From: Flagellimonas nanhaiensis
GTDB taxonomy: Bacteria > Bacteroidota > Bacteroidia > Flavobacteriales > Flavobacteriaceae
Direction of reading: 5' to 3'
DNA: 64,000 nt
Assembly: GCF_003382275.1 (NCBI RefSeq)
Contig: NZ_QTJX01000001.1
Span: 1,116,001 to 1,180,000 of the forward strand
Shown in pieces: positions 1 to 64,000 of the stretch (the first letter of the stretch is position 1; the number at the start of each line of letters is the position of its first letter). The notes below the pieces were generated by a model, which saw only the letters and a program-made list of their open reading frames with translations, made no database searches and was not told the origin of the DNA. The position numbers and the translations under genes are program-made.

Positions 1-1947
1 CAATTATTGATTCAGGCGAATGATGGTGGGGCCAATGTAAGTTTCAATGGTGGCAAAACCTGGTCTACACAGTTTAACCAACCTACAGCAGAACTGTATC
101 AGGTTGAAGTGGATGACCAATACCCATATTGGTTATATGCCGGTCAGCAAGACAATTATACTACCATTGCGGTACCCAGCTTTCCGCCCAGCGCAGTACA
201 AAATCTTGGTTCAGCTTGGATAATAAATACAGGCGGGTGTGAAACAGGTCCCGCGGTACCCAAACCAGGAAATCACAATATAGTCTATGCCAATTGTAAA
301 GGGCGTTTTGGAGTCTTTAATAAATTAACCGGGGTAGAAAAGAGCTATTATGTAGGTGCAACCAATATATACGGACACAATCCGAAGGATTTGAAATACC
401 GCTTTCAAAGGGTCGCTCCAGTACATGTTTCGCCACATAACCCCGATGTGGTGTACCATGGATCACAATTTCTACACAAAACCGATTCTGATGGATATTC
501 ATGGGAAACCATTTCTCCAGATTTGACCGCTTTTGAAGCGGACAAACAAGTAATTTCCGGAAGTCCGATAACACGAGATATTACAGGAGAGGAGTATTAC
601 AGCACCTTGTACTCCATTAGAGAATCCAGTATACAAGAAGGCCTCATTTGGACTGGGTCCAATGACGGCGTGGTTTCATTGACCAAAGATGGGGGCAAAA
701 CATGGCAGAATGTAACTCCGAAGAAATTACCAAAAGGAGGTAGGGTAGAGTCCATTGCACCATCAAAACATGATGTAGCCACAGCTTATATTGCTGTGGA
801 TAGGCATCTATTGGGTGATCCTCGACCATATTTCTATAAAACCAATGATTATGGTTCCACTTGGACTTTATTGAGTACGGAGTCCAACGGAATCCCTAAT
901 GATCATACTTCTCGAGTGTTGCGCGAAGACCCTGTAAAACCAGGTTTGCTGTATGCCGGAACTGAATATGGTATGTATGTTTCGTTCAATGATGGCAATA
1001 GCTGGCAGTCTTTTCAACAAAACCTTCCCGTGACACCGATCACCGATCTAAAAATCTTTAGGGGTGATTTAATCATAAGCACTATGGGGCGCGGTTTTTG
1101 GATTTTGGATAACATCACCGGTCTGCGTGATGAAGTGATGTCCAAGCTAGGAGAAAATCCACATCTTTTTAAACCAGATACCACTATTCGATATCGCTAC
1201 CCTAAGGTACGTTCAGGCAATACCTTTCCTAAATATCCCAGAACAGCGGTTTATATTGATTATTATTTGCCTGAATCTGCAAAAGATTTGAAACTGGAAA
1301 TTTTTGATGCCAAGAAAGCATTGGTTGCTACGGTTTTAAGTGATAGCACACAGCTGAAATCTTCAGTAAGTGAAGAGGAGGACATGAACTTGAGTTCCAC
1401 CTTTCGTTATGTCAACAAAAAATTGGAAGCTAAGAAAGGCCTAAATCGGTTTGAATGGAATCTGCTTGGAAAAGGAGCATGGCACAAAGAGAAGAAAAAG
1501 CGTTACAAAAACGGACCTATGCTACCTCCAGGAAGCTATACAGCAAAACTTACAGTAGGAGACAAAAGTATGAGCCAGGACTTTGAAGTATTGCTGGACC
1601 CTAGGGTAAAAGAGAGTGGTATGACCGCCTCATCACTTGATGAACAATATGATATGCAGCAAAAGGTCATTATGCTTTTGACCGAGGCCCGGTTATTGCA
1701 AGATAGCTTGGAAAAAGAATCCAAAGAATTGGAGACTAAAACCAATAGTGAGAGATTGGAAGATATAAAAACAGTATTAAAACAGCTTAAGAATGAAGAA
1801 GGAGCCTATCCACAGCAAATGTTGATAGCACAAATCTCATATCTCTATAATATGGTGAATGGTGCTGATCAAACCATTGGCAAAGATGTAATGGAACGTT
1901 ATGAAGAATTGAAAGCGGTTTTAGTTGAGATTAAAAACAAGCTCTAG
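1..1947 (+). CDS. VPS10/BNR-repeat (sortilin-like) exported protein, 5'-truncated by window edge
   Basis: The reading frame is open to base 1 (codons Q-L-L precede the first candidate start), so only the C-terminal ~648 residues are visible. Asp-box motifs (S/T-x-D/N-x-G-x-T/S-W) recur: FNGGKTW, KDGGKTW, NDYGSTW and FNDGNSW, as expected for a beta-propeller of the VPS10/BNR type. After residue ~400 comes a beta-rich region, followed by a C-terminal helical, charged segment. The same architecture appears in the full-length 1084-aa protein at 54532-57786, so roughly 430 N-terminal residues, including the export signal, are missing here. These proteins are common in Bacteroidota and are often annotated as glycosyl hydrolases, but no catalytic residue can be assigned. 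Function unknown; propeller-type exported protein with high confidence. Confidence 0.85.
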   Translation, partial: QLLIQANDGGANVSFNGGKTWSTQFNQPTAELYQVEVDDQYPYWLYAGQQDNYTTIAVPSFPPSAVQNLGSAWIINTGGCETGPAVPKPGNHNIVYANCKGRFGVFNKLTGVEKSYYVGATNIYGHNPKDLKYRFQRVAPVHVSPHNPDVVYHGSQFLHKTDSDGYSWETISPDLTAFEADKQVISGSPITRDITGEEYYSTLYSIRESSIQEGLIWTGSNDGVVSLTKDGGKTWQNVTPKKLPKGGRVESIAPSKHDVATAYIAVDRHLLGDPRPYFYKTNDYGSTWTLLSTESNGIPNDHTSRVLREDPVKPGLLYAGTEYGMYVSFNDGNSWQSFQQNLPVTPITDLKIFRGDLIISTMGRGFWILDNITGLRDEVMSKLGENPHLFKPDTTIRYRYPKVRSGNTFPKYPRTAVYIDYYLPESAKDLKLEIFDAKKALVATVLSDSTQLKSSVSEEEDMNLSSTFRYVNKKLEAKKGLNRFEWNLLGKGAWHKEKKKRYKNGPMLPPGSYTAKLTVGDKSMSQDFEVLLDPRVKESGMTASSLDEQYDMQQKVIMLLTEARLLQDSLEKESKELETKTNSERLEDIKTVLKQLKNEEGAYPQQMLIAQISYLYNMVNGADQTIGKDVMERYEELKAVLVEIKNKL

Positions 1948-2028
1948 TAAAATATATCTTGTTGTAGCTCACGTAATCTGCTGATGTTGAATGTATTTCG
2001 ACTTGCAATCCCATACTTTATTTTAATA

Positions 2029-2056
2029 ATCAACGTTACATTAATGTAACGTTGAT
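2029..2056. promoter_or_regulatory. 28-bp perfect palindrome upstream of the cytochrome c-dehydrogenase gene
   Basis: The stretch reads identically on both strands over all 28 bases, with arm ATCAACGTTACATT and centre TTAA. It begins 82 bp after the stop of the VPS10 gene and ends 90 bp before the likely ATG of the next gene (2147). There is no loop and no T-run on either side, which argues against a classical terminator and fits a dimeric repressor or activator site better. It could also act as a cruciform. Confidence 0.5.
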
Positions 2057-2146
2057 GCACAAAGTGTTATGGCCCCAATCACCTCAAATCAGTTTTCTGA
2101 AATAACTTTCCAATTAAAGTATGTCTTCAAATGGTTAAAAACAACA

Positions 2147-3574
2147 ATGAAATTGGTATTGCTGTTGTTTTTGTCAATCGTGTTAAGCTGTAACAATTCG
2201 GAGAATCCCGAGGTACCCGAAGAGGATCCTGACAATGAAATTGTTGATTTAGGAGATGCAGCCCTCAATTATAGAAACCACTGTGGAGGTTGCCATGGCC
2301 AAGACCTGGGTTCATTTGTGGAACGCGATTGGACCTACGGTGATTCTATGGAAGATATTATAAATTCTATAACGGATGGGTATGCAGGCAATGGTATGCC
2401 GGCATATGGGTCTGCATTGGGCGAGCAGGCCATTGAAGATTTGACCAACTACATACTTACCGAAATCGATGGGAAAACCAAAGCAATGTTGGAGGAGGAG
2501 AACCCAGATTTATCAGGTTTGATCTCATCCGATGACCTTACTTTCCGATTGGAAACCATAACCGATGAGATTCCCGGCATTCCCTGGGGGATAGAACAAT
2601 TGCCTACAGGCGAAATTTTGGTTACCGAGCGTGGGGGAGGGTTGTTCTTGGTAAATAACAATAAGGAACTTACAGAAGTTTCTGGTGTCCCAGCTGTTGC
2701 TTCACAAGGGCAGGGAGGATTGTTGGACGTACTGATACATCCAGATTTTGAAAACAATGCATTAGTGTATCTATCTTATTCCCGTATCAATCCCGACAAT
2801 GGATCCGAGCGGACAACAGCGGTGGCAAGAGGTAGGCTTGAAGGTAACAATCTGGTTGATGTGGAGAACATATTTACGGCACTTCCGTATCTCAACAGTT
2901 CTCACCATTATGGTTCAAGATTGGTATTTGATAACAATGGTTATCTATATGTTTCCGTAGGTGATCGTGGGAATAGGGATGCTTACCCCCAGGATTTAGG
3001 CAATGCCCATGGAAAAATACACCGTATCCATGACGATGGTCAAATTCCTACCGATAATCCCTTTTATAACACCGCCGGAGCCGTCAATTCCATTTTTACC
3101 TACGGAACACGCAATCCTCAGGGCATGACCTTACATCCTGAAACCGGAGCGCTATGGGAAGGCGAGCATGGACCCCAAGGAGGGGATGAAATCAATATTT
3201 TGGAAGCAGGGGATAACAATGGTTGGCCGGTTATTTCCTACGGAATCAATTATGATGGCACTACCTTTACAGATCTTACGGAGTTGGATGGCATGGAACA
3301 GCCCGTTTATTACTGGACCCCTTCCATTGCTCCATGCGGAATGACATTTGTATCAAGCGACTTTTATGGAAATTGGAAAAATGACCTGTTCGTCAGCTCA
3401 CTCAAATTCGAATACCTCCATCGTCTAAAGATGAATGGTAACACAGTTATAAGTCATGAAGAGCTGTTGGAGGGTATCGGCAGGGTACGTGACGCCCAAA
3501 TGGGATTGGACGGTTACCTCTATATTGCAGTAGAAGGTCCTGGTAGACTTATCCGCCTGGTACCTGAGCAATAG
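2147..3574 (+). CDS. Lipoprotein: cytochrome c domain fused to PQQ-type glucose/sorbosone dehydrogenase domain
   Basis: I start at 2147 because it gives a clean lipoprotein signal (MKLVLLLFLSIVLSC); the longer frame from 2069 would bury it. A single haem c site CGGCH lies at residues 46-50 with an M-P-A-Y axial-ligand region about 45 residues later, typical of a c-type cytochrome domain (~35-115). From ~125 to the end is a six-bladed propeller of the glucose/sorbosone dehydrogenase family (GxPWGIE at the start, then GxLYVSVGDRG and RNPQGMTLHPETG). Family members are soluble aldose dehydrogenases using PQQ. The fusion suggests electrons pass directly from the propeller to the attached cytochrome at the cell surface or in the periplasm. 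The sugar substrate cannot be read. It is monocistronic, behind the palindrome at 2029-2056. Confidence 0.9.
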   Translation: MKLVLLLFLSIVLSCNNSENPEVPEEDPDNEIVDLGDAALNYRNHCGGCHGQDLGSFVERDWTYGDSMEDIINSITDGYAGNGMPAYGSALGEQAIEDLTNYILTEIDGKTKAMLEEENPDLSGLISSDDLTFRLETITDEIPGIPWGIEQLPTGEILVTERGGGLFLVNNNKELTEVSGVPAVASQGQGGLLDVLIHPDFENNALVYLSYSRINPDNGSERTTAVARGRLEGNNLVDVENIFTALPYLNSSHHYGSRLVFDNNGYLYVSVGDRGNRDAYPQDLGNAHGKIHRIHDDGQIPTDNPFYNTAGAVNSIFTYGTRNPQGMTLHPETGALWEGEHGPQGGDEINILEAGDNNGWPVISYGINYDGTTFTDLTELDGMEQPVYYWTPSIAPCGMTFVSSDFYGNWKNDLFVSSLKFEYLHRLKMNGNTVISHEELLEGIGRVRDAQMGLDGYLYIAVEGPGRLIRLVPEQ

Positions 3575-3689
3575 TCTCCCGCTTTAGCTGTTGGTCCTTT
3601 TTACCATTGATAACATTATCCCACTTAATTACTATTGTTCAATTAAATGGAGTGAGCCTGTATGGATACATGAACACTTCACACTTGGC

Positions 3690-4463
3690 CTAAGCACTTT
3701 TTAATTTTTCATTTATGTCGTTGTATAATTGTGTGTGATTTTCCACCATATGCCAATGGCCGATACCTTTGTACAATCGATTTGGAATTTCATTTTCTTT
3801 GATGAATTTTTGGGTTTCTTTGGGAGTATCAACATCACCCCATATATAGACTTTTTTACACGCTAATTCCTTGAATTCAATTCCACACTTGTTACCTATT
3901 GTGTGTTCTTGACTGGTCAAGCCCCAATTCCACATCCCATCTGGTTCCGCAAGCCTTAAACTACAATAATACCTTTTATACCGTTCTTCAGATTTTGCCC
4001 TCTCAAATATTTCTTTGTTGAACGACTCGACAAACTCCGCTTCAGATTCAAATTTGGTAGGCTTACTTGAAAAATAACTGTCCGCCTCTGTCAGGTTCCC
4101 TTCAATGTTGAAGTAATAGTTTACTTTTTCTCGTAGGTTTTGGCATGTCCATGTACCTATTAATGCTCCTAAAGAATGGGCAACCAAATTCACTTTATTT
4201 TGATTGGATGTTTCTTTCTCCACTATGTTCGATATAAGATTGGCTTGCTCTTTAATTGAAACATAATCTGAATTGATTGGGCTAACACCAAACCCTGGCA
4301 AATCAATTACATAGATGTTGAAGTCTTCGTTAAGTGGGGAATCGAACACTTCCTTATAAGCCAACCCAGAATCAGCAAACCCATGAAGAAACCAAATGGA
4401 TTGTCTTTCTTGTTTTATTTGATTTGTTCGTATGAATAATTTGCTCTGAATTTGAATGTTCAT
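3690..4463 (-). CDS. Alpha/beta hydrolase
   Basis: This is a 257-aa cytosolic protein without a signal peptide. Near the N-terminus WFLHGFADSG forms the oxyanion-hole HG region, and LVAHSLGALIG supplies the nucleophile elbow (H-S-L-G, Ser ~103). A C-terminal histidine in GIGHWHMVENH completes a plausible triad, with an Asp in WGDVDTP. Size and motif order fit a single-domain esterase/lipase-like alpha/beta hydrolase. Substrate unknown. It converges with the upstream plus-strand gene and is divergent from the DinB-like gene. Confidence 0.8.
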   Translation of the reverse strand: MNIQIQSKLFIRTNQIKQERQSIWFLHGFADSGLAYKEVFDSPLNEDFNIYVIDLPGFGVSPINSDYVSIKEQANLISNIVEKETSNQNKVNLVAHSLGALIGTWTCQNLREKVNYYFNIEGNLTEADSYFSSKPTKFESEAEFVESFNKEIFERAKSEERYKRYYCSLRLAEPDGMWNWGLTSQEHTIGNKCGIEFKELACKKVYIWGDVDTPKETQKFIKENEIPNRLYKGIGHWHMVENHTQLYNDINEKLKSA

Positions 4464-4518
4464 TTGTTTTCTTAATTCCCTAGAGGAAAATTAAAAAAAT
4501 ATTCTGTACCGTATACTG

Positions 4519-4538
4519 AACAATACATTTGTACTATA
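4519..4538 (+). promoter_or_regulatory. Possible -7 promoter element (20-mer repeated at 17365)
   Basis: The sequence AACAATACATTTGTACTATA contains TACATTTG, which fits the Bacteroidota -7 consensus TAnnTTTG, and lies 53 bp before the DinB-like start at 4591. No good -33 TTTG is visible at 19-21 bp. The identical 20-mer recurs at 17365-17384, where no plus-strand gene follows. Confidence 0.3.
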
Positions 4539-4590
4539 TGGAGGGATTATATAATATCTTTGAAATAGATATTGATTTGAAAATAGCTCT

Positions 4591-5154
4591 ATGAGATCCC
4601 TGAAAACAAAAGTCGCATCCATACTACTATTGCTGCCAATAATCCTTTTGAACGCCCAAGGGGAGCTGAAATCAGTCGAGGGTTATTCGCCAAAGATTGG
4701 CTTAATGGTCTACATGCTAGAAGATTTAAAAGATAGAATTACCCAACAAGTTAAAGACCTGAACCAATCAGAAATTGATTTTTTGTATGATGCTGATGCC
4801 AATAGCATAGGATCATTGATTATGCATTTGGTGTCCACGGAATCTTATTATCAGACCGCGACATTAAAGGGGCGGGAATGGACAGAAGATGAGCTTGTGA
4901 GATTTGGTATTGCAGGTGAACTTAACGAAGAAGTAAGAAATATACTTAAAGGTAAACCTATTAAGCATTATTTAGATTTATGGGATGAAATCAGGGAAAA
5001 AACCTTGAAAGAGCTCAAAACCAAAGATGATGATTGGTTTGCTTCAAATATAGAAGAGGGACTCAACTACCATTATATCTGGTATCACGTAATGGAACAT
5101 TCGGCCAATCATATGGGGCAAATCGCAACCATAAAGAACCGATTGCCCAAATAA
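4591..5154 (+). CDS. DinB-like (DUF664-type) four-helix protein with signal peptide
   Basis: The first ~22 residues (KTKVASILLLLPIILLNAQ) are a signal peptide, so this protein is exported. The remainder is a helical bundle of the DinB/YfiT superfamily with spaced histidines that normally bind a divalent metal: SLIMHLVSTE (~residue 73) and YHVMEHSANHMGQI near the C-terminus. Some superfamily members are thiol transferases or hydrolases; many have no known role. Length (187 aa) is usual. It is probably monocistronic. Confidence 0.75.
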   Translation: MRSLKTKVASILLLLPIILLNAQGELKSVEGYSPKIGLMVYMLEDLKDRITQQVKDLNQSEIDFLYDADANSIGSLIMHLVSTESYYQTATLKGREWTEDELVRFGIAGELNEEVRNILKGKPIKHYLDLWDEIREKTLKELKTKDDDWFASNIEEGLNYHYIWYHVMEHSANHMGQIATIKNRLPK

Positions 5155-5439
5155 AACCACATTATGAGTGTCTTAATGGATGAAATACATTTGAACTATA
5201 ATGTTTTCGTGCTATGTAATTTTGCTTTGGTACACCATTAAAAGGGAAGATCTGAAAAACCTTTTCATGAACTTGCAGAGTGGGGGGGAGAAATTGTATG
5301 GAATGAATCAGCATAAGAGTTTTGGATAAGATTTATACTTCGGTAGAATTTTCTTTACAACATTCTTTATCAGGTCTTTGTCGAATAAATTTTAAATTTT
5401 AAGCAAGTATCAACATTATTGTAATTATCAATTGTATTT

Positions 5440-6315
5440 ATGCGTGCTTATTTATTTCCAGGGCAAGGAACTCAGTTCCCAGGTATGGGAAAGGAGTTGT
5501 ACGAAAGCTCAGCCCTAGCACGAGAATATTTTAGACATGCTGATAAGCTCTTGGGCTTTTCAATTACTGAAGCTATGTTTCATGGATCGGCTGAAGAATT
5601 GAAACAGACAACATTTGCGCAACCTGCTATTTTTTTGCATTCATATATCCAGTCAAAAATCTTAGGGGCTAATTTTCGACCCGATATGGTCGCAGGTCAT
5701 TCCCTAGGTGAGATATCTGCCTTAGCTGTAGTGTCATCCTTAGACTTTGAATCAGCCCTGAAACTAATCAAGGCTCGCGCATCTGCTATGCAATCAGTAT
5801 GTAACGTTAAAGACACTGGCATGGTAGTGGTGGTTGGTCTATATGATGTTATTGTGAAAAACATATGTAAACAAGTTGATGGTGTTGTAGTACCAGCAAA
5901 TTATAATACCCTGAACCAAGTAGTAATTTCTGGCGAAATGAAAGCATTGGAAGAAGTCAGCGAAAAATTAAGGCATGGTGCTGATAGAGTTCTTAAACTA
6001 ACAGTCAATGGTGCTTTTCATTCACCTTTCATGGAGCCTGCAGTTCATGAATTCACTCAAGCTATAGAAAAAACAAATTTCAGAAAACCGACGTGCCCTA
6101 TCTATCAGAATGTAGCAGGTAGACCTGTAAATGATGTTTTAGAAATAAAGAAAAATTTAATTGATCAATTAACCTCGCCTGTAATGTGGCGCCATACCAT
6201 TCTTCACATGATAGAGGATGGAGCTATTGAATTTATTGAAATTGGTCCTGGAAAGTTTTTGAGCGGTCTAGTTAATCAGATTGACAAAAAAGCGAGGGCC
6301 TGGCTCCAAACTTAA
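5440..6315 (+). CDS. fabD: Malonyl-CoA:ACP transacylase (FabD)
   Basis: The protein transfers malonyl from CoA to acyl carrier protein, feeding fatty-acid elongation in the cytosol. All hallmarks are present: FPGQGTQFPGMG at the N-terminus, nucleophile Ser88 in GHSLGE, Arg113 in KARASAM, His194 in GAFHSPFM, and a C-terminal ExGPGKFLSGL. Length (291 aa) is normal. It stands alone here, away from acpP, fabF or fabH, and is bracketed by unrelated genes, so it may be a second or relocated copy; the sequence shows no decay. No adjacent ACP or ketosynthase gene supports a polyketide role. Confidence 0.93.
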   Translation: MRAYLFPGQGTQFPGMGKELYESSALAREYFRHADKLLGFSITEAMFHGSAEELKQTTFAQPAIFLHSYIQSKILGANFRPDMVAGHSLGEISALAVVSSLDFESALKLIKARASAMQSVCNVKDTGMVVVVGLYDVIVKNICKQVDGVVVPANYNTLNQVVISGEMKALEEVSEKLRHGADRVLKLTVNGAFHSPFMEPAVHEFTQAIEKTNFRKPTCPIYQNVAGRPVNDVLEIKKNLIDQLTSPVMWRHTILHMIEDGAIEFIEIGPGKFLSGLVNQIDKKARAWLQT

Positions 6316-6831
6316 AAAGAGAAACACAAAATGATCCAGAAAATGGAGAAAATTGGAATCTTATTTCAAACAGAAGCTTTTTAAGGGAAATCAGAGCAAA
6401 CCATTAAATTTTTCTTATTTTTTTGTTCCGGTAAATTCTCTTTGTCAAATTATAGATTGGAAATTGATGTTACTTGTACATTTTAAAATGTTAGACTGTA
6501 CTTTTTGAAATGTCATTTGCAGGATTCATAACAATGCGCTCTTGGTTCATAAATAAGGCTTTCAATTGAAAACCTCCTCTTTACTTACCGGTAAATCGTG
6601 TACTATAAAACGTGCAACGTTATACAACTTGAGTTTTGATACGGCAGGATGAAAAAGGTCTTGTGGCCTTTTGAGGTAGGAGCCAGCTGTAGCGTTGGTA
6701 AATTTTGAACCGAACTTCCTGAAAATTTCTTCTGAAAACTCTCTTCAAAAAAGGCAATGGAACACTTTTTACACGACCCCAAGGTAGGAGGGGAGGGTAA
6801 TGTGTATGGAATGACGCTTTAGAATCAGTAT
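6316..6831. other. Intergenic region with an interspersed repeat copy
   Basis: This 516-bp gap has no convincing gene. Its right half holds repeat copy A (6618-6813), described separately. The left half is AT-rich, with short T-runs after fabD (around 6400-6425) but no clear stem. Confidence 0.5.
6618..6813. repeat. Interspersed intergenic repeat, copy A
   Basis: This is homologous to 10860-11001. Both copies open with CGTTAT..AACTTGAG and end with the same ~95-bp core (6718-6813 here). The core includes an identical 26-bp run around GGAACACTTTTTACACGACC, followed by GGTAGGAGGGGAGGGTAATG and TGGAATG. Copy A carries ~50 extra bases between the opening and the core. No coding capacity, terminal inverted repeats or target-site duplications were recognised. 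Confidence 0.7.
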
Positions 6832-7527
6832 TTACAGCTTTGCTAAAGCTTCCAATTTTTCAAAAACCACCACCTTATACATAGCACTCACAGGAACCTT
6901 TTTATCCTCAATCAATAAATACGTTCGGGTAGCTTTTGTAATTCTGTCCAAATTGACAATATAAGATTTATGTGTACGATGGAAATTTTCAGATAATAAG
7001 GTTGTGATATTAATAAGGGTCTCGGTAATAAGATACATTCTGGTATCAGTAAAAATTTTTAAATAATTCCCAAAACTTTGAATGTAGAGAATTGATTTCA
7101 GCGGAATGGTAATCGGTAATCCATCATGCTTTATGGGAAGTTCTTCTTGTTTCTTATTCCGTTTGGGTTCTGCTATTGTTGAAGCTGTAACTTTGTTTAT
7201 TGCTTGTAAAAAGCGCTCAAGTTTTATTGGTTTCAATAAGTAATCCACCACACCAAAGTCATAACTTTCCAAGGCATATTCAGAATATGCTGTTGTTAAA
7301 ATCACCTTAGGTGATTGTATCATAGAACGCAAAATTCCCATGCCATTGAGTTCAGGCATTTCAATGTCCAAAAAAACGAGATCAACTTTATGCTGCTGAA
7401 TAAAATTAACGAACTCAATAGGGTTCCCGGTACTTAGGACCAAATCAAAGTTGTCTATTTTGGAACAATACTCCTCTAGCACTTCACGTGCTAACTGTTC
7501 ATCATCAACAATGGCAATTTTAATCAT
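6832..7527 (-). CDS. LytTR-family response regulator
   Basis: Residues 1-120 form a receiver domain: acidic pocket D8-D9-E10, phospho-acceptor D54 in VFLDIEMPELNG, a Thr in TTAYSEYA and the conserved Lys in YLLKP. Residues ~130-231 form a LytTR DNA-binding domain (IPLKSILYIQSFGNYLKIF, then FHRTHKSYIVNLDRI). Members bind pairs of short direct repeats. It is co-transcribed with the sensor kinase immediately upstream (5-bp gap), so the two act as a pair. Target genes are unknown; the divergent esterase/lactamase fusion is the nearest candidate. Confidence 0.93.
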   Translation of the reverse strand: MIKIAIVDDEQLAREVLEEYCSKIDNFDLVLSTGNPIEFVNFIQQHKVDLVFLDIEMPELNGMGILRSMIQSPKVILTTAYSEYALESYDFGVVDYLLKPIKLERFLQAINKVTASTIAEPKRNKKQEELPIKHDGLPITIPLKSILYIQSFGNYLKIFTDTRMYLITETLINITTLLSENFHRTHKSYIVNLDRITKATRTYLLIEDKKVPVSAMYKVVVFEKLEALAKL

Positions 7528-7532
7528 TCCAA

Positions 7533-8525
7533 CTAGTCCGTTATGTTAATGGTTAAATTTACATGATAGGCTGTCTCCGTATCATTGATCTTTAAAACAT
7601 GGGCATTCGGATATAATAAATTCAGACGCCGCTGCACATTTTCGAGTCCCGTTCCCATTCTTGTCGATTGGGATGCTACATTATGTTTTGAATTTACAAC
7701 ATGAACGTGAAGCGTGGAATTTTTTATGGAAACATTCACATCAATAGTGCTCTGCGCATTGGTGGCTTGGGCCCCATGTTTAACCGCATTTTCAACAAAA
7801 GGTATGAGCAGCATCGGCGCTATTTTATAGTTTGATGATTCTCCCTCAATTAAAAATTCAATGGCACACCGTTTGCTCAACCGTTTTTCTTCAAGCAATA
7901 AATAATTCTCAATAAACTCCAACTCTTCTTTAAGTGAAACAAAGTCTTTTTTAGCACTTTCCAATTGATATCTCATTAATTCTGAAAGTTGCATGACAAC
8001 CTCTGGAGTTTCCTTGGATTGCTGTCTGGAAAGAGCATAAATACTATTCAATGAATTGAATAAAAAATGTGGGTTTACCTGTTCCTTTAGGTAGTTCAAT
8101 TCCAATTCTTGTTGCAATTTTTCTTTTTCTTCCTTTTGTCTTTGCATGAGTGCACTTCTCCTTAAAAAGAAAGCGGCCATACCGGTACCTGTAGTGTAAA
8201 TAAGAAAAGAAGACATTTTAGTAATACCAATCCAGCTGAACTTCGGATATATTTTTATACTGACTCCTAGAAATATGGCTCCAATAAGCAGGAATCCGTA
8301 TAAAACATATTTTTTCCTATCAAAAAGATATGGGATAAGAACAAAATGATTTATCCATATAACTGTCATAATACTGATAGTATAACCAAGTCCCCATAAA
8401 TAAAAGGAATAAAGCGTGTCATATTTATCTACAAGCATCCATCCACCTAATAGCTCCAGGATTAGCACCAACAAAAAGGCACCCAGGTTGATGAGTATGG
8501 TATTCTTCAAAGACTTTTTTATCAT
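7533..8525 (-). CDS. LytS-like sensor histidine kinase (His_kinase family)
   Basis: I use the ATG at 8525; a longer frame to 8576 adds an unlikely MRVCIATQYF leader. Four hydrophobic segments fill residues ~8-120, followed by a short coiled coil rich in K/E/Q. The catalytic part is of the LytS/YehU type: phospho-acceptor His153 in NPHFLFNSLNSIYALSRQ, N-box in LIPFVENAVKHGAQ and G-box in GTGLENVQRRLNLLYP. There is no separate extracellular sensor domain, so the membrane bundle itself probably senses the signal. It passes phosphate to the LytTR regulator encoded 5 bp downstream. Confidence 0.92.
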   Translation of the reverse strand: MIKKSLKNTILINLGAFLLVLILELLGGWMLVDKYDTLYSFYLWGLGYTISIMTVIWINHFVLIPYLFDRKKYVLYGFLLIGAIFLGVSIKIYPKFSWIGITKMSSFLIYTTGTGMAAFFLRRSALMQRQKEEKEKLQQELELNYLKEQVNPHFLFNSLNSIYALSRQQSKETPEVVMQLSELMRYQLESAKKDFVSLKEELEFIENYLLLEEKRLSKRCAIEFLIEGESSNYKIAPMLLIPFVENAVKHGAQATNAQSTIDVNVSIKNSTLHVHVVNSKHNVASQSTRMGTGLENVQRRLNLLYPNAHVLKINDTETAYHVNLTINITD

Positions 8526-8607
8526 GAATCCCATTAATAAAGAACAAAAGTACTGCGTTGCAATACAAACTCTCATAATTTCTTATGAGCCGCCTATATC
8601 AATGACG

Positions 8608-8624
8608 AAATGATTTCATCATTT
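8608..8624. promoter_or_regulatory. Inverted repeat between kinase and divergent hydrolase
   Basis: AAATGAT-TTC-ATCATTT is a perfect 7-bp inverted repeat in the 178-bp region separating the divergent kinase and esterase/lactamase genes. It may be an operator shared by both, but LytTR proteins usually prefer direct repeats, so the binder is unknown. Confidence 0.3.
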
Positions 8625-8703
8625 AATTGCTATGCTTATCCTGTTTACGGTACAAGGTATGGTTTATAGGATACTTTTATCGCGCAGTTATAAATAATAA
8701 ACA

Positions 8704-10689
8704 ATGAAAAGCATAACCAAAGGGTTACTAGTACTACTTCTTATTACAACAAACAATGTGTTTACACAGAAAAATAGTGTAAACGAAACGGCAGGATCTT
8801 CTTTAGAATTACCCCAAATTCGGGTGGTCCCTATAAAAGACACAAAAACAGAACGGAACTATGAACTTTATATAGAGTTGCCAGAAGATTATGCCGAGAA
8901 CCCTGATAAAAAGTATCCTGTCCTTTATTATACCGATGCCGTGTGGCATCTAGAAATGCTGTCTGGTGCTACAGAATACCTGTTGGAAGATATTATTCTA
9001 GTTGGAATTTCCTGGCAATTGGATATCAATGAAGATTTGAAAAACGAAAGGGGAGCGCATGTGAGCAGGTTTCGTGATTACTCGATGAGCGAACATAGCA
9101 ATCCTGAAATTCAAGAAAAATACCAATTGGGCCAAGCCAATAATCATCTCGATTTTATCCGCAATGAGGTCATTACATATGTGGACAAAACGTATCGCAC
9201 GGACCCAAACAGTCGCACTTATTTTGGATACTCACTAGGTGGTGAATTTGGCGCCTATATACTAATGAGTCAGCCTGATACCTTTAACAACTACATCATT
9301 GGTAGTCCAACGGTTAAAGATGAATTGGAATACTTAAAGGAACTAAACACCAAGATTGGACCTTACGAGTCTTCAAATAGAAACTCGAGCCTAAATGCCA
9401 ATGTTTTTATTGCGTATGGCTCATTAGAGGACGAATCGGTGACTGAACCCATCGACGAGTTTGTTAAATTGTTGAATGATAGAAGAGATGGCGGTTTGTC
9501 CGTATTAAAAGAAGTGATGAATGGCAGCCATAGTGGGGCATTCCCTATGACAGCGGTTCGCAGTGTTTCTTGGTTGTCATCTGCATTGAATCCTATTGCA
9601 AGTGATGACAACGACATCTCATTCTGGTCCATTCCGCTCTTAAACAACCCCTATATTAATCAAGCTCCAGAGGATAGAAAAGATGGCCTTTCTGTTGGAA
9701 AATTATCGGTAGGCAACAAAGACCAAAACACCATTCTAGAAGTATCCCAAGAGATTTTTGAGGGCAAATATGGTAATTACGATGCATTACTTATTTCACA
9801 TAAGAACAAATTGGTATATGAATCCTATTACAAAAAGGGGCGTATTAATTTGCCACACGGACAAGCCTCAGCCGTAAAGGGGTATACCAGTTTGGTGTTG
9901 GGTAGGGCCATTGAAATGGGATATTTAAGTATGGACGATCTCGACAAGCCTTTGATCCATTTCTTGAAAGACCTCGACCTTACAAAATTCACACCAGGAG
10001 CTGATAAAATCACACTGCACAAAGCGTTGACCATGCAAGGGGGATTGACCATAGACAGAGAAAAATGGAAAGAAATTGAAAATGATTCCATTCGCTTGAA
10101 AGGGCAGGGGTTGGTTCAAACCTTACTTGAACACTCTGAACCTATTACTGATGAAACTCAAAGCTATTTGTACGGAAATTTTAACCCCATGTTGGTCATG
10201 ACGGTAATCGATGCAGTGGTGCCAGGATCAGCTGAGGCCTTTATTAAAAAGGAGTTACTTGACCCCCTTGGCATTACCGATTATGAATGGTCAAAACACG
10301 TAAGTGGATTACCGCAAGCAGGGTGGCAGGCCAGAATCACATCTCGCGATATGCTCAAATTTGGACATTTGGTGCAAAACAGGGGCAAACTTAATGGAGA
10401 GCAGTTTATTTCTGAAGCCTATCTGGAAAAAGCTACCAGTGGTATAGTAAGGCCGGCAATAGATTGGATGCCCAAAAATTATCTCTATGGCTATTTTTGG
10501 TACTATACCCCAGTACAGGTTGGAAACAAAACCTATGATATGACCTTGGCTTGGGGTGGTGGTGGACAACGTGTGATAGTTGTAGAAGAACTTGATTTAA
10601 CTATTGTGATATCAGGTTATGACCGGGATGATGACAAAATCATGAAACCCATTTTTGAAACGGTTGTACCAGCATTTGCCAAAAACTAA
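8704..10689 (+). CDS. Exported esterase / beta-lactamase-type serine hydrolase fusion
   Basis: After a signal peptide (~1-22) come two hydrolase domains. The N-terminal ~280 residues are an esterase-D/enterochelin-esterase-like alpha/beta hydrolase: YPVLYYTDAVW, nucleophile Ser177 in GYSLGGEFG, His in NGSHSGAFP. The C-terminal half (~330-660) is a class C beta-lactamase/penicillin-binding-like domain: Ser389-Ala-Val-Lys392 as the SxxK motif, Y-G-N in YLYGNFN as the YxN motif, and WGGGGQR near the third motif. Both active sites look intact. Each domain alone is common; the fusion suggests two-step removal of ester and amide or ester groups from one extracellular substrate. A terminator hairpin follows. 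It is divergent from the LytS/LytTR pair. Confidence 0.85.
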   Translation: MKSITKGLLVLLLITTNNVFTQKNSVNETAGSSLELPQIRVVPIKDTKTERNYELYIELPEDYAENPDKKYPVLYYTDAVWHLEMLSGATEYLLEDIILVGISWQLDINEDLKNERGAHVSRFRDYSMSEHSNPEIQEKYQLGQANNHLDFIRNEVITYVDKTYRTDPNSRTYFGYSLGGEFGAYILMSQPDTFNNYIIGSPTVKDELEYLKELNTKIGPYESSNRNSSLNANVFIAYGSLEDESVTEPIDEFVKLLNDRRDGGLSVLKEVMNGSHSGAFPMTAVRSVSWLSSALNPIASDDNDISFWSIPLLNNPYINQAPEDRKDGLSVGKLSVGNKDQNTILEVSQEIFEGKYGNYDALLISHKNKLVYESYYKKGRINLPHGQASAVKGYTSLVLGRAIEMGYLSMDDLDKPLIHFLKDLDLTKFTPGADKITLHKALTMQGGLTIDREKWKEIENDSIRLKGQGLVQTLLEHSEPITDETQSYLYGNFNPMLVMTVIDAVVPGSAEAFIKKELLDPLGITDYEWSKHVSGLPQAGWQARITSRDMLKFGHLVQNRGKLNGEQFISEAYLEKATSGIVRPAIDWMPKNYLYGYFWYYTPVQVGNKTYDMTLAWGGGGQRVIVVEELDLTIVISGYDRDDDKIMKPIFETVVPAFAKN

Positions 10690-10729
10690 ATTGATTTTAC
10701 AGGACATAAAGCATAGAAAGATTTTAACG

Positions 10730-10750
10730 ACCCCAGACTTGTTCTGGGGT
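10730..10750 (+). terminator. Rho-independent terminator after the esterase/lactamase gene
   Basis: ACCCCAGA pairs perfectly with TCTGGGGT around a 5-base loop, followed by TGATTTTT. It lies 41 bp after the stop codon at 10689. Confidence 0.8.
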
Positions 10751-10810
10751 TGATTTTTATCATTTGTACATAATGTAAGGAATCTCAAATAAGAAACGAC
10801 TTTCAAAGCA

Positions 10811-10835
10811 ATTTTACATAATGGCTAATTATGGA
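10811..10835. repeat. Left island-flank repeat (25 bp)
   Basis: Starts ATTTTACATAATGGC and matches 17196-17220 at 22 of 25 positions. In both places an AATGTTTCAT 10-mer follows downstream (10841-10850 and 17259-17268). The two copies bracket the AT-rich island. Confidence 0.5.
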
Positions 10836-10859
10836 ATATTAATGTTTCATAATGTACAG

Positions 10860-11001
10860 CGTTATGTAACTTGAGCTTTGGTAAAAGCGAAAGTTTACCG
10901 AGAATCTCCTGAAAAATTTCTTCTAAGAGCTTCTTTAAAAAAGCAATGGAACACTTTTTACACGACCCGAGGTAGGAGGGGAGGGTAATGTGTGTGGAAT
11001 G
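10860..11001. repeat. Interspersed intergenic repeat, copy B
   Basis: Second copy of the repeat at 6618-6813, here in its compact form (142 bp). The core 10908-11001 matches 6718-6813 almost throughout. It ends ~30 bp before the structured leader of the 100-aa gene. Confidence 0.7.
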
Positions 11002-11029
11002 GGATATAATAAACATTTGTATCTTTACT

Positions 11030-11162
11030 ACGTCTACACGGTTTTAGGAAAATTCTAAAACAATTATTTATCGATAAGGAGTCGCTCACAAGTCCAGCGG
11101 CCACGAAAGTACCGCTTCCAGTCCTAGACTGTGTAGACAGGGCTGACGGGGTGACTCCGCAT
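11030..11162 (+). ncRNA. Highly structured leader or small RNA before the 100-aa gene
   Basis: Several perfect complementary segments nest here. GTCTACAC (11032-11039) pairs with GTGTAGAC (11131-11138). GTTTTAG (11041-11047) pairs with CTAAAAC (11055-11061). GGAGTC (11078-11083) pairs with GACTCC (11153-11158). CAGTC (11119-11123) pairs with GACTG (11127-11131), and GCGG (11097-11100) with CCGC (11112-11115). Some pairings exclude each other, as in a switching leader. Local G+C is clearly higher than in neighbouring bases. The 100-aa reading frame starts 15 bp later. I do not recognise a known riboswitch; a mobile-element remnant is an alternative. Confidence 0.45.
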
Positions 11163-11176
11163 TTAAAATTTTCTTT

Positions 11177-11479
11177 ATGTCTACAAGAAAAAACCAAATC
11201 CATGATGAATGGTATCAACAATTACAAAAGGAACTTAACGTAGAAGACTTAAAACAAAAGGAAGCAATTCTAGAAATTATTGCCATAATTGATGACTACT
11301 TCGATGTAAATTCTCTGGAAGGCCACGTAGATGGTTTGCAAGGAATGCTATCTGGCAGTATCGAAAACAAAGTATTGGGCTTATCTAAAAAGCACATTTT
11401 CGATTGTGTGTCTCAAACAGTTGTTCATGTCAATTTTTTATTGAAATTATCTTCTAGACTTTCTGTACTCAAAGCTTAA
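11177..11479 (+). CDS. Hypothetical 100-aa protein behind a structured leader
   Basis: I do not recognise a family. The protein is small and probably soluble, with no signal peptide. Residues ~5-45 are strongly helical and charged (KNQIHDEWYQQLQKELNVED, then AILEIIAIIDDYF), and the C-terminal third is amphipathic. It sits alone on the plus strand, convergent with the RT operon. The candidate DRT ncRNA ends only ~20 bp past its stop codon on the other strand. It could be an accessory of the defence system, an antitoxin-like protein or a remnant; nothing in the sequence decides. Confidence 0.5.
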   Translation: MSTRKNQIHDEWYQQLQKELNVEDLKQKEAILEIIAIIDDYFDVNSLEGHVDGLQGMLSGSIENKVLGLSKKHIFDCVSQTVVHVNFLLKLSSRLSVLKA

Positions 11480-11500
11480 TATATCTGAGTGTGTTGAATC

Positions 11501-11530
11501 AAAAAAAGGCAGGGACTCAACCCCTGCCTT
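11501..11530 (-). terminator. Rho-independent terminator ending the RT/ncRNA unit
   Basis: On the minus strand AAGGCAGGG pairs with CCCTGCCTT across a 7-base loop (9-bp stem), ending in seven T. It lies ~110 bp after the stop of the 752-aa RT and would define the 3' end of the candidate ncRNA. Confidence 0.85.
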
Positions 11531-11638
11531 CAAAACCTTATAAAAAAGTTTAAGGCGCTTGTGTGTGCTAATTCCTCAATTAGTAAATAACGGTTTTAGA
11601 GCAATCAAATAATCAAATTTGATATTGCGCCATATATT
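11501..11638 (-). ncRNA. Candidate DRT3-type template ncRNA with exposed CACACACA
   Basis: Read on the minus strand directly after the RT stop codon, the ~138-nt stretch has these parts in order. First is GGCGC near the start, complementary to GCGCC at 11558-11554. Next is a hairpin CTAATT-gagg-AATTAG (11583-11568). Then comes an unpaired CACACACA at 11567-11560. A hairpin CCTTA...TAAGG follows (11555-11536 on the plus numbering), and last the terminator. The alternating CA run is therefore held between two stems, with the GGCGC/GCGCC pairing able to close the loop. As I recall from recent work on DRT3, one of its two RTs copies a conserved ACACAC in the ncRNA into poly(GT). The match of two RTs plus this RNA is the basis for the call. 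The 5' end is a guess; the 3' end is well defined. Confidence 0.65.
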
Positions 11639-13897
11639 TTAATATACGTTATGCCCTCTTTTGGTATTAAGCTCTCTACCCAAGTCAGAACCTTCCCATT
11701 TTGCATACCAGTTAGCTTGAAATGAGCTCAATTCATTGACAATTAACTCTTTTTCTGGCTCCGAAAGGGTTGACTCAAAAAATTTAATCGATTCCAAAAC
11801 CTCTTTTCGGAACTCAATTGTATCCCTGTCTGAACTACCTATAAAAGGACAAGTAAGAACGTCGATTAAAAGCAAAGTATCCTCAGCTTTTCTTGATTCA
11901 AAACTATTAAATTTCTTTTTTATGTTCTCTTTTAAAATATTTCTTAGACCATCATATTTAGTCTTTTTTTGAATGTGATGTAATAATGAGACTATTAAGA
12001 AATATGACATTCCACCCTCAATCTCTTTTTTAAAATGATTCAGTAAAGTCTTTTCCGATAACTCGTAATTTTCTCCTAATTCATTTAAAACTGCCAGGAG
12101 ATAAAGGGTTTCAATTTCGGAATGGACAGTTGAGCGATTTTTATTTAGAACAATATTTATTCCATCATAAATACTTTTGTATATGGTATGTTTATTATCA
12201 AAGCTGAAAGCAATAATGATTTCATCCAATATGAAGGAATATTCGGTTTTCTGCAATAGGCCAATTCTTGTTTTCTCTTGATTTTTGACAAAATCAATAA
12301 TTCTGAATATGATATGGCAAACTTTAATTGAATAACTGACTCTTGGTAAAACTGAATAGACAAAAAAGGTTATTTCAATAATTTCAAGGAATTTTTTTAA
12401 AAGCTGTCTATGATACTTTTCAATTATTTTTTTTAGAGGTTCTTTTTTTTCTGTTAACGTACCAATCTCTTCACGAATTCTATTTTTTTCCTCATCTGTA
12501 TTTTCTGGATTGTCCAAGCTTTGTCTCAGCTCTTTTTCTTTGATTAAATAATTAATCAACTTTCTTTCTTCTGACTGAAACTTTCTAATTAGTTGTTTGG
12601 TTTTGTTGAAAATTGTTGCTAAAAAATAGTTTTGAAGGTCTTTATACGACGTATTAGTAGAAGCCAAGATTTTTTTGTAATTGGTAATTACATCTCTAGA
12701 TTCGTAGTACTTGATTCCGGTTCTCGGTATATCATCCGCGTCAAGAAATTTGAAAATGACAGTGTTTTCTATTAATTCCCTAATATTCTCTTTTGCAATG
12801 GTTATATTGGTTATGATTGGTTTTTCAATCTCTTCGGTCTTCGACTCATTAAAAAACAAATTGAACTCCTTCAATTCAAGTTTAAACAACTCAAGTATTT
12901 CATCCTTAACTCTGTCTTCATTATAGAATACAAAATAGTCATCAACATAGCGATATATATCGTATTCGACTTTATAGGTGTATTGCAGTTGCTTTTCTAT
13001 TAATTCATCGATTTTTTGTAAAATTAATTCCGCAAAAATTCTAGAAAATTCAGGCCCTATTAAAATACCGTTTGTTTCATTGTAATTCATTAATTGCATT
13101 AGCTTATCGAATACACCACCAACAGTATTTTTGTTTGGGGAAAGATTGTCTTTGACAATTTTTTTATTTGTCAATGCCCAAGACAATGAATGGGTATAAA
13201 TACTGTCAAAACATCTAGAAATATCGAATTTTAAGAGCTTGTTAAATCTCTTTTCAGCCCTATGATATTCATTTGATTCGTAAAACTTATATATGTTGCT
13301 GTAAGTCTGATATGAGAAAAATGTTTTAAGTCCTTTGTACTCTTTATCACTAGTTTCTATTATTTCAATTTCTGGATTCTTGATTCTGTTTTTTGAAAAG
13401 GTAGGGTCTCTGAAATATTTCAAAGAAGCGACTTTATCAGGTTTTCTAAGAGAGTATTTACTTCTATTTGAATAATATAAAATGTCATTTTTGTACTTAT
13501 CGTAAAAAGACACCAACATCAATTGATTAATAGGGTGTATTACTGCTAGTTCCCTATAATCATGGTTTTTATGAGAAATCCTGAACTTGTAGGGAATTTT
13601 TTGAAGTTCTTCTATTCTTAATTTGTAATACCTATATTTTTTTTCGTCATTATACTTTACAACTTTTTGAAACCCGAGACCAAATACAATTTTTACAATT
13701 CTCTCAAGCGTTTTAGATGAATTTTTTTGGAATCTTAGTTCTATTCCATTGTTGACATTTGCCAACTCAACTTTGTGTTTGGTCAAAAAATCATAGAAAT
13801 GTCTATTCGAAAAAAATGGTGGCACCTCATATGGAAGAACATCAGATATTACCACTCTTTCTTTTTTGTATCCGATATGTTGTCTGGACTTTTTCAC
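11639..13897 (-). CDS. Second reverse transcriptase of a DRT3-like defence pair (752 aa)
   Basis: The start is GTG at 13897, 3 bp after the stop of the first RT, so the two are translationally coupled. RT motifs are clear: motif A KFDISRCFDSIY (Asp225), motif B GILIGPEFSRIFAELIL (~277-293) and motif C YRYVDDYFVFYN (Y317-V-D-D320). Both catalytic Asp of the YVDD box are intact. The N-terminal ~200 residues and the C-terminal ~420 residues match no domain I know; ~440-510 is a charged coiled coil and the rest is helical. No maturase, HNH, protease or nitrilase domain is visible, which excludes group II introns and several other DRT types. It pairs with the 512-aa RT as in DRT3 (UG3 + UG8); by gene order this would be the Drt3b/UG8 partner, but the assignment is inference. 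It is more AT-rich than the flanks. Confidence 0.85.
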   Translation of the reverse strand: MKKSRQHIGYKKERVVISDVLPYEVPPFFSNRHFYDFLTKHKVELANVNNGIELRFQKNSSKTLERIVKIVFGLGFQKVVKYNDEKKYRYYKLRIEELQKIPYKFRISHKNHDYRELAVIHPINQLMLVSFYDKYKNDILYYSNRSKYSLRKPDKVASLKYFRDPTFSKNRIKNPEIEIIETSDKEYKGLKTFFSYQTYSNIYKFYESNEYHRAEKRFNKLLKFDISRCFDSIYTHSLSWALTNKKIVKDNLSPNKNTVGGVFDKLMQLMNYNETNGILIGPEFSRIFAELILQKIDELIEKQLQYTYKVEYDIYRYVDDYFVFYNEDRVKDEILELFKLELKEFNLFFNESKTEEIEKPIITNITIAKENIRELIENTVIFKFLDADDIPRTGIKYYESRDVITNYKKILASTNTSYKDLQNYFLATIFNKTKQLIRKFQSEERKLINYLIKEKELRQSLDNPENTDEEKNRIREEIGTLTEKKEPLKKIIEKYHRQLLKKFLEIIEITFFVYSVLPRVSYSIKVCHIIFRIIDFVKNQEKTRIGLLQKTEYSFILDEIIIAFSFDNKHTIYKSIYDGINIVLNKNRSTVHSEIETLYLLAVLNELGENYELSEKTLLNHFKKEIEGGMSYFLIVSLLHHIQKKTKYDGLRNILKENIKKKFNSFESRKAEDTLLLIDVLTCPFIGSSDRDTIEFRKEVLESIKFFESTLSEPEKELIVNELSSFQANWYAKWEGSDLGRELNTKRGHNVY

Positions 13898-13900
13898 AGC

Positions 13901-15439
13901 TCAATGTTTTTTCCAAACTGAATTAATCTCTTTCAAACCAAATCTTATTATGCCTCTATTTGTTTTATTGGTTTCATCAGTTCTTTTTGCATTATGATTT
14001 TTGTAAACCTCTTTTTTTAATGGGTATCTGATGAAGCGTTTAGAGTCAAAGCCTTCTTTAAAATTTAACTTCTTTAGTTCGTTTTTTTGGTCAAGTAGTA
14101 AACCCGCTCTGTATATATGCCAATAAAAATATTTATCTAGAATATCAAAGGAGGATGGATTATTAACAAATGGATTAGAGTAATATATACCTATCAATAC
14201 ATTGGCCTTATTATTTCTTAATTTGGTATTAGTACACAAAAATTGAATTCGCGTTTTCAATAGTTTAAACGCACGACGTTCATTTTTTAATCGTTTATTT
14301 TTGAAATCATCAAAAGCACTTTTTATCTTTTCCTTGTATTTCAAAATTTTCTTTTCGGACAGGTCTACGGACAATTCTATTGTAGTTCTTTCTCTCTTTG
14401 TCGGATCCGAAAATTTGTATAAGTTTTTTACAGACCCTATACTGCATCCTAAATAGTTGATTGATTTGGGATTCGCCTTAATCGTTTTGGCTATAATTCT
14501 GTCATCAAGAAGTTCAAAGCTCCTAAGATTTAGCATATCGATGCCCTTTGTTAAATTGTAGCTGTGTGTTTTCTCGATATTTACATCTAGATGCCTGTTT
14601 TTAATGACTTGTAGTAGTTTAGTTTTATATTTTCCTAGCTGCAAATTTGAGATTGCTTTGTCCGCTGGAACAAAAACTGCGATGATATCATCAACATATC
14701 TAGAATAATAAACTAAATCATCAAGCAATCTGATTTCATTGTCAATAATACGCATGTAAAGCTCCGATAAATAAGGGCTTATGCCAACACCCCTAGGAAC
14801 ACCTTTTGGGTTAGAAGCTCCAACTTGACCAGTTAATCTATTATACTCTTCAATAACTTTATTAATGAATTTTTTTGAAAGCACACTGAGCAAATGGTCA
14901 TCATTTATCTTTGAAAGGAGAGGTTTTTGCGGTATGGTTTCGTAAAAGGATTTTATGTCAGTTCTTACAACATATTTTGGAAATTTATCCTCTAAGGTAT
15001 TTATCAGTTGACTTACAATAGCATATCTGTTTGCTTGTTTTACCTTGTATGTTCTAGCTAAATTCCATTGAACCTTTTTGGACATAAAATAGTTTTCTAG
15101 ATTTTTTTCCAATATAAAGGTGGGTTTTCCGAGTCTAGGGCCATGGTTCATTTGAATATTATTAATCTTCACCGGTAAATCTCTAGTTGACTCGTCCAGA
15201 ATTTTCTTAATTAGGGCATCACGGTCACTTCTTAGTGTTTTTCTTTCCTGATAAAGTAGCTTTTTATGTTCGGAATCAGTAGAATTTCTAATTTCCAATG
15301 TTTTTGCTTGAATCAATTTCAATTGTTCCAGACTATCGGAAAATTCCTCTTTGAAAAGTTTTTCAATGTTCTTTCCTTTTCGATTTTCTCTGTCAAAAAT
15401 TTCTTGGAATGTCTCCTTTGTGAAGGATTGATTTAACAT
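13901..15439 (-). CDS. First reverse transcriptase of a DRT3-like defence pair (512 aa)
   Basis: The ATG at 15439 is preferred over the TTG one codon upstream. Residues ~20-85 are a charged helical N-terminal region. RT motifs follow: motif A RTDIKSFYETI (Asp161), motif B GVPRGVGISPYLSELYMRIID (~213-232) and motif C YSRYVDDIIAVF (Y248-V-D-D251). Catalytic residues are intact. The C-terminal ~200 residues have no recognised domain and include a basic stretch suited to RNA binding. It is not a retron RT by context (no msr/msd) and lacks intron maturase parts. It is first in a two-RT operon with the 752-aa protein and the downstream candidate ncRNA, so DRT3 is the best fit; by order this would be Drt3a/UG3, an inference. 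A TATATTTT box at 15465-15472 (minus) could be its -7 element. Confidence 0.87.
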   Translation of the reverse strand: MLNQSFTKETFQEIFDRENRKGKNIEKLFKEEFSDSLEQLKLIQAKTLEIRNSTDSEHKKLLYQERKTLRSDRDALIKKILDESTRDLPVKINNIQMNHGPRLGKPTFILEKNLENYFMSKKVQWNLARTYKVKQANRYAIVSQLINTLEDKFPKYVVRTDIKSFYETIPQKPLLSKINDDHLLSVLSKKFINKVIEEYNRLTGQVGASNPKGVPRGVGISPYLSELYMRIIDNEIRLLDDLVYYSRYVDDIIAVFVPADKAISNLQLGKYKTKLLQVIKNRHLDVNIEKTHSYNLTKGIDMLNLRSFELLDDRIIAKTIKANPKSINYLGCSIGSVKNLYKFSDPTKRERTTIELSVDLSEKKILKYKEKIKSAFDDFKNKRLKNERRAFKLLKTRIQFLCTNTKLRNNKANVLIGIYYSNPFVNNPSSFDILDKYFYWHIYRAGLLLDQKNELKKLNFKEGFDSKRFIRYPLKKEVYKNHNAKRTDETNKTNRGIIRFGLKEINSVWKKH

Positions 15440-15570
15440 CAATTACATACTTTGGTTAGCCAATAAAATATAAGTAAATTATTACAGGGTTTAAGATACT
15501 TCTGTATTTAGAATTAATGAAGCGATGGCTAGAAGAAAATGCGGGCGAGTAGGGGAGTGAATTTGTGGCT

Positions 15571-15603
15571 AACACAAAGAGCGATTGCCCTCGGCTTTGT
15601 GTT
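15571..15603. repeat. 9-bp inverted repeat upstream of the RT operon
   Basis: AACACAAAG (15571-15579) is perfectly complementary to CTTTGTGTT (15595-15603) with a 15-base loop. It belongs to a hairpin-rich stretch between the RT operon and the 49-aa gene. Confidence 0.6.
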
Positions 15604-15620
15604 GGAGCATGAAATGCCCA

Positions 15621-15635
15621 CATAGCGAAGCTATG
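15621..15635. repeat. CATAGC-GAA-GCTATG hairpin
   Basis: Perfect 6-bp stem with a 3-base loop, the second of three stems in the 15.57-15.70 kb stretch. A CACAAAG..AGCGA motif occurs on both sides of it (15573 and 15641), as if a small unit had been duplicated. Confidence 0.55.
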
Positions 15636-15667
15636 AAGACACAAAGGGAGCGAGGAAGCATATTTTC

Positions 15668-15699
15668 TTCTTGATTTTTTGTTTCTTTTTTATCAAGAA
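15668..15699. terminator. Long-loop T-rich hairpin (possible terminator or dispersed repeat)
   Basis: TTCTTGAT (15668-15675) pairs with ATCAAGAA (15692-15699) around a T-rich 16-base loop. It lies 11 bp after the stop of the 49-aa minus-strand gene at 15710, where it could end that transcript. The loop is too long for a classical terminator, and such CTTGAT...ATCAAG elements are, to my recollection, a dispersed intergenic feature of Bacteroidota. Confidence 0.4.
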
Positions 15700-15709
15700 A
15701 AAAGAATGA

Positions 15710-15859
15710 CTAACCATCAGTATTTTCCTTGCAAGCGGTACCTAGATTATCCCATCGACCATCTCTACATTGATGTAAAGTCCCACCTTGACATACCGTA
15801 GAGCCATCAGAGTACTCCTTGCCATTGTAAATACATGTTGAATTTTTGTTGTCCGACAT
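15710..15859 (-). CDS. 49-aa cysteine-containing mini-protein
   Basis: This short frame reads MSDNKNSTCIYNGKEYSDGS, continues with V-C-Q-G-G-T-L, then C-R-D-G-R-W, and closes near the C-terminus with T-A-C-K. The four cysteines, with Tyr-Asn-Gly, Tyr-Ser-x-Gly and Gly-x-Trp spacing, look like a compact beta-hairpin fold resembling the DUF1496 type. There is no signal peptide. It is the last of three small minus-strand genes (16854 to 15710) lying upstream of the RT operon, separated from it by ~270 bp of hairpins. Function unknown; the patterned cysteines and glycines make a chance frame unlikely. Confidence 0.65.
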   Translation of the reverse strand: MSDNKNSTCIYNGKEYSDGSTVCQGGTLHQCRDGRWDNLGTACKENTDG

Positions 15860-15891
15860 AATTTATATTTTTTAATCTAATAAAGGTAAAA

Positions 15892-16218
15892 TCACCTATG
15901 GTCTGCATCACCCAACAGAGACCAAATCCAACGATTATTGTGAAATATATACGCTTCCAGCCATTGATTAGGCCTTACATTAGCTTTATCATTTGGTCTT
16001 ACATTATAAATTGAAAATGGCACAAAAAGCTTTGAAGTGTGATGTCTGATTTTGGCGGCGTTATTAAATGTTACAATCCATATTGAATTGGATTTGTCTA
16101 CTGAATATGTAAAAGTGTTTATGCTATTCGAGGTAATGTCTTCACCTTTTTCCTCACTTAAATAATCAGCATTATCATCCTCATAACCCTCCATACTAGG
16201 GAAATCGTAAACTTTCAT
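15892..16218 (-). CDS. Hypothetical 108-aa acidic protein
   Basis: I do not recognise it. The first ~30 residues are acidic (SMEGYEDDNADYLSEEKGED); the rest looks beta-rich with aromatics (NSIWIVTFNNAAKI, QWLEAYIFHNNRWIWSLLG). It has no signal peptide. Both neighbours are on the same strand, with 32 bp to the 49-aa gene downstream, so an operon is likely. It has the AT-rich composition of the island. Confidence 0.6.
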   Translation of the reverse strand: MKVYDFPSMEGYEDDNADYLSEEKGEDITSNSINTFTYSVDKSNSIWIVTFNNAAKIRHHTSKLFVPFSIYNVRPNDKANVRPNQWLEAYIFHNNRWIWSLLGDADHR

Positions 16219-16344
16219 ATTTATAGATTTATTATTGGGGGAGGAATTAAACTATGACTATAAATATAAGGATAATTACTACAAAAATGAAAGAAAAATA
16301 TGTGTATCTAATAATATATTTTGGAGAAACTCTGCTGACAAATC

Positions 16345-16854
16345 TCAACGACAGACAAAAAAGCAACCTTTTGTAGAAAGATTTACATCATCTATCAAAT
16401 CGTAAAAATTGGGTTCAATATTGCCAGTTAATTTGATTTCACCTGAACCACAGTTAACGATATAGGCATTTGCATCGCTCTCTGTTATTTTTCTTCCTTT
16501 ACTATTAAAAAATACAAGACCTATTATGAAATAAGGCTTACTATGCCTCGCGCCAAATGAATATGCTGTAGCTGTATAAGGTATTGTTGCACTAAAATTA
16601 CCATCTGGAAAAACATATAAATCAATCATGCCATAGTTTAACTGGTCTTGGTATTTATCTCCGGTGAACTCATTCCATTTAAAGTACTTTAAATCATCTT
16701 TAAATTCTTTAAAATTGGAAGAATAATCAATAACTTTCTGTGAGCATTTCAATTTAGACAAGGGTATTTTTGTCTTTTTTACAGTTCGGATTTGAGATAT
16801 TCCTTTTGAAGAGACAAAGAAGAAGATTATTAATAAAAAAGTGCTAAATCTCAT
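16345..16854 (-). CDS. Hypothetical exported 169-aa protein
   Basis: The N-terminal ~20 residues (MRFSTFLLIIFFFVSSKGIS) are a signal peptide. The mature part is beta-rich with two cysteines near the end (GCFFVC) and others at ~37 and ~143, possibly disulfide bonded. No family was recognised. It is the first of the small minus-strand genes in the right part of the island; 126 bp separate it from the 108-aa gene. Confidence 0.6.
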   Translation of the reverse strand: MRFSTFLLIIFFFVSSKGISQIRTVKKTKIPLSKLKCSQKVIDYSSNFKEFKDDLKYFKWNEFTGDKYQDQLNYGMIDLYVFPDGNFSATIPYTATAYSFGARHSKPYFIIGLVFFNSKGRKITESDANAYIVNCGSGEIKLTGNIEPNFYDLIDDVNLSTKGCFFVCR

Positions 16855-17195
16855 ATCTATAAGCTTTATTAAAATGGTTTTTCAGATTAAATATGAGGGA
16901 TACTTAAATAAAGGAATTCTTACTTTAAGAAACAAATTTATTTACAGATAAACAAATGAGGATGTGAGCAAGTGCTAAGAATTTTGCTCAAAGAGAAAAT
17001 TTTAGCTTTTGCGACATGCTAACGAACAGTCCGTGAAATTTTTCTTCTTCAAATTTTCCAGTAAACCAAAGGTTTTAATAGAAACGAAAAGCTGAGCTTT
17101 TAATGGCACTGGCCAAGTGGCTGAGAATTGCGTATAAAAATAAATGCAAGGGCATTTACTTTTTATGAAAGCAATATGCTGTTGGCCGAGCGGCT

Positions 17196-17220
17196 ATTTT
17201 ACATAACGGCAAATTATAGA
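17196..17220. repeat. Right island-flank repeat (25 bp)
   Basis: Starts ATTTTACATAACGGC and matches 10811-10835 at 22 of 25 positions in the same orientation, with the same downstream AATGTTTCAT 10-mer. Confidence 0.5.
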
Positions 17221-17311
17221 TACAAATGAAAAGATGCGGCGTTAGCCGACCGCTAGGGAATGTTTCATGACCCTGTTCATAGTTCCCATAAATGACGAAA
17301 GGTTGAGGGAT

Positions 17312-17334
17312 ATTTTACATAATAGAATTATAGC
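17312..17334. repeat. Third, degenerate copy of the flank repeat
   Basis: ATTTTACATAA is identical and AATTATAG is retained, but the GGC centre is lost. Confidence 0.35.
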
Positions 17335-17465
17335 TTACAAATGGATAAACAGCTGAGAAACCAAAACAATACATTTGTACTATAATTTGTATTATGTCAA
17401 ATAGAATATTTATAACCTGGAAAACCCCACGATAAACTTCTCCTCCATATTTTTATGTTATATAT

Positions 17466-18482
17466 CTACTTGCATTGAGTTTGTGCCAAGTTCACATGCT
17501 CTTTGCGATAAGCTTGTGGCGTTACATTGGTTTGTTCCTTAAATGCTTTGTATAAAGACGATGTACTGCTAAAACCAACTTCCTTGGCTATGACTTCAAT
17601 CTTATCGTTGGCCTCCAAGTCTTGCAGTCTGTTCTTAACCTCTATAACTCGATATGAATTCACAAATGAATTGAACTTAACACCTCGGTGTTCCTTAATG
17701 GCTTGTGAAATCAAATATATTGGATGTTGCAGTTCTTGGGATAGATTCGTCAAGGTCAACCCTTTTCTGCGGTAAACCTTTTCTTTATCAAATAATACAG
17801 TGATCTTTTCATAAATACTGTCCAACACTTCGGACTGTTCCTTTTTTGGTTTCCTGTTGATTTGCAACAACTTACGGTCCTTCAAAAGCATAAAATTGAT
17901 TACATACAGGATAACCAAGGTCAGGATATTCCCGATGGTATATCCCTGAATGTTAGCTAGATAAGACTGAAAAACAAAAATCAAAGCTATAGCCCCTACA
18001 CTACTTCCGAAGAGGATAAACCGCTTTCGGTTGCCGTTCCAATCTCCATATTTAAAGAATATAAAACTGGTCACTGCGTACGAAAACACAAGTAACGCTC
18101 CTATTTTGTACAACGAAATCACCTTCCAGCTGGAATCGGAAAAAAAGCTGCTTATCACCAATAATATTGCAGGCAGATAATGAAAATAATCTGCCTTCCG
18201 GAGTTTACTGGGTTTGCTGGACAAGGTATACAGCCAAAACGAAGGCCCTATGGCCCAAAGCCCCGCCAAAGCTAACATCACGGTCCAAAAAGGCACTTCC
18301 GAAAATAGATAGTAATAGTACGACTTTGATATCCGTAGCGTCAATGCCAAAAGCATCAAACTTAAAAAAACAATCGGCGTAAACTTCTTGGTATTCTTTG
18401 CCAAAATATAAAAGCTAAGAAATAGACCTTGACAAATGGCTATTCCGCAGACAACGGCAATAATGATTCTCCAGATATCCAT
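17466..18482 (-). CDS. Membrane-anchored AraC-family transcriptional regulator
   Basis: The protein has about seven hydrophobic segments over residues ~1-215 and a C-terminal AraC DNA-binding domain (~235-335) ending in VGFSSTSSLYKAFKEQTNVTPQAYRKEH, the typical second helix-turn-helix. This architecture is frequent in Flavobacteriia. It is divergent from the iorAB-like genes across a 181-bp region, so it probably controls them. The membrane part may sense a hydrophobic ligand; which one cannot be read. Confidence 0.9.
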   Translation of the reverse strand: MDIWRIIIAVVCGIAICQGLFLSFYILAKNTKKFTPIVFLSLMLLALTLRISKSYYYYLFSEVPFWTVMLALAGLWAIGPSFWLYTLSSKPSKLRKADYFHYLPAILLVISSFFSDSSWKVISLYKIGALLVFSYAVTSFIFFKYGDWNGNRKRFILFGSSVGAIALIFVFQSYLANIQGYTIGNILTLVILYVINFMLLKDRKLLQINRKPKKEQSEVLDSIYEKITVLFDKEKVYRRKGLTLTNLSQELQHPIYLISQAIKEHRGVKFNSFVNSYRVIEVKNRLQDLEANDKIEVIAKEVGFSSTSSLYKAFKEQTNVTPQAYRKEHVNLAQTQCK

Positions 18483-18546
18483 GTTTTATGGTTGTATCAA
18501 GATCCATCAAAATTTATTTCAGATTCAAGGAATCCGAAAAAACTAA

Positions 18547-18572
18547 CAGTCCTAAAAAAACCTTTGGGACTG
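18547..18572. promoter_or_regulatory. Inverted repeat in the divergent AraC/iorA region
   Basis: CAGTCC (18547-18552) and GGACTG (18567-18572) are perfectly complementary, 14 bases apart, between two divergent start codons. It may be an operator; binding is inferred only from position. Confidence 0.3.
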
Positions 18573-18663
18573 CTTATCCTTTTCCTTTGTGAAGGACCTT
18601 GGGTGATTAACGCGCTCAATTTATAATTTCAATCATAAACGTTAAATCACTTCTCAATTTTTT

Positions 18664-19134
18664 ATGAAAAATTTAAAGATTAACGGTCAACTACTGCAGG
18701 TAAATGCGGATGACAACATGCCCCTTCTTTGGGCACTTCGGGATGTTATGGATATGACCGGAACCAAGTATGGATGTGGAAAAGGCCTTTGTGGTGCCTG
18801 TACAGTGCATATAGATGGTGAAGCGGTTCGTTCCTGCATCACTCCCATTGGTGCGTTGGAGGGAAAAGAGATTACTACTATAGAAGGTGCCGAAGGAAAC
18901 CCCATTCTTCAAACCGTTCAAGAAGCTTGGTACCATGCTGATGTACCCCAGTGTGGGTATTGCCAAAGTGGTCAGATGATGAGTGCCGCTGCCCTGCTCT
19001 CCAAAAACAGTGATCCCAATGATGAGGCCATCAATATGGCCATGAATGGAAACTTGTGCAGATGTGGCACCTACACCCGTATTCGGAAGGCTATAAAAAA
19101 TGCAGCCGACAGTCTAGACCAAAACAATAACTAG
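18664..19134 (+). CDS. iorA: [2Fe-2S] small subunit of an IorAB-like molybdenum hydroxylase
   Basis: This electron-transfer subunit of the xanthine dehydrogenase family carries two [2Fe-2S] clusters: a plant-ferredoxin type site in [18 protein letters not shown] with a later Cys, and a C-terminal helical site in [12 protein letters not shown] and [11 protein letters not shown]. Length (156 aa) matches isoquinoline 1-oxidoreductase alpha subunits. It is followed 12 bp later by the molybdenum-binding subunit, so the two form one operon. There is no FAD subunit, so electrons must leave to an external acceptor such as a cytochrome. Confidence 0.92.
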
Positions 19135-19146
19135 GAAAAACGTATT

Positions 19147-21312
19147 ATGGAACGAAGAAATTTTTTCAAGATTACTTCCTTGGCCGGTGGAGGCCTTCTA
19201 CTGAGCACTTACCTTCCACTGGCATGCACAACCACCAAAGAATCGGCATTTGATTGGGAGCCTAACTTTTTTATCCGAATTGGTTCGGACAATACCGTGA
19301 CTTTTATTTGTAGCCAATCCGAATTGGGCCAAGGCACTTCTACAGGACTGGCCATGGTTGCTGCTGACGAACTGGGTGCGTCCATGGATACATTAAAAAT
19401 AGAATTTGGGCAAGGAAGTGCCGAGCGTTACGGCAATTTGCAAGATACCGGAGGAAGCAATGGACTCAGAATTGTATGGTCTTCTCTTAGAGAAGCAATG
19501 GCTACAACCCGAGAACTTTTGATTGCTGCAGCAGCACAAAAATGGCAAATTGACACTGATGAATGTTATTGTGAGGATGGATTTATCCATAGAAAAAATG
19601 ATGAAGAAAAACTTGCTTTCGGGGACGTTTTGGACATTGCATCAACATTATCCGCTCCGCGGGAAATCAAACTGAAAGAGTTTGGTGATTTCAAGTACAT
19701 CGGAAAACCAATAAAAGGCCCCAAAACAAGGATGGCCGTAAACGGTACAACCCCCTACTCCATCAATATGAAATTGCCCAATATGCTATATGCGGCCATT
19801 GAACGCTGTCCTGTTTGGAAAGGCTCACTATCTTCTTTTGATGCTTCGGAGGCATTAAAAGTTCCTGGTGTGGTTGAAGTTTTGGAGGTTGAGCCAACTG
19901 AAGTTCAAGCAACAGATTACAGAGGAGGTGTACGACCAGGAGTTGCAGTATTGGCTACAAGCACCTGGGCTGCATTTGAAGGTAAAAAAGCCCTGAAGAT
20001 TGAATGGGAAATGGGTATAAATGGACTAAAATCCAGTCAAGATGTCCAAAAAGAACTAGAGGATGACTACAAAACCAATAGCAAGGCCAATGTAGATCTC
20101 CAAAATGCCACTGCTTTGTTTGAGGGAGGTAGAAAAGTCTTCTCTGCAGCCTACGACTCCCCGCATCAAGCCAATGCCTGCATGGAACCATTGAATGCAA
20201 CGGCTTATCATCGCGGACATAAAGTAGAGGTTTGGGCCGGCACCCAATCTCCTCAATTGACAAGAGATCGCATTGCGGAACTTACGGAATTACCCTTAGC
20301 AGCAATAACAGTAAATAATCAGCCCTCTGGTGGTGCTTTTGGAAGACGTTATTTCTGCGATTATGTGGAGGAAGCTGTAATTCTATCTGAAAAAGTTCGG
20401 GTTCCGGTTAAAGTTACCTGGAGTCGTGAGGATACCTTTTTGACCTCCAAATACCATCCTATTTGCAAGGATTATTGGCAAGCATCGTTAGACACTAACA
20501 ACTTTCCCACTGCCATTAAATACCGAGGCTCTATTAGTAGACCTGGCGGCTATCGCTGTTACCCATACAGTGTGCCCATTGCTTTTTATGACTACTTGAA
20601 ATACAAAGATGATTGGTTGTTGCCGAGAGCTTCCTGGCGTAGCGTCTATGCGCATCCTTGGGGGTTGGGCATGGAATGTTTTATGGATGAGCTGGCGCAT
20701 AATGCCCAGGAGGACCCGCTTCAATTTCGAATCAAATTATTGGAAAATGCCAAAATAGTTGAACAGAAGGCATTGCCCTGGGTGGGTGATGACTTCTATC
20801 CTGAAAAACTAAAAAACACCTTGGAAATGGTAGCAGAAAAGTCCAATTGGGGCAAAAAAAGTGAAGGAATTTATCAGGGTGTTTCGGCCATAAGCTACAA
20901 CACAAGCTACTGTTCCATGGTAGCGGACATATCCATGACAAATAATCAAGTTAAAGTACACAAGGTTACTGCTGTGATTGATTGTGGTCTGGCTGTGAAT
21001 CCAAGTCAGGTGAAGGCCCAGATTGAAGGCAGTATTTTATGGGGCCTTTCAGCTACATTAAAAGATGCAATTACCGTGGAACATGGTCACGTACAGCAAA
21101 GTAACTACGATACCTACGATTTAATGCGGATTTCAGATGCTCCGGAGATTGATGTTCATATTGTGGAAAGTACGGATACACCCAGTGGAACAGGAGAAGT
21201 GGGTGTTCCAGGGGTTGCTCCAGCAGTTCTTAACGCAGTTTATGCGGCAACTGGTAAACGGATTCGACAATTGCCGATAAGATCTTCCTTGTTACAATCG
21301 ACAGATTCATAG
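19147..21312 (+). CDS. iorB: Molybdenum-binding large subunit, IorB-like aldehyde/N-heterocycle oxidoreductase
   Basis: The N-terminus MERRNFFKITSLAGGG with a following hydrophobic run and LPLAC combines a Tat-like twin-arginine start with a lipobox cysteine, so the complex is probably exported folded with its cofactor. Molybdopterin contacts include GGAFGRR (395-401). The catalytic base is Glu684 in GTGEVGVPG. Single-chain length (721 aa) fits IorB-type enzymes. The family hydroxylates aldehydes or N-heterocycles; the true substrate cannot be inferred. A MocA-like cofactor cytidylyltransferase fragment lies at the right edge of the window. Confidence 0.9.
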   Translation: MERRNFFKITSLAGGGLLLSTYLPLACTTTKESAFDWEPNFFIRIGSDNTVTFICSQSELGQGTSTGLAMVAADELGASMDTLKIEFGQGSAERYGNLQDTGGSNGLRIVWSSLREAMATTRELLIAAAAQKWQIDTDECYCEDGFIHRKNDEEKLAFGDVLDIASTLSAPREIKLKEFGDFKYIGKPIKGPKTRMAVNGTTPYSINMKLPNMLYAAIERCPVWKGSLSSFDASEALKVPGVVEVLEVEPTEVQATDYRGGVRPGVAVLATSTWAAFEGKKALKIEWEMGINGLKSSQDVQKELEDDYKTNSKANVDLQNATALFEGGRKVFSAAYDSPHQANACMEPLNATAYHRGHKVEVWAGTQSPQLTRDRIAELTELPLAAITVNNQPSGGAFGRRYFCDYVEEAVILSEKVRVPVKVTWSREDTFLTSKYHPICKDYWQASLDTNNFPTAIKYRGSISRPGGYRCYPYSVPIAFYDYLKYKDDWLLPRASWRSVYAHPWGLGMECFMDELAHNAQEDPLQFRIKLLENAKIVEQKALPWVGDDFYPEKLKNTLEMVAEKSNWGKKSEGIYQGVSAISYNTSYCSMVADISMTNNQVKVHKVTAVIDCGLAVNPSQVKAQIEGSILWGLSATLKDAITVEHGHVQQSNYDTYDLMRISDAPEIDVHIVESTDTPSGTGEVGVPGVAPAVLNAVYAATGKRIRQLPIRSSLLQSTDS

Positions 21313-21451
21313 CTGAAACCGGTCTTGTCTCTGTTGTTATTGGCTCAGAATAATTGGGCAAGGATAAATTTTCGATGTCAAAATGACAAAATAGTATCGT
21401 CTAACAGTTTCATTTTTAGCTAGCTTTGATTGTAATCAATTCTGCAGCAAA

Positions 21452-22459
21452 ATGGGACTTCATTTAAAACTATTCGTTTTAGCATGTACAAGTTTATTGT
21501 CTTTTAGTACAATTTTAGCCCAACAGAGTTTGGACCGTATTACAGTTAAAGGGAACAGTTTTGTTAATCAAAAGGGAGATACTATTGTATTTCGAGGAAT
21601 GAGCTCCAGCGATCCCGATAAGCTCAAGAACGATGGTTTGTGGACTAAGCAGTACTTTGAAGAAATCAAGGACTGGGGAGCAAATTTGGTGCGCTTTCCA
21701 GTACACCCCAAACGAGTTCGGGACAGAGGATTGCAGGAGTACTTGAAACTACTCGATGACGGCATAAAATGGGCTGGTGAACTTGGGATCTATGTGGTAA
21801 TAGACTGGCATAGTATCGGTAATCTTTACACTGGTATTTATCTTTTGGACATTTATGATACGACCCAAAAAGAAACATTCAATTTTTGGCGTACCATTGC
21901 CCAACGATACGGTAAAAACACCACTGTAGCTTTTTATGAGATTTTCAATGAGCCCACTACGGACCAGAACAGATTTGGCGCACTTGATTGGGATTCATGG
22001 AAAGCCTTTAATAAACAGGCCATTACTATTATCAGAGCCAATGGCGGAGAAGGCATTCCCTTGGTTGCGGGGTTCAATTGGGCATACGATCTAACCCCTT
22101 TGAAATTCAGCCCACTAGATATAGAAGGAATTGGCTATGTGAGCCACCCTTACCCTCAAAAAAGGGCGAAACCCTGGGAGGAAAAATGGACACGCGATTG
22201 GGGGTTCGCAAAGAACAACTACCCTATTATATTGACCGAAATGGGATTTTGCGGCCCTGAAGATCCTGGAGCCCATGTGCCTGTAATCAGCGACGAATCC
22301 TACGGAACGGCAATTACCCAATATTGCGATCAAAGGCAAATTTCCTATGTAGTTTGGGTATTTGATATGGATTGGGCACCGAACATGTATACAGACAAAA
22401 AGTTTACCCCATCTAGGCAAGGTAAGTTCTTTAAACAAAAGTTTAATAGCTACCAATAA
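21452..22459 (+). CDS. Glycoside hydrolase family 5 enzyme (exported)
   Basis: The protein has a signal peptide (~1-23), then one (beta/alpha)8 GH5 domain. The acid/base is Glu167 in FYEIFNEP and the nucleophile Glu263 in PIILTEMGF; NLVRFPVHP and YVVIDWHS are the usual supporting strands. The motif context differs from the second GH5 (27538), so the two are different subfamilies. Beta-mannan, glucomannan or beta-glucan are plausible substrates given the mannan locus that follows; the subfamily is not assigned. The FG-GAP protein gene starts 9 bp after its stop, so the two are co-expressed. Confidence 0.88.
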   Translation: MGLHLKLFVLACTSLLSFSTILAQQSLDRITVKGNSFVNQKGDTIVFRGMSSSDPDKLKNDGLWTKQYFEEIKDWGANLVRFPVHPKRVRDRGLQEYLKLLDDGIKWAGELGIYVVIDWHSIGNLYTGIYLLDIYDTTQKETFNFWRTIAQRYGKNTTVAFYEIFNEPTTDQNRFGALDWDSWKAFNKQAITIIRANGGEGIPLVAGFNWAYDLTPLKFSPLDIEGIGYVSHPYPQKRAKPWEEKWTRDWGFAKNNYPIILTEMGFCGPEDPGAHVPVISDESYGTAITQYCDQRQISYVVWVFDMDWAPNMYTDKKFTPSRQGKFFKQKFNSYQ

Positions 22460-22468
22460 TTATTTGTC

Positions 22469-25400
22469 ATGACCTTGAAGCGAGTTTGCCTTTTTTCGGT
22501 CTTGTTGATGACAGTCTTTTTTGGCTGCGAAAAATCCAATGAAACAAAAAATGCATCGTCCACTCCTCGTTTTGAACTGCTGCCAGCCTCTAAAACCGGT
22601 ATAGATTTCATCAATAAGGTCAAACAGACCAATACATTCAATTTTTTAAATTATCTCGATATTTTCAATGGTGGTGGGGTTGCTCTAGGTGACTTTAACA
22701 ATGATGAGTTGTTGGATATTTATTTTACATCCAACCAAAATTCCAATAAACTATACCTGAATCAGGGCGATTTTGAGTTCGAAGATGTTACCGTTCGGGC
22801 TGGGGTTTCTGATGAATTGGGCTGGACCACCGGCGTGAATGTTATGGATTTCAACAATGATGGGCATCTGGACATATACGTTTGCAAATCAGGCGCGTTG
22901 CAAGATTCCAATTTGCGAAAAAACAAGCTTTTTATCAATCAGGGTGATGCTACGTTTAAAGATGAGGCCGAGGCATGGGGAATTGACCACTCAGGATTTT
23001 CCATTCAATCCTACTTTGTTGATTATGACAAGGATGGGGATTTGGATATGTATTTGGTAAATCATCGATCTGATTTCAACAATGTTCGAAAAATTGATTC
23101 AAAGGTCAATTGGGCCTATATCGATGAATTTTCAGACCAATTGTTTAGAAATGATGATGGATTTTTCACCAATGTCACTGAAGAATCAGGACTGAGAAAC
23201 AAAGCATGGGGACTTAGTGCGGCCATTGGAGATTTTAACGAGGATGGTTGGCCAGATATTTATGTTGCCAATGACTTTATTCAACCCGATCATATTTATA
23301 TCAATAATCAAGATGGCACTTTCACCGATGATGTACTGGGGATGTTCGATCACATTTCCTACAACAGCATGGGTTCAGATTATGCTGATATCAATAACGA
23401 TCTTTTGCCAGATTTGGTGGTGCTGGATATGTTGGCAGAGGACCATTTACGAAGTAAGGAAAATATGGCGACCATGGATAGCCGTGGGTTCCAGTATATG
23501 GTAGAATCCAACTACCACTACCCTTACATGTCCAATGTATTACAATTAAATCTAGGCAAAGGTAATTTTAGTGAAGTTGCACAACTCACTGGAATTTCCA
23601 AAACAGATTGGAGCTGGGGGCCTTTGATTGCAGATTTTGACAATGATGGCTATAAAGACATTTTTATCAGCAATGGTATTGAAAAGGACTTGGGAAATCA
23701 AGATTTCCGGGTGAACCTCCGCCCTACCATTCAGGCTAATCCACGCATGGGTATCGAGGAGCTGGAGCAACTTATGCCAGGAGAAAAAATGGCCAATTAC
23801 ATCTTTCAGAACAAAGGGGAACTTGAACTTGAAAATGTTTCTGAACACTGGGGTATTGACATTCCCATGAACTCCAACGGAGCGGCCTACGGAGATCTGG
23901 ACAATGATGGCGACCTTGACCTGGTCCTCAATAATTCTTCGGATGTAGCTTCTATCTTCAAAAATAATTCAGAGGAGCACAATTTTATAAAGCTGTCCTT
24001 AAAAGGAAAACAAAAGAATGTTGATGCCATTGGGGCAAAGGTTAAGATTGTCACGAAAAATGGGCATCAGCTCAAAACAAATTACTTTGCCCGAGGGTAT
24101 CAATCCGCAATGAAAGATGCTTTGCATTTTGGTTTGGGGAATGTGGATAAAGTACAGTCCATTGTGGTTGAATGGCCAGACAGCACCATTTCAACTCTTC
24201 AGAATCAAGGAATAAACCAAATCCTTGTAGTGCATCAGAAAAATGCTATGGAACCTTCACGTCAGAACAACAATCTAGTTAGAAAAGAGTATCTGAAAGC
24301 TATTGATAAAAGTGCACTAGAAATTGATTTTGAGCATACTGAACCAATCTATGATGACTTTAAAAATCAAGTGCTGTTGCCTCAGAAACTTTCACAATTA
24401 GGGCCAGATATTGAAGTGGGAGATGTAAACAATGATGAACTGGATGATGTCATTGTCTCTGGGGCTCAAGGGCAATCGGTTGTATTATTTACTCAAGAAA
24501 AAAATGGTCTGTTCAGGAAGAAAAAGACTCCGGATTTTGAACGACATGCCGAACAGGAAACATTGGGACTGCATTTGTTTGATTGTGATGGTGACGGTGA
24601 TTTAGACCTTTACGCCACAAACGGAAGCTATGAATTTGATGAAAATGACCCTTCTTTGCAGGATGTACTCTACAAAAATGATGGTTTAGGTAATTTTTCA
24701 ACGACCACTACCCTACCCCAAATGCTCATTGCTACAAAAAAGGTAATATCAATTGATTACGACAATGATGGGGATTTGGATTTATTTGTTGGCGGACGCT
24801 TGATAGGCAAAAAATATCCCTTACCACCAAAGTCATACATTTTAGAAAATAACAGTGGCGTTTTTACCGAGGCTACTCAAAGGATAGCTCCAGAACTTGA
24901 AACCGTTGGTATGATTACCGATATGGTTTTTTCCGATTACGATAAGGATGGTGACAAAGACTTGATTGTAGTTGGAGAATGGATGCCCATTTCAGTTTTT
25001 GAAAACACAGGCGGTCACTTTTCCTTGTTGCCTATTGATGGAGTAAAAGTTTCGCAGGGGTGGTGGCAAAGTATTGAAATATTGGATATTGATAACGATG
25101 GAGATGATGATTATTTGATTGGGAATTTGGGAAAGAACAACAAATTTCATCCTACCGCTGAAAAACCGTTACATGTTTATGCCAGCCACCTTGATGACAA
25201 TGAAAGCTTTGATATGATTTTGAGCAAAGAATACAAAGGGAGGCTTGTACCTACCCGAGGTAAGGAATGCTCAACCCAACAAAACCCATTCCTCGATCAA
25301 AAATTTAAGTCATACAAAGCTTTTGCCAATTCTTCATTGCAGGATATTTATGGAGCCGATATTCTAGAAAAAAGCTATCATGCCGAAGCGAAAACTTTTC

Positions 25401-25786
25401 ATTCCAGCTTGCTGATCAATAACGGAAATGGAAATTTTGAATTGAAAAGTCTTCCGAATGCAGCCCAAAAAGGACCCACTCTAGATTTTGAAGTGGTTGA
25501 TCTCAATAAAGATGGGTACCTGGATGTGATTGGTGTTGGGGCCATTCATGAAACTGAGGTGGAAACCATTCGATATGACGGTAATTCTGGATATATTTTG
25601 TTAAACAACAAAGGCAAGTTGGTTCCTGCACCAAGTAAAGATTTTCATTTGGATGAAAACACCAAGGTGATAAAAAAGATAAATCTACGAGGAATCCCCT
25701 ATTTACTTGTTGGAAATAATAATGGACCTCTCCAAATCTTTAAAACACAATCGTCAATTGAAATTGGAGTAGAAGAAATCAACTAA
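22469..25786 (+). CDS. Large lipoprotein with FG-GAP/VCBS repeats and ASPIC/UnbV domain
   Basis: The lipoprotein signal ends at FFGC. Many calcium-binding repeats of the type D-x-D/N-x-D-G-x-x-D follow (e.g. FNNDELLDIYF, YDKDGDLDMYL, NNDGDLDLVLNN, DGDGDLDLY), forming one or two propellers. In the middle is an ASPIC/UnbV module (IGAKVKIVTKNG ... HFGLGNVDKVQSIVVEWPD). Length 1105 aa is typical of the CRTAC1-like proteins that occur in Bacteroidota glycan loci, where a surface binding or scaffolding role is supposed but unproven. It is coupled to the upstream GH5 gene and converges with the GH26 gene, with only 10 bp between. Confidence 0.85.
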   Translation: MTLKRVCLFSVLLMTVFFGCEKSNETKNASSTPRFELLPASKTGIDFINKVKQTNTFNFLNYLDIFNGGGVALGDFNNDELLDIYFTSNQNSNKLYLNQGDFEFEDVTVRAGVSDELGWTTGVNVMDFNNDGHLDIYVCKSGALQDSNLRKNKLFINQGDATFKDEAEAWGIDHSGFSIQSYFVDYDKDGDLDMYLVNHRSDFNNVRKIDSKVNWAYIDEFSDQLFRNDDGFFTNVTEESGLRNKAWGLSAAIGDFNEDGWPDIYVANDFIQPDHIYINNQDGTFTDDVLGMFDHISYNSMGSDYADINNDLLPDLVVLDMLAEDHLRSKENMATMDSRGFQYMVESNYHYPYMSNVLQLNLGKGNFSEVAQLTGISKTDWSWGPLIADFDNDGYKDIFISNGIEKDLGNQDFRVNLRPTIQANPRMGIEELEQLMPGEKMANYIFQNKGELELENVSEHWGIDIPMNSNGAAYGDLDNDGDLDLVLNNSSDVASIFKNNSEEHNFIKLSLKGKQKNVDAIGAKVKIVTKNGHQLKTNYFARGYQSAMKDALHFGLGNVDKVQSIVVEWPDSTISTLQNQGINQILVVHQKNAMEPSRQNNNLVRKEYLKAIDKSALEIDFEHTEPIYDDFKNQVLLPQKLSQLGPDIEVGDVNNDELDDVIVSGAQGQSVVLFTQEKNGLFRKKKTPDFERHAEQETLGLHLFDCDGDGDLDLYATNGSYEFDENDPSLQDVLYKNDGLGNFSTTTTLPQMLIATKKVISIDYDNDGDLDLFVGGRLIGKKYPLPPKSYILENNSGVFTEATQRIAPELETVGMITDMVFSDYDKDGDKDLIVVGEWMPISVFENTGGHFSLLPIDGVKVSQGWWQSIEILDIDNDGDDDYLIGNLGKNNKFHPTAEKPLHVYASHLDDNESFDMILSKEYKGRLVPTRGKECSTQQNPFLDQKFKSYKAFANSSLQDIYGADILEKSYHAEAKTFHSSLLINNGNGNFELKSLPNAAQKGPTLDFEVVDLNKDGYLDVIGVGAIHETEVETIRYDGNSGYILLNNKGKLVPAPSKDFHLDENTKVIKKINLRGIPYLLVGNNNGPLQIFKTQSSIEIGVEEIN

Positions 25787-25796
25787 CCACTTTTGG

Positions 25797-27536
25797 CTAA
25801 TTGCTGTTAGCAGGACCATAGATGTTCAATGCTTTTATGTCCTCTTGAAACAAAGTCCTTGGATTATTTTTGAACGTAATGAAGTCGTCTTTCACTTGTT
25901 GTGAACTCTGAGCATTTGGAATGAACAAATTATCCTGGCTACCATCCCATGGAGCATTGAACCATGCCAACACCCATGCAATTCTTATTTCGCTTCCCCC
26001 CTCTTCTATTACAGAGAGGATATTGTCCGTCCAAAAATCGGGGTTGTTGGAAACATACTGTTGCTGACCTGTTTCGGTAAGGGCAGCCACTTTGTTGTGC
26101 TGTTCGGCAAAATCTGTCAATTCGATCAACCTTTGTTTTAGGTCGATGTTATTTGGATTATAGAAATCGATTCCAACAACATCAACATAGCTGTCTCCTG
26201 GATAATATGAAGTATCCAGGGTTTTATCTGGTGACCAAGCAAAAAGCACATGATTTGATCGTTCTTTGATATAGTCAACCGTAAGACGATAAAAGTCGAC
26301 ATATAGAGCAGGAGAATGATTGGTTGCTTGGGTTCCCCACCAAAACCAGCCTCCGTTCATTTCATGAAATAGTCTAAAGACTATGGTAAAGTCCAATTCA
26401 TTGTTGATAATGTCAAGAATCTCATCCAGTTCTCCAAAATACCAGCTTCTGGCGTTGTTCATGTCGTTAACAATGTCGTGCATGAGGCTTTTATCGGTTT
26501 CCGATGTAATCTGATTAAAATAAATTTCACCATCGGTTTTGCTTCTTTGATGAAAGTCGAAAGTGACCACAGAACCGTTTTCATACGCAGCCTTTGCTTC
26601 GTCTATATGCAATTGCCTTTCCGATGCACTTTTGTAGAGCATGTAATGTGGGTCAATACCGTACACAGCCGGATGGTCTCCAGATACATCCTTACAATCA
26701 GAGGTGCTCAAATCATAGTTCAAAGCATTCAACTGGAAGGAAAGTGGGAACTCTTGCCCAAAGGCAAATGTATCTCCCATGGCCAGAGCCGCAAGATTGT
26801 TCAAAACATCTTTGGTTTGTTGGGTTGCATTGGAATCAATTGGTAAATAATCCCCCATTTGTCGAATTTCAACGGTAACAGTATCGGTATGTGATGCTCC
26901 CTCGTTATCGATCACCTTCAGAGTTACCTCATGAACACCCAAACCTAATGAGATTTCTGCTGTTCTGGATTCCGCAATCAGATTGTTATCGAGAATCCAT
27001 TCATAGGTCAACTCGTGGTTTTCAGGGTCTGTGGATTCCGAAGCATCCAATGTTACCAATGCCGTGCTTGCCCCTGTGGTCAGATATAAAACCAAATCAC
27101 TACCAGCATCAGCTGTAGGTGCTTGGTTAATATAGGGTTGAATGGAAACATTAAAAGTAGTAGTGCTTCCATCTTCCGCCTTTATTTTATAGGTGACCAT
27201 GTTGCTAAAATCATTGGTTGTAACCCCAGATTGCTGAACCGTTTCGCCAATATAGACCGTGGCACCTTTAGAAACTTCAAATACGGCTGTCAATTTGGTC
27301 ATATCGGAATGATTGGTCATACTGGCCTCCAGTTGGTTCTGGTTCAGTCCTGAAAAGTCCAGGTCCGGTAATTCTTTTATCGAGAATGAAAATAAGGACT
27401 TATTGCCACTTAAAAAGGTTTCTTCATCTGGTTCTTTGGAGCATGAAAAGCTGAGAAGAATCAAAAAGAACGAAACCACATACTTAAAGCTATGCGTTAA
27501 TACGGATTGCCTCATTAAGTTCGAATGATTCGTCAT
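25797..27536 (-). CDS. GH26 beta-mannanase lipoprotein with N-terminal PKD-like domain
   Basis: The start ATG at 27536 follows the stop of the upstream GH5 after one base (TAAGATG), showing translational coupling; a longer frame would overlap GH5. A lipobox (LLSFSC) is followed by a cadherin-like/PKD region (~95-230, TADAGSDLVLYL ... GEHEVTLKV-type strands). The GH26 domain follows: acid/base Glu392 in LFHEMNGGWFWWG and nucleophile Glu488 in LTETGQQ. GH26 enzymes of this type are endo-beta-1,4-mannanases. As a surface lipoprotein in the susCD operon, it likely makes the first cuts in mannan. Confidence 0.92.
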   Translation of the reverse strand: MTNHSNLMRQSVLTHSFKYVVSFFLILLSFSCSKEPDEETFLSGNKSLFSFSIKELPDLDFSGLNQNQLEASMTNHSDMTKLTAVFEVSKGATVYIGETVQQSGVTTNDFSNMVTYKIKAEDGSTTTFNVSIQPYINQAPTADAGSDLVLYLTTGASTALVTLDASESTDPENHELTYEWILDNNLIAESRTAEISLGLGVHEVTLKVIDNEGASHTDTVTVEIRQMGDYLPIDSNATQQTKDVLNNLAALAMGDTFAFGQEFPLSFQLNALNYDLSTSDCKDVSGDHPAVYGIDPHYMLYKSASERQLHIDEAKAAYENGSVVTFDFHQRSKTDGEIYFNQITSETDKSLMHDIVNDMNNARSWYFGELDEILDIINNELDFTIVFRLFHEMNGGWFWWGTQATNHSPALYVDFYRLTVDYIKERSNHVLFAWSPDKTLDTSYYPGDSYVDVVGIDFYNPNNIDLKQRLIELTDFAEQHNKVAALTETGQQQYVSNNPDFWTDNILSVIEEGGSEIRIAWVLAWFNAPWDGSQDNLFIPNAQSSQQVKDDFITFKNNPRTLFQEDIKALNIYGPANSN

Positions 27537-27537
27537 C

Positions 27538-28614
27538 TTAATAAGCTTTGTTTTTCTCTCTGAGATGCTCACGTACCATTGTTCCAGAAGTAGTTAGGTC
27601 GTCTAAGGCCCATCCCCCTATTGTACTTGCCCCTGGTTTTAAGGCTGCGGAAAGTTCTTCCTTATCTGCAATGGACCAGTTCAGATGTGATATGTTGTAC
27701 TCATCCAAGAAATTCCACCATGTTTCTGCCTCAGTGCCATCTATGGAACCATCACCCGAGGCTTCACTAACCCCATATTCCGTAACAAAGATTGGGATGT
27801 TATTATTGATGGCGAGCAGCGCCTTGTTCCTAAGTTCCTGTTTGTGGGTTGCTGCATAATAATGCAGGGTATACATGACATTTGGGTCATCTAGCTTTTC
27901 AAAAATCACATCCTCAACATCCTGGGACCAATTTGGCGTGCCACATACTATCAAGTTATCCGAATCATACTTTCTAATTTCAGATATCACTGCTTCATGA
28001 TAAGGTTTTAATACATTCTTCCAAGACACGTTTAAAGGTTCGTTGTAGGTTTCGTAAATAATATTTGGATAGTCACCGTACTTTTCTGCCATCTCGCCAA
28101 AAAATGCCACGGATTCTTCTAAATGGTCCTCTGCATGATGGTCATGCCAGTCAATAATGACATAAAGTCCATTGGCAATGGCCGCATCAACCACGGCAAA
28201 AATCTTTTGTTTTTCTACCTCAGGGTTTTCCAAATATCCTTCATGCTCAACTGCCAGAGCTGCTCTTACCGCTGTGCACCTCCAGTCATCTTTTAACCAG
28301 GCTACAACTTCTGGAGTATAATATTTTCCAATCCATTGACTCCAAAACAAGGACATTCCTCGAAGTTGAACGGAATTTCCGTTTTGGTCCACCATTTTAT
28401 TTCCGGTTACGGACAATTGACCAAATTCTTCTACAACGGATAAAAAGGAGCCTGTATTACCCGTATCTGGTCCGTCTGGGTCCTGACCATTACCATCTGG
28501 GTTTTCATTTTCCCCTGTGACGTCGTCCATGGGTTGTTCCATACCTTTTCCTTCGGATGAAGAACATCCAACGGCTAGGCAAAGAATCAAAAAAAACGAG
28601 GTAATCGTCTTCAT
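27538..28614 (-). CDS. GH5 (subfamily 2-like) endoglucanase/glucomannanase lipoprotein
   Basis: The ATG at 28614 (or 28626, four residues longer) gives a lipoprotein signal ending CLAVGC, followed by an acidic low-complexity linker (DGNGQDPDGPDTGN). The GH5 domain has acid/base Glu192 in YETYNEP and nucleophile Glu279 in FVTEYGVSEASGDG. The last stretch is close to the bacterial GH5_2 cellulase pattern (TEWGTSDASG), so beta-1,4-glucan or mixed glucomannan is a reasonable substrate. Encoded between the FAS1 protein and GH26, it would extend the locus from pure mannan to glucomannan. Confidence 0.88.
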   Translation of the reverse strand: MKTITSFFLILCLAVGCSSSEGKGMEQPMDDVTGENENPDGNGQDPDGPDTGNTGSFLSVVEEFGQLSVTGNKMVDQNGNSVQLRGMSLFWSQWIGKYYTPEVVAWLKDDWRCTAVRAALAVEHEGYLENPEVEKQKIFAVVDAAIANGLYVIIDWHDHHAEDHLEESVAFFGEMAEKYGDYPNIIYETYNEPLNVSWKNVLKPYHEAVISEIRKYDSDNLIVCGTPNWSQDVEDVIFEKLDDPNVMYTLHYYAATHKQELRNKALLAINNNIPIFVTEYGVSEASGDGSIDGTEAETWWNFLDEYNISHLNWSIADKEELSAALKPGASTIGGWALDDLTTSGTMVREHLREKNKAY

Positions 28615-28685
28615 AGAGGGTTTCATGAAAGATTCCCACGGACAAAAATCCTGTGGGAATCCTTAAAATTAAACTAACTCAACTC

Positions 28686-31193
28686 TTATTTTTCTTCAAA
28701 TCTAACATTGTCAATTGCAAAGTTCAATAGGATATCGGCACCTTCAAACGCCATTCCAAATTCGTTGTCCACAAGACTGAAGTCGGGTTGTCCCAAATCG
28801 GTTAAGGGGATTTCCACCGTAATCCAGCCGTTTGTTTCATAAGGTTCCCCCGTATCGTTCCAAGGGGCCCAATCATAGAAAGAATCTACTCCTCCATTGC
28901 CGCCTGAATTGAACCTTATCCTGAACATTCCAGCATCTATGGGCTCAAGTACATTCAAATCAAATTTCAAAACATAATCGTTCAGATTGCTTCCAACAAC
29001 ATCTGCTCCGTTAAAAGTACTTGGATCGTTCCTCCAGAAAAGATCTTGCCATCCCGTACCTCCGGTTTGGAAGTTGGCCCTACCATAATTGGATCCATCC
29101 AAAGATATGGCGCCATCATTCTCCGCTTGTACATTCCCCCACCATGGATCCTTACCATCCCAATCAAAGAACGCCAAGTTTGGGTCATCTACGGGGTCTG
29201 GCCCACCACACTGGTAACCGGGTTCGTCAAATCGAACATTGTCAATAGCAAAGTTCAATAGAATGTCGGCACCTTCAAATGCCATCCCAAACTCGTTATC
29301 TACCAAGCTAAAATCAGGTTGGCCCAGTTCTGTCAACGGAATTTCAATGGTCTGCCATCCGTCTGTGTCAAATGGCTGACCGGTATCGTTCCAAGGCGCC
29401 CAATCGTAGAAAGAATCTACTCCTCCATTGCCACCTGAATTGAACCTTATCCTGAACATTCCCGCATTTATGGGTTCTAACACATTGATATCAAATTTCA
29501 GTACATAATCATTCAGATTACTGCCCACTGTGGCTGCACCGTTGAACGTACTTGGGTCATTTCTCCAAAATAAATCTTGCCATCCTGTACCCCCGGTTTG
29601 GAAGTTGGCCCTACCGTAACTGGAGCCATCATTTGAAATGGAACCATCATTCTCTGCTTGTACATTACCCCACCATGGGTCTTTACCATCCCAATCAAAG
29701 AATACCAAATCCACGTCTGTGACCGGATGTGGACCATCGCAATCACCAGCAACTTCAATACCGAGGGCATCCAATAATTCAACAGGAACAAGGACCCTGT
29801 TCAATTCATGGATAATACCGTTGGTAGCTCCAATATTGGCATTGACCACTTGGGAAGGGATAGCATCAGTAAATGATGGGCTTAGCCTAATAACATCTGT
29901 AGCGCTTACACTAAAAGTGTCTCCAAGTAAAGTAGTTACAGAGCTACCATCCGTAAGTTCTGATTCTACCAATGTGCCGACGTATAGGTGATATTCCAAT
30001 AGTTTTCTTAGTGCTTCAATTTCTTCTGGGGTATCAAAATCGTCCAGAGAATTAAAATTGTCTATGGTTGCAAACAGAGCGTCAAAGGCTTCATTGTTTG
30101 GAGCAAAGACCGTAAGGTTTTCCGTGGTTAAGCTTTCAGCAAGACCAGCAAGCTCTGCTGCTGCCAATAAGGAAGTAAACCCTCGGTCCTCTGACCTTGC
30201 AGCTAAATCAAGGGTTGCGCCGAGCACTTGTTGAAATACAGTATCAGGCAATAAAACTTTGTCCGTTCCGTGTACAATACCATTTGTGGCCTGAACATCT
30301 ACCAGATTGATCTCTGCGTTTGTTTCAGACGCATCATCGATAGAAGTTCCATCGATTGAAAATGACTCCCCTTGTGCTGTTTCAAAGCTTTCCCCGTCAA
30401 CTTCATTGGAAGTAACATTACCACCCACAACAACATGATAGAGCAATACATCTGTTAATATTTCATCGGGTATATCAGATAAATTAGTCCAACCAAATGC
30501 TGCATTTAATTGAGCCATGAGCATTTCGAAAGCTGCATTATCGGGAGCAAAAATTGTGAAAGGTCCTCCTCCTTTTAAGGTTTCTACCAATTCGACTTGG
30601 GCTAAAGCGGCAGCCAAGGAAGAATATTCAGGGTTGGCCAATACATGGTCCACCACATCTGGAGTTAAAAGTACATTGTCCACCATATGGACTACTCCAT
30701 TGGTTGCACCCAGGTCAAACATTCCTTGTACTGGAGAGGCTACACCATTGAACGTCATTGGACTATCCGTATTGACAAAGAAACTAAGGTTTCTTCCATC
30801 TACCCCAGTTGCCATGGTCAGCCTGTACCCTTTTTGAAGATTTGATGACAAATCCGCGGTATTGGTATTCCACACATGATTCAACAATGTATTTCTCAAA
30901 ATACTGTCGTTCATTGCGGTTAGATCTACTCCACTAAATGCCGAATTGGTTGGCGCAAACAGTGTGAATGTAGTACTATTGGCAAGGACATCGTCCAAAT
31001 CAAATTGTTCCAAAGCTCCCAACAGTGTTGATGCTTCAGAAGTGCGAGCCAATATTTGGGTAATGTTCTCCGTTGGTGTACTTGACTGCGGAAACACCTC
31101 TTCATCGTCTTCACAAGAACTAAATGTTAGGAGCGCCGCTCCAACGGCAAATAAGGCTGCTATTTTGTTATACTTGATATATTTCATAATCAT
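28686..31193 (-). CDS. Surface lipoprotein: three fasciclin (FAS1) domains plus two near-identical C-terminal glycan-binding-like domains
   Basis: The lipobox is FSSC. Three FAS1 modules occupy ~35-180, ~180-325 and ~330-485, each with FAPTNSAF/FAPDNAAF/FAPNNEAF and a terminal GIVHxxDxVLLP-type H2 motif. Then come two tandem ~177-residue domains starting FFDWDGKDPWWGN, almost identical in protein sequence, beta-rich with many Trp and a terminal ILLNFAIDNVRF. These resemble jelly-roll carbohydrate-binding modules. Position between an IPT-type lipoprotein and GH5 in the susCD operon suggests a surface glycan-binding protein. FAS1 domains mediate adhesion in other proteins; FAS1 within such a protein is unusual. 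Confidence 0.85.
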   Translation of the reverse strand: MIMKYIKYNKIAALFAVGAALLTFSSCEDDEEVFPQSSTPTENITQILARTSEASTLLGALEQFDLDDVLANSTTFTLFAPTNSAFSGVDLTAMNDSILRNTLLNHVWNTNTADLSSNLQKGYRLTMATGVDGRNLSFFVNTDSPMTFNGVASPVQGMFDLGATNGVVHMVDNVLLTPDVVDHVLANPEYSSLAAALAQVELVETLKGGGPFTIFAPDNAAFEMLMAQLNAAFGWTNLSDIPDEILTDVLLYHVVVGGNVTSNEVDGESFETAQGESFSIDGTSIDDASETNAEINLVDVQATNGIVHGTDKVLLPDTVFQQVLGATLDLAARSEDRGFTSLLAAAELAGLAESLTTENLTVFAPNNEAFDALFATIDNFNSLDDFDTPEEIEALRKLLEYHLYVGTLVESELTDGSSVTTLLGDTFSVSATDVIRLSPSFTDAIPSQVVNANIGATNGIIHELNRVLVPVELLDALGIEVAGDCDGPHPVTDVDLVFFDWDGKDPWWGNVQAENDGSISNDGSSYGRANFQTGGTGWQDLFWRNDPSTFNGAATVGSNLNDYVLKFDINVLEPINAGMFRIRFNSGGNGGVDSFYDWAPWNDTGQPFDTDGWQTIEIPLTELGQPDFSLVDNEFGMAFEGADILLNFAIDNVRFDEPGYQCGGPDPVDDPNLAFFDWDGKDPWWGNVQAENDGAISLDGSNYGRANFQTGGTGWQDLFWRNDPSTFNGADVVGSNLNDYVLKFDLNVLEPIDAGMFRIRFNSGGNGGVDSFYDWAPWNDTGEPYETNGWITVEIPLTDLGQPDFSLVDNEFGMAFEGADILLNFAIDNVRFEEK
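28690..29752 (-). repeat. Intragenic tandem duplication, period 531 bp
   Basis: The two C-terminal domains of the FAS1 protein are encoded by direct repeats offset by exactly 531 bp (177 codons); for example AGAATCTACT lies at 28881 and again at 29412. DNA identity is mosaic: stretches of ~50 identical bases alternate with regions where mainly synonymous sites differ, as expected from an older duplication kept similar by selection or partial gene conversion. Confidence 0.85.
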
Positions 31194-31215
31194 CTTATTA
31201 ATGTTTGAGTCCTCC

Positions 31216-32286
31216 TTATTGAATCAGTCCAAATTGGTCCAAGTAGAACAGGAATGGTGCGGTTCCTCCCGAGAATTCTTGAAAATCAATTCTGGTAATG
31301 GTTTCAGGAGCAGTACCTGGTGCGTAAAAATCGGTCAAGGGAATACTGAAACTGTTCCATTCTCCTGGAACCAAATCAAGAACTATTTGGGTATCAAAAT
31401 CATTGAGGGCACAGGCAACCCTTACGGTCTGGTCATTGCCTGGAAATATCTGAAAGTTTAGCGCACTAAAATCAGCTATTCTCAATGTTTCTGTAGCATC
31501 AGTTGCCGTGAACGTAAGTCCGGCCCAATTGTTACTATCTCTACGAATTGATGTAGACCCTAGGGTAACTTCATCGGAAAGTACCTGGGTGCCATCCCAA
31601 CCTCCAAGGTCCCAATCATTGATGATTGCATCCGTAAAAATGGGATAATTAAAGCCATATGAAGTTGACTGTGCTATGGCACCATTAACTTCTATTTGCA
31701 CGAACCCTTGAACAATTCCGCCTGGAACTGCAATGGTAAGTTGCTCTTCTGAAACGCTTATAATGTCCGTGCTGATTTCTTCAAACGGTCCGTCCACACC
31801 AACGCCATTTACAAAAGCTGCAGAAGACGCTCCGCTAAAATCTCCTCCTTCAAGAATTACGGCACTGACTCCATCAATGATTTGTTCTGAAAAACTTGAG
31901 ATGTTCAGTAGAGAGAAGTCATATTCAGCTACTCCGTGCAATGTTTCTACGATGAGTTTGTTTGAGCCAATTACCGGAGCTCCAAGAGGAACGCTAAGTA
32001 CAATGACACTTTGAGTGGCAAAGTTGGGATTAACCGTAGCTTCAAATCCGTTGAATTTTACGGACACAATATCCTTGAGGTTTTGCCCTTTAATATTTAT
32101 GGTGTTGCCCAAAACTCCGGTCTGTACGGTTGAACTATTGTTCACGTCCGTTACGGAATTAATAACAGGGGGTCCACTATCCCCTGGATTTATGGGGTCA
32201 GGTTGGTTGAATTCATTGCTGCATCCCAGACCCAAAATCAACAACATGGCCAAGATACATACCGATGGAATTTTTCTAGTTTTCAT
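31216..32286 (-). CDS. IPT/TIG-domain surface glycan-binding lipoprotein
   Basis: A lipoprotein signal (ILGLGC) is followed by an Ig-like IPT/TIG domain (~40-125: PPVINSVTDVNNSS, GNTINIKGQNL, SVKFNGFEA), a second Ig-like region (~125-215) and a C-terminal jelly-roll-like domain (~220-356: DWDLGGWDG ... FYLDQFGLIQ) distantly like the doubled domain in the next gene. Encoded directly after susD (6-bp gap), this is the usual place and architecture for SGBP-B-type proteins that hold polysaccharide for the SusCD transporter. Confidence 0.85.
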   Translation of the reverse strand: MKTRKIPSVCILAMLLILGLGCSNEFNQPDPINPGDSGPPVINSVTDVNNSSTVQTGVLGNTINIKGQNLKDIVSVKFNGFEATVNPNFATQSVIVLSVPLGAPVIGSNKLIVETLHGVAEYDFSLLNISSFSEQIIDGVSAVILEGGDFSGASSAAFVNGVGVDGPFEEISTDIISVSEEQLTIAVPGGIVQGFVQIEVNGAIAQSTSYGFNYPIFTDAIINDWDLGGWDGTQVLSDEVTLGSTSIRRDSNNWAGLTFTATDATETLRIADFSALNFQIFPGNDQTVRVACALNDFDTQIVLDLVPGEWNSFSIPLTDFYAPGTAPETITRIDFQEFSGGTAPFLFYLDQFGLIQ

Positions 32287-32292
32287 AATTTT

Positions 32293-33855
32293 TTAATTAA
32301 AGTAAGGAACAGGCGGGTCTAAAAGCCCTGGGTTGTTGATGGTTTCATTTGTTGGATAGGGGAATATCAGTTTGTCTTCTGTAACATTCACAAACCTATC
32401 CGTTATTCCACCTGAGGCCCCTCTATCAGTATCATTGAACCAACCACGTTGGATAGAGGACAAATAGGCTGTAGCATCCGACCTTCTAATGGCATCGTAC
32501 CAATGCTCCATTTCAAAAGCAAATTCGAGCTTACGTTCTTTAAATACATCTTCAAATGTTGGATTGGAAATTGATGTAAGTCCAGCCCTGTTTCTTATTT
32601 TATTCACAGAGCTTTCTGCTTCGGCAACAGAACCTCCTCCTCCTTGAATGATTGCTTCTGCGTGAATCAACAAAACATCCGCATATCTCAGAAGATATGT
32701 ATTGTTCGCATAACTGTTTCTCACCCCACCACCATTATTGGCTGGTGTTCCTACAACATACTTTTTGATGGCCACGTTGGTTCCTTGTGCATTACAGCCA
32801 GCTGGACCAGGTGCAGTATATCCTCCGTTTAAATCTGGGTAAAAGGAATCTGGATCCATAATGGTTGCCTTGTAACGCTGATCTACAACCTTATCTTCAT
32901 AGGTATCTTGAAGGTCCAAAGAAGGTCCAACTGCGGACCAGCCATCGTCGAATCCCGTGATTCCAGATAATGCGTAGAGACTTTGTACGCCGTTGCCTTC
33001 TCCAAAATTGCCACTGCCCGTCCATTGCAAGGCGATAATACTTTCCAGATTATTATCATTGGCTGTCAAGAACAGGTCATTGTAGCTCCCTGAAGTGCCA
33101 TCTTCTGCGGTTCCCCCCAAAAGTTTAAACTCACCGGAAGCTATAACCTCCGAAGAAAGTGTGTAGGCCAATGAATATTCACCCAAGGTCAAGTGTACCT
33201 TAGAAAGCATAGCTTTTGCTCCATTGCTGGATATTCTGCCAGGTTCACTTGATTTGTTATGCGAAATGTTATCTATGGCAAAATTGAGGTCATTTTTTAT
33301 AAAAGTATAGACGTCGGAAACCAAATGTCTTGGAATGTAGGTGTCATCCACCAATTCTACGTTATCTTCTATAATGGGTACAGAACCAAATATTCTTACC
33401 AAATAAAAATAAGAGATGGCCCTCATAGCCCTGGCTTCGCCTACTGCATTGTTTATTACCGCTTGGGGGACATCTGCATTTGCCCTTTCAGGAACCTCAT
33501 TGATCACCGTATTGGCATGTGCGACAACAGCCCAAAGGGAACCCCAGGCTCTTTGTAACGTATTTAGATTTCCAGTTACGTCAAATAGTTCAAAACTTTG
33601 GTTTCTAGGGTCCCAAGTTCTTCCGGTACCCCCGGAAAGATCTCCGATACACCAAGCCGAATTTGTTACAAAATCAAACCAAGGCACATTGTAAAGCACA
33701 TTGGTAGAGGTTTGTATTTGTGCTTCTGTTTGAAAAAAGTCTGCTGAACTGGGTGTGTCCTCCGGTGGACGATCAAGGAATTCCTTACTACAAGATATCA
33801 ACATCATTGTAGCAACAAGGAAAACAGACAAAGACTTAAGTAAACTGATTTTCAT
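32293..33855 (-). CDS. susD: SusD/RagB-family outer-membrane glycan-binding lipoprotein
   Basis: The lipoprotein signal ends at MMLISC, then CSKEFLDRPPED, the typical mature start of SusD proteins. The rest follows the family: TPR-like helices (EARAMRAISYFYLVRIFGSVPII) and a late RNRAGL ... FKERKLEFAFEMEHWYDAIRR segment. 520 aa is normal. It forms the lid of the SusC pore on the cell surface and binds mannan oligosaccharides before import. It lies 22 bp after susC in the same operon. Confidence 0.95.
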   Translation of the reverse strand: MKISLLKSLSVFLVATMMLISCSKEFLDRPPEDTPSSADFFQTEAQIQTSTNVLYNVPWFDFVTNSAWCIGDLSGGTGRTWDPRNQSFELFDVTGNLNTLQRAWGSLWAVVAHANTVINEVPERANADVPQAVINNAVGEARAMRAISYFYLVRIFGSVPIIEDNVELVDDTYIPRHLVSDVYTFIKNDLNFAIDNISHNKSSEPGRISSNGAKAMLSKVHLTLGEYSLAYTLSSEVIASGEFKLLGGTAEDGTSGSYNDLFLTANDNNLESIIALQWTGSGNFGEGNGVQSLYALSGITGFDDGWSAVGPSLDLQDTYEDKVVDQRYKATIMDPDSFYPDLNGGYTAPGPAGCNAQGTNVAIKKYVVGTPANNGGGVRNSYANNTYLLRYADVLLIHAEAIIQGGGGSVAEAESSVNKIRNRAGLTSISNPTFEDVFKERKLEFAFEMEHWYDAIRRSDATAYLSSIQRGWFNDTDRGASGGITDRFVNVTEDKLIFPYPTNETINNPGLLDPPVPYFN

Positions 33856-33877
33856 AATAATAGCGATTTTTATTTTG

Positions 33878-36800
33878 TTAAAAGCTTACATCAACACCAA
33901 AAGTGAACGTTCTGGGCAAGGGATAACGACCATTGTCGATACCTGCAAGTATTGGATTCTGCCCCAATGACCCTACATCAGGATCATATCCTGAATAGTT
34001 GGTAAATGTGTATAGGTTTTGAACCGATCCGTATACATTTAAACTGCTGAAAAAAGTTTTCTCCAATAGTTTTGATGGGAACGTATATCCAAGCCGTACA
34101 TTTTGAATCCGTAAATATGAACCATCTTCAATGTATCTGTCTGAAATAAAAATGTTAGGGGTTTGGTTCAAGGTATATCTTGGATGGGTGGCATCAGGAT
34201 TAGCCGGGGTCCAATAATCCAATACCGAATCTAGTTGATTGCGGAAGGTTAAATTGGTACCGGTAAGCGACCTGTTTATTGCATTGAAAATTTCATTGCC
34301 ATATGAGCCCTGTAAAAAGATTCCAAGATTGAATCCCTTATAACTGAAGTTGTTTTGCATACTAAAGGTGAAGTCTGGATGAGGATTTCCGATTTCAGTC
34401 CGATCATTGCCGTCCACTACCCCATCACCATTGACATCTTGAAATTTTATATCTCCCAACCATGTTCGGCCCACAGAGGAAGCATCACCAACTGGCTGGC
34501 CAAATTGTACAGGGGCATTGTTTAAATCGTTCAATGACCTAAAAAGCCCTTCGACCTTATAGCCGTAGAAAACTCCGATGGGCTCACCAACAACCGTCCT
34601 GGTAAGGGTCTCTACGGTATCATCTAGATTGGCATTACCAAAAGCGGTTACATCATTAAGGTCAAGAACTTCGTTTTTATAGTGGGAGAAAGTCAGTGTA
34701 GAGTTCCAAGAAAAGTCTTCCGTGGTTATTGCATTTACATTTAGTGTTACATCGATTCCCTTGTTTTCCATCTCTCCAAGATTTACAAATGGCGGTAGGA
34801 CTGATCCCGCGTTGAGGTTTGAGTTTCCTCCAAGGACAAAATCTGTAAGTGCCAACCTGAACAGGAAGTCACTACTTAATTTCCGATATACTTCAACACT
34901 GGTATTTACATTGCCATTGAACAAAGAAAAATCAAGACCAAGGTTGATCTGCTTGGAAGTTTCCCATTTTACATCCGGGTTTCCGAAGCTGGTGACCCTA
35001 AATCCAGTTCCTAAATCTGTAATGGTAGGTCCTAATAAGGATAAATCTGGATTGTTGGGCAAATCTTGGTTACCAACTTCTCCATACCCTCCATAAATTT
35101 TTATGTTTTGAATAGCATCAAAGCCATCCATGAAAGACTCATTTGAAAGTCTCCAAGCCGCCGAAACCGACGGGAAATAACCCCATTTGTTTCCTTCCGC
35201 AAACTTGGACGAACCATCCGCCCTAAATGAAGCGGTAATGTTATACCTGCTGTCAAAAGAGTAAATAGCCCTGGTAAAATATGATTCTAGAGCACTACTT
35301 CCTTTAAATTGAGTTGAGTTGAATGTTTGAGCATTATTGAGTGTACTAAATCGTTCATCAACAAAACCAATACCCAATGCTCTTATTCCGTCATAGGAGC
35401 TTCGTTGTGTTTCGTGACCTCCCAATAATGTTAAGTCGTGCTTGTCTCCAAATCTATTGTTGTACGTTAAAGTATTTGTTACAATGGAATAAGTGTTGTC
35501 AACAGTCTGTTCAGTAAGTTGTGGATTATTCAGGCTAATGGCCCCATATGAAAAAGAGTTTTGAAATTGCCTGTTTTTCTCACGGGTGAAGTTACCCCCA
35601 ACCTGAATCTTATATTTTAGGTTTTTTGCAAACCCCCATTCCGCATATGCGCTTCCCAAAATAACATCTCTTCTAAGGTCATTTTCTAAACTTCGCTGTT
35701 GTGCAATGGGGTTAGGCACGGCCAAAGCTATCTGCTCTGCTGTTATTGGACCTGCAAAAGAACCATCAGGATTAAACACGGCGGTCTCTGGGTTATTTCT
35801 TAGTGCAAGCGCAACAAGTCCTCTTGAGTTTCCATTGGCAACCAAATCTTCATCGGTCCTGCTTGCTGTTATATTAACACCAACCTTTAGGTTGTCATAA
35901 ATCTGGGTATCTAAATTGACGCGGGCACTGCCCCTTTGAAAACCACTACCTTCTATTATACCCTCTTGATCTGTTAGAGAAGCAGACATGTAGTATTGTG
36001 TTTTTTCAGAACCTCCTGAGAAAGACAGTTGATGGTTTTGCAAAATGGCATCGGTGAAAATCTCTTTTTGCCAGTTGGTGCCTGTACCCAATATACTTGG
36101 GTCGGCAAATTCCAATCTGGGTTGTTGCTGAAAAACCCGTCGCATTTCATTCTGTAACTCTGCATACCCAGGTAAATCGAGTACTGGCAGAATATTGGTT
36201 GGTTGTTGAAACGCCGTATATCCGTTATAGGTCAACTTTCCAGATTCTTTACGACCACTCTTGGTGGTAATAATAACCACCCCATTGGAAGCCCTTGAAC
36301 CATATATTGCCGTTGCGGAGGCATCCTTTAAAATATCAATGGATTGGATGTCGTTTGGGTTTAAGGATGATAATGGACCCGAACTATTATCGACACTTAT
36401 ACCACTTCCTGATAGATTATTGGCGTCACCTGAAACAGGAACACCGTCGATAATGTAAAGAGGTTCCGAAGAGGCGTTGATGGAACCCACACCACGAATA
36501 CGAACAGATACAGACCCTCCGGGTCGACCACTGTTTTGGGTAATGGCCACACCTGCTGCCCTACCCTGAATCAACTGGTCAACACTTACCTGCGGTATTT
36601 TGGTTAGCTCCTCAACTTTCACAGAGGCCACGGAACCAGAAATCTGTTCTTTCAATTGTGTGCCATAACCAATTACCACTACCTCATCAAGCTGTTCTAA
36701 ATCCTCATTTAGCACAACATTGATTGTTGATTGGTTATTCACTTGGATTTCTCTGGTGACAAACCCAACATAACTTACTACAAGAGTGGCATTGTCACCA

Positions 36801-37015
36801 ACCTCGATTGTATAGTTTCCGTCAAAGTCGGAGACGACACCATTGGAAGTGCCTTTTTCTATAATATTCGCACCCGGAATCCCCATGTTGTTGGCATCGG
36901 TAATAACTCCATTAACCCTATTCTGGGAAAGAGCCATTTGGGACAATAATGCAAATAAAATAAAGACGATATAGACGCTAGGCGCCATATCCTTTTTAAA
37001 TTTAGAATTTCGCAT
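33878..37015 (-). CDS. susC: SusC/RagA-family TonB-dependent outer-membrane transporter
   Basis: I start at 37015 (ATG; 37021 is also possible) because MRNSKFKKDMAPSVYIVFIL then forms the signal peptide; the frame from 37084 adds a non-signal leader. A carboxypeptidase-regulatory-like domain (VNGVITDANNMGIPGANI ... FDGNYTIEV) is followed by the plug (EQISGSVASVKVEELTKIPQ ... IRGVGSINASSEPLYIIDGVPV) and the 22-strand barrel with the C-terminal FTFGVDVSF. It imports oligosaccharides with TonB energy together with SusD. It is the first gene of the minus-strand mannan operon. Confidence 0.95.
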   Translation of the reverse strand: MRNSKFKKDMAPSVYIVFILFALLSQMALSQNRVNGVITDANNMGIPGANIIEKGTSNGVVSDFDGNYTIEVGDNATLVVSYVGFVTREIQVNNQSTINVVLNEDLEQLDEVVVIGYGTQLKEQISGSVASVKVEELTKIPQVSVDQLIQGRAAGVAITQNSGRPGGSVSVRIRGVGSINASSEPLYIIDGVPVSGDANNLSGSGISVDNSSGPLSSLNPNDIQSIDILKDASATAIYGSRASNGVVIITTKSGRKESGKLTYNGYTAFQQPTNILPVLDLPGYAELQNEMRRVFQQQPRLEFADPSILGTGTNWQKEIFTDAILQNHQLSFSGGSEKTQYYMSASLTDQEGIIEGSGFQRGSARVNLDTQIYDNLKVGVNITASRTDEDLVANGNSRGLVALALRNNPETAVFNPDGSFAGPITAEQIALAVPNPIAQQRSLENDLRRDVILGSAYAEWGFAKNLKYKIQVGGNFTREKNRQFQNSFSYGAISLNNPQLTEQTVDNTYSIVTNTLTYNNRFGDKHDLTLLGGHETQRSSYDGIRALGIGFVDERFSTLNNAQTFNSTQFKGSSALESYFTRAIYSFDSRYNITASFRADGSSKFAEGNKWGYFPSVSAAWRLSNESFMDGFDAIQNIKIYGGYGEVGNQDLPNNPDLSLLGPTITDLGTGFRVTSFGNPDVKWETSKQINLGLDFSLFNGNVNTSVEVYRKLSSDFLFRLALTDFVLGGNSNLNAGSVLPPFVNLGEMENKGIDVTLNVNAITTEDFSWNSTLTFSHYKNEVLDLNDVTAFGNANLDDTVETLTRTVVGEPIGVFYGYKVEGLFRSLNDLNNAPVQFGQPVGDASSVGRTWLGDIKFQDVNGDGVVDGNDRTEIGNPHPDFTFSMQNNFSYKGFNLGIFLQGSYGNEIFNAINRSLTGTNLTFRNQLDSVLDYWTPANPDATHPRYTLNQTPNIFISDRYIEDGSYLRIQNVRLGYTFPSKLLEKTFFSSLNVYGSVQNLYTFTNYSGYDPDVGSLGQNPILAGIDNGRYPLPRTFTFGVDVSF

Positions 37016-37084
37016 AATCATTGAGTCAAAATTGTTTGGTTCGTAATTTTCGATGAATGCAACTATGGTATTGTTAAATATCAA

Positions 37085-37583
37085 GTGCTTTGCACAAACA
37101 AATTTATTTTAACCCCTTGACTCCGAATAATACTATTTAATCATTTTATAGTATAATATTTTGTTAATCGGCAATCATGTTCAAATAATCATCAAAAGGA
37201 AAAAGTGTGAATGAAATACATGATTACTAAGCCAATAAATAACATACCATACATTTTAGTCCCTTTTTATTGCTATTGTGGATAAAATCTATTTCATAAT
37301 AAAGTGATACAAGATGCTATTTTGGTTGTCCATTTGGGATGAAAAGATGATATCATGTTAAAAAAAGCACGGCTCTAAATCAAAAACAAAGTATTTATAT
37401 CATTGATATACAGATGTATAAACAAAGTTTATGTTTTATATCTTCGAAGATTGGATATGATAACCTGAAAATATTCTTTATTTATTTGATTAAATAATAT
37501 CATTAGTTTTTACTGGCCCTACGTATATTTGATTCATATATTGTGAGCTCTACTGAACACCAACCAACCACAATGAAACTAGT
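37085..37583. other. Divergent regulatory region between susC and the GH26-symporter operon
   Basis: This ~500-bp AT-rich region separates the two halves of the mannan locus. It contains small palindromes: ATCTTCGAAGAT (37440-37451) is perfect, and ATATCA-T-TGATAT and ATACTAT...ATAGTAT are imperfect or spaced. A TATATTTG box (37524-37531, plus) could be the -7 element for the GH26 operon, 53 bp before its start. An AraC regulator gene (42946) in the locus is the natural binder, though no pair of direct repeats was obvious. Confidence 0.45.
37099..37106 (-). promoter_or_regulatory. Putative -7 promoter element of the susCD operon
   Basis: On the minus strand TAAATTTG matches TAnnTTTG exactly, ~80 bp before the susC start. 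A consensus -33 TTTG is not evident at the right distance. Confidence 0.4.
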
Positions 37584-38720
37584 ATGTCATTCAAAATTTA
37601 TTCAAGAAAGATTCTGATCTTACCAATGGTCTTAATTTGGGTCTGCTCTTGCAAGCCACTTTATAATGAGGTGTACACTAAACCTGATTTGGTCGACGCC
37701 AAACCTTCCAGGACCACCAAAAAGCTTCATAAAAAACTCTTTTTTTCATCAAAAAAGGGAATCCTATTGGGTCACCAAGATTCTCCTGGATACGGTATTG
37801 GTTGGAAATACAACGTAGGATCCAAAATTTTTGAAAGCGACGTTCAAAAGACAACAGGTGATTTCCCTGCAGTATATGGCTTTGACTTGGGACATATTGA
37901 ACATGGCCTTAGAAACAATCTTGATTCACTTTCTTTCAAGGCCATTCAGGAAGTGATTATTGAGGCGTATTCTAAAAAGGGAATAATCACAATTAGTTGG
38001 CATCTGGACAATCCTGTCACAGATGGTGATTCTTGGGACGTGGAGCCGGCAGTAGACCAAATCTTAAGAAACCAAGAGGTTTGGAAAAAATATGAAGATT
38101 GGGTCGGTCAGTTGGCCAATTTCATTAAATCCTTGAAATACAGAGGAAGACCCATACCCATTGTTTTAAGGCCTTTTCATGAAATGAATGGAGATTGGTT
38201 CTGGTGGGGAGAAGCCAGTTGTTCCGTACAGGATTATATTTCTTTATGGAGGAAAACGGTCACGCTTTTAAGAGACCATCATGATTTAAATCAAATTCTC
38301 TACACCTATTCTCCTAATATAGTTGACAGTGAAGAAACTTATCTTGAATACTATCCCGGGGACGAATATGTTGATATTCTGGGGATTGATATTTATGATC
38401 ATAACGATTCGGACGAGTACATAGAAAATCTTCAAGGCAACATTAAAATACTCAAAAAGATAGCTGCAGATAAAAACAAACTTTACGCCTTTACCGAAAC
38501 AGGGTTTGAGAAAATCCCTAATGAAGAATGGTTCACCCAGGTACTCTATCCGCAAATTGGATCATCTGGGATTGCGTGGGTGCTTTTTTGGAGAAATGCC
38601 AATAAGACCCATCATTATGTTCCGTATCCTGGACATGTAAGCGGAACAGACTTCTTGAGATTCAGTAAATTTCCAGAAATCTTATTGTTACGTGATTTAC
38701 AAGCATCTAAAAAGTATTGA
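37584..38720 (+). CDS. GH26 beta-mannanase lipoprotein
   Basis: The lipobox is VCSC near residue 23. A single GH26 domain has acid/base Glu200 in RPFHEMNGDWFWWG and nucleophile Glu305 in FTETGFEK; HQDSPGYGIGW and DFPAVYGFDLGH are typical early strands. It is shorter than the PKD-containing GH26 (25797) and encoded with the inner-membrane symporter, so it more likely acts in the periplasm, trimming imported manno-oligosaccharides to mannobiose. It is first in the operon GH26-symporter-GH130-epimerase. Confidence 0.92.
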   Translation: MSFKIYSRKILILPMVLIWVCSCKPLYNEVYTKPDLVDAKPSRTTKKLHKKLFFSSKKGILLGHQDSPGYGIGWKYNVGSKIFESDVQKTTGDFPAVYGFDLGHIEHGLRNNLDSLSFKAIQEVIIEAYSKKGIITISWHLDNPVTDGDSWDVEPAVDQILRNQEVWKKYEDWVGQLANFIKSLKYRGRPIPIVLRPFHEMNGDWFWWGEASCSVQDYISLWRKTVTLLRDHHDLNQILYTYSPNIVDSEETYLEYYPGDEYVDILGIDIYDHNDSDEYIENLQGNIKILKKIAADKNKLYAFTETGFEKIPNEEWFTQVLYPQIGSSGIAWVLFWRNANKTHHYVPYPGHVSGTDFLRFSKFPEILLLRDLQASKKY

Positions 38721-38723
38721 TCA

Positions 38724-40556
38724 GTGCTCTCTACAAGTGATATCGTCATAATTGCAGTCTACTTATTGACCACTGTGGTCATCGGACTCGTCGTTAAAAA
38801 AAATGCCCAGAAAAGCAAGGATGCTTATCTGTTGGGAGGAAAATCCATTCCCTGGTACATGCTGGGATTGTCGAACGCCTCTGGGATGTTTGACATTTCG
38901 GGGACTATTTGGTTGGTGACCTTAATGTTCGTCTATGGAATCAAAAGTGCTTGGATCCCATGGTTATGGCCGGTGTTCAACCAGATTTTCTTGATGGTAT
39001 ACCTTTCAAAATGGTTAAGACGTTCTAACGTTACCACAGGAGCAGAATGGATTGGAACCCGATTTGGGTTTGGTAAAGGTGCCAAGCGTTCGCATTTGAT
39101 CGTTGTGGTCTTCGCATTGATCATGTGCTTGGGATATTTGGCCTATGGATTTATTGGTCTCGGAAAGTTCATTGAGATTTTTGTCCCATGGGAGTCCATA
39201 AGTAGTTACATACCGTTTGATATTCCACTTGAATACGTGCCACACTTTTATGGTACCATTTTTACTTTTTTTGCTGTTTTCTACTCCTTATTGGGAGGTA
39301 TGTCCGGAATTGTGATGACCGACGTGGTACAATTCAGTATCATGACCGTTTCTGGCTTGGTTATAGCATACATAGGCTATCAGGCAGTTGGAAGCAATCC
39401 TTTGAACGTGCCCGATGGCTGGATGAATCCATTCTTCGGTTGGGAACTCAACCTGGATTGGACCAATATTATTCCCAAAGTAAACGACAAAATACGATCT
39501 GATGGTTTCGGGCTCTTCACCATATTCTTTATGATGATGGTTTTTAAAGGAATATTGGTCAGTGTTGCCGGCCCTGCACCCAACTACGATATGCAAAAGA
39601 TTCTTTCAACAAAATCTCCTGCAGAAGCATCAAAGATGAGTGCCTTTGTTTCAGTGGTTTTAATGCCTATACGTTATCTCATGATTGCGGGTTTTGCTGC
39701 TTTGGCATTGATATATTATGAAAGACTGGATTTGATGAATGCAGCCGGGAATATAGATTTTGAATTGATTTTACCCACAGCAATGATCGAATTTGTTCCA
39801 ATGGGTCTTCTAGGACTACTGCTTGCTGGATTGATTGCTGCATTTATGTCAACCTTTGCCGGAACACTCAATGCTGCGCAGGCTTATCTGGTAAATGATA
39901 TATACTTAAAGTATCAAAATCCTGATGCATCCAGCAAGAAAATAAGGAACATGAATTACTTCTTTGGTATAATCGTGGTGATAATCAGCATAGTTTTAGG
40001 GTTTTTCGCGGAAGATGTTAATGCCGTGCTTCAATGGATCGTTTCCGTATTATATGGGAGTTATGTTGGGGCTAATGTTCTTAAATGGCATTGGTGGAGG
40101 TTTAACGGAGAGGGCTTTTTCTGGGGAATGGTGGCAGGTCTTGTCAGTGCAGCTATCATTCCAGAACTTTTTCCAGATGTCCTGGAGCTATATTTGTTTC
40201 CCATATTGTTATTCGCCTCTTTGGTCGGAAGTATCATCGGCACCTATTCCGCGCCACCAACAGACGAGAAAACCCTCACATCTTTTTATATAAATGTAAG
40301 GCCATGGGGGTTTTGGAAACCAATTCATGAGAAAGTGGCCAAAGAAAATCCAGATATTTCCAAGAATACTGAATTTGGCAGGGATATGTTCAATGTACTT
40401 ATCGGAATTGTAGCGCAAACTGCCCTGGTCATAATTCCTATGTATTTAATTTTTAGGAAAAACACTGAAATGTATGTTTCATTGGTGATTTTGGCAATAT
40501 GTATAGTATTGCTCAAAAAATACTGGTGGAATAGATTAAACCAACAACTAGATTAA
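38724..40556 (+). CDS. Sodium:solute symporter (SSS family), probable mannobiose transporter
   Basis: The start is GTG at 38724, 3 bp after the GH26 stop. The 610-aa protein has about 14 hydrophobic segments (e.g. IVIIAVYLLTTVVIGLVV, FTFFAVFYSLLGGMSGIVMTD) and the SSS pattern AGLIAAFMSTFAGTLNAAQAYLVNDIY near residue 370. SSS proteins couple sodium flow to uptake of sugars and other solutes. Placed between a mannanase and the mannobiose-processing enzymes, it most likely carries mannobiose across the inner membrane; the substrate is inferred from context. Confidence 0.9.
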   Translation: MLSTSDIVIIAVYLLTTVVIGLVVKKNAQKSKDAYLLGGKSIPWYMLGLSNASGMFDISGTIWLVTLMFVYGIKSAWIPWLWPVFNQIFLMVYLSKWLRRSNVTTGAEWIGTRFGFGKGAKRSHLIVVVFALIMCLGYLAYGFIGLGKFIEIFVPWESISSYIPFDIPLEYVPHFYGTIFTFFAVFYSLLGGMSGIVMTDVVQFSIMTVSGLVIAYIGYQAVGSNPLNVPDGWMNPFFGWELNLDWTNIIPKVNDKIRSDGFGLFTIFFMMMVFKGILVSVAGPAPNYDMQKILSTKSPAEASKMSAFVSVVLMPIRYLMIAGFAALALIYYERLDLMNAAGNIDFELILPTAMIEFVPMGLLGLLLAGLIAAFMSTFAGTLNAAQAYLVNDIYLKYQNPDASSKKIRNMNYFFGIIVVIISIVLGFFAEDVNAVLQWIVSVLYGSYVGANVLKWHWWRFNGEGFFWGMVAGLVSAAIIPELFPDVLELYLFPILLFASLVGSIIGTYSAPPTDEKTLTSFYINVRPWGFWKPIHEKVAKENPDISKNTEFGRDMFNVLIGIVAQTALVIIPMYLIFRKNTEMYVSLVILAICIVLLKKYWWNRLNQQLD

Positions 40557-40564
40557 AATTTTAT

Positions 40565-41752
40565 ATGAACATAGCCCCTCAAGACTATTTCGAAAAGTTG
40601 AAAGAAGAACATAAAAGACTTCTGGAAAGAAAGAATATACCGTTAAATAAGTCAAATGGCATATACTATAGATATGAATTCCCTATTGTGACACCAGATC
40701 ATATACCACTGAATTGGAGATACGATCTCAATGTAGGGACCAATCCTTTTATGATGGAGCGCATTGGGTTCAATAGCACATTTAATGCGGGTGCCATAAA
40801 ACGTAATGGAGCTTATCTCTTGTGCTTGCGAGTTGAAGGTAATGACCGCAAATCGTTTTTTGCCATGGCAGAAAGCCCTAATGGAATTGATAGTTTTAGG
40901 TTTTGGGATAAGCCATTCGTTATTCCCGAAATTCCGGGAAACCCCGATACCAATATCTATGATATGCGGCTAACGGAGCATGAAGATGGTTGGATCTATG
41001 GTATTTTCTGTACTGAAAGAAAAGACCCCAACGCTTCGTCGGAGGACACTAGCTCGGCGATTGCAAATGCGGGGATAGTTCGTACAAAGGATTTCAAAAA
41101 CTGGAAAAGGTTGCCCGATTTGGTCTCAGATTCAGGGCAGCAACGAAACGTAGTATTGCACCCTGAATTTGTAAATGGAAAATATGCGCTTTACACCCGG
41201 CCTCAGGACGGATTTATCAACGTGGGAAGCGGAGGTGGAATTGGATTGGGGTATGTTGATGACATGACCAACCCAGTAGTAAAAAATGAGAAAATCATAA
41301 ATAATAAAAGGTACCATACGGTTTATGAACTAAAAAATGGTCAGGGACCAGCTCCCATCAAAACAAAGAAAGGCTGGCTGCATTTGGCCCATGGAGTTCG
41401 TAAAACCGCCGCTGGTTTGCGCTATACATTGTACATGTTCATGACCAAACTGGAGGATATCTCAAAAGTCAGCCATCAACCTGCAGGTCATTTTATGGCA
41501 CCAATCAATGGTGAACGCACAGGAGATGTTTCCAATGTATTATTTGCCAATGGTTGGATAGCCGATGATGATGGCACGGTATACATTTATTATGCTTCTT
41601 CAGATACCAGAATGCACGTAGCTGTCTCCACGGTAGACAAACTAGTGGATTATGTGATGAACTCTCCAGAGGATAAATTCACTTCTGCAAATTCAGTGAA
41701 GACCGTTCTTGAATTGATTGAAAAAAACAAAGGGTTTTGTATTGATGATTAA
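40565..41752 (+). CDS. GH130 4-O-beta-D-mannosyl-D-glucose phosphorylase
   Basis: The sequence is a five-bladed propeller of GH130. Typical pieces are ERIGFNSTFNAGAIKRNGAYLLCLRVEG, NIYDMRLTEHEDGWIYGIFCTERKD, GIVRTKDFKNWKRLPDLVSDSGQQRNVVLHPEF and APPIKTKKGWLHLAHG-like text. The pattern and 395-aa length fit GH130_1 mannosylglucose phosphorylase, which splits mannosyl-beta-1,4-glucose with phosphate to mannose-1-phosphate and glucose. There is no signal peptide, so it is cytosolic. It is followed with overlap by the 2-epimerase that makes its substrate, which strongly supports the specificity. Confidence 0.9.
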   Translation: MNIAPQDYFEKLKEEHKRLLERKNIPLNKSNGIYYRYEFPIVTPDHIPLNWRYDLNVGTNPFMMERIGFNSTFNAGAIKRNGAYLLCLRVEGNDRKSFFAMAESPNGIDSFRFWDKPFVIPEIPGNPDTNIYDMRLTEHEDGWIYGIFCTERKDPNASSEDTSSAIANAGIVRTKDFKNWKRLPDLVSDSGQQRNVVLHPEFVNGKYALYTRPQDGFINVGSGGGIGLGYVDDMTNPVVKNEKIINNKRYHTVYELKNGQGPAPIKTKKGWLHLAHGVRKTAAGLRYTLYMFMTKLEDISKVSHQPAGHFMAPINGERTGDVSNVLFANGWIADDDGTVYIYYASSDTRMHVAVSTVDKLVDYVMNSPEDKFTSANSVKTVLELIEKNKGFCIDD

Positions 41753-42932
41753 TGCTTACAAACAGCTTAAATCCGAATTAAGAGCAGAGCTGGACCGCAT
41801 TCTAGAGTACTGGGCCAATGAAACTATTGATCGGGAACATGATGGATTTCTGGGCAGAATTGACCATACTAACAAAGTGATTACCAAATCCCCGAAAGGA
41901 ATCATTCTGAACACCCGGATTCTTTGGTCGTTTAGTGCAGCATCCAACTATTTAGGAACAGATAAATACCGAGCTGTTTGCGATAGGGCTTATCACTACC
42001 TAAAAACCAACTTCAAGGACAGTGCTCAAAATGGTGTTTTTTGGGAATTGGACTATACCGGAGCACCCATTAACGGTCGCAAACAGATTTATGCCCAGGC
42101 CTTTGCCATTTACGCACTTTCAGAGTACTATACTTTTTCTAAAGATGAAGATTCCAAAATATGGGCCATAGAGCTTTTTGAAACGATAGAAAAAACTGCA
42201 AAGGATGAAATGAATGGCGGGTACTTGGAGGCTTTCAATGAAGATTGGTCTCCAATTTCTGATATGAGGCTGAGCACAAAGGATATGAATGCTGCCAAGA
42301 CTATGAACACTCATTTACATATTCTTGAGGCCTACACTAGACTCGCGGACATTCATAACAGTGACTCGCTTAAAAAATCACTTTACGACCTTGTTCTTTT
42401 ATTCCAGGAAAAATTCTTGAACAAAGAGAATCACTACGAACTATTCTTTGATCTTAATTGGAATCTATTGAGTAGCACCATTTCATATGGACATGACATT
42501 GAAACGGCCTGGTTGGTGATAGAAGCTACAAAACGTTTGGGGAATAATCAATTATTGGATAATGTTGAGCAGACGGCCATAAAGGTAGCTGATACTTTCA
42601 TGAAGGAAGCCATTGCTTCGGATGGTGGTGTTATCAATGAAAAAAACTTAAAAAATGGCCAAGTGGATACCGACAGACATTGGTGGCCACAACTGGAAGC
42701 CATGGTTGGTTTAAAGTATGTCTACGAGCTTACAGACAACGAGAAATACATTTCCACTTCCCTATCCATTTGGGAATTTACCAAAAACCATTTGATCGAT
42801 CATAAAAATGGAGAATGGCATTTTAGGGTTGATGAGAATGGAAATCCCTATACAGAGGAAGACAAAGTAAGCATGTGGAAAGCACCTTATCATTCTACTA
42901 GGGCTTGCATTATGTTGAATACGGCTTCTTGA
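41745..42932 (+). CDS. Cellobiose/mannobiose 2-epimerase (AGE family)
   Basis: The start ATG at 41745 overlaps the GH130 stop by 8 bp (ATGATTAA) behind an AAAGGG ribosome-binding-like run; the longer frame from 41718 is less likely. The protein is an (alpha/alpha)6 barrel of the N-acylglucosamine 2-epimerase superfamily, with RILWSFSAASNY, YAQAFAIYALSEYY, NTHLHILEAYTRL, SYGHDIETAWLVIEA and DRHWWPQLEAMVGL carrying the catalytic histidines of cellobiose 2-epimerases. It converts beta-1,4-mannobiose to mannosylglucose for GH130. Length is normal at ~395 aa; cytosolic. Confidence 0.92.
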   Translation: MINAYKQLKSELRAELDRILEYWANETIDREHDGFLGRIDHTNKVITKSPKGIILNTRILWSFSAASNYLGTDKYRAVCDRAYHYLKTNFKDSAQNGVFWELDYTGAPINGRKQIYAQAFAIYALSEYYTFSKDEDSKIWAIELFETIEKTAKDEMNGGYLEAFNEDWSPISDMRLSTKDMNAAKTMNTHLHILEAYTRLADIHNSDSLKKSLYDLVLLFQEKFLNKENHYELFFDLNWNLLSSTISYGHDIETAWLVIEATKRLGNNQLLDNVEQTAIKVADTFMKEAIASDGGVINEKNLKNGQVDTDRHWWPQLEAMVGLKYVYELTDNEKYISTSLSIWEFTKNHLIDHKNGEWHFRVDENGNPYTEEDKVSMWKAPYHSTRACIMLNTAS

Positions 42933-42945
42933 TTAAACTGTTAGG

Positions 42946-43821
42946 CTAAAGCACCTTTTTGATTCCCTCAAACTCTTCTTTGAACTCACTAGGGGTGCAT
43001 TTCTTGATCTTTTTGAAAATCCTATTGAAATTGGCAATGTTATTAAACCCGCATTTGTAACTAATTTCAGCAATGTTCATGTTTGATTCAATCAACCATC
43101 TTGAAGCATAACTGATTCTGGTCTCATTGGTATATTCAATAAAGGTGCGGCCAGTACGTTTTTTAATGAATCGATTAAAGGTCACTGGGCTCATATTCAC
43201 CAATTCGGAAATCTCCGCAAGGGTAATTTTCCGTCCAAAATTTTGATGTATGTAATCATAGACCGTTTTAATACGGTCACTGTTTTCAAACACATCGTTC
43301 ATGGAAGAGCTATAGGTGGATAACTGTACCTGATTCCTAGACGTGGCAAGATCCTGTAATATGGACAACAACTCCATAAAATAGTCCATGTTGTCTATTT
43401 TAGAAAGAGACAAGATTCTTGTTTTCAAATCTTTAGCTGTTTTGCTGGAAAAAAGCACCCCACGATTGGAACGTTGTAAAAGTTCTTTTATGGACTTAAA
43501 TATTCTTCTTGAGAGCAGCTTTTCATCAAACAGGTCATTATGGAACTGAATGGTGATCTCGTAGATTTTATCGCTTTTGCAATTGTGGGTCTGCCACCCA
43601 TGCTCTAGATTGGGTCCTACCAATACAAGTTCAATATTGTCAATCTCCTCCATGCTGTCCCCCACTATCCGACGGACACCTTTGCCGTTCCAGATAAAGT
43701 TAAGCTCATATTCCGGGTGAAAGTGGATAGGGAAATCAAAGTGTGATTTGACCCTGTCAAAAACCAAAAAACTATCATCTTGTGATAATGGTGTAATCTC
43801 CCGGTGTACATGCTTGTTCAT
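42946..43821 (-). CDS. AraC-family regulator with cupin-like sensor domain
   Basis: Residues ~15-110 form a cupin-like ligand domain (FDFPIHFHPEYELNFIWNGKGVRR). Residues ~185-288 are the AraC DNA-binding domain, with LAEISELVNMSPVTFNRFIKKRTG and YKCGFNNIANFNRIFKKIKKCTPSEF as the two helix-turn-helix units. It converges with the GH130-epimerase operon and follows GH38 on the same strand after 98 bp. It is a likely activator of the mannan genes in response to an intracellular sugar; target and ligand are inferred from position. Confidence 0.9.
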   Translation of the reverse strand: MNKHVHREITPLSQDDSFLVFDRVKSHFDFPIHFHPEYELNFIWNGKGVRRIVGDSMEEIDNIELVLVGPNLEHGWQTHNCKSDKIYEITIQFHNDLFDEKLLSRRIFKSIKELLQRSNRGVLFSSKTAKDLKTRILSLSKIDNMDYFMELLSILQDLATSRNQVQLSTYSSSMNDVFENSDRIKTVYDYIHQNFGRKITLAEISELVNMSPVTFNRFIKKRTGRTFIEYTNETRISYASRWLIESNMNIAEISYKCGFNNIANFNRIFKKIKKCTPSEFKEEFEGIKKVL

Positions 43822-43919
43822 ATAAGCAATGTAAAGATTAAATACATCATTTACAATAGAATCAAGGCCCCGTTAGGTTAATCGCTCCACTTCTACCCTC
43901 TTATAGTTATGCCATTTTA

Positions 43920-46900
43920 CTAAGATTTTAACTCCAGAACAATGAACTTTGTCTCAAAATGCTCCATTTTAACCGAACCTTGTAGCTCCTGTATTTCTTC
44001 TCCCAAACTGTTGACCTCTTTTGCCGAAGTAATATTGGGATTGTTCAAAACCTTGGCCAAATCCAACACTGCAGATTTTCCTTCAGTTTCTCGTACTTGC
44101 AATAAGATTCCTTTTCCATCTTCAAAAGGTCTAGAGTTAACCAACAACAGGTTTTTGGGTGAATTGAGATCAATTATAGATTCTGCAGATTGTTTGGAAC
44201 CTTTCTCCGTTCCGGCCGAATAGGCCCGTGCAATCATGGGAACACGATTTTCTATTCCAAATCGGGTTGCAAATGACGAGGAATTGTCTTCTGAGGAAGT
44301 AATTTGGTACTTCCACTTTAACTCTCCCTTTTGACTTGCCTTAAAATTGGTCACCCAATAATTGTTCAATACCCAAGAGAAAATATGGCTGTTTGGCAAT
44401 GGGCGCTTGTAATAGTATCGCCCTGTGTTGATTCCACCAAAATGTACCAAAGGCACATCCCCGGTACAGAAAACTATCTGACTATCATTACTCTTTACAG
44501 TTGCAAAATTTTGCACGGTATTCCAATCCGATGCAGTACCTTCCAGTTGGTTCACCCCTGGTTCTACTACACCTCCCTGTACTTCGAACAAAAGCTTACC
44601 TTCATTTTGAGAGGTGAACGGAAATGCAATGAACACTCCTTCCGCATTGGTGTTTTCAAGCTTTTTCATTCTATACAGAAGCTCCATTTTTTTGGTTTGA
44701 TGGTAAAGCCTCAACTCAATATCCAATCCTTCTTCATCTGCACATTTAGGAATCTGTCCATTAAGGAAAAGGCTTTTCCAAATACTCCCATTTTTGCTTC
44801 CGGTAACCTTCAAATCGGACAAGGTCAAAATTTCTTTATTGAGGGGTTTGTAAACGGTATCTCTCAGCTGGTAGGTTAATCTTTCCATTTCACGGCGATC
44901 TGCCAAAAGCTCGTAAATCAAAGTTCCCAACTTGTATGTGCTGCCCTTATCAACCAATTCACGCTGCAATACCTTATCGTACATAGAAGCAATTCCGTTT
45001 TGGGAAAGGTCTAACGTAATTCTATAAAAGTCATTTTCAAAAATATTGGAAGCGGGTACCTCCTCCGCTTTTTTCTTAAGTGGATTGTCATTTACTTCAA
45101 TATTATATGTGGTAAATCCAAGCGGAGGAACATCTTTGACCCAAATGGACCAATAGCTTCCATCACTTCTACTTCTTAGTAATTGTGCAGGTACCTCATT
45201 TCCATTTTCATCTACAATTTTTGCCTCTTTATCAAGTGGCAGTTTATCATGGTCGATATATACTTCCACCGCTCCGGAACGTTCCCAGTTGAGTGTATTG
45301 TATATTGTTATGCTAGGTTCCTTTGATTTTTTTACATAAGGTTGAATCAAGCCGATTGCCTTTTCTCGCAACAAATTGGATTGTTGGTTGGCAGACCAAA
45401 CATAGGATAGCTTCTGCCGCCATTGGTTTATGGAATTTTCCCCGTCAGGATTGGAGATGCTTTCGTCCGCTCCAAAGGTGTGCTCATCATAGAACAACAG
45501 GTTGTCATAGCATTGATACATGTCGTTGAGCACTTCTTCTGAAATTTTGGCACCTGAAGCCTGGGCCATGGTCATCAACCCCATAGTGGCTATCATATTG
45601 GCCTGAGTTTTTCTTGCTGTCTTGGTCTCATTCATGGCAGAGCCAAAGCCATCGGTCCACCAATCTGGCCACGCCACCTTTTTCGTATCCAGCTGTTCCC
45701 CATAATTCTTATCCAAATACACCATGAACTCACTATCCAAAGAAAGCTTGAGCTTGGGCCATTCGTATTTTTCATTCCATGCTTTCACAATATCACAAGC
45801 TTTTGTTGATGGAGGCGAATTATCTGTTAGGTAGCCCGAGAATTGAAGTGCCGCCCTATCCATAGGATAGTTTTTGGATTCTAGGTCAAATAGATATTCT
45901 GATAAATTGTTACGGAACACATCCATATTTCCTGAAGTAAGTGCCAAAGTATTCCCGTGCATATAATGATCGCTCCTAAAGGCAAGCAATTTGTTTCCCG
46001 ATGGGGATTCCCACCAAAACGAGGTTGGCTTGTTGAACGGAACATGTGCCCTATGTCCATGTTGCCCCATGGTAAGGTACTTTACTCCAGTGTCATGATA
46101 GAAATCTACCATGCACCAACCAATCCCGTTCACATCATTCTGCATTGCAGCAGTGACATCTATTCCTTGCTCCTTGAATTGTTTTATAGTCTGTGTTTGA
46201 ATTGCTAGGGCTGTCTCATCCACAATTTCGGAGAAATTGAAGAACATCCCAGTCACCTCTATCCTACCTTCACGAATTCGCCTGAGCAATCGCTCAACTT
46301 GTTCAGCTGGGCGACTGTTTAAATATTCCCTGACCGTCCATGAAACCTCACAGGTCCATCTAAATTTTGCATTTTCAGGATAATCATCGGTTTGGTCACA
46401 AAAATCCAACGCATCATCAATATATCTTAGGTGTTCTGCCAGGATTTCAGATTGCTGTCGGGTATATCCAATATCTGTATGGCTATGTTGAACCAGATGA
46501 ACTGTCCATTCTTTTACCGGTTTTAAGTCAATTACCTTTTCCTCTACCCTATTGCCTCTGGTTATTTTTGCTACTGCAGTCGAAGGCTGTTGAACCCTAG
46601 GGATTGTAAAATCCAGTTCATTCAATCCCGGTTTCAAGGGAAACTGTTTTTGGTCATTGTCCACCATAATGTCCACACTGGTGGGTGGCCCTAGATGAAT
46701 GATGTTAAATCGGATGGTACTGAATAAATCGCCATCCTTTTTGCTTACAGTATTCAGCTGAAAGGCAGAAGACTTATCACTTAGAGCAACTTTATAGGTC
46801 ATATACCAAGCATTGCTCTGAGCGTCCGTAGCGCTAACTTTAATAGTTACAGGTTTTCCTTTTTCTATGGTTTTGGTAGGAAGCGTTAAAATGGCAAAAC

Positions 46901-47342
46901 CCATTTGATCTCCATGTCGGTCCTCCATGGTACGTCTAAAAACAAGTCGGCTCTTATTGGCTCCTTGGATTTCCACATCTTCAACATCATTGTTGGTGGG
47001 ACCTGAAAAAGAGAGCAATTTGTTTCCTTGCACAGATAAATGGAATGTTTTTGCATCTGGCCGAACGTCAAAGGCATAGAGCCAAATAAAGGAAACTGTC
47101 TTGTTTTTATAATCCTGCGGAATTGCTTCCGTTTTCCACTCCAAGGCGTCAAAATTTTTATCAGCCCTTAGTAATAAAGCTTGATCACTGGAGGAGTTTG
47201 GTGAGTGATAGGCAAAGTTTGTTCCTGCTATTGCCTCATCATAACCGGCAAAATAATCTTTTTGAGCCGTAATCGTATTAGTTAATGTGAATATGCATAC
47301 AAGCAGTGTATACACTTTAAAGTTAAACCTGTTCCTTTCCAT
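43920..47342 (-). CDS. Exported GH38 alpha-mannosidase
   Basis: After a signal peptide (~1-26) and a ~250-residue beta-rich N-terminal region lies the GH38 catalytic domain: zinc ligands in HSHTDIGY (His288, Asp290), nucleophile Asp403 in QNDVNGIGW, and MGQHGHRAHVPF. The C-terminal part (~680-1140) is the usual GH38 beta-sandwich tail. At 1140 aa it is longer than typical because of the N-terminal extension, which may be a binding module. It removes alpha-linked mannose from glycans, probably in the periplasm. It is encoded after the mannose-6-phosphate isomerase (42-bp gap) in a GntR-controlled operon. Confidence 0.88.
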   Translation of the reverse strand: MERNRFNFKVYTLLVCIFTLTNTITAQKDYFAGYDEAIAGTNFAYHSPNSSSDQALLLRADKNFDALEWKTEAIPQDYKNKTVSFIWLYAFDVRPDAKTFHLSVQGNKLLSFSGPTNNDVEDVEIQGANKSRLVFRRTMEDRHGDQMGFAILTLPTKTIEKGKPVTIKVSATDAQSNAWYMTYKVALSDKSSAFQLNTVSKKDGDLFSTIRFNIIHLGPPTSVDIMVDNDQKQFPLKPGLNELDFTIPRVQQPSTAVAKITRGNRVEEKVIDLKPVKEWTVHLVQHSHTDIGYTRQQSEILAEHLRYIDDALDFCDQTDDYPENAKFRWTCEVSWTVREYLNSRPAEQVERLLRRIREGRIEVTGMFFNFSEIVDETALAIQTQTIKQFKEQGIDVTAAMQNDVNGIGWCMVDFYHDTGVKYLTMGQHGHRAHVPFNKPTSFWWESPSGNKLLAFRSDHYMHGNTLALTSGNMDVFRNNLSEYLFDLESKNYPMDRAALQFSGYLTDNSPPSTKACDIVKAWNEKYEWPKLKLSLDSEFMVYLDKNYGEQLDTKKVAWPDWWTDGFGSAMNETKTARKTQANMIATMGLMTMAQASGAKISEEVLNDMYQCYDNLLFYDEHTFGADESISNPDGENSINQWRQKLSYVWSANQQSNLLREKAIGLIQPYVKKSKEPSITIYNTLNWERSGAVEVYIDHDKLPLDKEAKIVDENGNEVPAQLLRSRSDGSYWSIWVKDVPPLGFTTYNIEVNDNPLKKKAEEVPASNIFENDFYRITLDLSQNGIASMYDKVLQRELVDKGSTYKLGTLIYELLADRREMERLTYQLRDTVYKPLNKEILTLSDLKVTGSKNGSIWKSLFLNGQIPKCADEEGLDIELRLYHQTKKMELLYRMKKLENTNAEGVFIAFPFTSQNEGKLLFEVQGGVVEPGVNQLEGTASDWNTVQNFATVKSNDSQIVFCTGDVPLVHFGGINTGRYYYKRPLPNSHIFSWVLNNYWVTNFKASQKGELKWKYQITSSEDNSSSFATRFGIENRVPMIARAYSAGTEKGSKQSAESIIDLNSPKNLLLVNSRPFEDGKGILLQVRETEGKSAVLDLAKVLNNPNITSAKEVNSLGEEIQELQGSVKMEHFETKFIVLELKS

Positions 47343-47384
47343 TTCTTAGTGTTTTTGCAGTTGATATTTTAAACAGTATGTTTT

Positions 47385-49181
47385 TCAATTCCTTTGGAAT
47401 TGTATTTTTCCGATATCCACAAATGCTTTCACCACCTTGCAAGGCAATTCTCCCTCATTGATCAAGCTGTAGGAATCACACGCAGCAGGAACCACGAAGG
47501 TTTCAGCATAATTGAACCGTTGTTTTATTCCTTTGGATGTAACCAGCATTACGGAAGTACCTTCCACAACTGAAAGCACGTGACATTGATTGTTCGTATT
47601 GATTTCCATTGTATCCTCAAATTCATATCGATACACTTCGTAGAAGTGTTCTTTATGGGTTGGTAAATGGATTATCTTCCAATTTTTTCCTTGATTGATT
47701 ATTTGAGGTTTGGAGATAAACTCTCTTTCTATTACTGATTCCGTGCGGGTGAAGTCCAAATTATCAAAGCCCCTTTCAATATTGATGGGCCTTGGCTTTC
47801 CATCCAAATCAACCCGTAACCAATCATATAATTTAAAAGTGAAAATGTAGGGCGTAGCGCTAATCTCCAAAACCATGTTATTCTTTCCAGAACCATGAAT
47901 GGTGCCGTTTGGAATAAGGAATAAATCATGCTTTTCCGCCTTCATGGAGTGGACATAATTGGCTATCTCCACTACATTGCCACGTTTTTGACTTGTTTCT
48001 AGTTCGTTCTTAAACTTGGCAGGCTCTATTCTCTCTTTGAAACCCAAATAGACTTTGGCATCCTCTTTTGCGTCCAGAATATAGTAGCATTCATCCTGAG
48101 TGAAATTCTCACCAAACTCTTTTACAAAGTAATCTTGTTGTGGGTGTACTTGAATGGACAGATTTCCTCCATCAAAGGTGTCCAGATAATCAAATCTGAT
48201 TGGAAATTCATATCCAAAATACTTCGCAGCCTCTCCTAGTACGTTTTCGTACTCTTGAAACATCAAGAAATCGAAAGACAACTCCAATATTTTGCCATCG
48301 TCCTCCAATAACAATCCATTTTCTGGGGTAATGAGCTCAAAAGACCATGCATAGTTGGGAACATCTTGGCTTAACCCTGGAATCTGGTCCTTCATCCAAG
48401 TTCCTCCCCAGGCCCCTGGTTCAAACCATGGCCTGACCCTAAAGAAATTTTGACTCATCTCCTTTAGAGCAGTTCGCATAGCTTCCCCTTTGGTCCACAT
48501 AGGCTGTTGTGGTTTTTGATCATCCACAAACACATCAATATGGTTTGCCAACTGCTGTTTGTGCTTGTTGAGTACAATCCAGTCCACAAAGTAGAAGCGT
48601 TTGTACATCTCTTTGGGGTTGTCCAATGGTTTTTCAGCACCAAGATTGGCAATGGCCTTTGCCCTCATTCTAAATTGAAGCTCGTTTTTAGGGATGTCCA
48701 CATAAACTAATGGAGCATTCCATTGACACAAGGCAGCCCCAGGTCCGTAAATTATATTAAGCTGAGCTTCCGGGTCGGGAACTATGGCCTCCAAATCTTG
48801 CTTGTTAAAGAAATCAAGAATATCTAGCGAGGTTCTTGTACCAAAAATTGGGTCATTTCCTCCTAAAAACGGTTCAATTAAAGCATCTATTTGGGAGCTC
48901 TCCTTTAAGGCCGAAGCAACATCATGAAACCGAACATGGATTCCCTTTTTCTTGAAATATGAGTTGAGCCCACTACACAAATCATCCCAGAACACACCTA
49001 CATACCCATCAATAACAATGGTTTTATGCTTGAGCATGTACGATGCCAACTGCTCATATCCGATATGAATTTGGCCGGCATCAAGTTTAAAGCAAGGGTA
49101 TATGTCGTAGCGTCCCTTATCTGATGCCATTACGGAATCCGGAACAAGGAACTGTGTGGTTTTTCTTTTTTGTTCACTCAT
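47385..49181 (-). CDS. Mannose-6-phosphate isomerase, class I, with fused N-terminal kinase-like domain
   Basis: The C-terminal part (~245-598) is a class I phosphomannose isomerase: zinc ligands Gln344 and His346 in SIQVHPQQD, Glu364 in ECYYIL and His429 in NGTIHGSG, plus GAWGGTWMKDQI. The N-terminal ~230 residues are extra. Their strand order and text (KTIVIDGYVGVFWDDL at 53-68, GPGAALCQW, VYVDIPKNELQFRMRAKA) recall a small-molecule or nucleoside kinase fold, but the GK[S/T] of a P-loop is absent, so this part is probably a sensor or a degenerate domain. The enzyme turns mannose-6-phosphate into fructose-6-phosphate. It starts 4 bp inside the GntR gene's end. Confidence 0.87.
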   Translation of the reverse strand: MSEQKRKTTQFLVPDSVMASDKGRYDIYPCFKLDAGQIHIGYEQLASYMLKHKTIVIDGYVGVFWDDLCSGLNSYFKKKGIHVRFHDVASALKESSQIDALIEPFLGGNDPIFGTRTSLDILDFFNKQDLEAIVPDPEAQLNIIYGPGAALCQWNAPLVYVDIPKNELQFRMRAKAIANLGAEKPLDNPKEMYKRFYFVDWIVLNKHKQQLANHIDVFVDDQKPQQPMWTKGEAMRTALKEMSQNFFRVRPWFEPGAWGGTWMKDQIPGLSQDVPNYAWSFELITPENGLLLEDDGKILELSFDFLMFQEYENVLGEAAKYFGYEFPIRFDYLDTFDGGNLSIQVHPQQDYFVKEFGENFTQDECYYILDAKEDAKVYLGFKERIEPAKFKNELETSQKRGNVVEIANYVHSMKAEKHDLFLIPNGTIHGSGKNNMVLEISATPYIFTFKLYDWLRVDLDGKPRPINIERGFDNLDFTRTESVIEREFISKPQIINQGKNWKIIHLPTHKEHFYEVYRYEFEDTMEINTNNQCHVLSVVEGTSVMLVTSKGIKQRFNYAETFVVPAACDSYSLINEGELPCKVVKAFVDIGKIQFQRN

Positions 49182-49906
49182 TGGTTTCTATGGATATCAA
49201 TGGTGTAGGTGAACTTGTCACTTCTGTAATAGCACAGATTGTATTCAATAATTCGGTTTCCGGGGTCGAGTACTTTTCTGATTCTTAGAAGCAATGGTGC
49301 TCCAAATGGTATTTGGAGTTCTTGTGAGAGAAATTCATCGGCAGCTATCGCCTTGATCTCTTCTTGAGAGGTAACTGCACGGGTAGCATAATCTGTTTCA
49401 AGTATTTGATAAAGCGGTTTGCTAAAATCTTCCTTGCCCGTTAATCCCACCCTCGGATGAAAGTATGAATAAAACAAAACGAAGGGGCCATCTTCATCAC
49501 CTCGCAACCGAGTAAGTTCAAGAACTTCCTTGTCCTCTTTAATGTTTAATACTTTGGAAAGTTCAACATCTGCTTTTACAAAAGAGGCTTCCATCCTGTA
49601 AGTCTTGAGCTGTACTCCCATTTGGGTCATTTCCGCAGTAAAGCTGGACCAATTGTCTAGTTTGGTGCTAAGACTGTTGGGCACCACAAAAGTCCCTACC
49701 CCCTTTTTTCTTACAATAGCATTTTCATAGACCAATTTATTGGTGGCTTGCCTAATGGTATTTCTTGCCACCCCCAATAGTTTGGACAAATCGACTTCTT
49801 TGGGCAAGGGTTCTCCCTGAATGTATCGTTCTTCCTTAATAAGCTCACGTAACAGCTGCTCTACCTGCGCATGTAAAGGAACAGAACTTGTATGGTCTAT
49901 ATTCAT
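49178..49906 (-). CDS. GntR/HutC-family transcriptional repressor with UTRA domain
   Basis: The ATG at 49906 is preferred; the frame from 49945 would run through the operator. The N-terminal winged helix (~5-75: PLHAQVEQLLRELI, LSKLLGVARNTIRQATNKLV, KKGVGTFVV) is followed by a UTRA effector domain (~85-240) that in this family binds a phosphorylated sugar. It overlaps the isomerase gene by 4 bp (ATGA). Autoregulation through the inverted repeat directly upstream is likely, with a mannose phosphate as inducer; the inducer is inference. Confidence 0.92.
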   Translation of the reverse strand: MNIDHTSSVPLHAQVEQLLRELIKEERYIQGEPLPKEVDLSKLLGVARNTIRQATNKLVYENAIVRKKGVGTFVVPNSLSTKLDNWSSFTAEMTQMGVQLKTYRMEASFVKADVELSKVLNIKEDKEVLELTRLRGDEDGPFVLFYSYFHPRVGLTGKEDFSKPLYQILETDYATRAVTSQEEIKAIAADEFLSQELQIPFGAPLLLRIRKVLDPGNRIIEYNLCYYRSDKFTYTIDIHRNQ

Positions 49907-49912
49907 ATTATT

Positions 49913-49932
49913 ATGTTCATATGTTTGAACAT
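49913..49932 (-). promoter_or_regulatory. GntR operator
   Basis: ATGTTCA and TGAACAT form a 7-bp inverted repeat with a 6-base spacer, 6 bp upstream of the GntR ATG and directly downstream of the promoter -7 box. A bound repressor would block initiation. Confidence 0.6.
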
Positions 49933-49933
49933 A

Positions 49934-49964
49934 TAAAAATAACAAGAAATTATATCTTAATCAA
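49934..49964 (-). promoter_or_regulatory. Promoter of the GntR-isomerase-GH38 operon
   Basis: On the minus strand TTGA (49964-49961) is followed by 19 bases and TATTTTTA (49941-49934), close to the Bacteroidota -33/-7 arrangement with the right spacing. Confidence 0.5.
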
Positions 49965-50044
49965 CTAAGTCTTTAAAAAATTAATTCACATCAACTTAAG
50001 ACTAAACGACCAGGGGAAATACTACTAATGGTTACTAGATTATT

Positions 50045-50854
50045 TTAGCGCATCACCAAGATGGGTATGTTCAAACGCCTAACCATTTGTTTGGTAGTGT
50101 TAGGCATAAGACCAATTCCTTTGGCACTCTCCGATGAAATACAAAACAACTCAGTATTGGTTTTCTTGACATAGGAAACAATTCCTTCAAGAGCATTCTT
50201 ACCTTCTGAGAAAACATAGGAAACTATATTCCTTCTCTCACCTTCGGTACTATTTTCTTCAGATGCGTTTTGCCCATCATTTACACTGAACATTCGTAAG
50301 GGTTTAGTAGTTTGCTTGTTTAGGTCATCCAGAAGTTCTGATTGATTCATATCAGAAATACTCCTACCATAAAAGCCAAGTGAAAGATCTTTAAACCCTC
50401 CTTGTTTGATTTCATCTCCAGAAATAAGAACATTGACATTGCACTCGTTAAGCACAAAATTCGTGACTCCTTTGTCCAATAGTTTTCCCAATACAGTTTG
50501 GGGTTTTCCAAGGACTACGATATCTGGTTGTTTTTCGGACAAGTAATTTTTAATGGTTGATTTTACATTACCATAGGCAATTTTGTGGGCTACGGCTATA
50601 TTTGCCTTTGCCACTACGTCTTCAATCTGTGACCGAAGCCTAGACTCTGTACTTCTGTTGTCTTTGTGGATAGTGCGAATGGCAGATAACTGGTTATCGC
50701 CCTTTACAACATCAAGAGGAGCCTTTACATGAAGAACTTCCACAGACGCATTAATTGTCCTGGCAAGCTCTACGGCATTTAGAAGAGAAATATTAGAATC
50801 GGGAGAAAGGTCGGATAATACCAAAATCTGGTATTTGTTTTTTTTCGTATTCAT
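50045..50854 (-). CDS. Universal stress protein with two Usp domains
   Basis: The 269-aa soluble protein has an N-terminal Usp domain (YQILVLSDLSPDSNISLLNAVELA ... PDIVVLGKPQTVLGKLLDKGVTNFVL, including a G-x2-G-like nucleotide loop) and a second, weaker half ending VRRLNIPILVMR. Such proteins bind ATP or act in stress adaptation. It is probably monocistronic; 99 bp separate it from the aldehyde dehydrogenase gene on the same strand. Confidence 0.85.
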   Translation of the reverse strand: MNTKKNKYQILVLSDLSPDSNISLLNAVELARTINASVEVLHVKAPLDVVKGDNQLSAIRTIHKDNRSTESRLRSQIEDVVAKANIAVAHKIAYGNVKSTIKNYLSEKQPDIVVLGKPQTVLGKLLDKGVTNFVLNECNVNVLISGDEIKQGGFKDLSLGFYGRSISDMNQSELLDDLNKQTTKPLRMFSVNDGQNASEENSTEGERRNIVSYVFSEGKNALEGIVSYVKKTNTELFCISSESAKGIGLMPNTTKQMVRRLNIPILVMR

Positions 50855-50952
50855 ACTGCAATTTTAGGTTACTTAATCAATCTCCTTAAAGATATAGTAG
50901 GAATACTGTTATTTCCTAGGTGTTTAACTTTTGATTATAATAAGTATAACAT

Positions 50953-52323
50953 TTAAAATAAGTATTTAAAGAGTTTTATAAATCGCTCTGGAATGCCATA
51001 AGGTGCATAGCGCAAGGGCACATCCAACCAAGTTGCCCTTTTTACCACACCTTTTTTATGGGAGAACAAATCAAAGGAATGTTTCCCGTGATATCCCCCA
51101 AAACCGGAGTGACCCACACCGCCAAACGGTAATTTCTTGTTACTGATCTGTACAACGGTGTCATTAATGGTTCCGCCACCAAAGGCATATTTGTTTATGA
51201 TTCGCTCGCTGAATTTTCCATTGTTGGAAAACACATAGAGCGCCAACGGTTTTTCATAATGGGAAATATACCTGTGCAAATCTTCATCGGTTTCATATGA
51301 AATGATAGGTAATATTGGCCCGAAGATTTCTCCTTGCATCAAAGTACTGCCCATATCAGGTTCATCTACCAAAGTGGGTTCTAGGTAGCGTTCATCATCA
51401 TTATATTGTCCCCCGAATAGCAATTTCTGCCCTTCGAGCATCTTTTTGAGTCCTAAGTAATGCTTCTCGGTAGTGATACGTGCAAAGTCAGCGGATTTTT
51501 GAACATCTTCCCCATAAAATCGTGCAACGTTTTGCTTCAAAGCTTCTGTCAACGCTTCTTTCTTGGAAGTGTGAACCAAGATATAGTCGGGAGCAATACA
51601 AGTTTGGCCGGCATTGATGTGTTTTCCCCAGGTTATTCGTTTAGCGGCCAGCTTAATAGAAGCTGTTTCATCCACAATACACGGGTTCTTTCCCCCGAGT
51701 TCCAATGTCACCGGTGTTAAATGCTCAGCAGCGCTTTTGTACACGATTTTACCCACATTAGTACTTCCAGTAAAGAAGATATATTCCCAACGTTGAGCCA
51801 AAAGCTCTTGAGAAACAGATACCCCACCTTCCACTACGGTCACATATTCTGGCGGAAAGACGTTTTTAATTATCTGTGCTATAATTTTTGAGGTATTGGA
51901 ACTAAATTCTGATGGTTTTAGGACAGCAGTGTTTCCTGCAGCCAACGCGCCTATTAAAGGTGCAAGGGTCAACATGAAGGGATAGTTCCAAGGAGAAATA
52001 ATCAATATTTTACCGTAAGGCTCTGAATAAATCCAATCCGAAGACGGATAATGGGTCCAAGACCCCTCTACCCTTTCCGGTTTGCTCCAATACTGCACAT
52101 TCTTTATGGCAGTACCCAATTCAGCCAACACCATTTGGGTCTCCGTGGCCAAAGATTCAAACTTTGGTTTTTTAAAATCAGCATAAAGTGCATCACAAAT
52201 AGCATCCTCTTGAGAAAGTATTTCCCTTTTCAGCTTCTTCAAATACTGTTTTCTAAAAGCAACATCCTTAGTTTGTTGGGTGTCAAAAAAAGCGTTCTGC
52301 GCTTGCACAATCTCTTTAATCAT
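50953..52323 (-). CDS. Aldehyde dehydrogenase, ALDH3-type
   Basis: The protein oxidises aldehydes with NAD(P)+. Motifs are complete: ISPWNYPFMLTLAPLIGALAAGN, the Rossmann FFTGSTNVGK, the catalytic Glu in LELGGKNP and the catalytic Cys in NAGQTCIAPDY. Length 456 aa and the C-terminal hydrophobic end fit class 3 (fatty or aromatic aldehyde) enzymes. There is no signal peptide. Physiological substrate unknown. Confidence 0.93.
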   Translation of the reverse strand: MIKEIVQAQNAFFDTQQTKDVAFRKQYLKKLKREILSQEDAICDALYADFKKPKFESLATETQMVLAELGTAIKNVQYWSKPERVEGSWTHYPSSDWIYSEPYGKILIISPWNYPFMLTLAPLIGALAAGNTAVLKPSEFSSNTSKIIAQIIKNVFPPEYVTVVEGGVSVSQELLAQRWEYIFFTGSTNVGKIVYKSAAEHLTPVTLELGGKNPCIVDETASIKLAAKRITWGKHINAGQTCIAPDYILVHTSKKEALTEALKQNVARFYGEDVQKSADFARITTEKHYLGLKKMLEGQKLLFGGQYNDDERYLEPTLVDEPDMGSTLMQGEIFGPILPIISYETDEDLHRYISHYEKPLALYVFSNNGKFSERIINKYAFGGGTINDTVVQISNKKLPFGGVGHSGFGGYHGKHSFDLFSHKKGVVKRATWLDVPLRYAPYGIPERFIKLFKYLF

Positions 52324-52403
52324 ACTGTCAAAATCAATTCCATAAATATAACCAAACCAGTAAAAGAAAATATTGGCAGATTTAGGGAAACTATCTTTCT
52401 TAA

Positions 52404-52432
52404 AAATAAAAAAGCACCGATAAAATCGGTGC
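52404..52432 (-). terminator. Rho-independent terminator of the 52457 lipoprotein gene
   Basis: On the minus strand GCACCGAT pairs perfectly with ATCGGTGC around a 3-base loop and is followed by a T-rich tail. It lies 25 bp after the lipoprotein stop codon. Confidence 0.85.
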
Positions 52433-52456
52433 CTTACAATTTCATAGCAGGTTTTG

Positions 52457-53248
52457 TTATAGCGTTATCTCCTCTGTTGCGCCATTAGGGTAGATTACGG
52501 TAGCTTGGTCATCGCACTCTCCATCTCCAAAATCCACAGTGATCTCAAGTCCATTCTTTTCAACGATCATGCTGCCTGTGGTCAAATATTCACAAGTAAG
52601 CGAACCTTGTAAATCATTTACTGTCTCTATGGAATACGTATTTCCATCATAAACCACTGTCCAATTACCAGCAATGGTGAATTGGGTATTCTCTAAATCT
52701 TCACTAAAAGAAAAACCAAAGGTCTTGGTCCCGTTTTCAGTGATTATGCTTTCATCTTCCATCTCCACCTCAATAGCACTGGTTACTGAAAAAGAAATCA
52801 TGTTCTGATTCAGATCACCATTTATGGTAAAACTACGGGTCCCATTTATTTTTATGGTACCAACATAAAAATCTTCATAGGCAGCTATATAAGAAATGGT
52901 TTCATTGCTCATTTCATAGGTTACGGTCAAGGTTCCATTCACATTATCAGTTCCGTTGAGCACGCAATTGTTGAATGTGGCTACAAAACCGGTTTCTGAA
53001 TATTCTGCAGTATAGCATTCGTTGGTATTGATGGACTTTCCGGATATAGAATTGTTGGCAAAAAGTTCCGCCAATGCGTTATCTGCGACGCCAGAAATTT
53101 CATCAGTTTCCAAAATTGTCCTTAATTCTGTTTGGGAAAGTTGCGCATCATCTTCCAATGCTTTTGCATCTTCACTACAGGATTGTATGAAGAATAGCGC
53201 AAGACCAATCATTGCCACGGAGCAGAAATTATACAGCAGTCTGTTCAT
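52457..53248 (-). CDS. Hypothetical lipoprotein
   Basis: From the ATG at 53248 (the frame to 53275 lacks a proper signal) the protein has a lipobox ending FFIQSC and a Ser/Asp-rich linker, then a beta-rich mature part with repeated strands (GTLTVTYEMSNETISY, GTRSFTINGDL, GNWTVVYDGNTYSIE) and four Cys. It has no recognised domain, but the strand pattern suggests an outer-surface beta-barrel or jelly-roll. It is divergent from another lipoprotein at 53391, sharing a 142-bp promoter region. Confidence 0.7.
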   Translation of the reverse strand: MNRLLYNFCSVAMIGLALFFIQSCSEDAKALEDDAQLSQTELRTILETDEISGVADNALAELFANNSISGKSINTNECYTAEYSETGFVATFNNCVLNGTDNVNGTLTVTYEMSNETISYIAAYEDFYVGTIKINGTRSFTINGDLNQNMISFSVTSAIEVEMEDESIITENGTKTFGFSFSEDLENTQFTIAGNWTVVYDGNTYSIETVNDLQGSLTCEYLTTGSMIVEKNGLEITVDFGDGECDDQATVIYPNGATEEITL

Positions 53249-53390
53249 AATGTTTAGTTTTGGGTTACGCTCCAATAACGTAAGCTGTATTGCTTTAGTA
53301 CTTTTTTTAATGTTTAATCGATAAAATAACAGATCACTTAAAAATTTTTGGTCGGAATTGTGTTATTTTACAATAGTAAAATTTGCAGCT

Positions 53391-53864
53391 ATGAAAAACC
53401 TAAGGAATATCTTTCTGTTAACAGCACTTTTGTCACTTGCCGTCTCGTGTAGCGATGATGATGGTGGAAACGCTCAAAATGTTAACCTGGATGTTGCAGG
53501 CATTTGGGATTTAACCGAAGTCAACGTGAGTTCAGCTCAGGATGTAGATATGGATGGCACATCATCTGCCAACCTTGTGGATGAAGTAGATTGCATTTCA
53601 GGCACCTTGTTGATAGACGGCGACCTATCGTACAGTTATGAACAAACGACCATTACCGTTACCGAATTGACCAATGGCCAATTTATTGCACAGTGCTCGG
53701 GTTCCACATCAGTATCGGGTACTTGGACGGCCAACAATGCACAGGTTGTTTTCTCCGGAAGTAGTGTGTTGGGCACCTTTAGCATCTTAAACGGAACCCT
53801 GGTGAACGATGTTGGTGAAGATTTGCCTGGCATCCAAAGTTTTGTTTACACAAAAAGACCTTAA
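53391..53864 (+). CDS. Lipocalin-like lipoprotein
   Basis: The ATG at 53391 gives a lipoprotein signal ending SLAVSC, then an acidic SDDDGG linker. The mature ~130 residues (GIWDLTEVNVSSAQDVDMDG ... GTLLIDGDLSYSYEQ ... SGTWTANNAQVVFSGS) fit the small lipocalin-like domain common in Flavobacteriia. Two cysteines (VDCIS, AQCSG) may pair. Ligand unknown. Confidence 0.75.
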   Translation: MKNLRNIFLLTALLSLAVSCSDDDGGNAQNVNLDVAGIWDLTEVNVSSAQDVDMDGTSSANLVDEVDCISGTLLIDGDLSYSYEQTTITVTELTNGQFIAQCSGSTSVSGTWTANNAQVVFSGSSVLGTFSILNGTLVNDVGEDLPGIQSFVYTKRP

Positions 53865-53873
53865 GGGATAATA

Positions 53874-54524
53874 TTATTTTGGTTTTTCTGCCAGAATAAC
53901 CCACATCTGTTTATTGTTTTCTTTCTCCCAGTCACCATGGTCCTGTATCTCTGAGATCAAGGAAAAACCGGCTTCTTCCAGTTCTTCACGGACATATTCG
54001 GGTCCTAGGGAGTGCGAAGCTACTTGCTCCTTCCGTGATTTATTCCTGACCCAATCCTTTAGTTTTTCCAGAATCATCAATTTACCTCCAGGTTTAAGGG
54101 ATTTTTTCACATGTCCCAAGATTTTATTGTACGACTCCATTTCATGATATGTGTCGATAATAAAAACAAAATCCAATTCCCTTTCAGGTAGTTTAGGATC
54201 GTCGTAATCTCCTAAAATGGTAACGATGTTCTTTAGATTTCTCGTGTTTGCGTTTGTACGAAGTTTTTCAAGACGGTCGGAGCGCACATCAACGGAATAA
54301 ACCCTGCCATTATCACGTACTCTTTCAGCAAGACGGATACTTAAATAGCCTTCATGACAACCAATATCAGCTACTTTATGCCCGGCCTCTACTCCGGCCA
54401 TTTGTAACAAAAAATCTGTTTTCATCCACGTATCCCTGTCCTCCCAATCAGCTTCGGTGTATTGGGCGGATAGCCCAAACACCGAAAACATGAAAAGGAA
54501 TATAATCATTGATACAGAGTTCAT
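53874..54524 (-). CDS. Class I SAM methyltransferase with N-terminal signal peptide
   Basis: The first ~20 residues (MNSVSMIIFLFMFSVFGLSA) are a signal peptide, unexpected for a SAM-dependent enzyme because the cofactor is cytosolic. The rest is a complete class I fold: VADIGCHEGYLSIRLAERV (motif I), VYSVDVRSDRLEKLR, LDFVFIIDTYHEM, LKPGGKLMILEKLK. It lies 7 bp after the VPS10/BNR gene on the same strand, so it is co-expressed with it. Substrate unknown. Confidence 0.83.
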   Translation of the reverse strand: MNSVSMIIFLFMFSVFGLSAQYTEADWEDRDTWMKTDFLLQMAGVEAGHKVADIGCHEGYLSIRLAERVRDNGRVYSVDVRSDRLEKLRTNANTRNLKNIVTILGDYDDPKLPERELDFVFIIDTYHEMESYNKILGHVKKSLKPGGKLMILEKLKDWVRNKSRKEQVASHSLGPEYVREELEEAGFSLISEIQDHGDWEKENNKQMWVILAEKPK

Positions 54525-54531
54525 AAAAAGA

Positions 54532-57500
54532 CTAGTCTTCTATCAAACCTTGACCTTCAATCCAAGGTGCGCCGGCCGCTTTGAGCTCAGACTCTAGTCC
54601 AGGTATAGTATTCTTTACCAATACCGTAAGCTCCTTTTTAAGATCCTGCAGTTGTTTTGAAGCTCTTTGGAAAGCCGCTTTTTGGTTTCCTGTAGGTCCA
54701 TAGGTGTTCCGCAACGCAACAATTCCAATAAAAGTTCCATCTTGTGCAGATAGCGAATTTCGTTCCCCTATTTCATTTTTGGCCGGATTTCCTTTAAGCT
54801 GCTTGTTGATCTCCAACAACTGTTGCTTAGCCGCGTAAATCTTAGAAGAAAGTGCTGCTGTGGGTCTTTGAGCTTCGTCCATTGCGCGTTTCATGGCGTC
54901 TACTTTTAATAGATGATTGTCTAAAACATGTGTAGTTGCCGTCAAATCTTGCTGGAAATCCTGGAACTGATTTCTAAAATTATCAATTTCGGAAGTTGGT
55001 TTGGAAGGTAAAGCTCCTTTTGAAAGGGGTTTCACCTCAAAAGTTTGAGGTCCTGAGAGCAGTTTTAGCTCTCCATCTAGACGTTGATAAAGTTCCACGG
55101 AGTAATTTCCTGGAGTAGCCAGATAGGGTGAACCTAGGAAGTTGTCCCCTCCCCTTGGCGATGCATCCAGGGATATCCCGCTTCTATTCGCATAGGTTAG
55201 ATCCCAAGAAACTCTATTGAATCCTTTCTTATTCTTTCCGCTTACCGTATTAACCACATTGCCATTGCCGTCTTTCACCAACAAAACAATCGCAGGTTTC
55301 TCCTGATTGGTCTCATCCTCCAAAGCATCCCAACCTGGGAAGGAGACATTGCTTTTTGCTTTGTTGAGACTTTTTTCCTTCTCTTTTCTGGATTCCTTCA
55401 GGGTTTTTAGTTTTTCAGGAAGGTAATAGGTAAACGTAGCTCCATACGGAGGGTTGTCCGCTACATACTGAGAGTTACCTTGTCCATATACACCGTCTTT
55501 TTCCATATACCAATATGCCTGTCTTACTTTGAACAGGGTTGGATTAGCCAACGTTGATGCATCAGCTTCCCTTAATGCGGACATATCGTCCAATACATAA
55601 ATTCCCCGTCCGAAAGAACCTGCTACCAAATCATTTTCCCTTCTTTGAATTGTAATGTCCCTAAAGGAAATAGTTGGTAGGCCACCATCCAATTTTGTCC
55701 AACTAGAACCACCATTTTGGGTAAAGTAAACCCCAAATTCCGTAGCAACGAACAGCAAACCTCTCTTTTCATGATCCTGAACGATTCTCCAGGCAATCAA
55801 TTTTTTAGGAAGGTTACCATTCATGAAGGTCCATGTTCTTCCCTTGTCTGAACTTTTTAGTAGATAGGGCTTAAAGTCACCCTCTTTGTGGTTGTCCAGT
55901 ACCAAATAAACTGTATTGGCATCATAGAGGTCCGCCCTAACATCGTTGACAAAAGCTCTATTGGGCACTCCTTTTATGCTACCCAACATTATTTTTCTCC
56001 AGCTACTACCGCCATCTTCGGTTACCTGAAGGATTCCATCATCAGTTCCGGCATAAATCAGTCCTTCCTGCAAAGGAGATTCTGCAAGTGATGTTATGGT
56101 ATTGTAGTTGGACATTGCTCCAACATCCCAAGGATTGTCCCAGCTTTGCTGTCTACCCAGAATGGGCAATGCCAATCTTTCCTCATTTCTTGTCAAATCC
56201 GAAGAAATTGCGGTCCAATCGTCCCCTCTGTTATCTGATTTCCAAACACGGTAAGAAGCAAAATAAAGGCGTTTTGGGTTGTGTGGGCTCACTAAAATTG
56301 GAGCATCCCAATTAAACCTTTCATGAGGTTCTCCAGCAGACGGTTGTGGTTGTATGTACACGGTCTCGCCAGTGGTCTGATCTATTCTCCATAGCCAACC
56401 TTGTTGAAATTCACCATAGGTAATGTCCGGGTTGCCAGGTTCGGTAGCCGATTGATGTCCATCTGCTCCCAAGGTAATCCACCAATCAGAATTTAGAATG
56501 CCTAAACTACTCTTTGTTCTGGAAGGTCCTCCGTGAGAACCATTATCCTGCGTACCTCCATAAATGTTATAGAATGGTGCAGCGTCATCAACAGCAATTT
56601 TATAATATTGGGTAAGTGGAAGATTTCCAAAATACCTCCATGTCTTGGTTAGGTCAAATGATTCATACAAACCTCCATCAGTTCCAAAAAGTACATAATC
56701 CGGGTCGGATTTCTTAAATGCCATGGCATGACTGTCCACATGCTTTTTATCTTCGTTCATGAATTCAAAATGCTTACCGTGATCATTGGAGACTTGTACG
56801 GTGTTGCTCATCAAATACAATTTTCCATTTTGATGTGGAGATGCATACAGTTCTTGATAATAGTGTGGTCCTGTACCTCCGGAAACGGCATCGGATTGCT
56901 TGCTCCATGATGCCCCTTGGTTTGATGACATGAAGACACCACCTTTTTTACGATCCAACTCAATGGCCGCATAAACTATTTCATTGTTGAAAGGTGAAAT
57001 AGCCAATCCAATCTTTCCAAGGTTTGATTTTGGAATACCATTGGTCAATTTAGTCCAGGTCTGCCCACCATCTATACTTTTATGGATTCCAGAGCCAGGT
57101 CCCCCACCCATGTAGGCAGCCACAGTGCGATGTCTATCCCAAGTAGCAGCGTAGATAGTATTCGGGTCTGTATGGTCCATCACCAAATCGGTAACACCGG
57201 TCCATTCATTGTTACCCAGTGTTTTGTTCCAGGTTTTTCCTCCGTCTGCGGATTTGTATAGACCACGTTCTCCACCTTTACTCCAAAGCGGGCCTTGAAC
57301 GGCAGCCCAAACAATATTGGAATTTTCTGGGTGTACAATAATCTTGGAAATGTGTTCGGACTTTTTAAGCCCCATGTTCTTCCAAGTTTTTCCTTCATCG
57401 TGACTAACATAGATACCATCTCCAAATCCTACGTGCCTTCCTCCTACATTTTCCCCTGTACCAACCCAGACGGTGCTAGGATTGTTGGGGTCAACGGTAA

Positions 57501-57786
57501 CACAGCCAATTGAATAAGTAGCTTGTTTGTCAAAAATTGGTTTCCAGGTTGTACCAGAATTGATGGTCTTCCAAACTCCTCCTGAACCAACAGCAATATA
57601 CCAAACACTTTCATCCTTGGGATGAATTGCTATATCTGCAATACGACCAGAGGTCAAAGCAGGACCCAAGCTCCTAAATTCCAATCCACTGAACGTAGTT
57701 GAATCTGGTTTTTGGGCTTGAATTTGAAATAGAAAAGTAAGGGTTAAAAGAAGAAAAGAGCAGAATTTAAGATAGTGTAATTTCAT
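54532..57786 (-). CDS. Full-length VPS10/BNR-repeat exported protein
   Basis: The ATG at 57786 starts a good signal peptide (FCSFLLLTLTFLFQIQAQ); the longer frame to 57936 has none. The 1084-aa protein carries repeated Asp boxes (SGTTWKP, DEGKTWKN, DGGKTWNK, DGGQTWTK, NQGASWSK, DGGSSWRK, NGGSSWTK) forming a ten-bladed VPS10-like propeller over ~30-700, then an Fn3-like stretch (~770-900) and a helical C-terminus. It is a paralogue of the truncated gene at the left edge. Often labelled glycosyl hydrolase, but no catalytic pair is visible; extracellular binding or degradation of peptides is an alternative guess. Confidence 0.85.
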   Translation of the reverse strand: MKLHYLKFCSFLLLTLTFLFQIQAQKPDSTTFSGLEFRSLGPALTSGRIADIAIHPKDESVWYIAVGSGGVWKTINSGTTWKPIFDKQATYSIGCVTVDPNNPSTVWVGTGENVGGRHVGFGDGIYVSHDEGKTWKNMGLKKSEHISKIIVHPENSNIVWAAVQGPLWSKGGERGLYKSADGGKTWNKTLGNNEWTGVTDLVMDHTDPNTIYAATWDRHRTVAAYMGGGPGSGIHKSIDGGQTWTKLTNGIPKSNLGKIGLAISPFNNEIVYAAIELDRKKGGVFMSSNQGASWSKQSDAVSGGTGPHYYQELYASPHQNGKLYLMSNTVQVSNDHGKHFEFMNEDKKHVDSHAMAFKKSDPDYVLFGTDGGLYESFDLTKTWRYFGNLPLTQYYKIAVDDAAPFYNIYGGTQDNGSHGGPSRTKSSLGILNSDWWITLGADGHQSATEPGNPDITYGEFQQGWLWRIDQTTGETVYIQPQPSAGEPHERFNWDAPILVSPHNPKRLYFASYRVWKSDNRGDDWTAISSDLTRNEERLALPILGRQQSWDNPWDVGAMSNYNTITSLAESPLQEGLIYAGTDDGILQVTEDGGSSWRKIMLGSIKGVPNRAFVNDVRADLYDANTVYLVLDNHKEGDFKPYLLKSSDKGRTWTFMNGNLPKKLIAWRIVQDHEKRGLLFVATEFGVYFTQNGGSSWTKLDGGLPTISFRDITIQRRENDLVAGSFGRGIYVLDDMSALREADASTLANPTLFKVRQAYWYMEKDGVYGQGNSQYVADNPPYGATFTYYLPEKLKTLKESRKEKEKSLNKAKSNVSFPGWDALEDETNQEKPAIVLLVKDGNGNVVNTVSGKNKKGFNRVSWDLTYANRSGISLDASPRGGDNFLGSPYLATPGNYSVELYQRLDGELKLLSGPQTFEVKPLSKGALPSKPTSEIDNFRNQFQDFQQDLTATTHVLDNHLLKVDAMKRAMDEAQRPTAALSSKIYAAKQQLLEINKQLKGNPAKNEIGERNSLSAQDGTFIGIVALRNTYGPTGNQKAAFQRASKQLQDLKKELTVLVKNTIPGLESELKAAGAPWIEGQGLIED

Positions 57787-57890
57787 ACAATGAATTTTAG
57801 GTTGAATTAGCAGTGAAAGATAACCAAAAGGGATTGCCTTAATTCTAAAAAAAATGTGAAAAAAGTCGTACAATGCAGAAAAAGAATGGA

Positions 57891-58334
57891 TTAGTTTCTG
57901 TCCTTCAACCTGTATACAAATTTTAGTCCGCTCCAATCCTCATCGACAGCAGCTACTTTTATATCCACCAACCCAACTGAAAGAAGGTGCTCTCTTATCA
58001 TATCACGCTTAAGGTCTGTTTTGATTTTTGATGTTCCTTTGGGCCAACTTACCCATAACATACCAGTTTTCTTGATTGAAACATGGTACTTGGAGACGGT
58101 TTTGATAAGTTCTTTATGTGAAGTACAGAATAGATGTACGAAGTCAATGGTCTGCTCCTTCGGTTTTTTAATGATTTGAATATTTTCTGGTAAATCCGAG
58201 AACAAATCCCAATAATGTGATGGAGAATTATAGAGAACAATCTTAAAATTCTCTTTGATTCCCAATTTCTTGGCTAAGGGAGTTTTGGAGTATCCTGCTG
58301 ATTCCGTCAAAATTACAGTTGCTTTTAATTCCAT
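57891..58334 (-). CDS. DUF3052-like protein
   Basis: The 147-aa soluble protein begins with SAGYSKTPLAKKLGIKENFKIVLYNSPSHYWDLFSDLP, the recognisable start of the DUF3052 family, and contains IDFVHLFCTSHKEL and GMLWVSWPKGTSK. The family has no known biochemical role; small Rossmann-like folds have been suggested. It ends 105 bp before the VPS10/BNR start on the same strand. Confidence 0.8.
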   Translation of the reverse strand: MELKATVILTESAGYSKTPLAKKLGIKENFKIVLYNSPSHYWDLFSDLPENIQIIKKPKEQTIDFVHLFCTSHKELIKTVSKYHVSIKKTGMLWVSWPKGTSKIKTDLKRDMIREHLLSVGLVDIKVAAVDEDWSGLKFVYRLKDRN

Positions 58335-58385
58335 CTAATTTATGAATGTTCAGGAAATAAAATTGAGGTGGTAGAATGGATGCCA

Positions 58386-59477
58386 TCAATCAATTTCACC
58401 CATTTCTTTTACAACAAAGCTGTACAAACCCTCTAAACCATGGTTTAGGTTTTTACGGAACGATTTTCTGATCATAGGCATCAAGAATATCCTTTTTATA
58501 TGCGACTTAACCTTCCAAAAGGTTTCAACTGAAAGCTCGCACACATTTTCAGATACTTGTTTGAATACATAGAACTGTACCAGTTCATCAAAAAATATAG
58601 GACTCGTGGCCAACTCTCCGTATACCAATACATCTTCTGGAACATCTTTTGTCACCGTTATAAAATTCAGATGCTTCCCATTGATTACGCAAGTATGCTC
58701 AGTGCCCAATCGGGTTACCTCATTTCCGTCATATTCCACTTTGTCCACCCCATCTTGCCAATATTTTCTATATGAATAATTGGTCACGTATTCCATAAGT
58801 TTTTCCGAAGTGATCGGAAAATCCTTTTTCACAACTAAATGGGGAGGGTAATCAAAATGTAGCTTTTTGGGTTCCGGAAACGTTTTAAGTCTTAGTTCTT
58901 TGGGATCAATAATGGAATATATATATTCCACTTGTGCATCATCATAGGAGTCAGAACCTTGCCTAAACCTGAAAATCTTACTTGAATAATATGGTGAAAG
59001 CATAATATCCAATGCTAGACTTCTGGTAATCAAAGTATAATTATCACTCTCAACAGAGTTTTTAAGCAACCTATGGGCCTCTATAACTTGTTTGCCAAAA
59101 GGTTTTCTGTTTCCCTGGACTTCTATATGTTGAATGGTCCCGCTGTGCACAATCACTTTTAATTGAAGATTGGGAGCTGTAGCACACGCATTACAGGGAC
59201 ACACGCGATTCTTTTCCAGCATTTTGAGATGGCTATAGAATGCAGTGAACATGGATTCAATCTGTGCGAGGAGATTTTCCTGGGAAGGGATTTCGTTTTC
59301 TTTATAGAAAAAGAGTGCATCCCCTTCAATTTCAGCCAATTTCAATTCTTGAGTATTTGCATTGACCAAAACTTCAAGAAGTTCAGAAATTACATGTTGA
59401 CTATGTTCAATTTCGGTAGTTTGGATAAACTTCGTGTATCCAGAAATGTCAGGAATGAACAAAAGGGACTTTGCCAT
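58386..59477 (-). CDS. DUF2652-like nucleotidyl-cyclase-related protein with C-terminal SRPBCC-like domain
   Basis: The N-terminal ~190 residues follow the class III cyclase layout: FIPDISGYTKF (Asp10) and LAEIEGDALFF (Asp53) correspond to the two metal-binding aspartates, and VHSGTIQHIEVQGNRKPFGKQVIEAHRLL matches the later strand. A cysteine cluster (CPCNAC, ~94-99) is inserted between them. The C-terminal ~150 residues (MEYVTNYSYRKYWQDGVDKVEYDGNEV) resemble an SRPBCC/polyketide-cyclase fold. Whether it makes a cyclic nucleotide is not shown; the substrate-specifying residues cannot be judged by eye. Confidence 0.75.
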   Translation of the reverse strand: MAKSLLFIPDISGYTKFIQTTEIEHSQHVISELLEVLVNANTQELKLAEIEGDALFFYKENEIPSQENLLAQIESMFTAFYSHLKMLEKNRVCPCNACATAPNLQLKVIVHSGTIQHIEVQGNRKPFGKQVIEAHRLLKNSVESDNYTLITRSLALDIMLSPYYSSKIFRFRQGSDSYDDAQVEYIYSIIDPKELRLKTFPEPKKLHFDYPPHLVVKKDFPITSEKLMEYVTNYSYRKYWQDGVDKVEYDGNEVTRLGTEHTCVINGKHLNFITVTKDVPEDVLVYGELATSPIFFDELVQFYVFKQVSENVCELSVETFWKVKSHIKRIFLMPMIRKSFRKNLNHGLEGLYSFVVKEMGEID

Positions 59478-59537
59478 TTTTTGATTGATGGGTTGAATAA
59501 ATCAGTCTACCTAAAAACACGAAACTTACACTCCGTA

Positions 59538-61118
59538 CTAATTGTTTTGTGCCTCCAATTCGCTTAAGATTTTCTTGAATCCCACTGCCACACCGTTGGT
59601 CCAACCAAATCCATCTTGGTTAGGGTATTCGCCACCACCAGAAAGTAAGGTAAGGTCTTCCACATTGTATTTTTCCATCATTTTTCCGGTGTTCTTATAT
59701 ACTTTTTCATTGAGTGCCAACCATCGTTGCATTATTTCGGAGGCCTCTTTTTGATAACCATAGCGCAGGAGCCCGTTAACAGCTACCCATTGTAAGGGAG
59801 CCCAACCGTTTGGAGCGTCCCATTGCTGCCCGGTATGTTCTAAGGTAGTCACCAATCCCCCATCTTTTAGAAAGGTTTCCATCAATACATTTTTAACCTT
59901 TTCAGCCTGTTCTTTTGTTGCCAAGCCAAAAAATAAGGGATACGCCCCTGCCAAGGTCATTTCTGGCGTGAGGGATTCCCGGTCAAAATTGTAATCATGG
60001 AAATATCCAGTATCCTCGTTCCAGAAATATTGTCTGATGGCCGCCTTCCTTGATTGAGATCTTTGGAAAAATTCGTTTTTAGCCTCATCATCACCTTTAA
60101 GCAAACTTGCCCTGTACAACATATGCTCCATGAAGTACGTCAAGCAATTTAAATCCACTGGTAGGATCGATGTGGTCTCGGTAGAATTGAACTCATCTTT
60201 TTTACCGTACCATCTTGAGCTAAAATCCCATCCTGAAGCTGCAGCAGACCTTAAATTTTTATAGAGGGCTTTTTTCAAGGTGTCCGACTCCATTGAACTC
60301 GCTAAGTGCAAGTCTTCTTTATACGCCTCTGGCCTGGGTGAATCTCCTTTATCCCAGTATCTGTTCAAATACACATTTATTCCTAAGTCCACCACATGGT
60401 TTTGTGGCCTTGCCTGAACAACATTTTCACTGCCCTGCATCCAAAAATCATATTCTTTGGCGAGTTCTGGCAAATAGTACAGTACCACGTTTTCATCTTT
60501 TCTGGACAAAGCATCCACCATTAAGGCATAGAAAGGTGGTTGTGACCTAGTTCGATAATAATCGCGTGTACCATTAGGTATAAACCCAATGGAATCGATT
60601 AAAAAGCTAAAGTTGTCCACCATGTTTTTTGCCAAATCATCTCGGCCATCCGCCAAAAGCCCTTCCATGGTGAAATAGCTATCCCAATAATAGATTTCCT
60701 GAAACCTACCACCTGGAACCACGTATTTTTTTGGTAATGGGATTCTGGAGGAATTAGGAATATGGGCATCGGGCTCCCTGGTCAATTTGTCCCACATAAG
60801 CGCAATATGCTCGTACATAGTATTTGTGGTATCTGTTTCAAATTCCAAGGCTTTCATGGAATGATCTTCAAAGTTTCTATCCACAAAATCCTTCAAACTA
60901 AAATCCTGATTGTCCTTCTCATCTAAATAAAGAGCTTCCAACTCTCTAAAATTCTTTTTTGGGACTAGATCCACAAAGGTTTTGGAGTCTTCAAAAATTG
61001 ATGAGAGCTGCACATCTTTGAACAATTGCGTGTCATATAGACTTGTAATCTGTACAGTTTCACTTTGTTTACAGGAAAAAAGAAGGAATAAAAAAACCGA
61101 AAGGTATCGCAGTCTCAT
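59538..61118 (-). CDS. treA: Trehalase (GH37), lipoprotein
   Basis: The ATG at 61118 gives a lipoprotein signal ending FLLFSC. GH37 signatures are complete: PGGRFQEIYYWDSYF (signature 1) and QQWDAPNGWAPLQW (signature 2), with RPEAY and SGWDFSSRW giving the acid and base regions. It splits trehalose into two glucose molecules in the periplasm or at the surface. Length ~526 aa is normal. Monocistronic; it has no link to the mannan genes beyond carbohydrate use. Confidence 0.93.
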   Translation of the reverse strand: MRLRYLSVFLFLLFSCKQSETVQITSLYDTQLFKDVQLSSIFEDSKTFVDLVPKKNFRELEALYLDEKDNQDFSLKDFVDRNFEDHSMKALEFETDTTNTMYEHIALMWDKLTREPDAHIPNSSRIPLPKKYVVPGGRFQEIYYWDSYFTMEGLLADGRDDLAKNMVDNFSFLIDSIGFIPNGTRDYYRTRSQPPFYALMVDALSRKDENVVLYYLPELAKEYDFWMQGSENVVQARPQNHVVDLGINVYLNRYWDKGDSPRPEAYKEDLHLASSMESDTLKKALYKNLRSAAASGWDFSSRWYGKKDEFNSTETTSILPVDLNCLTYFMEHMLYRASLLKGDDEAKNEFFQRSQSRKAAIRQYFWNEDTGYFHDYNFDRESLTPEMTLAGAYPLFFGLATKEQAEKVKNVLMETFLKDGGLVTTLEHTGQQWDAPNGWAPLQWVAVNGLLRYGYQKEASEIMQRWLALNEKVYKNTGKMMEKYNVEDLTLLSGGGEYPNQDGFGWTNGVAVGFKKILSELEAQNN

Positions 61119-61303
61119 AGAATCGAAGGGATTTATAGTGTTCAACTAATTAGGTTTAGGAAAAATAAGGAAATATTTTCAAAACCTATGGCTTCCGGTC
61201 AGGCATTGATTTAGGGAATACCCATCCGGATGTTCATATAGATGAATACACTTTGGCTACAGACATGAAGATTTGGATCTAGGGCAAAAAAGGTAATAAA
61301 GAT

Positions 61304-61474
61304 TTAATTGCTCAATTCAATCCTACGTGATTCAGCAGAATTTATGCTGTCCATTGCTATCTGTTGTTCTTCCTCCTCGCGTGGGGGCTCATAATCATCA
61401 GATTTGTTGCTGCATGCGAATAGAATACCGGAAAAAAGAAATAAAAATAAACTCAGTCGGATGGTAGTTTTCAT
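61304..61474 (-). CDS. 56-aa hypothetical lipoprotein
   Basis: This short frame has a textbook lipoprotein signal (MKTTIRLSLFLFLFSGILFA followed by Cys21) and a charged ~35-residue tail (N-K-S-D-D-Y-E-P-P-R-E-E-E-E-Q-Q). Nothing else is recognisable. It is divergent from the GntR regulator, 94 bp away, with the regulator's palindrome in between, so it may be a target. It ends 185 bp after the trehalase start region. Confidence 0.65.
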   Translation of the reverse strand: MKTTIRLSLFLFLFSGILFACSNKSDDYEPPREEEEQQIAMDSINSAESRRIELSN

Positions 61475-61540
61475 AATAGTGTTTTTTGCTGTTTGCCCTA
61501 AGTTATTAATAACCAGACCCTAAGATTCAGTTTATGTATG

Positions 61541-61554
61541 AATCGTATACGATT
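61541..61554. promoter_or_regulatory. FadR/GntR-type operator, 14-bp perfect palindrome
   Basis: AATCGTATACGATT is fully self-complementary and has the GTATAC core typical of FCD-type GntR binding sites. It ends 14 bp before the regulator's ATG and lies between it and the divergent small lipoprotein gene. Confidence 0.65.
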
Positions 61555-61568
61555 GTGTATATTTGGAT

Positions 61569-62201
61569 ATGACACAATCTTTGGTGCTTCGGGACTCGGT
61601 AAAGGATTATTTACTCGGGCAAATACAAAAAGGCGAGCTTCCTATTGGAAAAACAATAAACTTGGCCAAACTTTCCAGGGAAATTGGGGTAAGCGTTACG
61701 CCTATTAGAGAAGCGCTCAGTCAGTTGGAGCATGCTAGGGTCATAAAAGCGGTCCCCAAAAGAGGGTTCTTGGTAACCCGATTGAGCAAGGAAGAAGCCA
61801 GAGATCTCTACGAGATGACAGCACAGCTGGAAATGATGGCCCTAGAAGCCTCTTCATTTTCAAAAATGGATTTGAACACCTTAAGAACTCATCACAAAAA
61901 GATGGAGATTGCAGGCAACTCTAAGGATGCTATCTCACATAGATTCGAATTTCATGGTCTTCTTGTCCAAAATTGTAAAAACAAAGTTTTGCTACAAATC
62001 CTTGAAGATTTAAAGATGAGACTCCTGTTCTACGAACGTGGGCTTGGAGAGGATTCTTCTTTCCATTCACTTTTGAACAATCAGAATGAAGCCATTGTAC
62101 AGGCATTGGAAGAAGACAACCTGCCTGCTGCTGCATTGATCTTGAAGATGAGTTGGATGGCAGTATTGGAATACGTTGAAAGTAGATTGGACCGAAAATA
62201 A
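61569..62201 (+). CDS. GntR-family regulator, FadR/FCD subfamily
   Basis: The ATG at 61569 is preferred to the TTG two codons earlier. The winged helix (~8-72) includes LAKLSREIGVSVTPIREALSQLEHARVIKAVPKRGFLVTRLS. The C-terminal helical FCD domain (~78-205) starts LYEMTAQLEMMALEASSF and has SHRFEFHGLLVQNCKN with the Asp/His-type metal site. FCD regulators respond to organic acids or sugar acids. Its own promoter carries a perfect GTATAC palindrome, so autoregulation is likely. Confidence 0.9.
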   Translation: MTQSLVLRDSVKDYLLGQIQKGELPIGKTINLAKLSREIGVSVTPIREALSQLEHARVIKAVPKRGFLVTRLSKEEARDLYEMTAQLEMMALEASSFSKMDLNTLRTHHKKMEIAGNSKDAISHRFEFHGLLVQNCKNKVLLQILEDLKMRLLFYERGLGEDSSFHSLLNNQNEAIVQALEEDNLPAAALILKMSWMAVLEYVESRLDRK

Positions 62202-62237
62202 GTCCCCTAAAAATCCGTTTGAAGCTAAAACGCTTTT

Positions 62238-62399
62238 ATGCAATTCCTAAACAAAGAAATAGAAGCCCTTGTCAAGCGAAAGAAAACCCGAACATTGGTC
62301 AAAAAGCAGGTTTCATGTGGTATTTTTCAAGATTTGGAAACCCTAAATCTGGATTCTAAAAAAACGCCTCGAGGAAATTCATCAGCCCTTGAACAATGA
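62238..62399 (+). CDS. Doubtful 53-aa frame
   Basis: The frame starts MQFLNKEIEALVKRKKTRTL and runs on as a basic, lysine-rich peptide that overlaps the end of the amidohydrolase gene by 18 bp. There is no family match by eye and no clear ribosome site. It is listed only because it fills the gap after the GntR gene; a chance frame is more likely than not. Confidence 0.2.
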   Translation: MQFLNKEIEALVKRKKTRTLVKKQVSCGIFQDLETLNLDSKKTPRGNSSALEQ

Positions 62400-63473
62400 T
62401 CTATCCAGACCTGGGATAAGGTTCAATGCGTTCTCAAAATACACTTTTCTCAAAACTTCATCGGGTAGATCCAGCCCATACATTGCCCAGAATGCATGAT
62501 ATTTTTTATAGTATGGAAAGTACTCATCCGCTGTTTCCAGAACTCTAAAATAGGTTGGAAACTCTTCGGGTTTCCAACTGTCCTTGCCAAATAGAATCCT
62601 GTCCTGGTATTTAATGAAAAATTCCTTTGCTCTTCTAGGTTGACGTCCTAATTCCGCAATAATGGCACCAATACCAACCGACATGTTCGGCATTTCATCG
62701 AGCAGCTCCCCTAGCCTGTCCAAATCGTTAGCGTACCAACCCATATGTGCATTGATAAACTTTGTTTTGGGGTGTTTTTTGAACATTCTATGTTGTTCAT
62801 CAATAATTTGCTGCCATGGTGCCGGATTATCGTCTGAACGTTTTCTACGTGGCCTAGTTTTTAACTCCAACCAGCGTTCATTTTTGCTGTCCATTGGGTC
62901 CCAGAATGATTTTGGATCCGCAGCGTGAATCAATACAGGAATTCCAAGCTCACCACATTTGGCCCAAACAGGGTCCAATCGCGGGTCATCAATGGCAATA
63001 CGATTCCCATTAACATCATTATTTCTGAGACCGAGGCTCTTATAGATTTTTAGGCCTTTAGCACCACTTTTAACATCCAACTCCAGTTGGGCAGCAGCCT
63101 GCTCTCCCCAATTGGAATTGCCTACGCCGCTAAAATCTACATTAGCAAAAACCACAAACCTATTGGGATAATGCGTGTTTACATTCTTTAACTTGTCCCG
63201 TAATTCTTTTCCGGAACCACCGCTTAGGTTCACCATAATCCCCATGTTGAGTTGGTCCATATCCCTTATCAACGTTGAAAGATCCTGTGTGGCCATCCTA
63301 AACTGGTGGCTATGCACGTCTATGAAAGTGAATTTGGCTCGTTCTACAGGGTTTTCAGATACTTTGAGAGTCGATGTTGGATTATATTCTTCAAAACCCA
63401 TTTCTTGGGAAATGCCTGAAAAATTAGAAAAGAAAAATGCTAAAGTAAAAGTAAAGATGTAAGATTTCATCAT
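62382..63473 (-). CDS. Exported metal-dependent amidohydrolase (amidohydrolase 2 family)
   Basis: A signal peptide (~1-22) is followed by a TIM-barrel amidohydrolase: metal-binding FIDVHSHQ (HxH), KSGAKGLKIYKSLGLR, IPVLIHAADP (His), TKFINAHMGW (His) and FGKDSW with the late Asp. Members act as decarboxylases, lactonases or amidases; the substrate cannot be decided. It ends with FENALNLIPGL, usual for the family. It lies 8 bp downstream of the MocA-like gene on the same strand, so the two are probably co-transcribed. Confidence 0.85.
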   Translation of the reverse strand: MMKSYIFTFTLAFFFSNFSGISQEMGFEEYNPTSTLKVSENPVERAKFTFIDVHSHQFRMATQDLSTLIRDMDQLNMGIMVNLSGGSGKELRDKLKNVNTHYPNRFVVFANVDFSGVGNSNWGEQAAAQLELDVKSGAKGLKIYKSLGLRNNDVNGNRIAIDDPRLDPVWAKCGELGIPVLIHAADPKSFWDPMDSKNERWLELKTRPRRKRSDDNPAPWQQIIDEQHRMFKKHPKTKFINAHMGWYANDLDRLGELLDEMPNMSVGIGAIIAELGRQPRRAKEFFIKYQDRILFGKDSWKPEEFPTYFRVLETADEYFPYYKKYHAFWAMYGLDLPDEVLRKVYFENALNLIPGLDRSLFKG

Positions 63474-63481
63474 ATTGTAAA

Positions 63482-64000
63482 TCAGTTTATTATATTATGA
63501 TAATCTGTTAAAGTGTCAATATCGATTTCCTTACCTGATGCCGACATCATTTTGGTTTGAGCTATGTTTTCAGAAATAACATGTTTGGCGCCATAATCTT
63601 GATGTAGTGAAATAAGCTCCTTCAGCATAGATTTATGGAATATTGCTGGTACCCCAGCGCGCTTACCGTAGGAAGTAGCTACAATTTTATACTCCTTTGT
63701 TTTAAAATTGGCTATCATTTCATTCAAATATTCTGCATCCAGCAGCGGTTGGTCCACTGTCATGATCAACAGTCCATCAAGGTCTCGCGTTTGTTTTAGT
63801 ATGTACTCCACTCCTATTGAGATGGAACTTCCCATTCCATTTTTCCAATTTGGGTTTTCTATTGTAGAAGTTCCTTGAGGAAGTTTTCTTTTAATCAGGT
63901 CCATATTAGCCCCCAACACAACATATGTAGAATCCGTCACCTGTTTAGCTTGAGCTATGGCATGTCCCAGAAAAGTGGAGTTTTTCCAGGGTAGCAGTTG
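63482..64000 (-). CDS. MobA/MocA-like nucleotidyltransferase, 5'-truncated by window edge
   Basis: The frame is open to the last base: upstream of the GTG at 63940 the codons read QLLPWKNSTFLGHAIAQAKQ, the expected N-terminal part of MocA-like enzymes, so the true start lies outside. Visible motifs are ENPNWKNGMGSSISIGV, LLIMTVDQPLLDAEYLN (metal-binding Asp) and GKRAGVPAIFHKSML. These enzymes attach CTP or GTP to molybdopterin; the MocA type serves xanthine-dehydrogenase-family enzymes such as the IorAB-like pair at 18664-21312. About 25-30 N-terminal residues are missing. Confidence 0.85.
   Translation of the reverse strand, partial: QLLPWKNSTFLGHAIAQAKQVTDSTYVVLGANMDLIKRKLPQGTSTIENPNWKNGMGSSISIGVEYILKQTRDLDGLLIMTVDQPLLDAEYLNEMIANFKTKEYKIVATSYGKRAGVPAIFHKSMLKELISLHQDYGAKHVISENIAQTKMMSASGKEIDIDTLTDYHNIIN

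Follow-up and report, generated by a model that had tools for sequence, protein, structure and literature searches.

The closest described system is EcoDRT3 (Wang et al. 2026), in which an ncRNA with an ACACAC template is placed downstream of drt3b (PMC13174585). The preliminary description of the locus studied here had stated that the two reverse transcriptases (RTs) of DRT3 make alternating poly(GT)/poly(AC) DNA, one from an ncRNA template and the other without a nucleic-acid template, and this is indeed the mechanism published in PMC13174585. A DRT3 complex has also been solved and is a 6:6:6 assembly (Deng et al. 2026, as cited in PMC13314766 and PMC13213688). Two other systems share single traits with the locus. 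DRT10, whose RT is RT_UG17, likewise carries out RNA-templated tandem-repeat synthesis with the template directly downstream of a stem-loop, but it has a single RT with a SLATT protein, a variable template and no second RT (PMC12632851). In the ncRNA of DRT2, distant stem-loops are joined by a pseudoknot of five pairs, whereas the RT family and product of DRT2 are different (PMC12596737). We analysed a stretch of 64,000 nucleotides from Flagellimonas nanhaiensis, called the window here, and we are highly confident that it contains a DRT3 anti-phage operon which is complete and probably functional, in the order drt3a, drt3b and ncRNA (Table 1). As in EcoDRT3, Drt3a and Drt3b are accompanied by an ncRNA downstream of drt3b with an AC-repeat template, and the E22/R71/R241 gate, the priming Tyr and YVDD are all conserved, whereas the window Drt3b is 752 aa long compared to 667 aa by the domain limits given in PMC13174585.

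Table 1. Features of the DRT3 locus and its flanks, in window positions
Feature	Position	Strand	Remark
drt3a, predicted RNA-templated RT (UG3/Class 2)	13901..15439	-	512 aa, ATG start
drt3b, predicted protein-primed and protein-templated RT (UG8/Class 1)	11639..13897	-	752 aa, GTG start
Predicted DRT3 ncRNA, ends inferred	11505..11635	-	fold, covariance model R1
P1 5' strand GGCGC	11627..11631	-	pairs with 11554-11558
P2 hairpin	11604..11623	-	minimum-energy folds of window, L039 and L040
Candidate pseudoknot 5' strand GCUCUA	11597..11602	-	positional homology to covarying strand
P3 hairpin	11568..11583	-	directly 5' of template
Template CACACACA, predicted for poly(dTdG)	11560..11567	-	71 nt past drt3b stop codon
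P1 3' strand GCGCC	11554..11558	-	one base 3' of template
P4 hairpin	11533..11551	-	minimum-energy fold in window and L039
P5 hairpin, possible intrinsic terminator	11505..11531	-	terminator-like site, two-sided changes
Candidate pseudoknot 3' strand UUGAGU, the P5 loop	11515..11520	-	pairs with GCUCUA
Hotspot repeat R-a	10849..11002		downstream flank; recurs in same-genus genomes; copy at 6709-6813
Hotspot repeat R-b	15524..15706		upstream flank; up to 91% identical in same-genus genomes
Hotspot repeat R-c	16958..17415		upstream flank; 88-92% identical in G409, G403 and G414

The two RT frames are both on the minus strand, separated by 3 bp (13898-13900), and their catalytic motifs are unbroken, YSRYVDDI in the first (RT-1) and YRYVDDY in the second (RT-2), in agreement with what had been noted from the ORFs; a TTG one codon upstream of the ATG of RT-1 would make it 513 aa instead of 512. 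The locus is AT-rich, as had also been noted, with a G+C content of 29-32% across 12-15 kb compared to 44% across 19-21 kb of the window. RT-1 matched the NCBIfam Drt3a profile NF041747 with 403 bits (cut-off 200) over positions 1-412 of 412, and RT-2 matched the Drt3b profile NF041748 with 729 bits (cut-off 350) over positions 1-647 of 647. Scores of this size, each across the whole profile, rule out chance, and because both matches are to curated families, at full length and at about twice the cut-offs, the DRT3 identity is correct. The earlier reading of a Bacteroidota DRT3 therefore stands, and the profile-HMM search that had been proposed for it gave UG3 and UG8 types as the best matches. 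PADLOC was in agreement, RT-1 scoring 346 bits as Drt3a compared to 73 bits with RT_UG17. Profiles of the window families matched most of the length of the chains of the complex solved by Deng et al. 2026, 9z6y_A with 312 bits (Drt3a, 52 rows, being the window and 51 relatives) and 9z6y_H with 613 bits, but those two chains measure 426 and 650 aa, compared to 512 and 752 aa for the proteins of the window. The Drt3a Asp pair (D250 D251) was invariant in 52 of 52 aligned rows. These are the window plus 51 loci out of 63 with an upstream frame, the rest being short or cut frames or L082.

That these are two RTs of another family (group II, retron, CRISPR or DRT4/6/10) which happen to lie side by side is improbable in the extreme and has already been refuted by the full-length Drt3a and Drt3b matches. 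Cross-matches do occur, namely Drt6 with 153 bits, Drt4 with 112 bits (cut-off 450), RT_UG17 as given above, and the group II intron RT model TIGR04416 with 62.5 and 37.2 bits, far under its cut-off of 300, but the models of the group II, retron and CRISPR RT clades, into which the preliminary description had said a DRT3 pair should not fall, all scored far lower. Maturase, HNH, nitrilase and protease domains were absent from both RTs, as had been claimed, RVT_1 being the only Pfam family above cut-off in either, and there was no SLATT protein of the DRT10 kind among the five proteins scanned (the two RTs and three neighbouring ORFs).

What gives the template motif its significance is place and strand and not mere occurrence. 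ACACAC is not rare as such, there being 12 copies in the window versus 21 in shuffles, and two other motifs of this type within 300 nt downstream of drt3b (11489-11494 and 11406-11411) lie outside the conserved setting. However, when full-length Drt3b loci having 300 nt of sequence downstream were compared, ACACAC or CACACA was found on the sense strand within 300 nt downstream of drt3b in all 109, the window included, whereas the antisense strand of the same 300 nt had it in 2, the next 300 nt beyond in 1 (sense) and 2 (antisense), and drt3b itself in 8 (first 300 nt) and 6 (last 300 nt); in shuffled downstream DNA it is expected in 11.3 of the 109. In the sub-threshold relative L006 the motif (at 3508) falls within the next open frame (from 3462), and because it sits in another gene we regard 108 of the 109 motifs as credible. 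The set was picked by Drt3b similarity from the best 80 of 542 relatives plus other searches and includes near-duplicates (L110/L121 and L004/L113), and since the best 80 of 542 were kept it represents the most similar part of the family. Seven loci with cut, broken or short frames (L105, L133, L134, L137, L139, L140 and L141) were dropped from 116, and L032, an E. coli plasmid record in which drt3b is annotated as two pieces, was never counted. An alternative is that CACACACA and the hairpins around it are a mere 3' UTR with a terminator and no templating RNA. P5 is plausible as a terminator, but the strand- and place-specificity of the motif, together with covariation of P1, P3, P5 and the pseudoknot in a neighbouring clade (see below), makes this explanation very improbable.

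A profile of 65 Drt3b rows (the window and 64 of 65 prepared loci, L082 being omitted as a near-copy of L065) matched the solved EcoDRT3b chain 26cz_A with 629.5 bits, and the alignment to the solved chains ran to the last Tyr. From the alignment to 26cz_A and the 65 rows, the EcoDRT3b gate residues E22, R71 and R241 correspond to E24, R115 and R286 in the window and, from the alignment to 26cz_A, the priming Y666 corresponds to the C-terminal Y752; in the numbering of 26cz_A, E130 is E22, R349 is R241 and Y774 is Y666, with the offset of 108 taken from the chain length of 775 less 667. R115, R286, D225 and the two Asp residues of YVDD (residues 317-320), D319 and D320, were kept in 65 of 65 rows, and Y752 in 64 with one gap. 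Position 24 was E in 60 rows and D in 5, and it has been reported that E22D in EcoDRT3b retains partial synthesis (PMC13174585). The long terminal regions of RT-2 had been described as unassigned. Its C-terminal half can now be placed, as it aligns with solved Drt3b chains, and this half is an alpha-Rep domain and tail in PMC13174585, whereas residues from about 55 to 99 are without a counterpart in 26cz_A; the stretch from about residue 448 to 495 is extended relative to most of the 12 relatives compared. Observed in the window itself are the identity of both genes, the intact residues for catalysis, gating and priming, and a template motif in its conserved place.

Since the RNA template and the Drt3b gate residues of the window are both intact, both indicate the published product. 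A DRT3-like pair that yields a different DNA, with another dinucleotide or a random sequence, has to be considered for two reasons: the clade of the window lies at a distance from the E. coli systems that have been studied and has a different RNA layout, and in four distant RT pairs (L158-L161, from plasmid and phage searches, 26-29% identical to the window Drt3b) the sense-strand DNA that follows the second RT lacks the AC motif, which suggests that the product may vary across the wider family. In L158 and L161 the motif was found solely between the head-to-head genes, and in L159 and L160 solely on the opposite strand. For the window itself, however, a different product is hardly credible, as its template and gate agree with (dTdG)/(dCdA) and as all 109 loci have the motif and all 65 aligned rows the gate.

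In a tree of 109 rows, made by a quick method and with several deep forks weak, the window fell in a supported clade with Muricauda M10 (73% identical over the tree columns), Ochrovirga and Sphingobacterium faecium. This clade is separate from a large one, in which Bacteroidota and Pseudomonadota predominate, and also from the rows of E. coli type, a grouping of our own; the record labels in the tree cover six phyla. The template lies 101-261 nt after the drt3b stop codon in 19 E. coli-type rows, L006 and L112 being set aside for this range, compared to 71 nt in the window. The closest loci, among the best 80 of 542 relatives, are those of Muricauda sp. M10 (L039) and Ochrovirga pacifica (L040), with Drt3b proteins 69% and 56% identical to that of the window. 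We know of no experiment on the DRT3 of either.

An RNA at 11501-11638 had been proposed, and a predicted structured RNA that holds the template motif was found there. Its fold has an energy of -36.1 kcal/mol (z = -3.93) and none of 200 shuffles was equally stable; for a longer stretch, 11480-11638, z was -2.73. The covariance model R1, built without the window sequence, matched the window RNA with a modest 22.5 bits (E 0.0046 in 493 kb; 24.7 bits unfiltered). R1 has a narrow reach: of 35 loci from the clade of the window and from the neighbouring one, 22 were matched at E up to 1 and 13 were missed, among them two close to the window (L040 and L041, both in its clade), and none of 19 E. coli-type loci was matched. 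A search of 10500-17500 against Rfam at E up to 1 gave no known RNA family, a SNORD59 match (E 0.55, below the gathering score) being due to chance. In the predicted layout P1 encloses P2, P3 and the template and is followed by P4 and the terminator-like P5. L039 and L040 have P1, P2, template, P4 and P5 in the same order as the window, but P3 is missing from their minimum-energy folds; in the window P3 is present in the minimum-energy fold and absent from the centroid.

Compensatory changes were counted in A3, an alignment of 36 relatives, none of which is in the window's own clade. P1, P3 and P5 were backed by two-sided changes in A3; for P3, 91% of cells were paired and 5 of 5 pairs had such changes, and a sixth pair of P1 was unpaired in 16 of the 32 rows having letters there. 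When RNAalifold was given nothing but A3 it predicted P3 and P5 and missed both P1 and the pseudoknot, and the choice of these last two was not blind because they were named after reading the sequences and then counted. In the window's four-row clade the paired cells were 100% for P1, 96.4% for P5, 79.2% for P3, 58.3% for P2 and 79.2% for the pseudoknot, and further pair types numbered 12 compared to 12.3 in shuffles, which is no excess. One of the five P1 pairs varies in this clade, and does so in a compensatory manner (GGCGC/GCGCC, GGTGC/GCACC and GGGGC/GCCCC). P2 is present in the window and close relatives and absent from the structure of the wider clade. By analogy with DRT10, P3 is a possible template boundary. 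A hairpin 5' of the template was unsupported in the E. coli-type rows (9.18 versus 9.07 shuffled; 20 rows, L112 included), whereas in the other 88 rows the mean was 10.65 versus 8.8 shuffled. As to P5, the terminator search is weak evidence by itself, with 2 sites found versus a shuffle mean of 2.9.

In A3 a six-pair pseudoknot joins a strand 3' of P1's first strand to the P5 loop, with 89.3% of cells paired and two-sided changes in 6 of 6 pairs; there were 49 such cells versus 16.6 in shuffles (reached in 0 of 500), and when slid out of register 28-47% of cells were paired. In 31 rows outside A3, many of which are close kin of A3 rows, aligned to a pseudoknot-free model, the pseudoknot was 93.0% paired with 27 two-sided cells versus 6.9 shuffled (0 of 500). 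These shuffle statistics, and those for P1, P3 and P5, ignore the relatedness of the rows, and a second measure, which counts the pairs that have changed on either side alike, was equalled by 25 of 500 shuffles for A3 and by 84 of 500 for the 31 rows. When arms were swapped among 88 loci, cognate arms scored 15.5 compared to 13.27 (sd 0.25, highest 14.2 in 2000 permutations) and, in a stricter version, 13.24 compared to 11.04 (sd 0.24, highest 12.07 in 5000); in several of the rows the hairpin finder used for these tests settled on another hairpin. In the same tests the best pairing of the window itself was AUCAAA/UUUGAU and not GCUCUA/UUGAGU, and 8 other loops did as well as or better than the cognate one for the window's arm and 43 for that of L039. 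The window strands form 5 of 6 pairs, one of them G-U, with one U-U mismatch, whereas ACUCUA/UAGAGU of L039 pairs perfectly by eye and CCGCUC/GAGCGG of L045 is also without a mismatch. The four-row clade of the window showed no two-sided changes in the pseudoknot. The pseudoknot, like P1, P3 and P5, is therefore supported by compensatory changes for the neighbouring clade, whereas for the window RNA, with this one mismatch and with 79.2% pairing and no two-sided changes in its clade, it is only likely.

The mismatch also bears on whether the operon has decayed or is silent, its proteins intact and its RNA or expression failed, so that defence is lost. This could be argued from the mismatch and from the location of the locus in an AT-rich island within a hotspot of changing cargo, but the two long open frames retain their key residues and the template and P1 are intact, and we consider decay unlikely. 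Whether the window belongs to a broad DRT3 class distinct from the E. coli type, with a compact pseudoknotted ncRNA and with template and gate locked together, is in our estimate an even question; we set it this low because R1 misses 13 of 35 loci and because L158-L161 lack the motif. The RNA model in PMC13174585 began from EcoDRT3 and close kin. The word pseudoknot is absent from the main text of that paper and of PMC13314766, and a literature search, in which Deng et al. 2026 was represented by the papers citing it, found no description of a pseudoknot in a DRT3 RNA. P1 and the pseudoknot could stack, which would keep the template in place next to a boundary at P3, in a manner similar to telomerase RNAs, where a template occurs together with a pseudoknot or a boundary stem-loop.

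Every biochemical step of the operon, and defence by the window locus, we infer from the E. coli work. Drt3a would bind the downstream ncRNA and copy the CACACACA segment, halt, possibly at the P3 hairpin, and slip back through repeat microhomology to give poly(dTdG). Drt3b, primed by its C-terminal Y752, would make poly(dCdA) without a nucleic-acid template, with E24 admitting dATP and R286 admitting dCTP, and the two strands would pair into a duplex of dinucleotide repeats. A host exonuclease may restrain this duplex until a phage disturbs the host, whereupon the duplex would accumulate and growth would stop. It has been shown that loss of RecBCD in E. coli renders DRT3 toxic (PMC13174585). 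In the genome of the window, unlike in that setting, recC had no match and recB and recD had sub-threshold matches only, and therefore the E. coli RecBCD guard does not apply as published. One contig of this genome carries, within 10 kb, a 1047-aa recB-like frame with PDDEXK_1 and a 918-aa PDDEXK_1 frame, a pair that looks like AddAB, and if the logic is shared the part of RecBCD as the guard would have to fall to a nuclease of this AddAB type.

The distribution of DRT3 is patchy. Drt3b matched above cut-off in 5 of 395 genomes of the phylum and in 7 of 71 of the genus, the window's own genome being counted in both; sub-cut-off matches were not counted, as for the 395 genomes, of which 66 match at E 0.001 and 5 pass the cut-off. 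In all six other genus genomes with Drt3b an AC motif was found within 230 nt, three of these genomes (G466, G402 and G395) apparently being the same as L039, L056 and L046 of the 109. A single-protein scan of viral contigs found no relative and an alignment query then gave 23 loci. The flanking repeats R-a, R-b and R-c recur in sister genomes around different cargo, and Drt3b had no match in the genomes whose hotspots were examined (G403, G409, G413, G414 and G417). Eight cargo ORFs, chosen from three of six stretches, were scanned: a kinase and TPR pair resembled PDC-M71A/B (453 and 607 bits), a DUF2326 and ABC-3C/Mrr pair resembled PDC-M68B (163 bits) and weakly PDC-S73 (47 bits), one ORF resembled PDC-M36A (106 bits), one resembled PDC-M43B in its kinase end only, and two had no match. 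The DRT3 locus thus looks like part of a variable defence-type hotspot in which the sisters carry other defence candidates.

The DRT3 of the window is thus an ordinary example of a system that is remarkable but already known, and it is complete in each part examined. The system itself is known, and what may be new is a folded ncRNA with a likely pseudoknot, suggested by the relatives. Among the sampled loci there was no clear variant for another dinucleotide, with the gate in 65 of 65 rows and a credible template in 108 of 109, which points to a strong mutual constraint; as the two DNA strands have to pair with each other, we suggest that RNA template and protein template are locked to one another. 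L158-L161, with no motif downstream, would be natural places for a different product. A bacterial origin of telomerase has been proposed (PMC12632851), and the candidate pseudoknot fold would offer a concrete target in a class that bears on that origin.

The glutamate at the dATP gate of Drt3b (E22 in EcoDRT3b and E24 in the window) was found to be naturally replaced by aspartate in 5 of the 65 aligned Drt3b rows (L129, L130, L132, L136, and L138), and the same natural E22D replacement was found in L034 of the first alignment. In all six of these loci the AC motif (ACACAC/CACACA), the predicted RNA template, was retained. The record of the E. coli plasmid CP083496.1 (L032) annotates drt3b in two pieces and this locus was excluded from the locus counts.

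It has been reported that loss of RecBCD makes DRT3 toxic in E. coli (PMC13174585). This published guard does not apply as such in the window's host because its genome carries an AddAB-like helicase-nuclease pair and no match to recC was found in it.

When genomes of the same genus were compared, it was found that they share intergenic repeats of about 150-460 bp, present in the window and also in the sister stretches L152, L153, and L156, and that the cargo between these repeats varies and includes defence candidates. In L152 (genome G409) and L156 (genome G414) the two upstream repeats are separated by only about 75 bp and the two small ORFs that lie between them in the window are absent from this interval; PADLOC, NCBIfam, and Pfam gave no hit for either ORF. 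The 100-aa ORF near the downstream repeat had no family match above cut-off, and its counterpart in L152 lies beside the same repeat with 90% DNA identity.

Coordinates of the features
Feature	Locus	Position	Strand	Remark
Intergenic repeat	window	10849-11002		copy at 6709-6813
Intergenic repeat	window	15524-15706
Intergenic repeat	window	16958-17415
100-aa ORF	window	11177-11479	plus
Counterpart of 100-aa ORF	L152	9655-9957
Small ORF	window	15892-16218	minus	upstream of drt3a
Small ORF	window	16345-16854	minus	upstream of drt3a
AddAB-like pair	G000:C8	562030-570459		host genome
RT pair	L006	162-3384		Bacteroidota
Head-to-head RT pair	L158	1051-4504		Pediococcus plasmid
Head-to-head RT pair	L161	1551-5004		Lactiplantibacillus plasmid
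Two RT-like frames	L159	1326-4863	one strand	Erysipelothrix phage SE-1
Two RT-like frames	L160	1460-5004	one strand	phage clone from human faeces

Among the distant RT pairs, the RT-like frames of the two phage loci, L159 and L160, are 29% and 26% identical, respectively, to the window's Drt3b, and their AC motifs are confined to the opposite strand. The Bacteroidota pair L006 scored 180 and 300 bits, below both the Drt3a and the Drt3b cut-offs, and no AC motif was found at this locus except for one within the next open frame; L006 is perhaps a cousin of DRT3 that makes another product. The RTs of L158 were likewise below both cut-offs (185 versus 200 bits for Drt3a and 285 versus 350 bits for Drt3b), and in both L158 and L161 the sole ACACAC is intergenic, on the strand of the drt3a-like gene. 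These two plasmid loci may possibly represent a divergent Bacillota form of DRT3 in which the RNA would lie between the genes.
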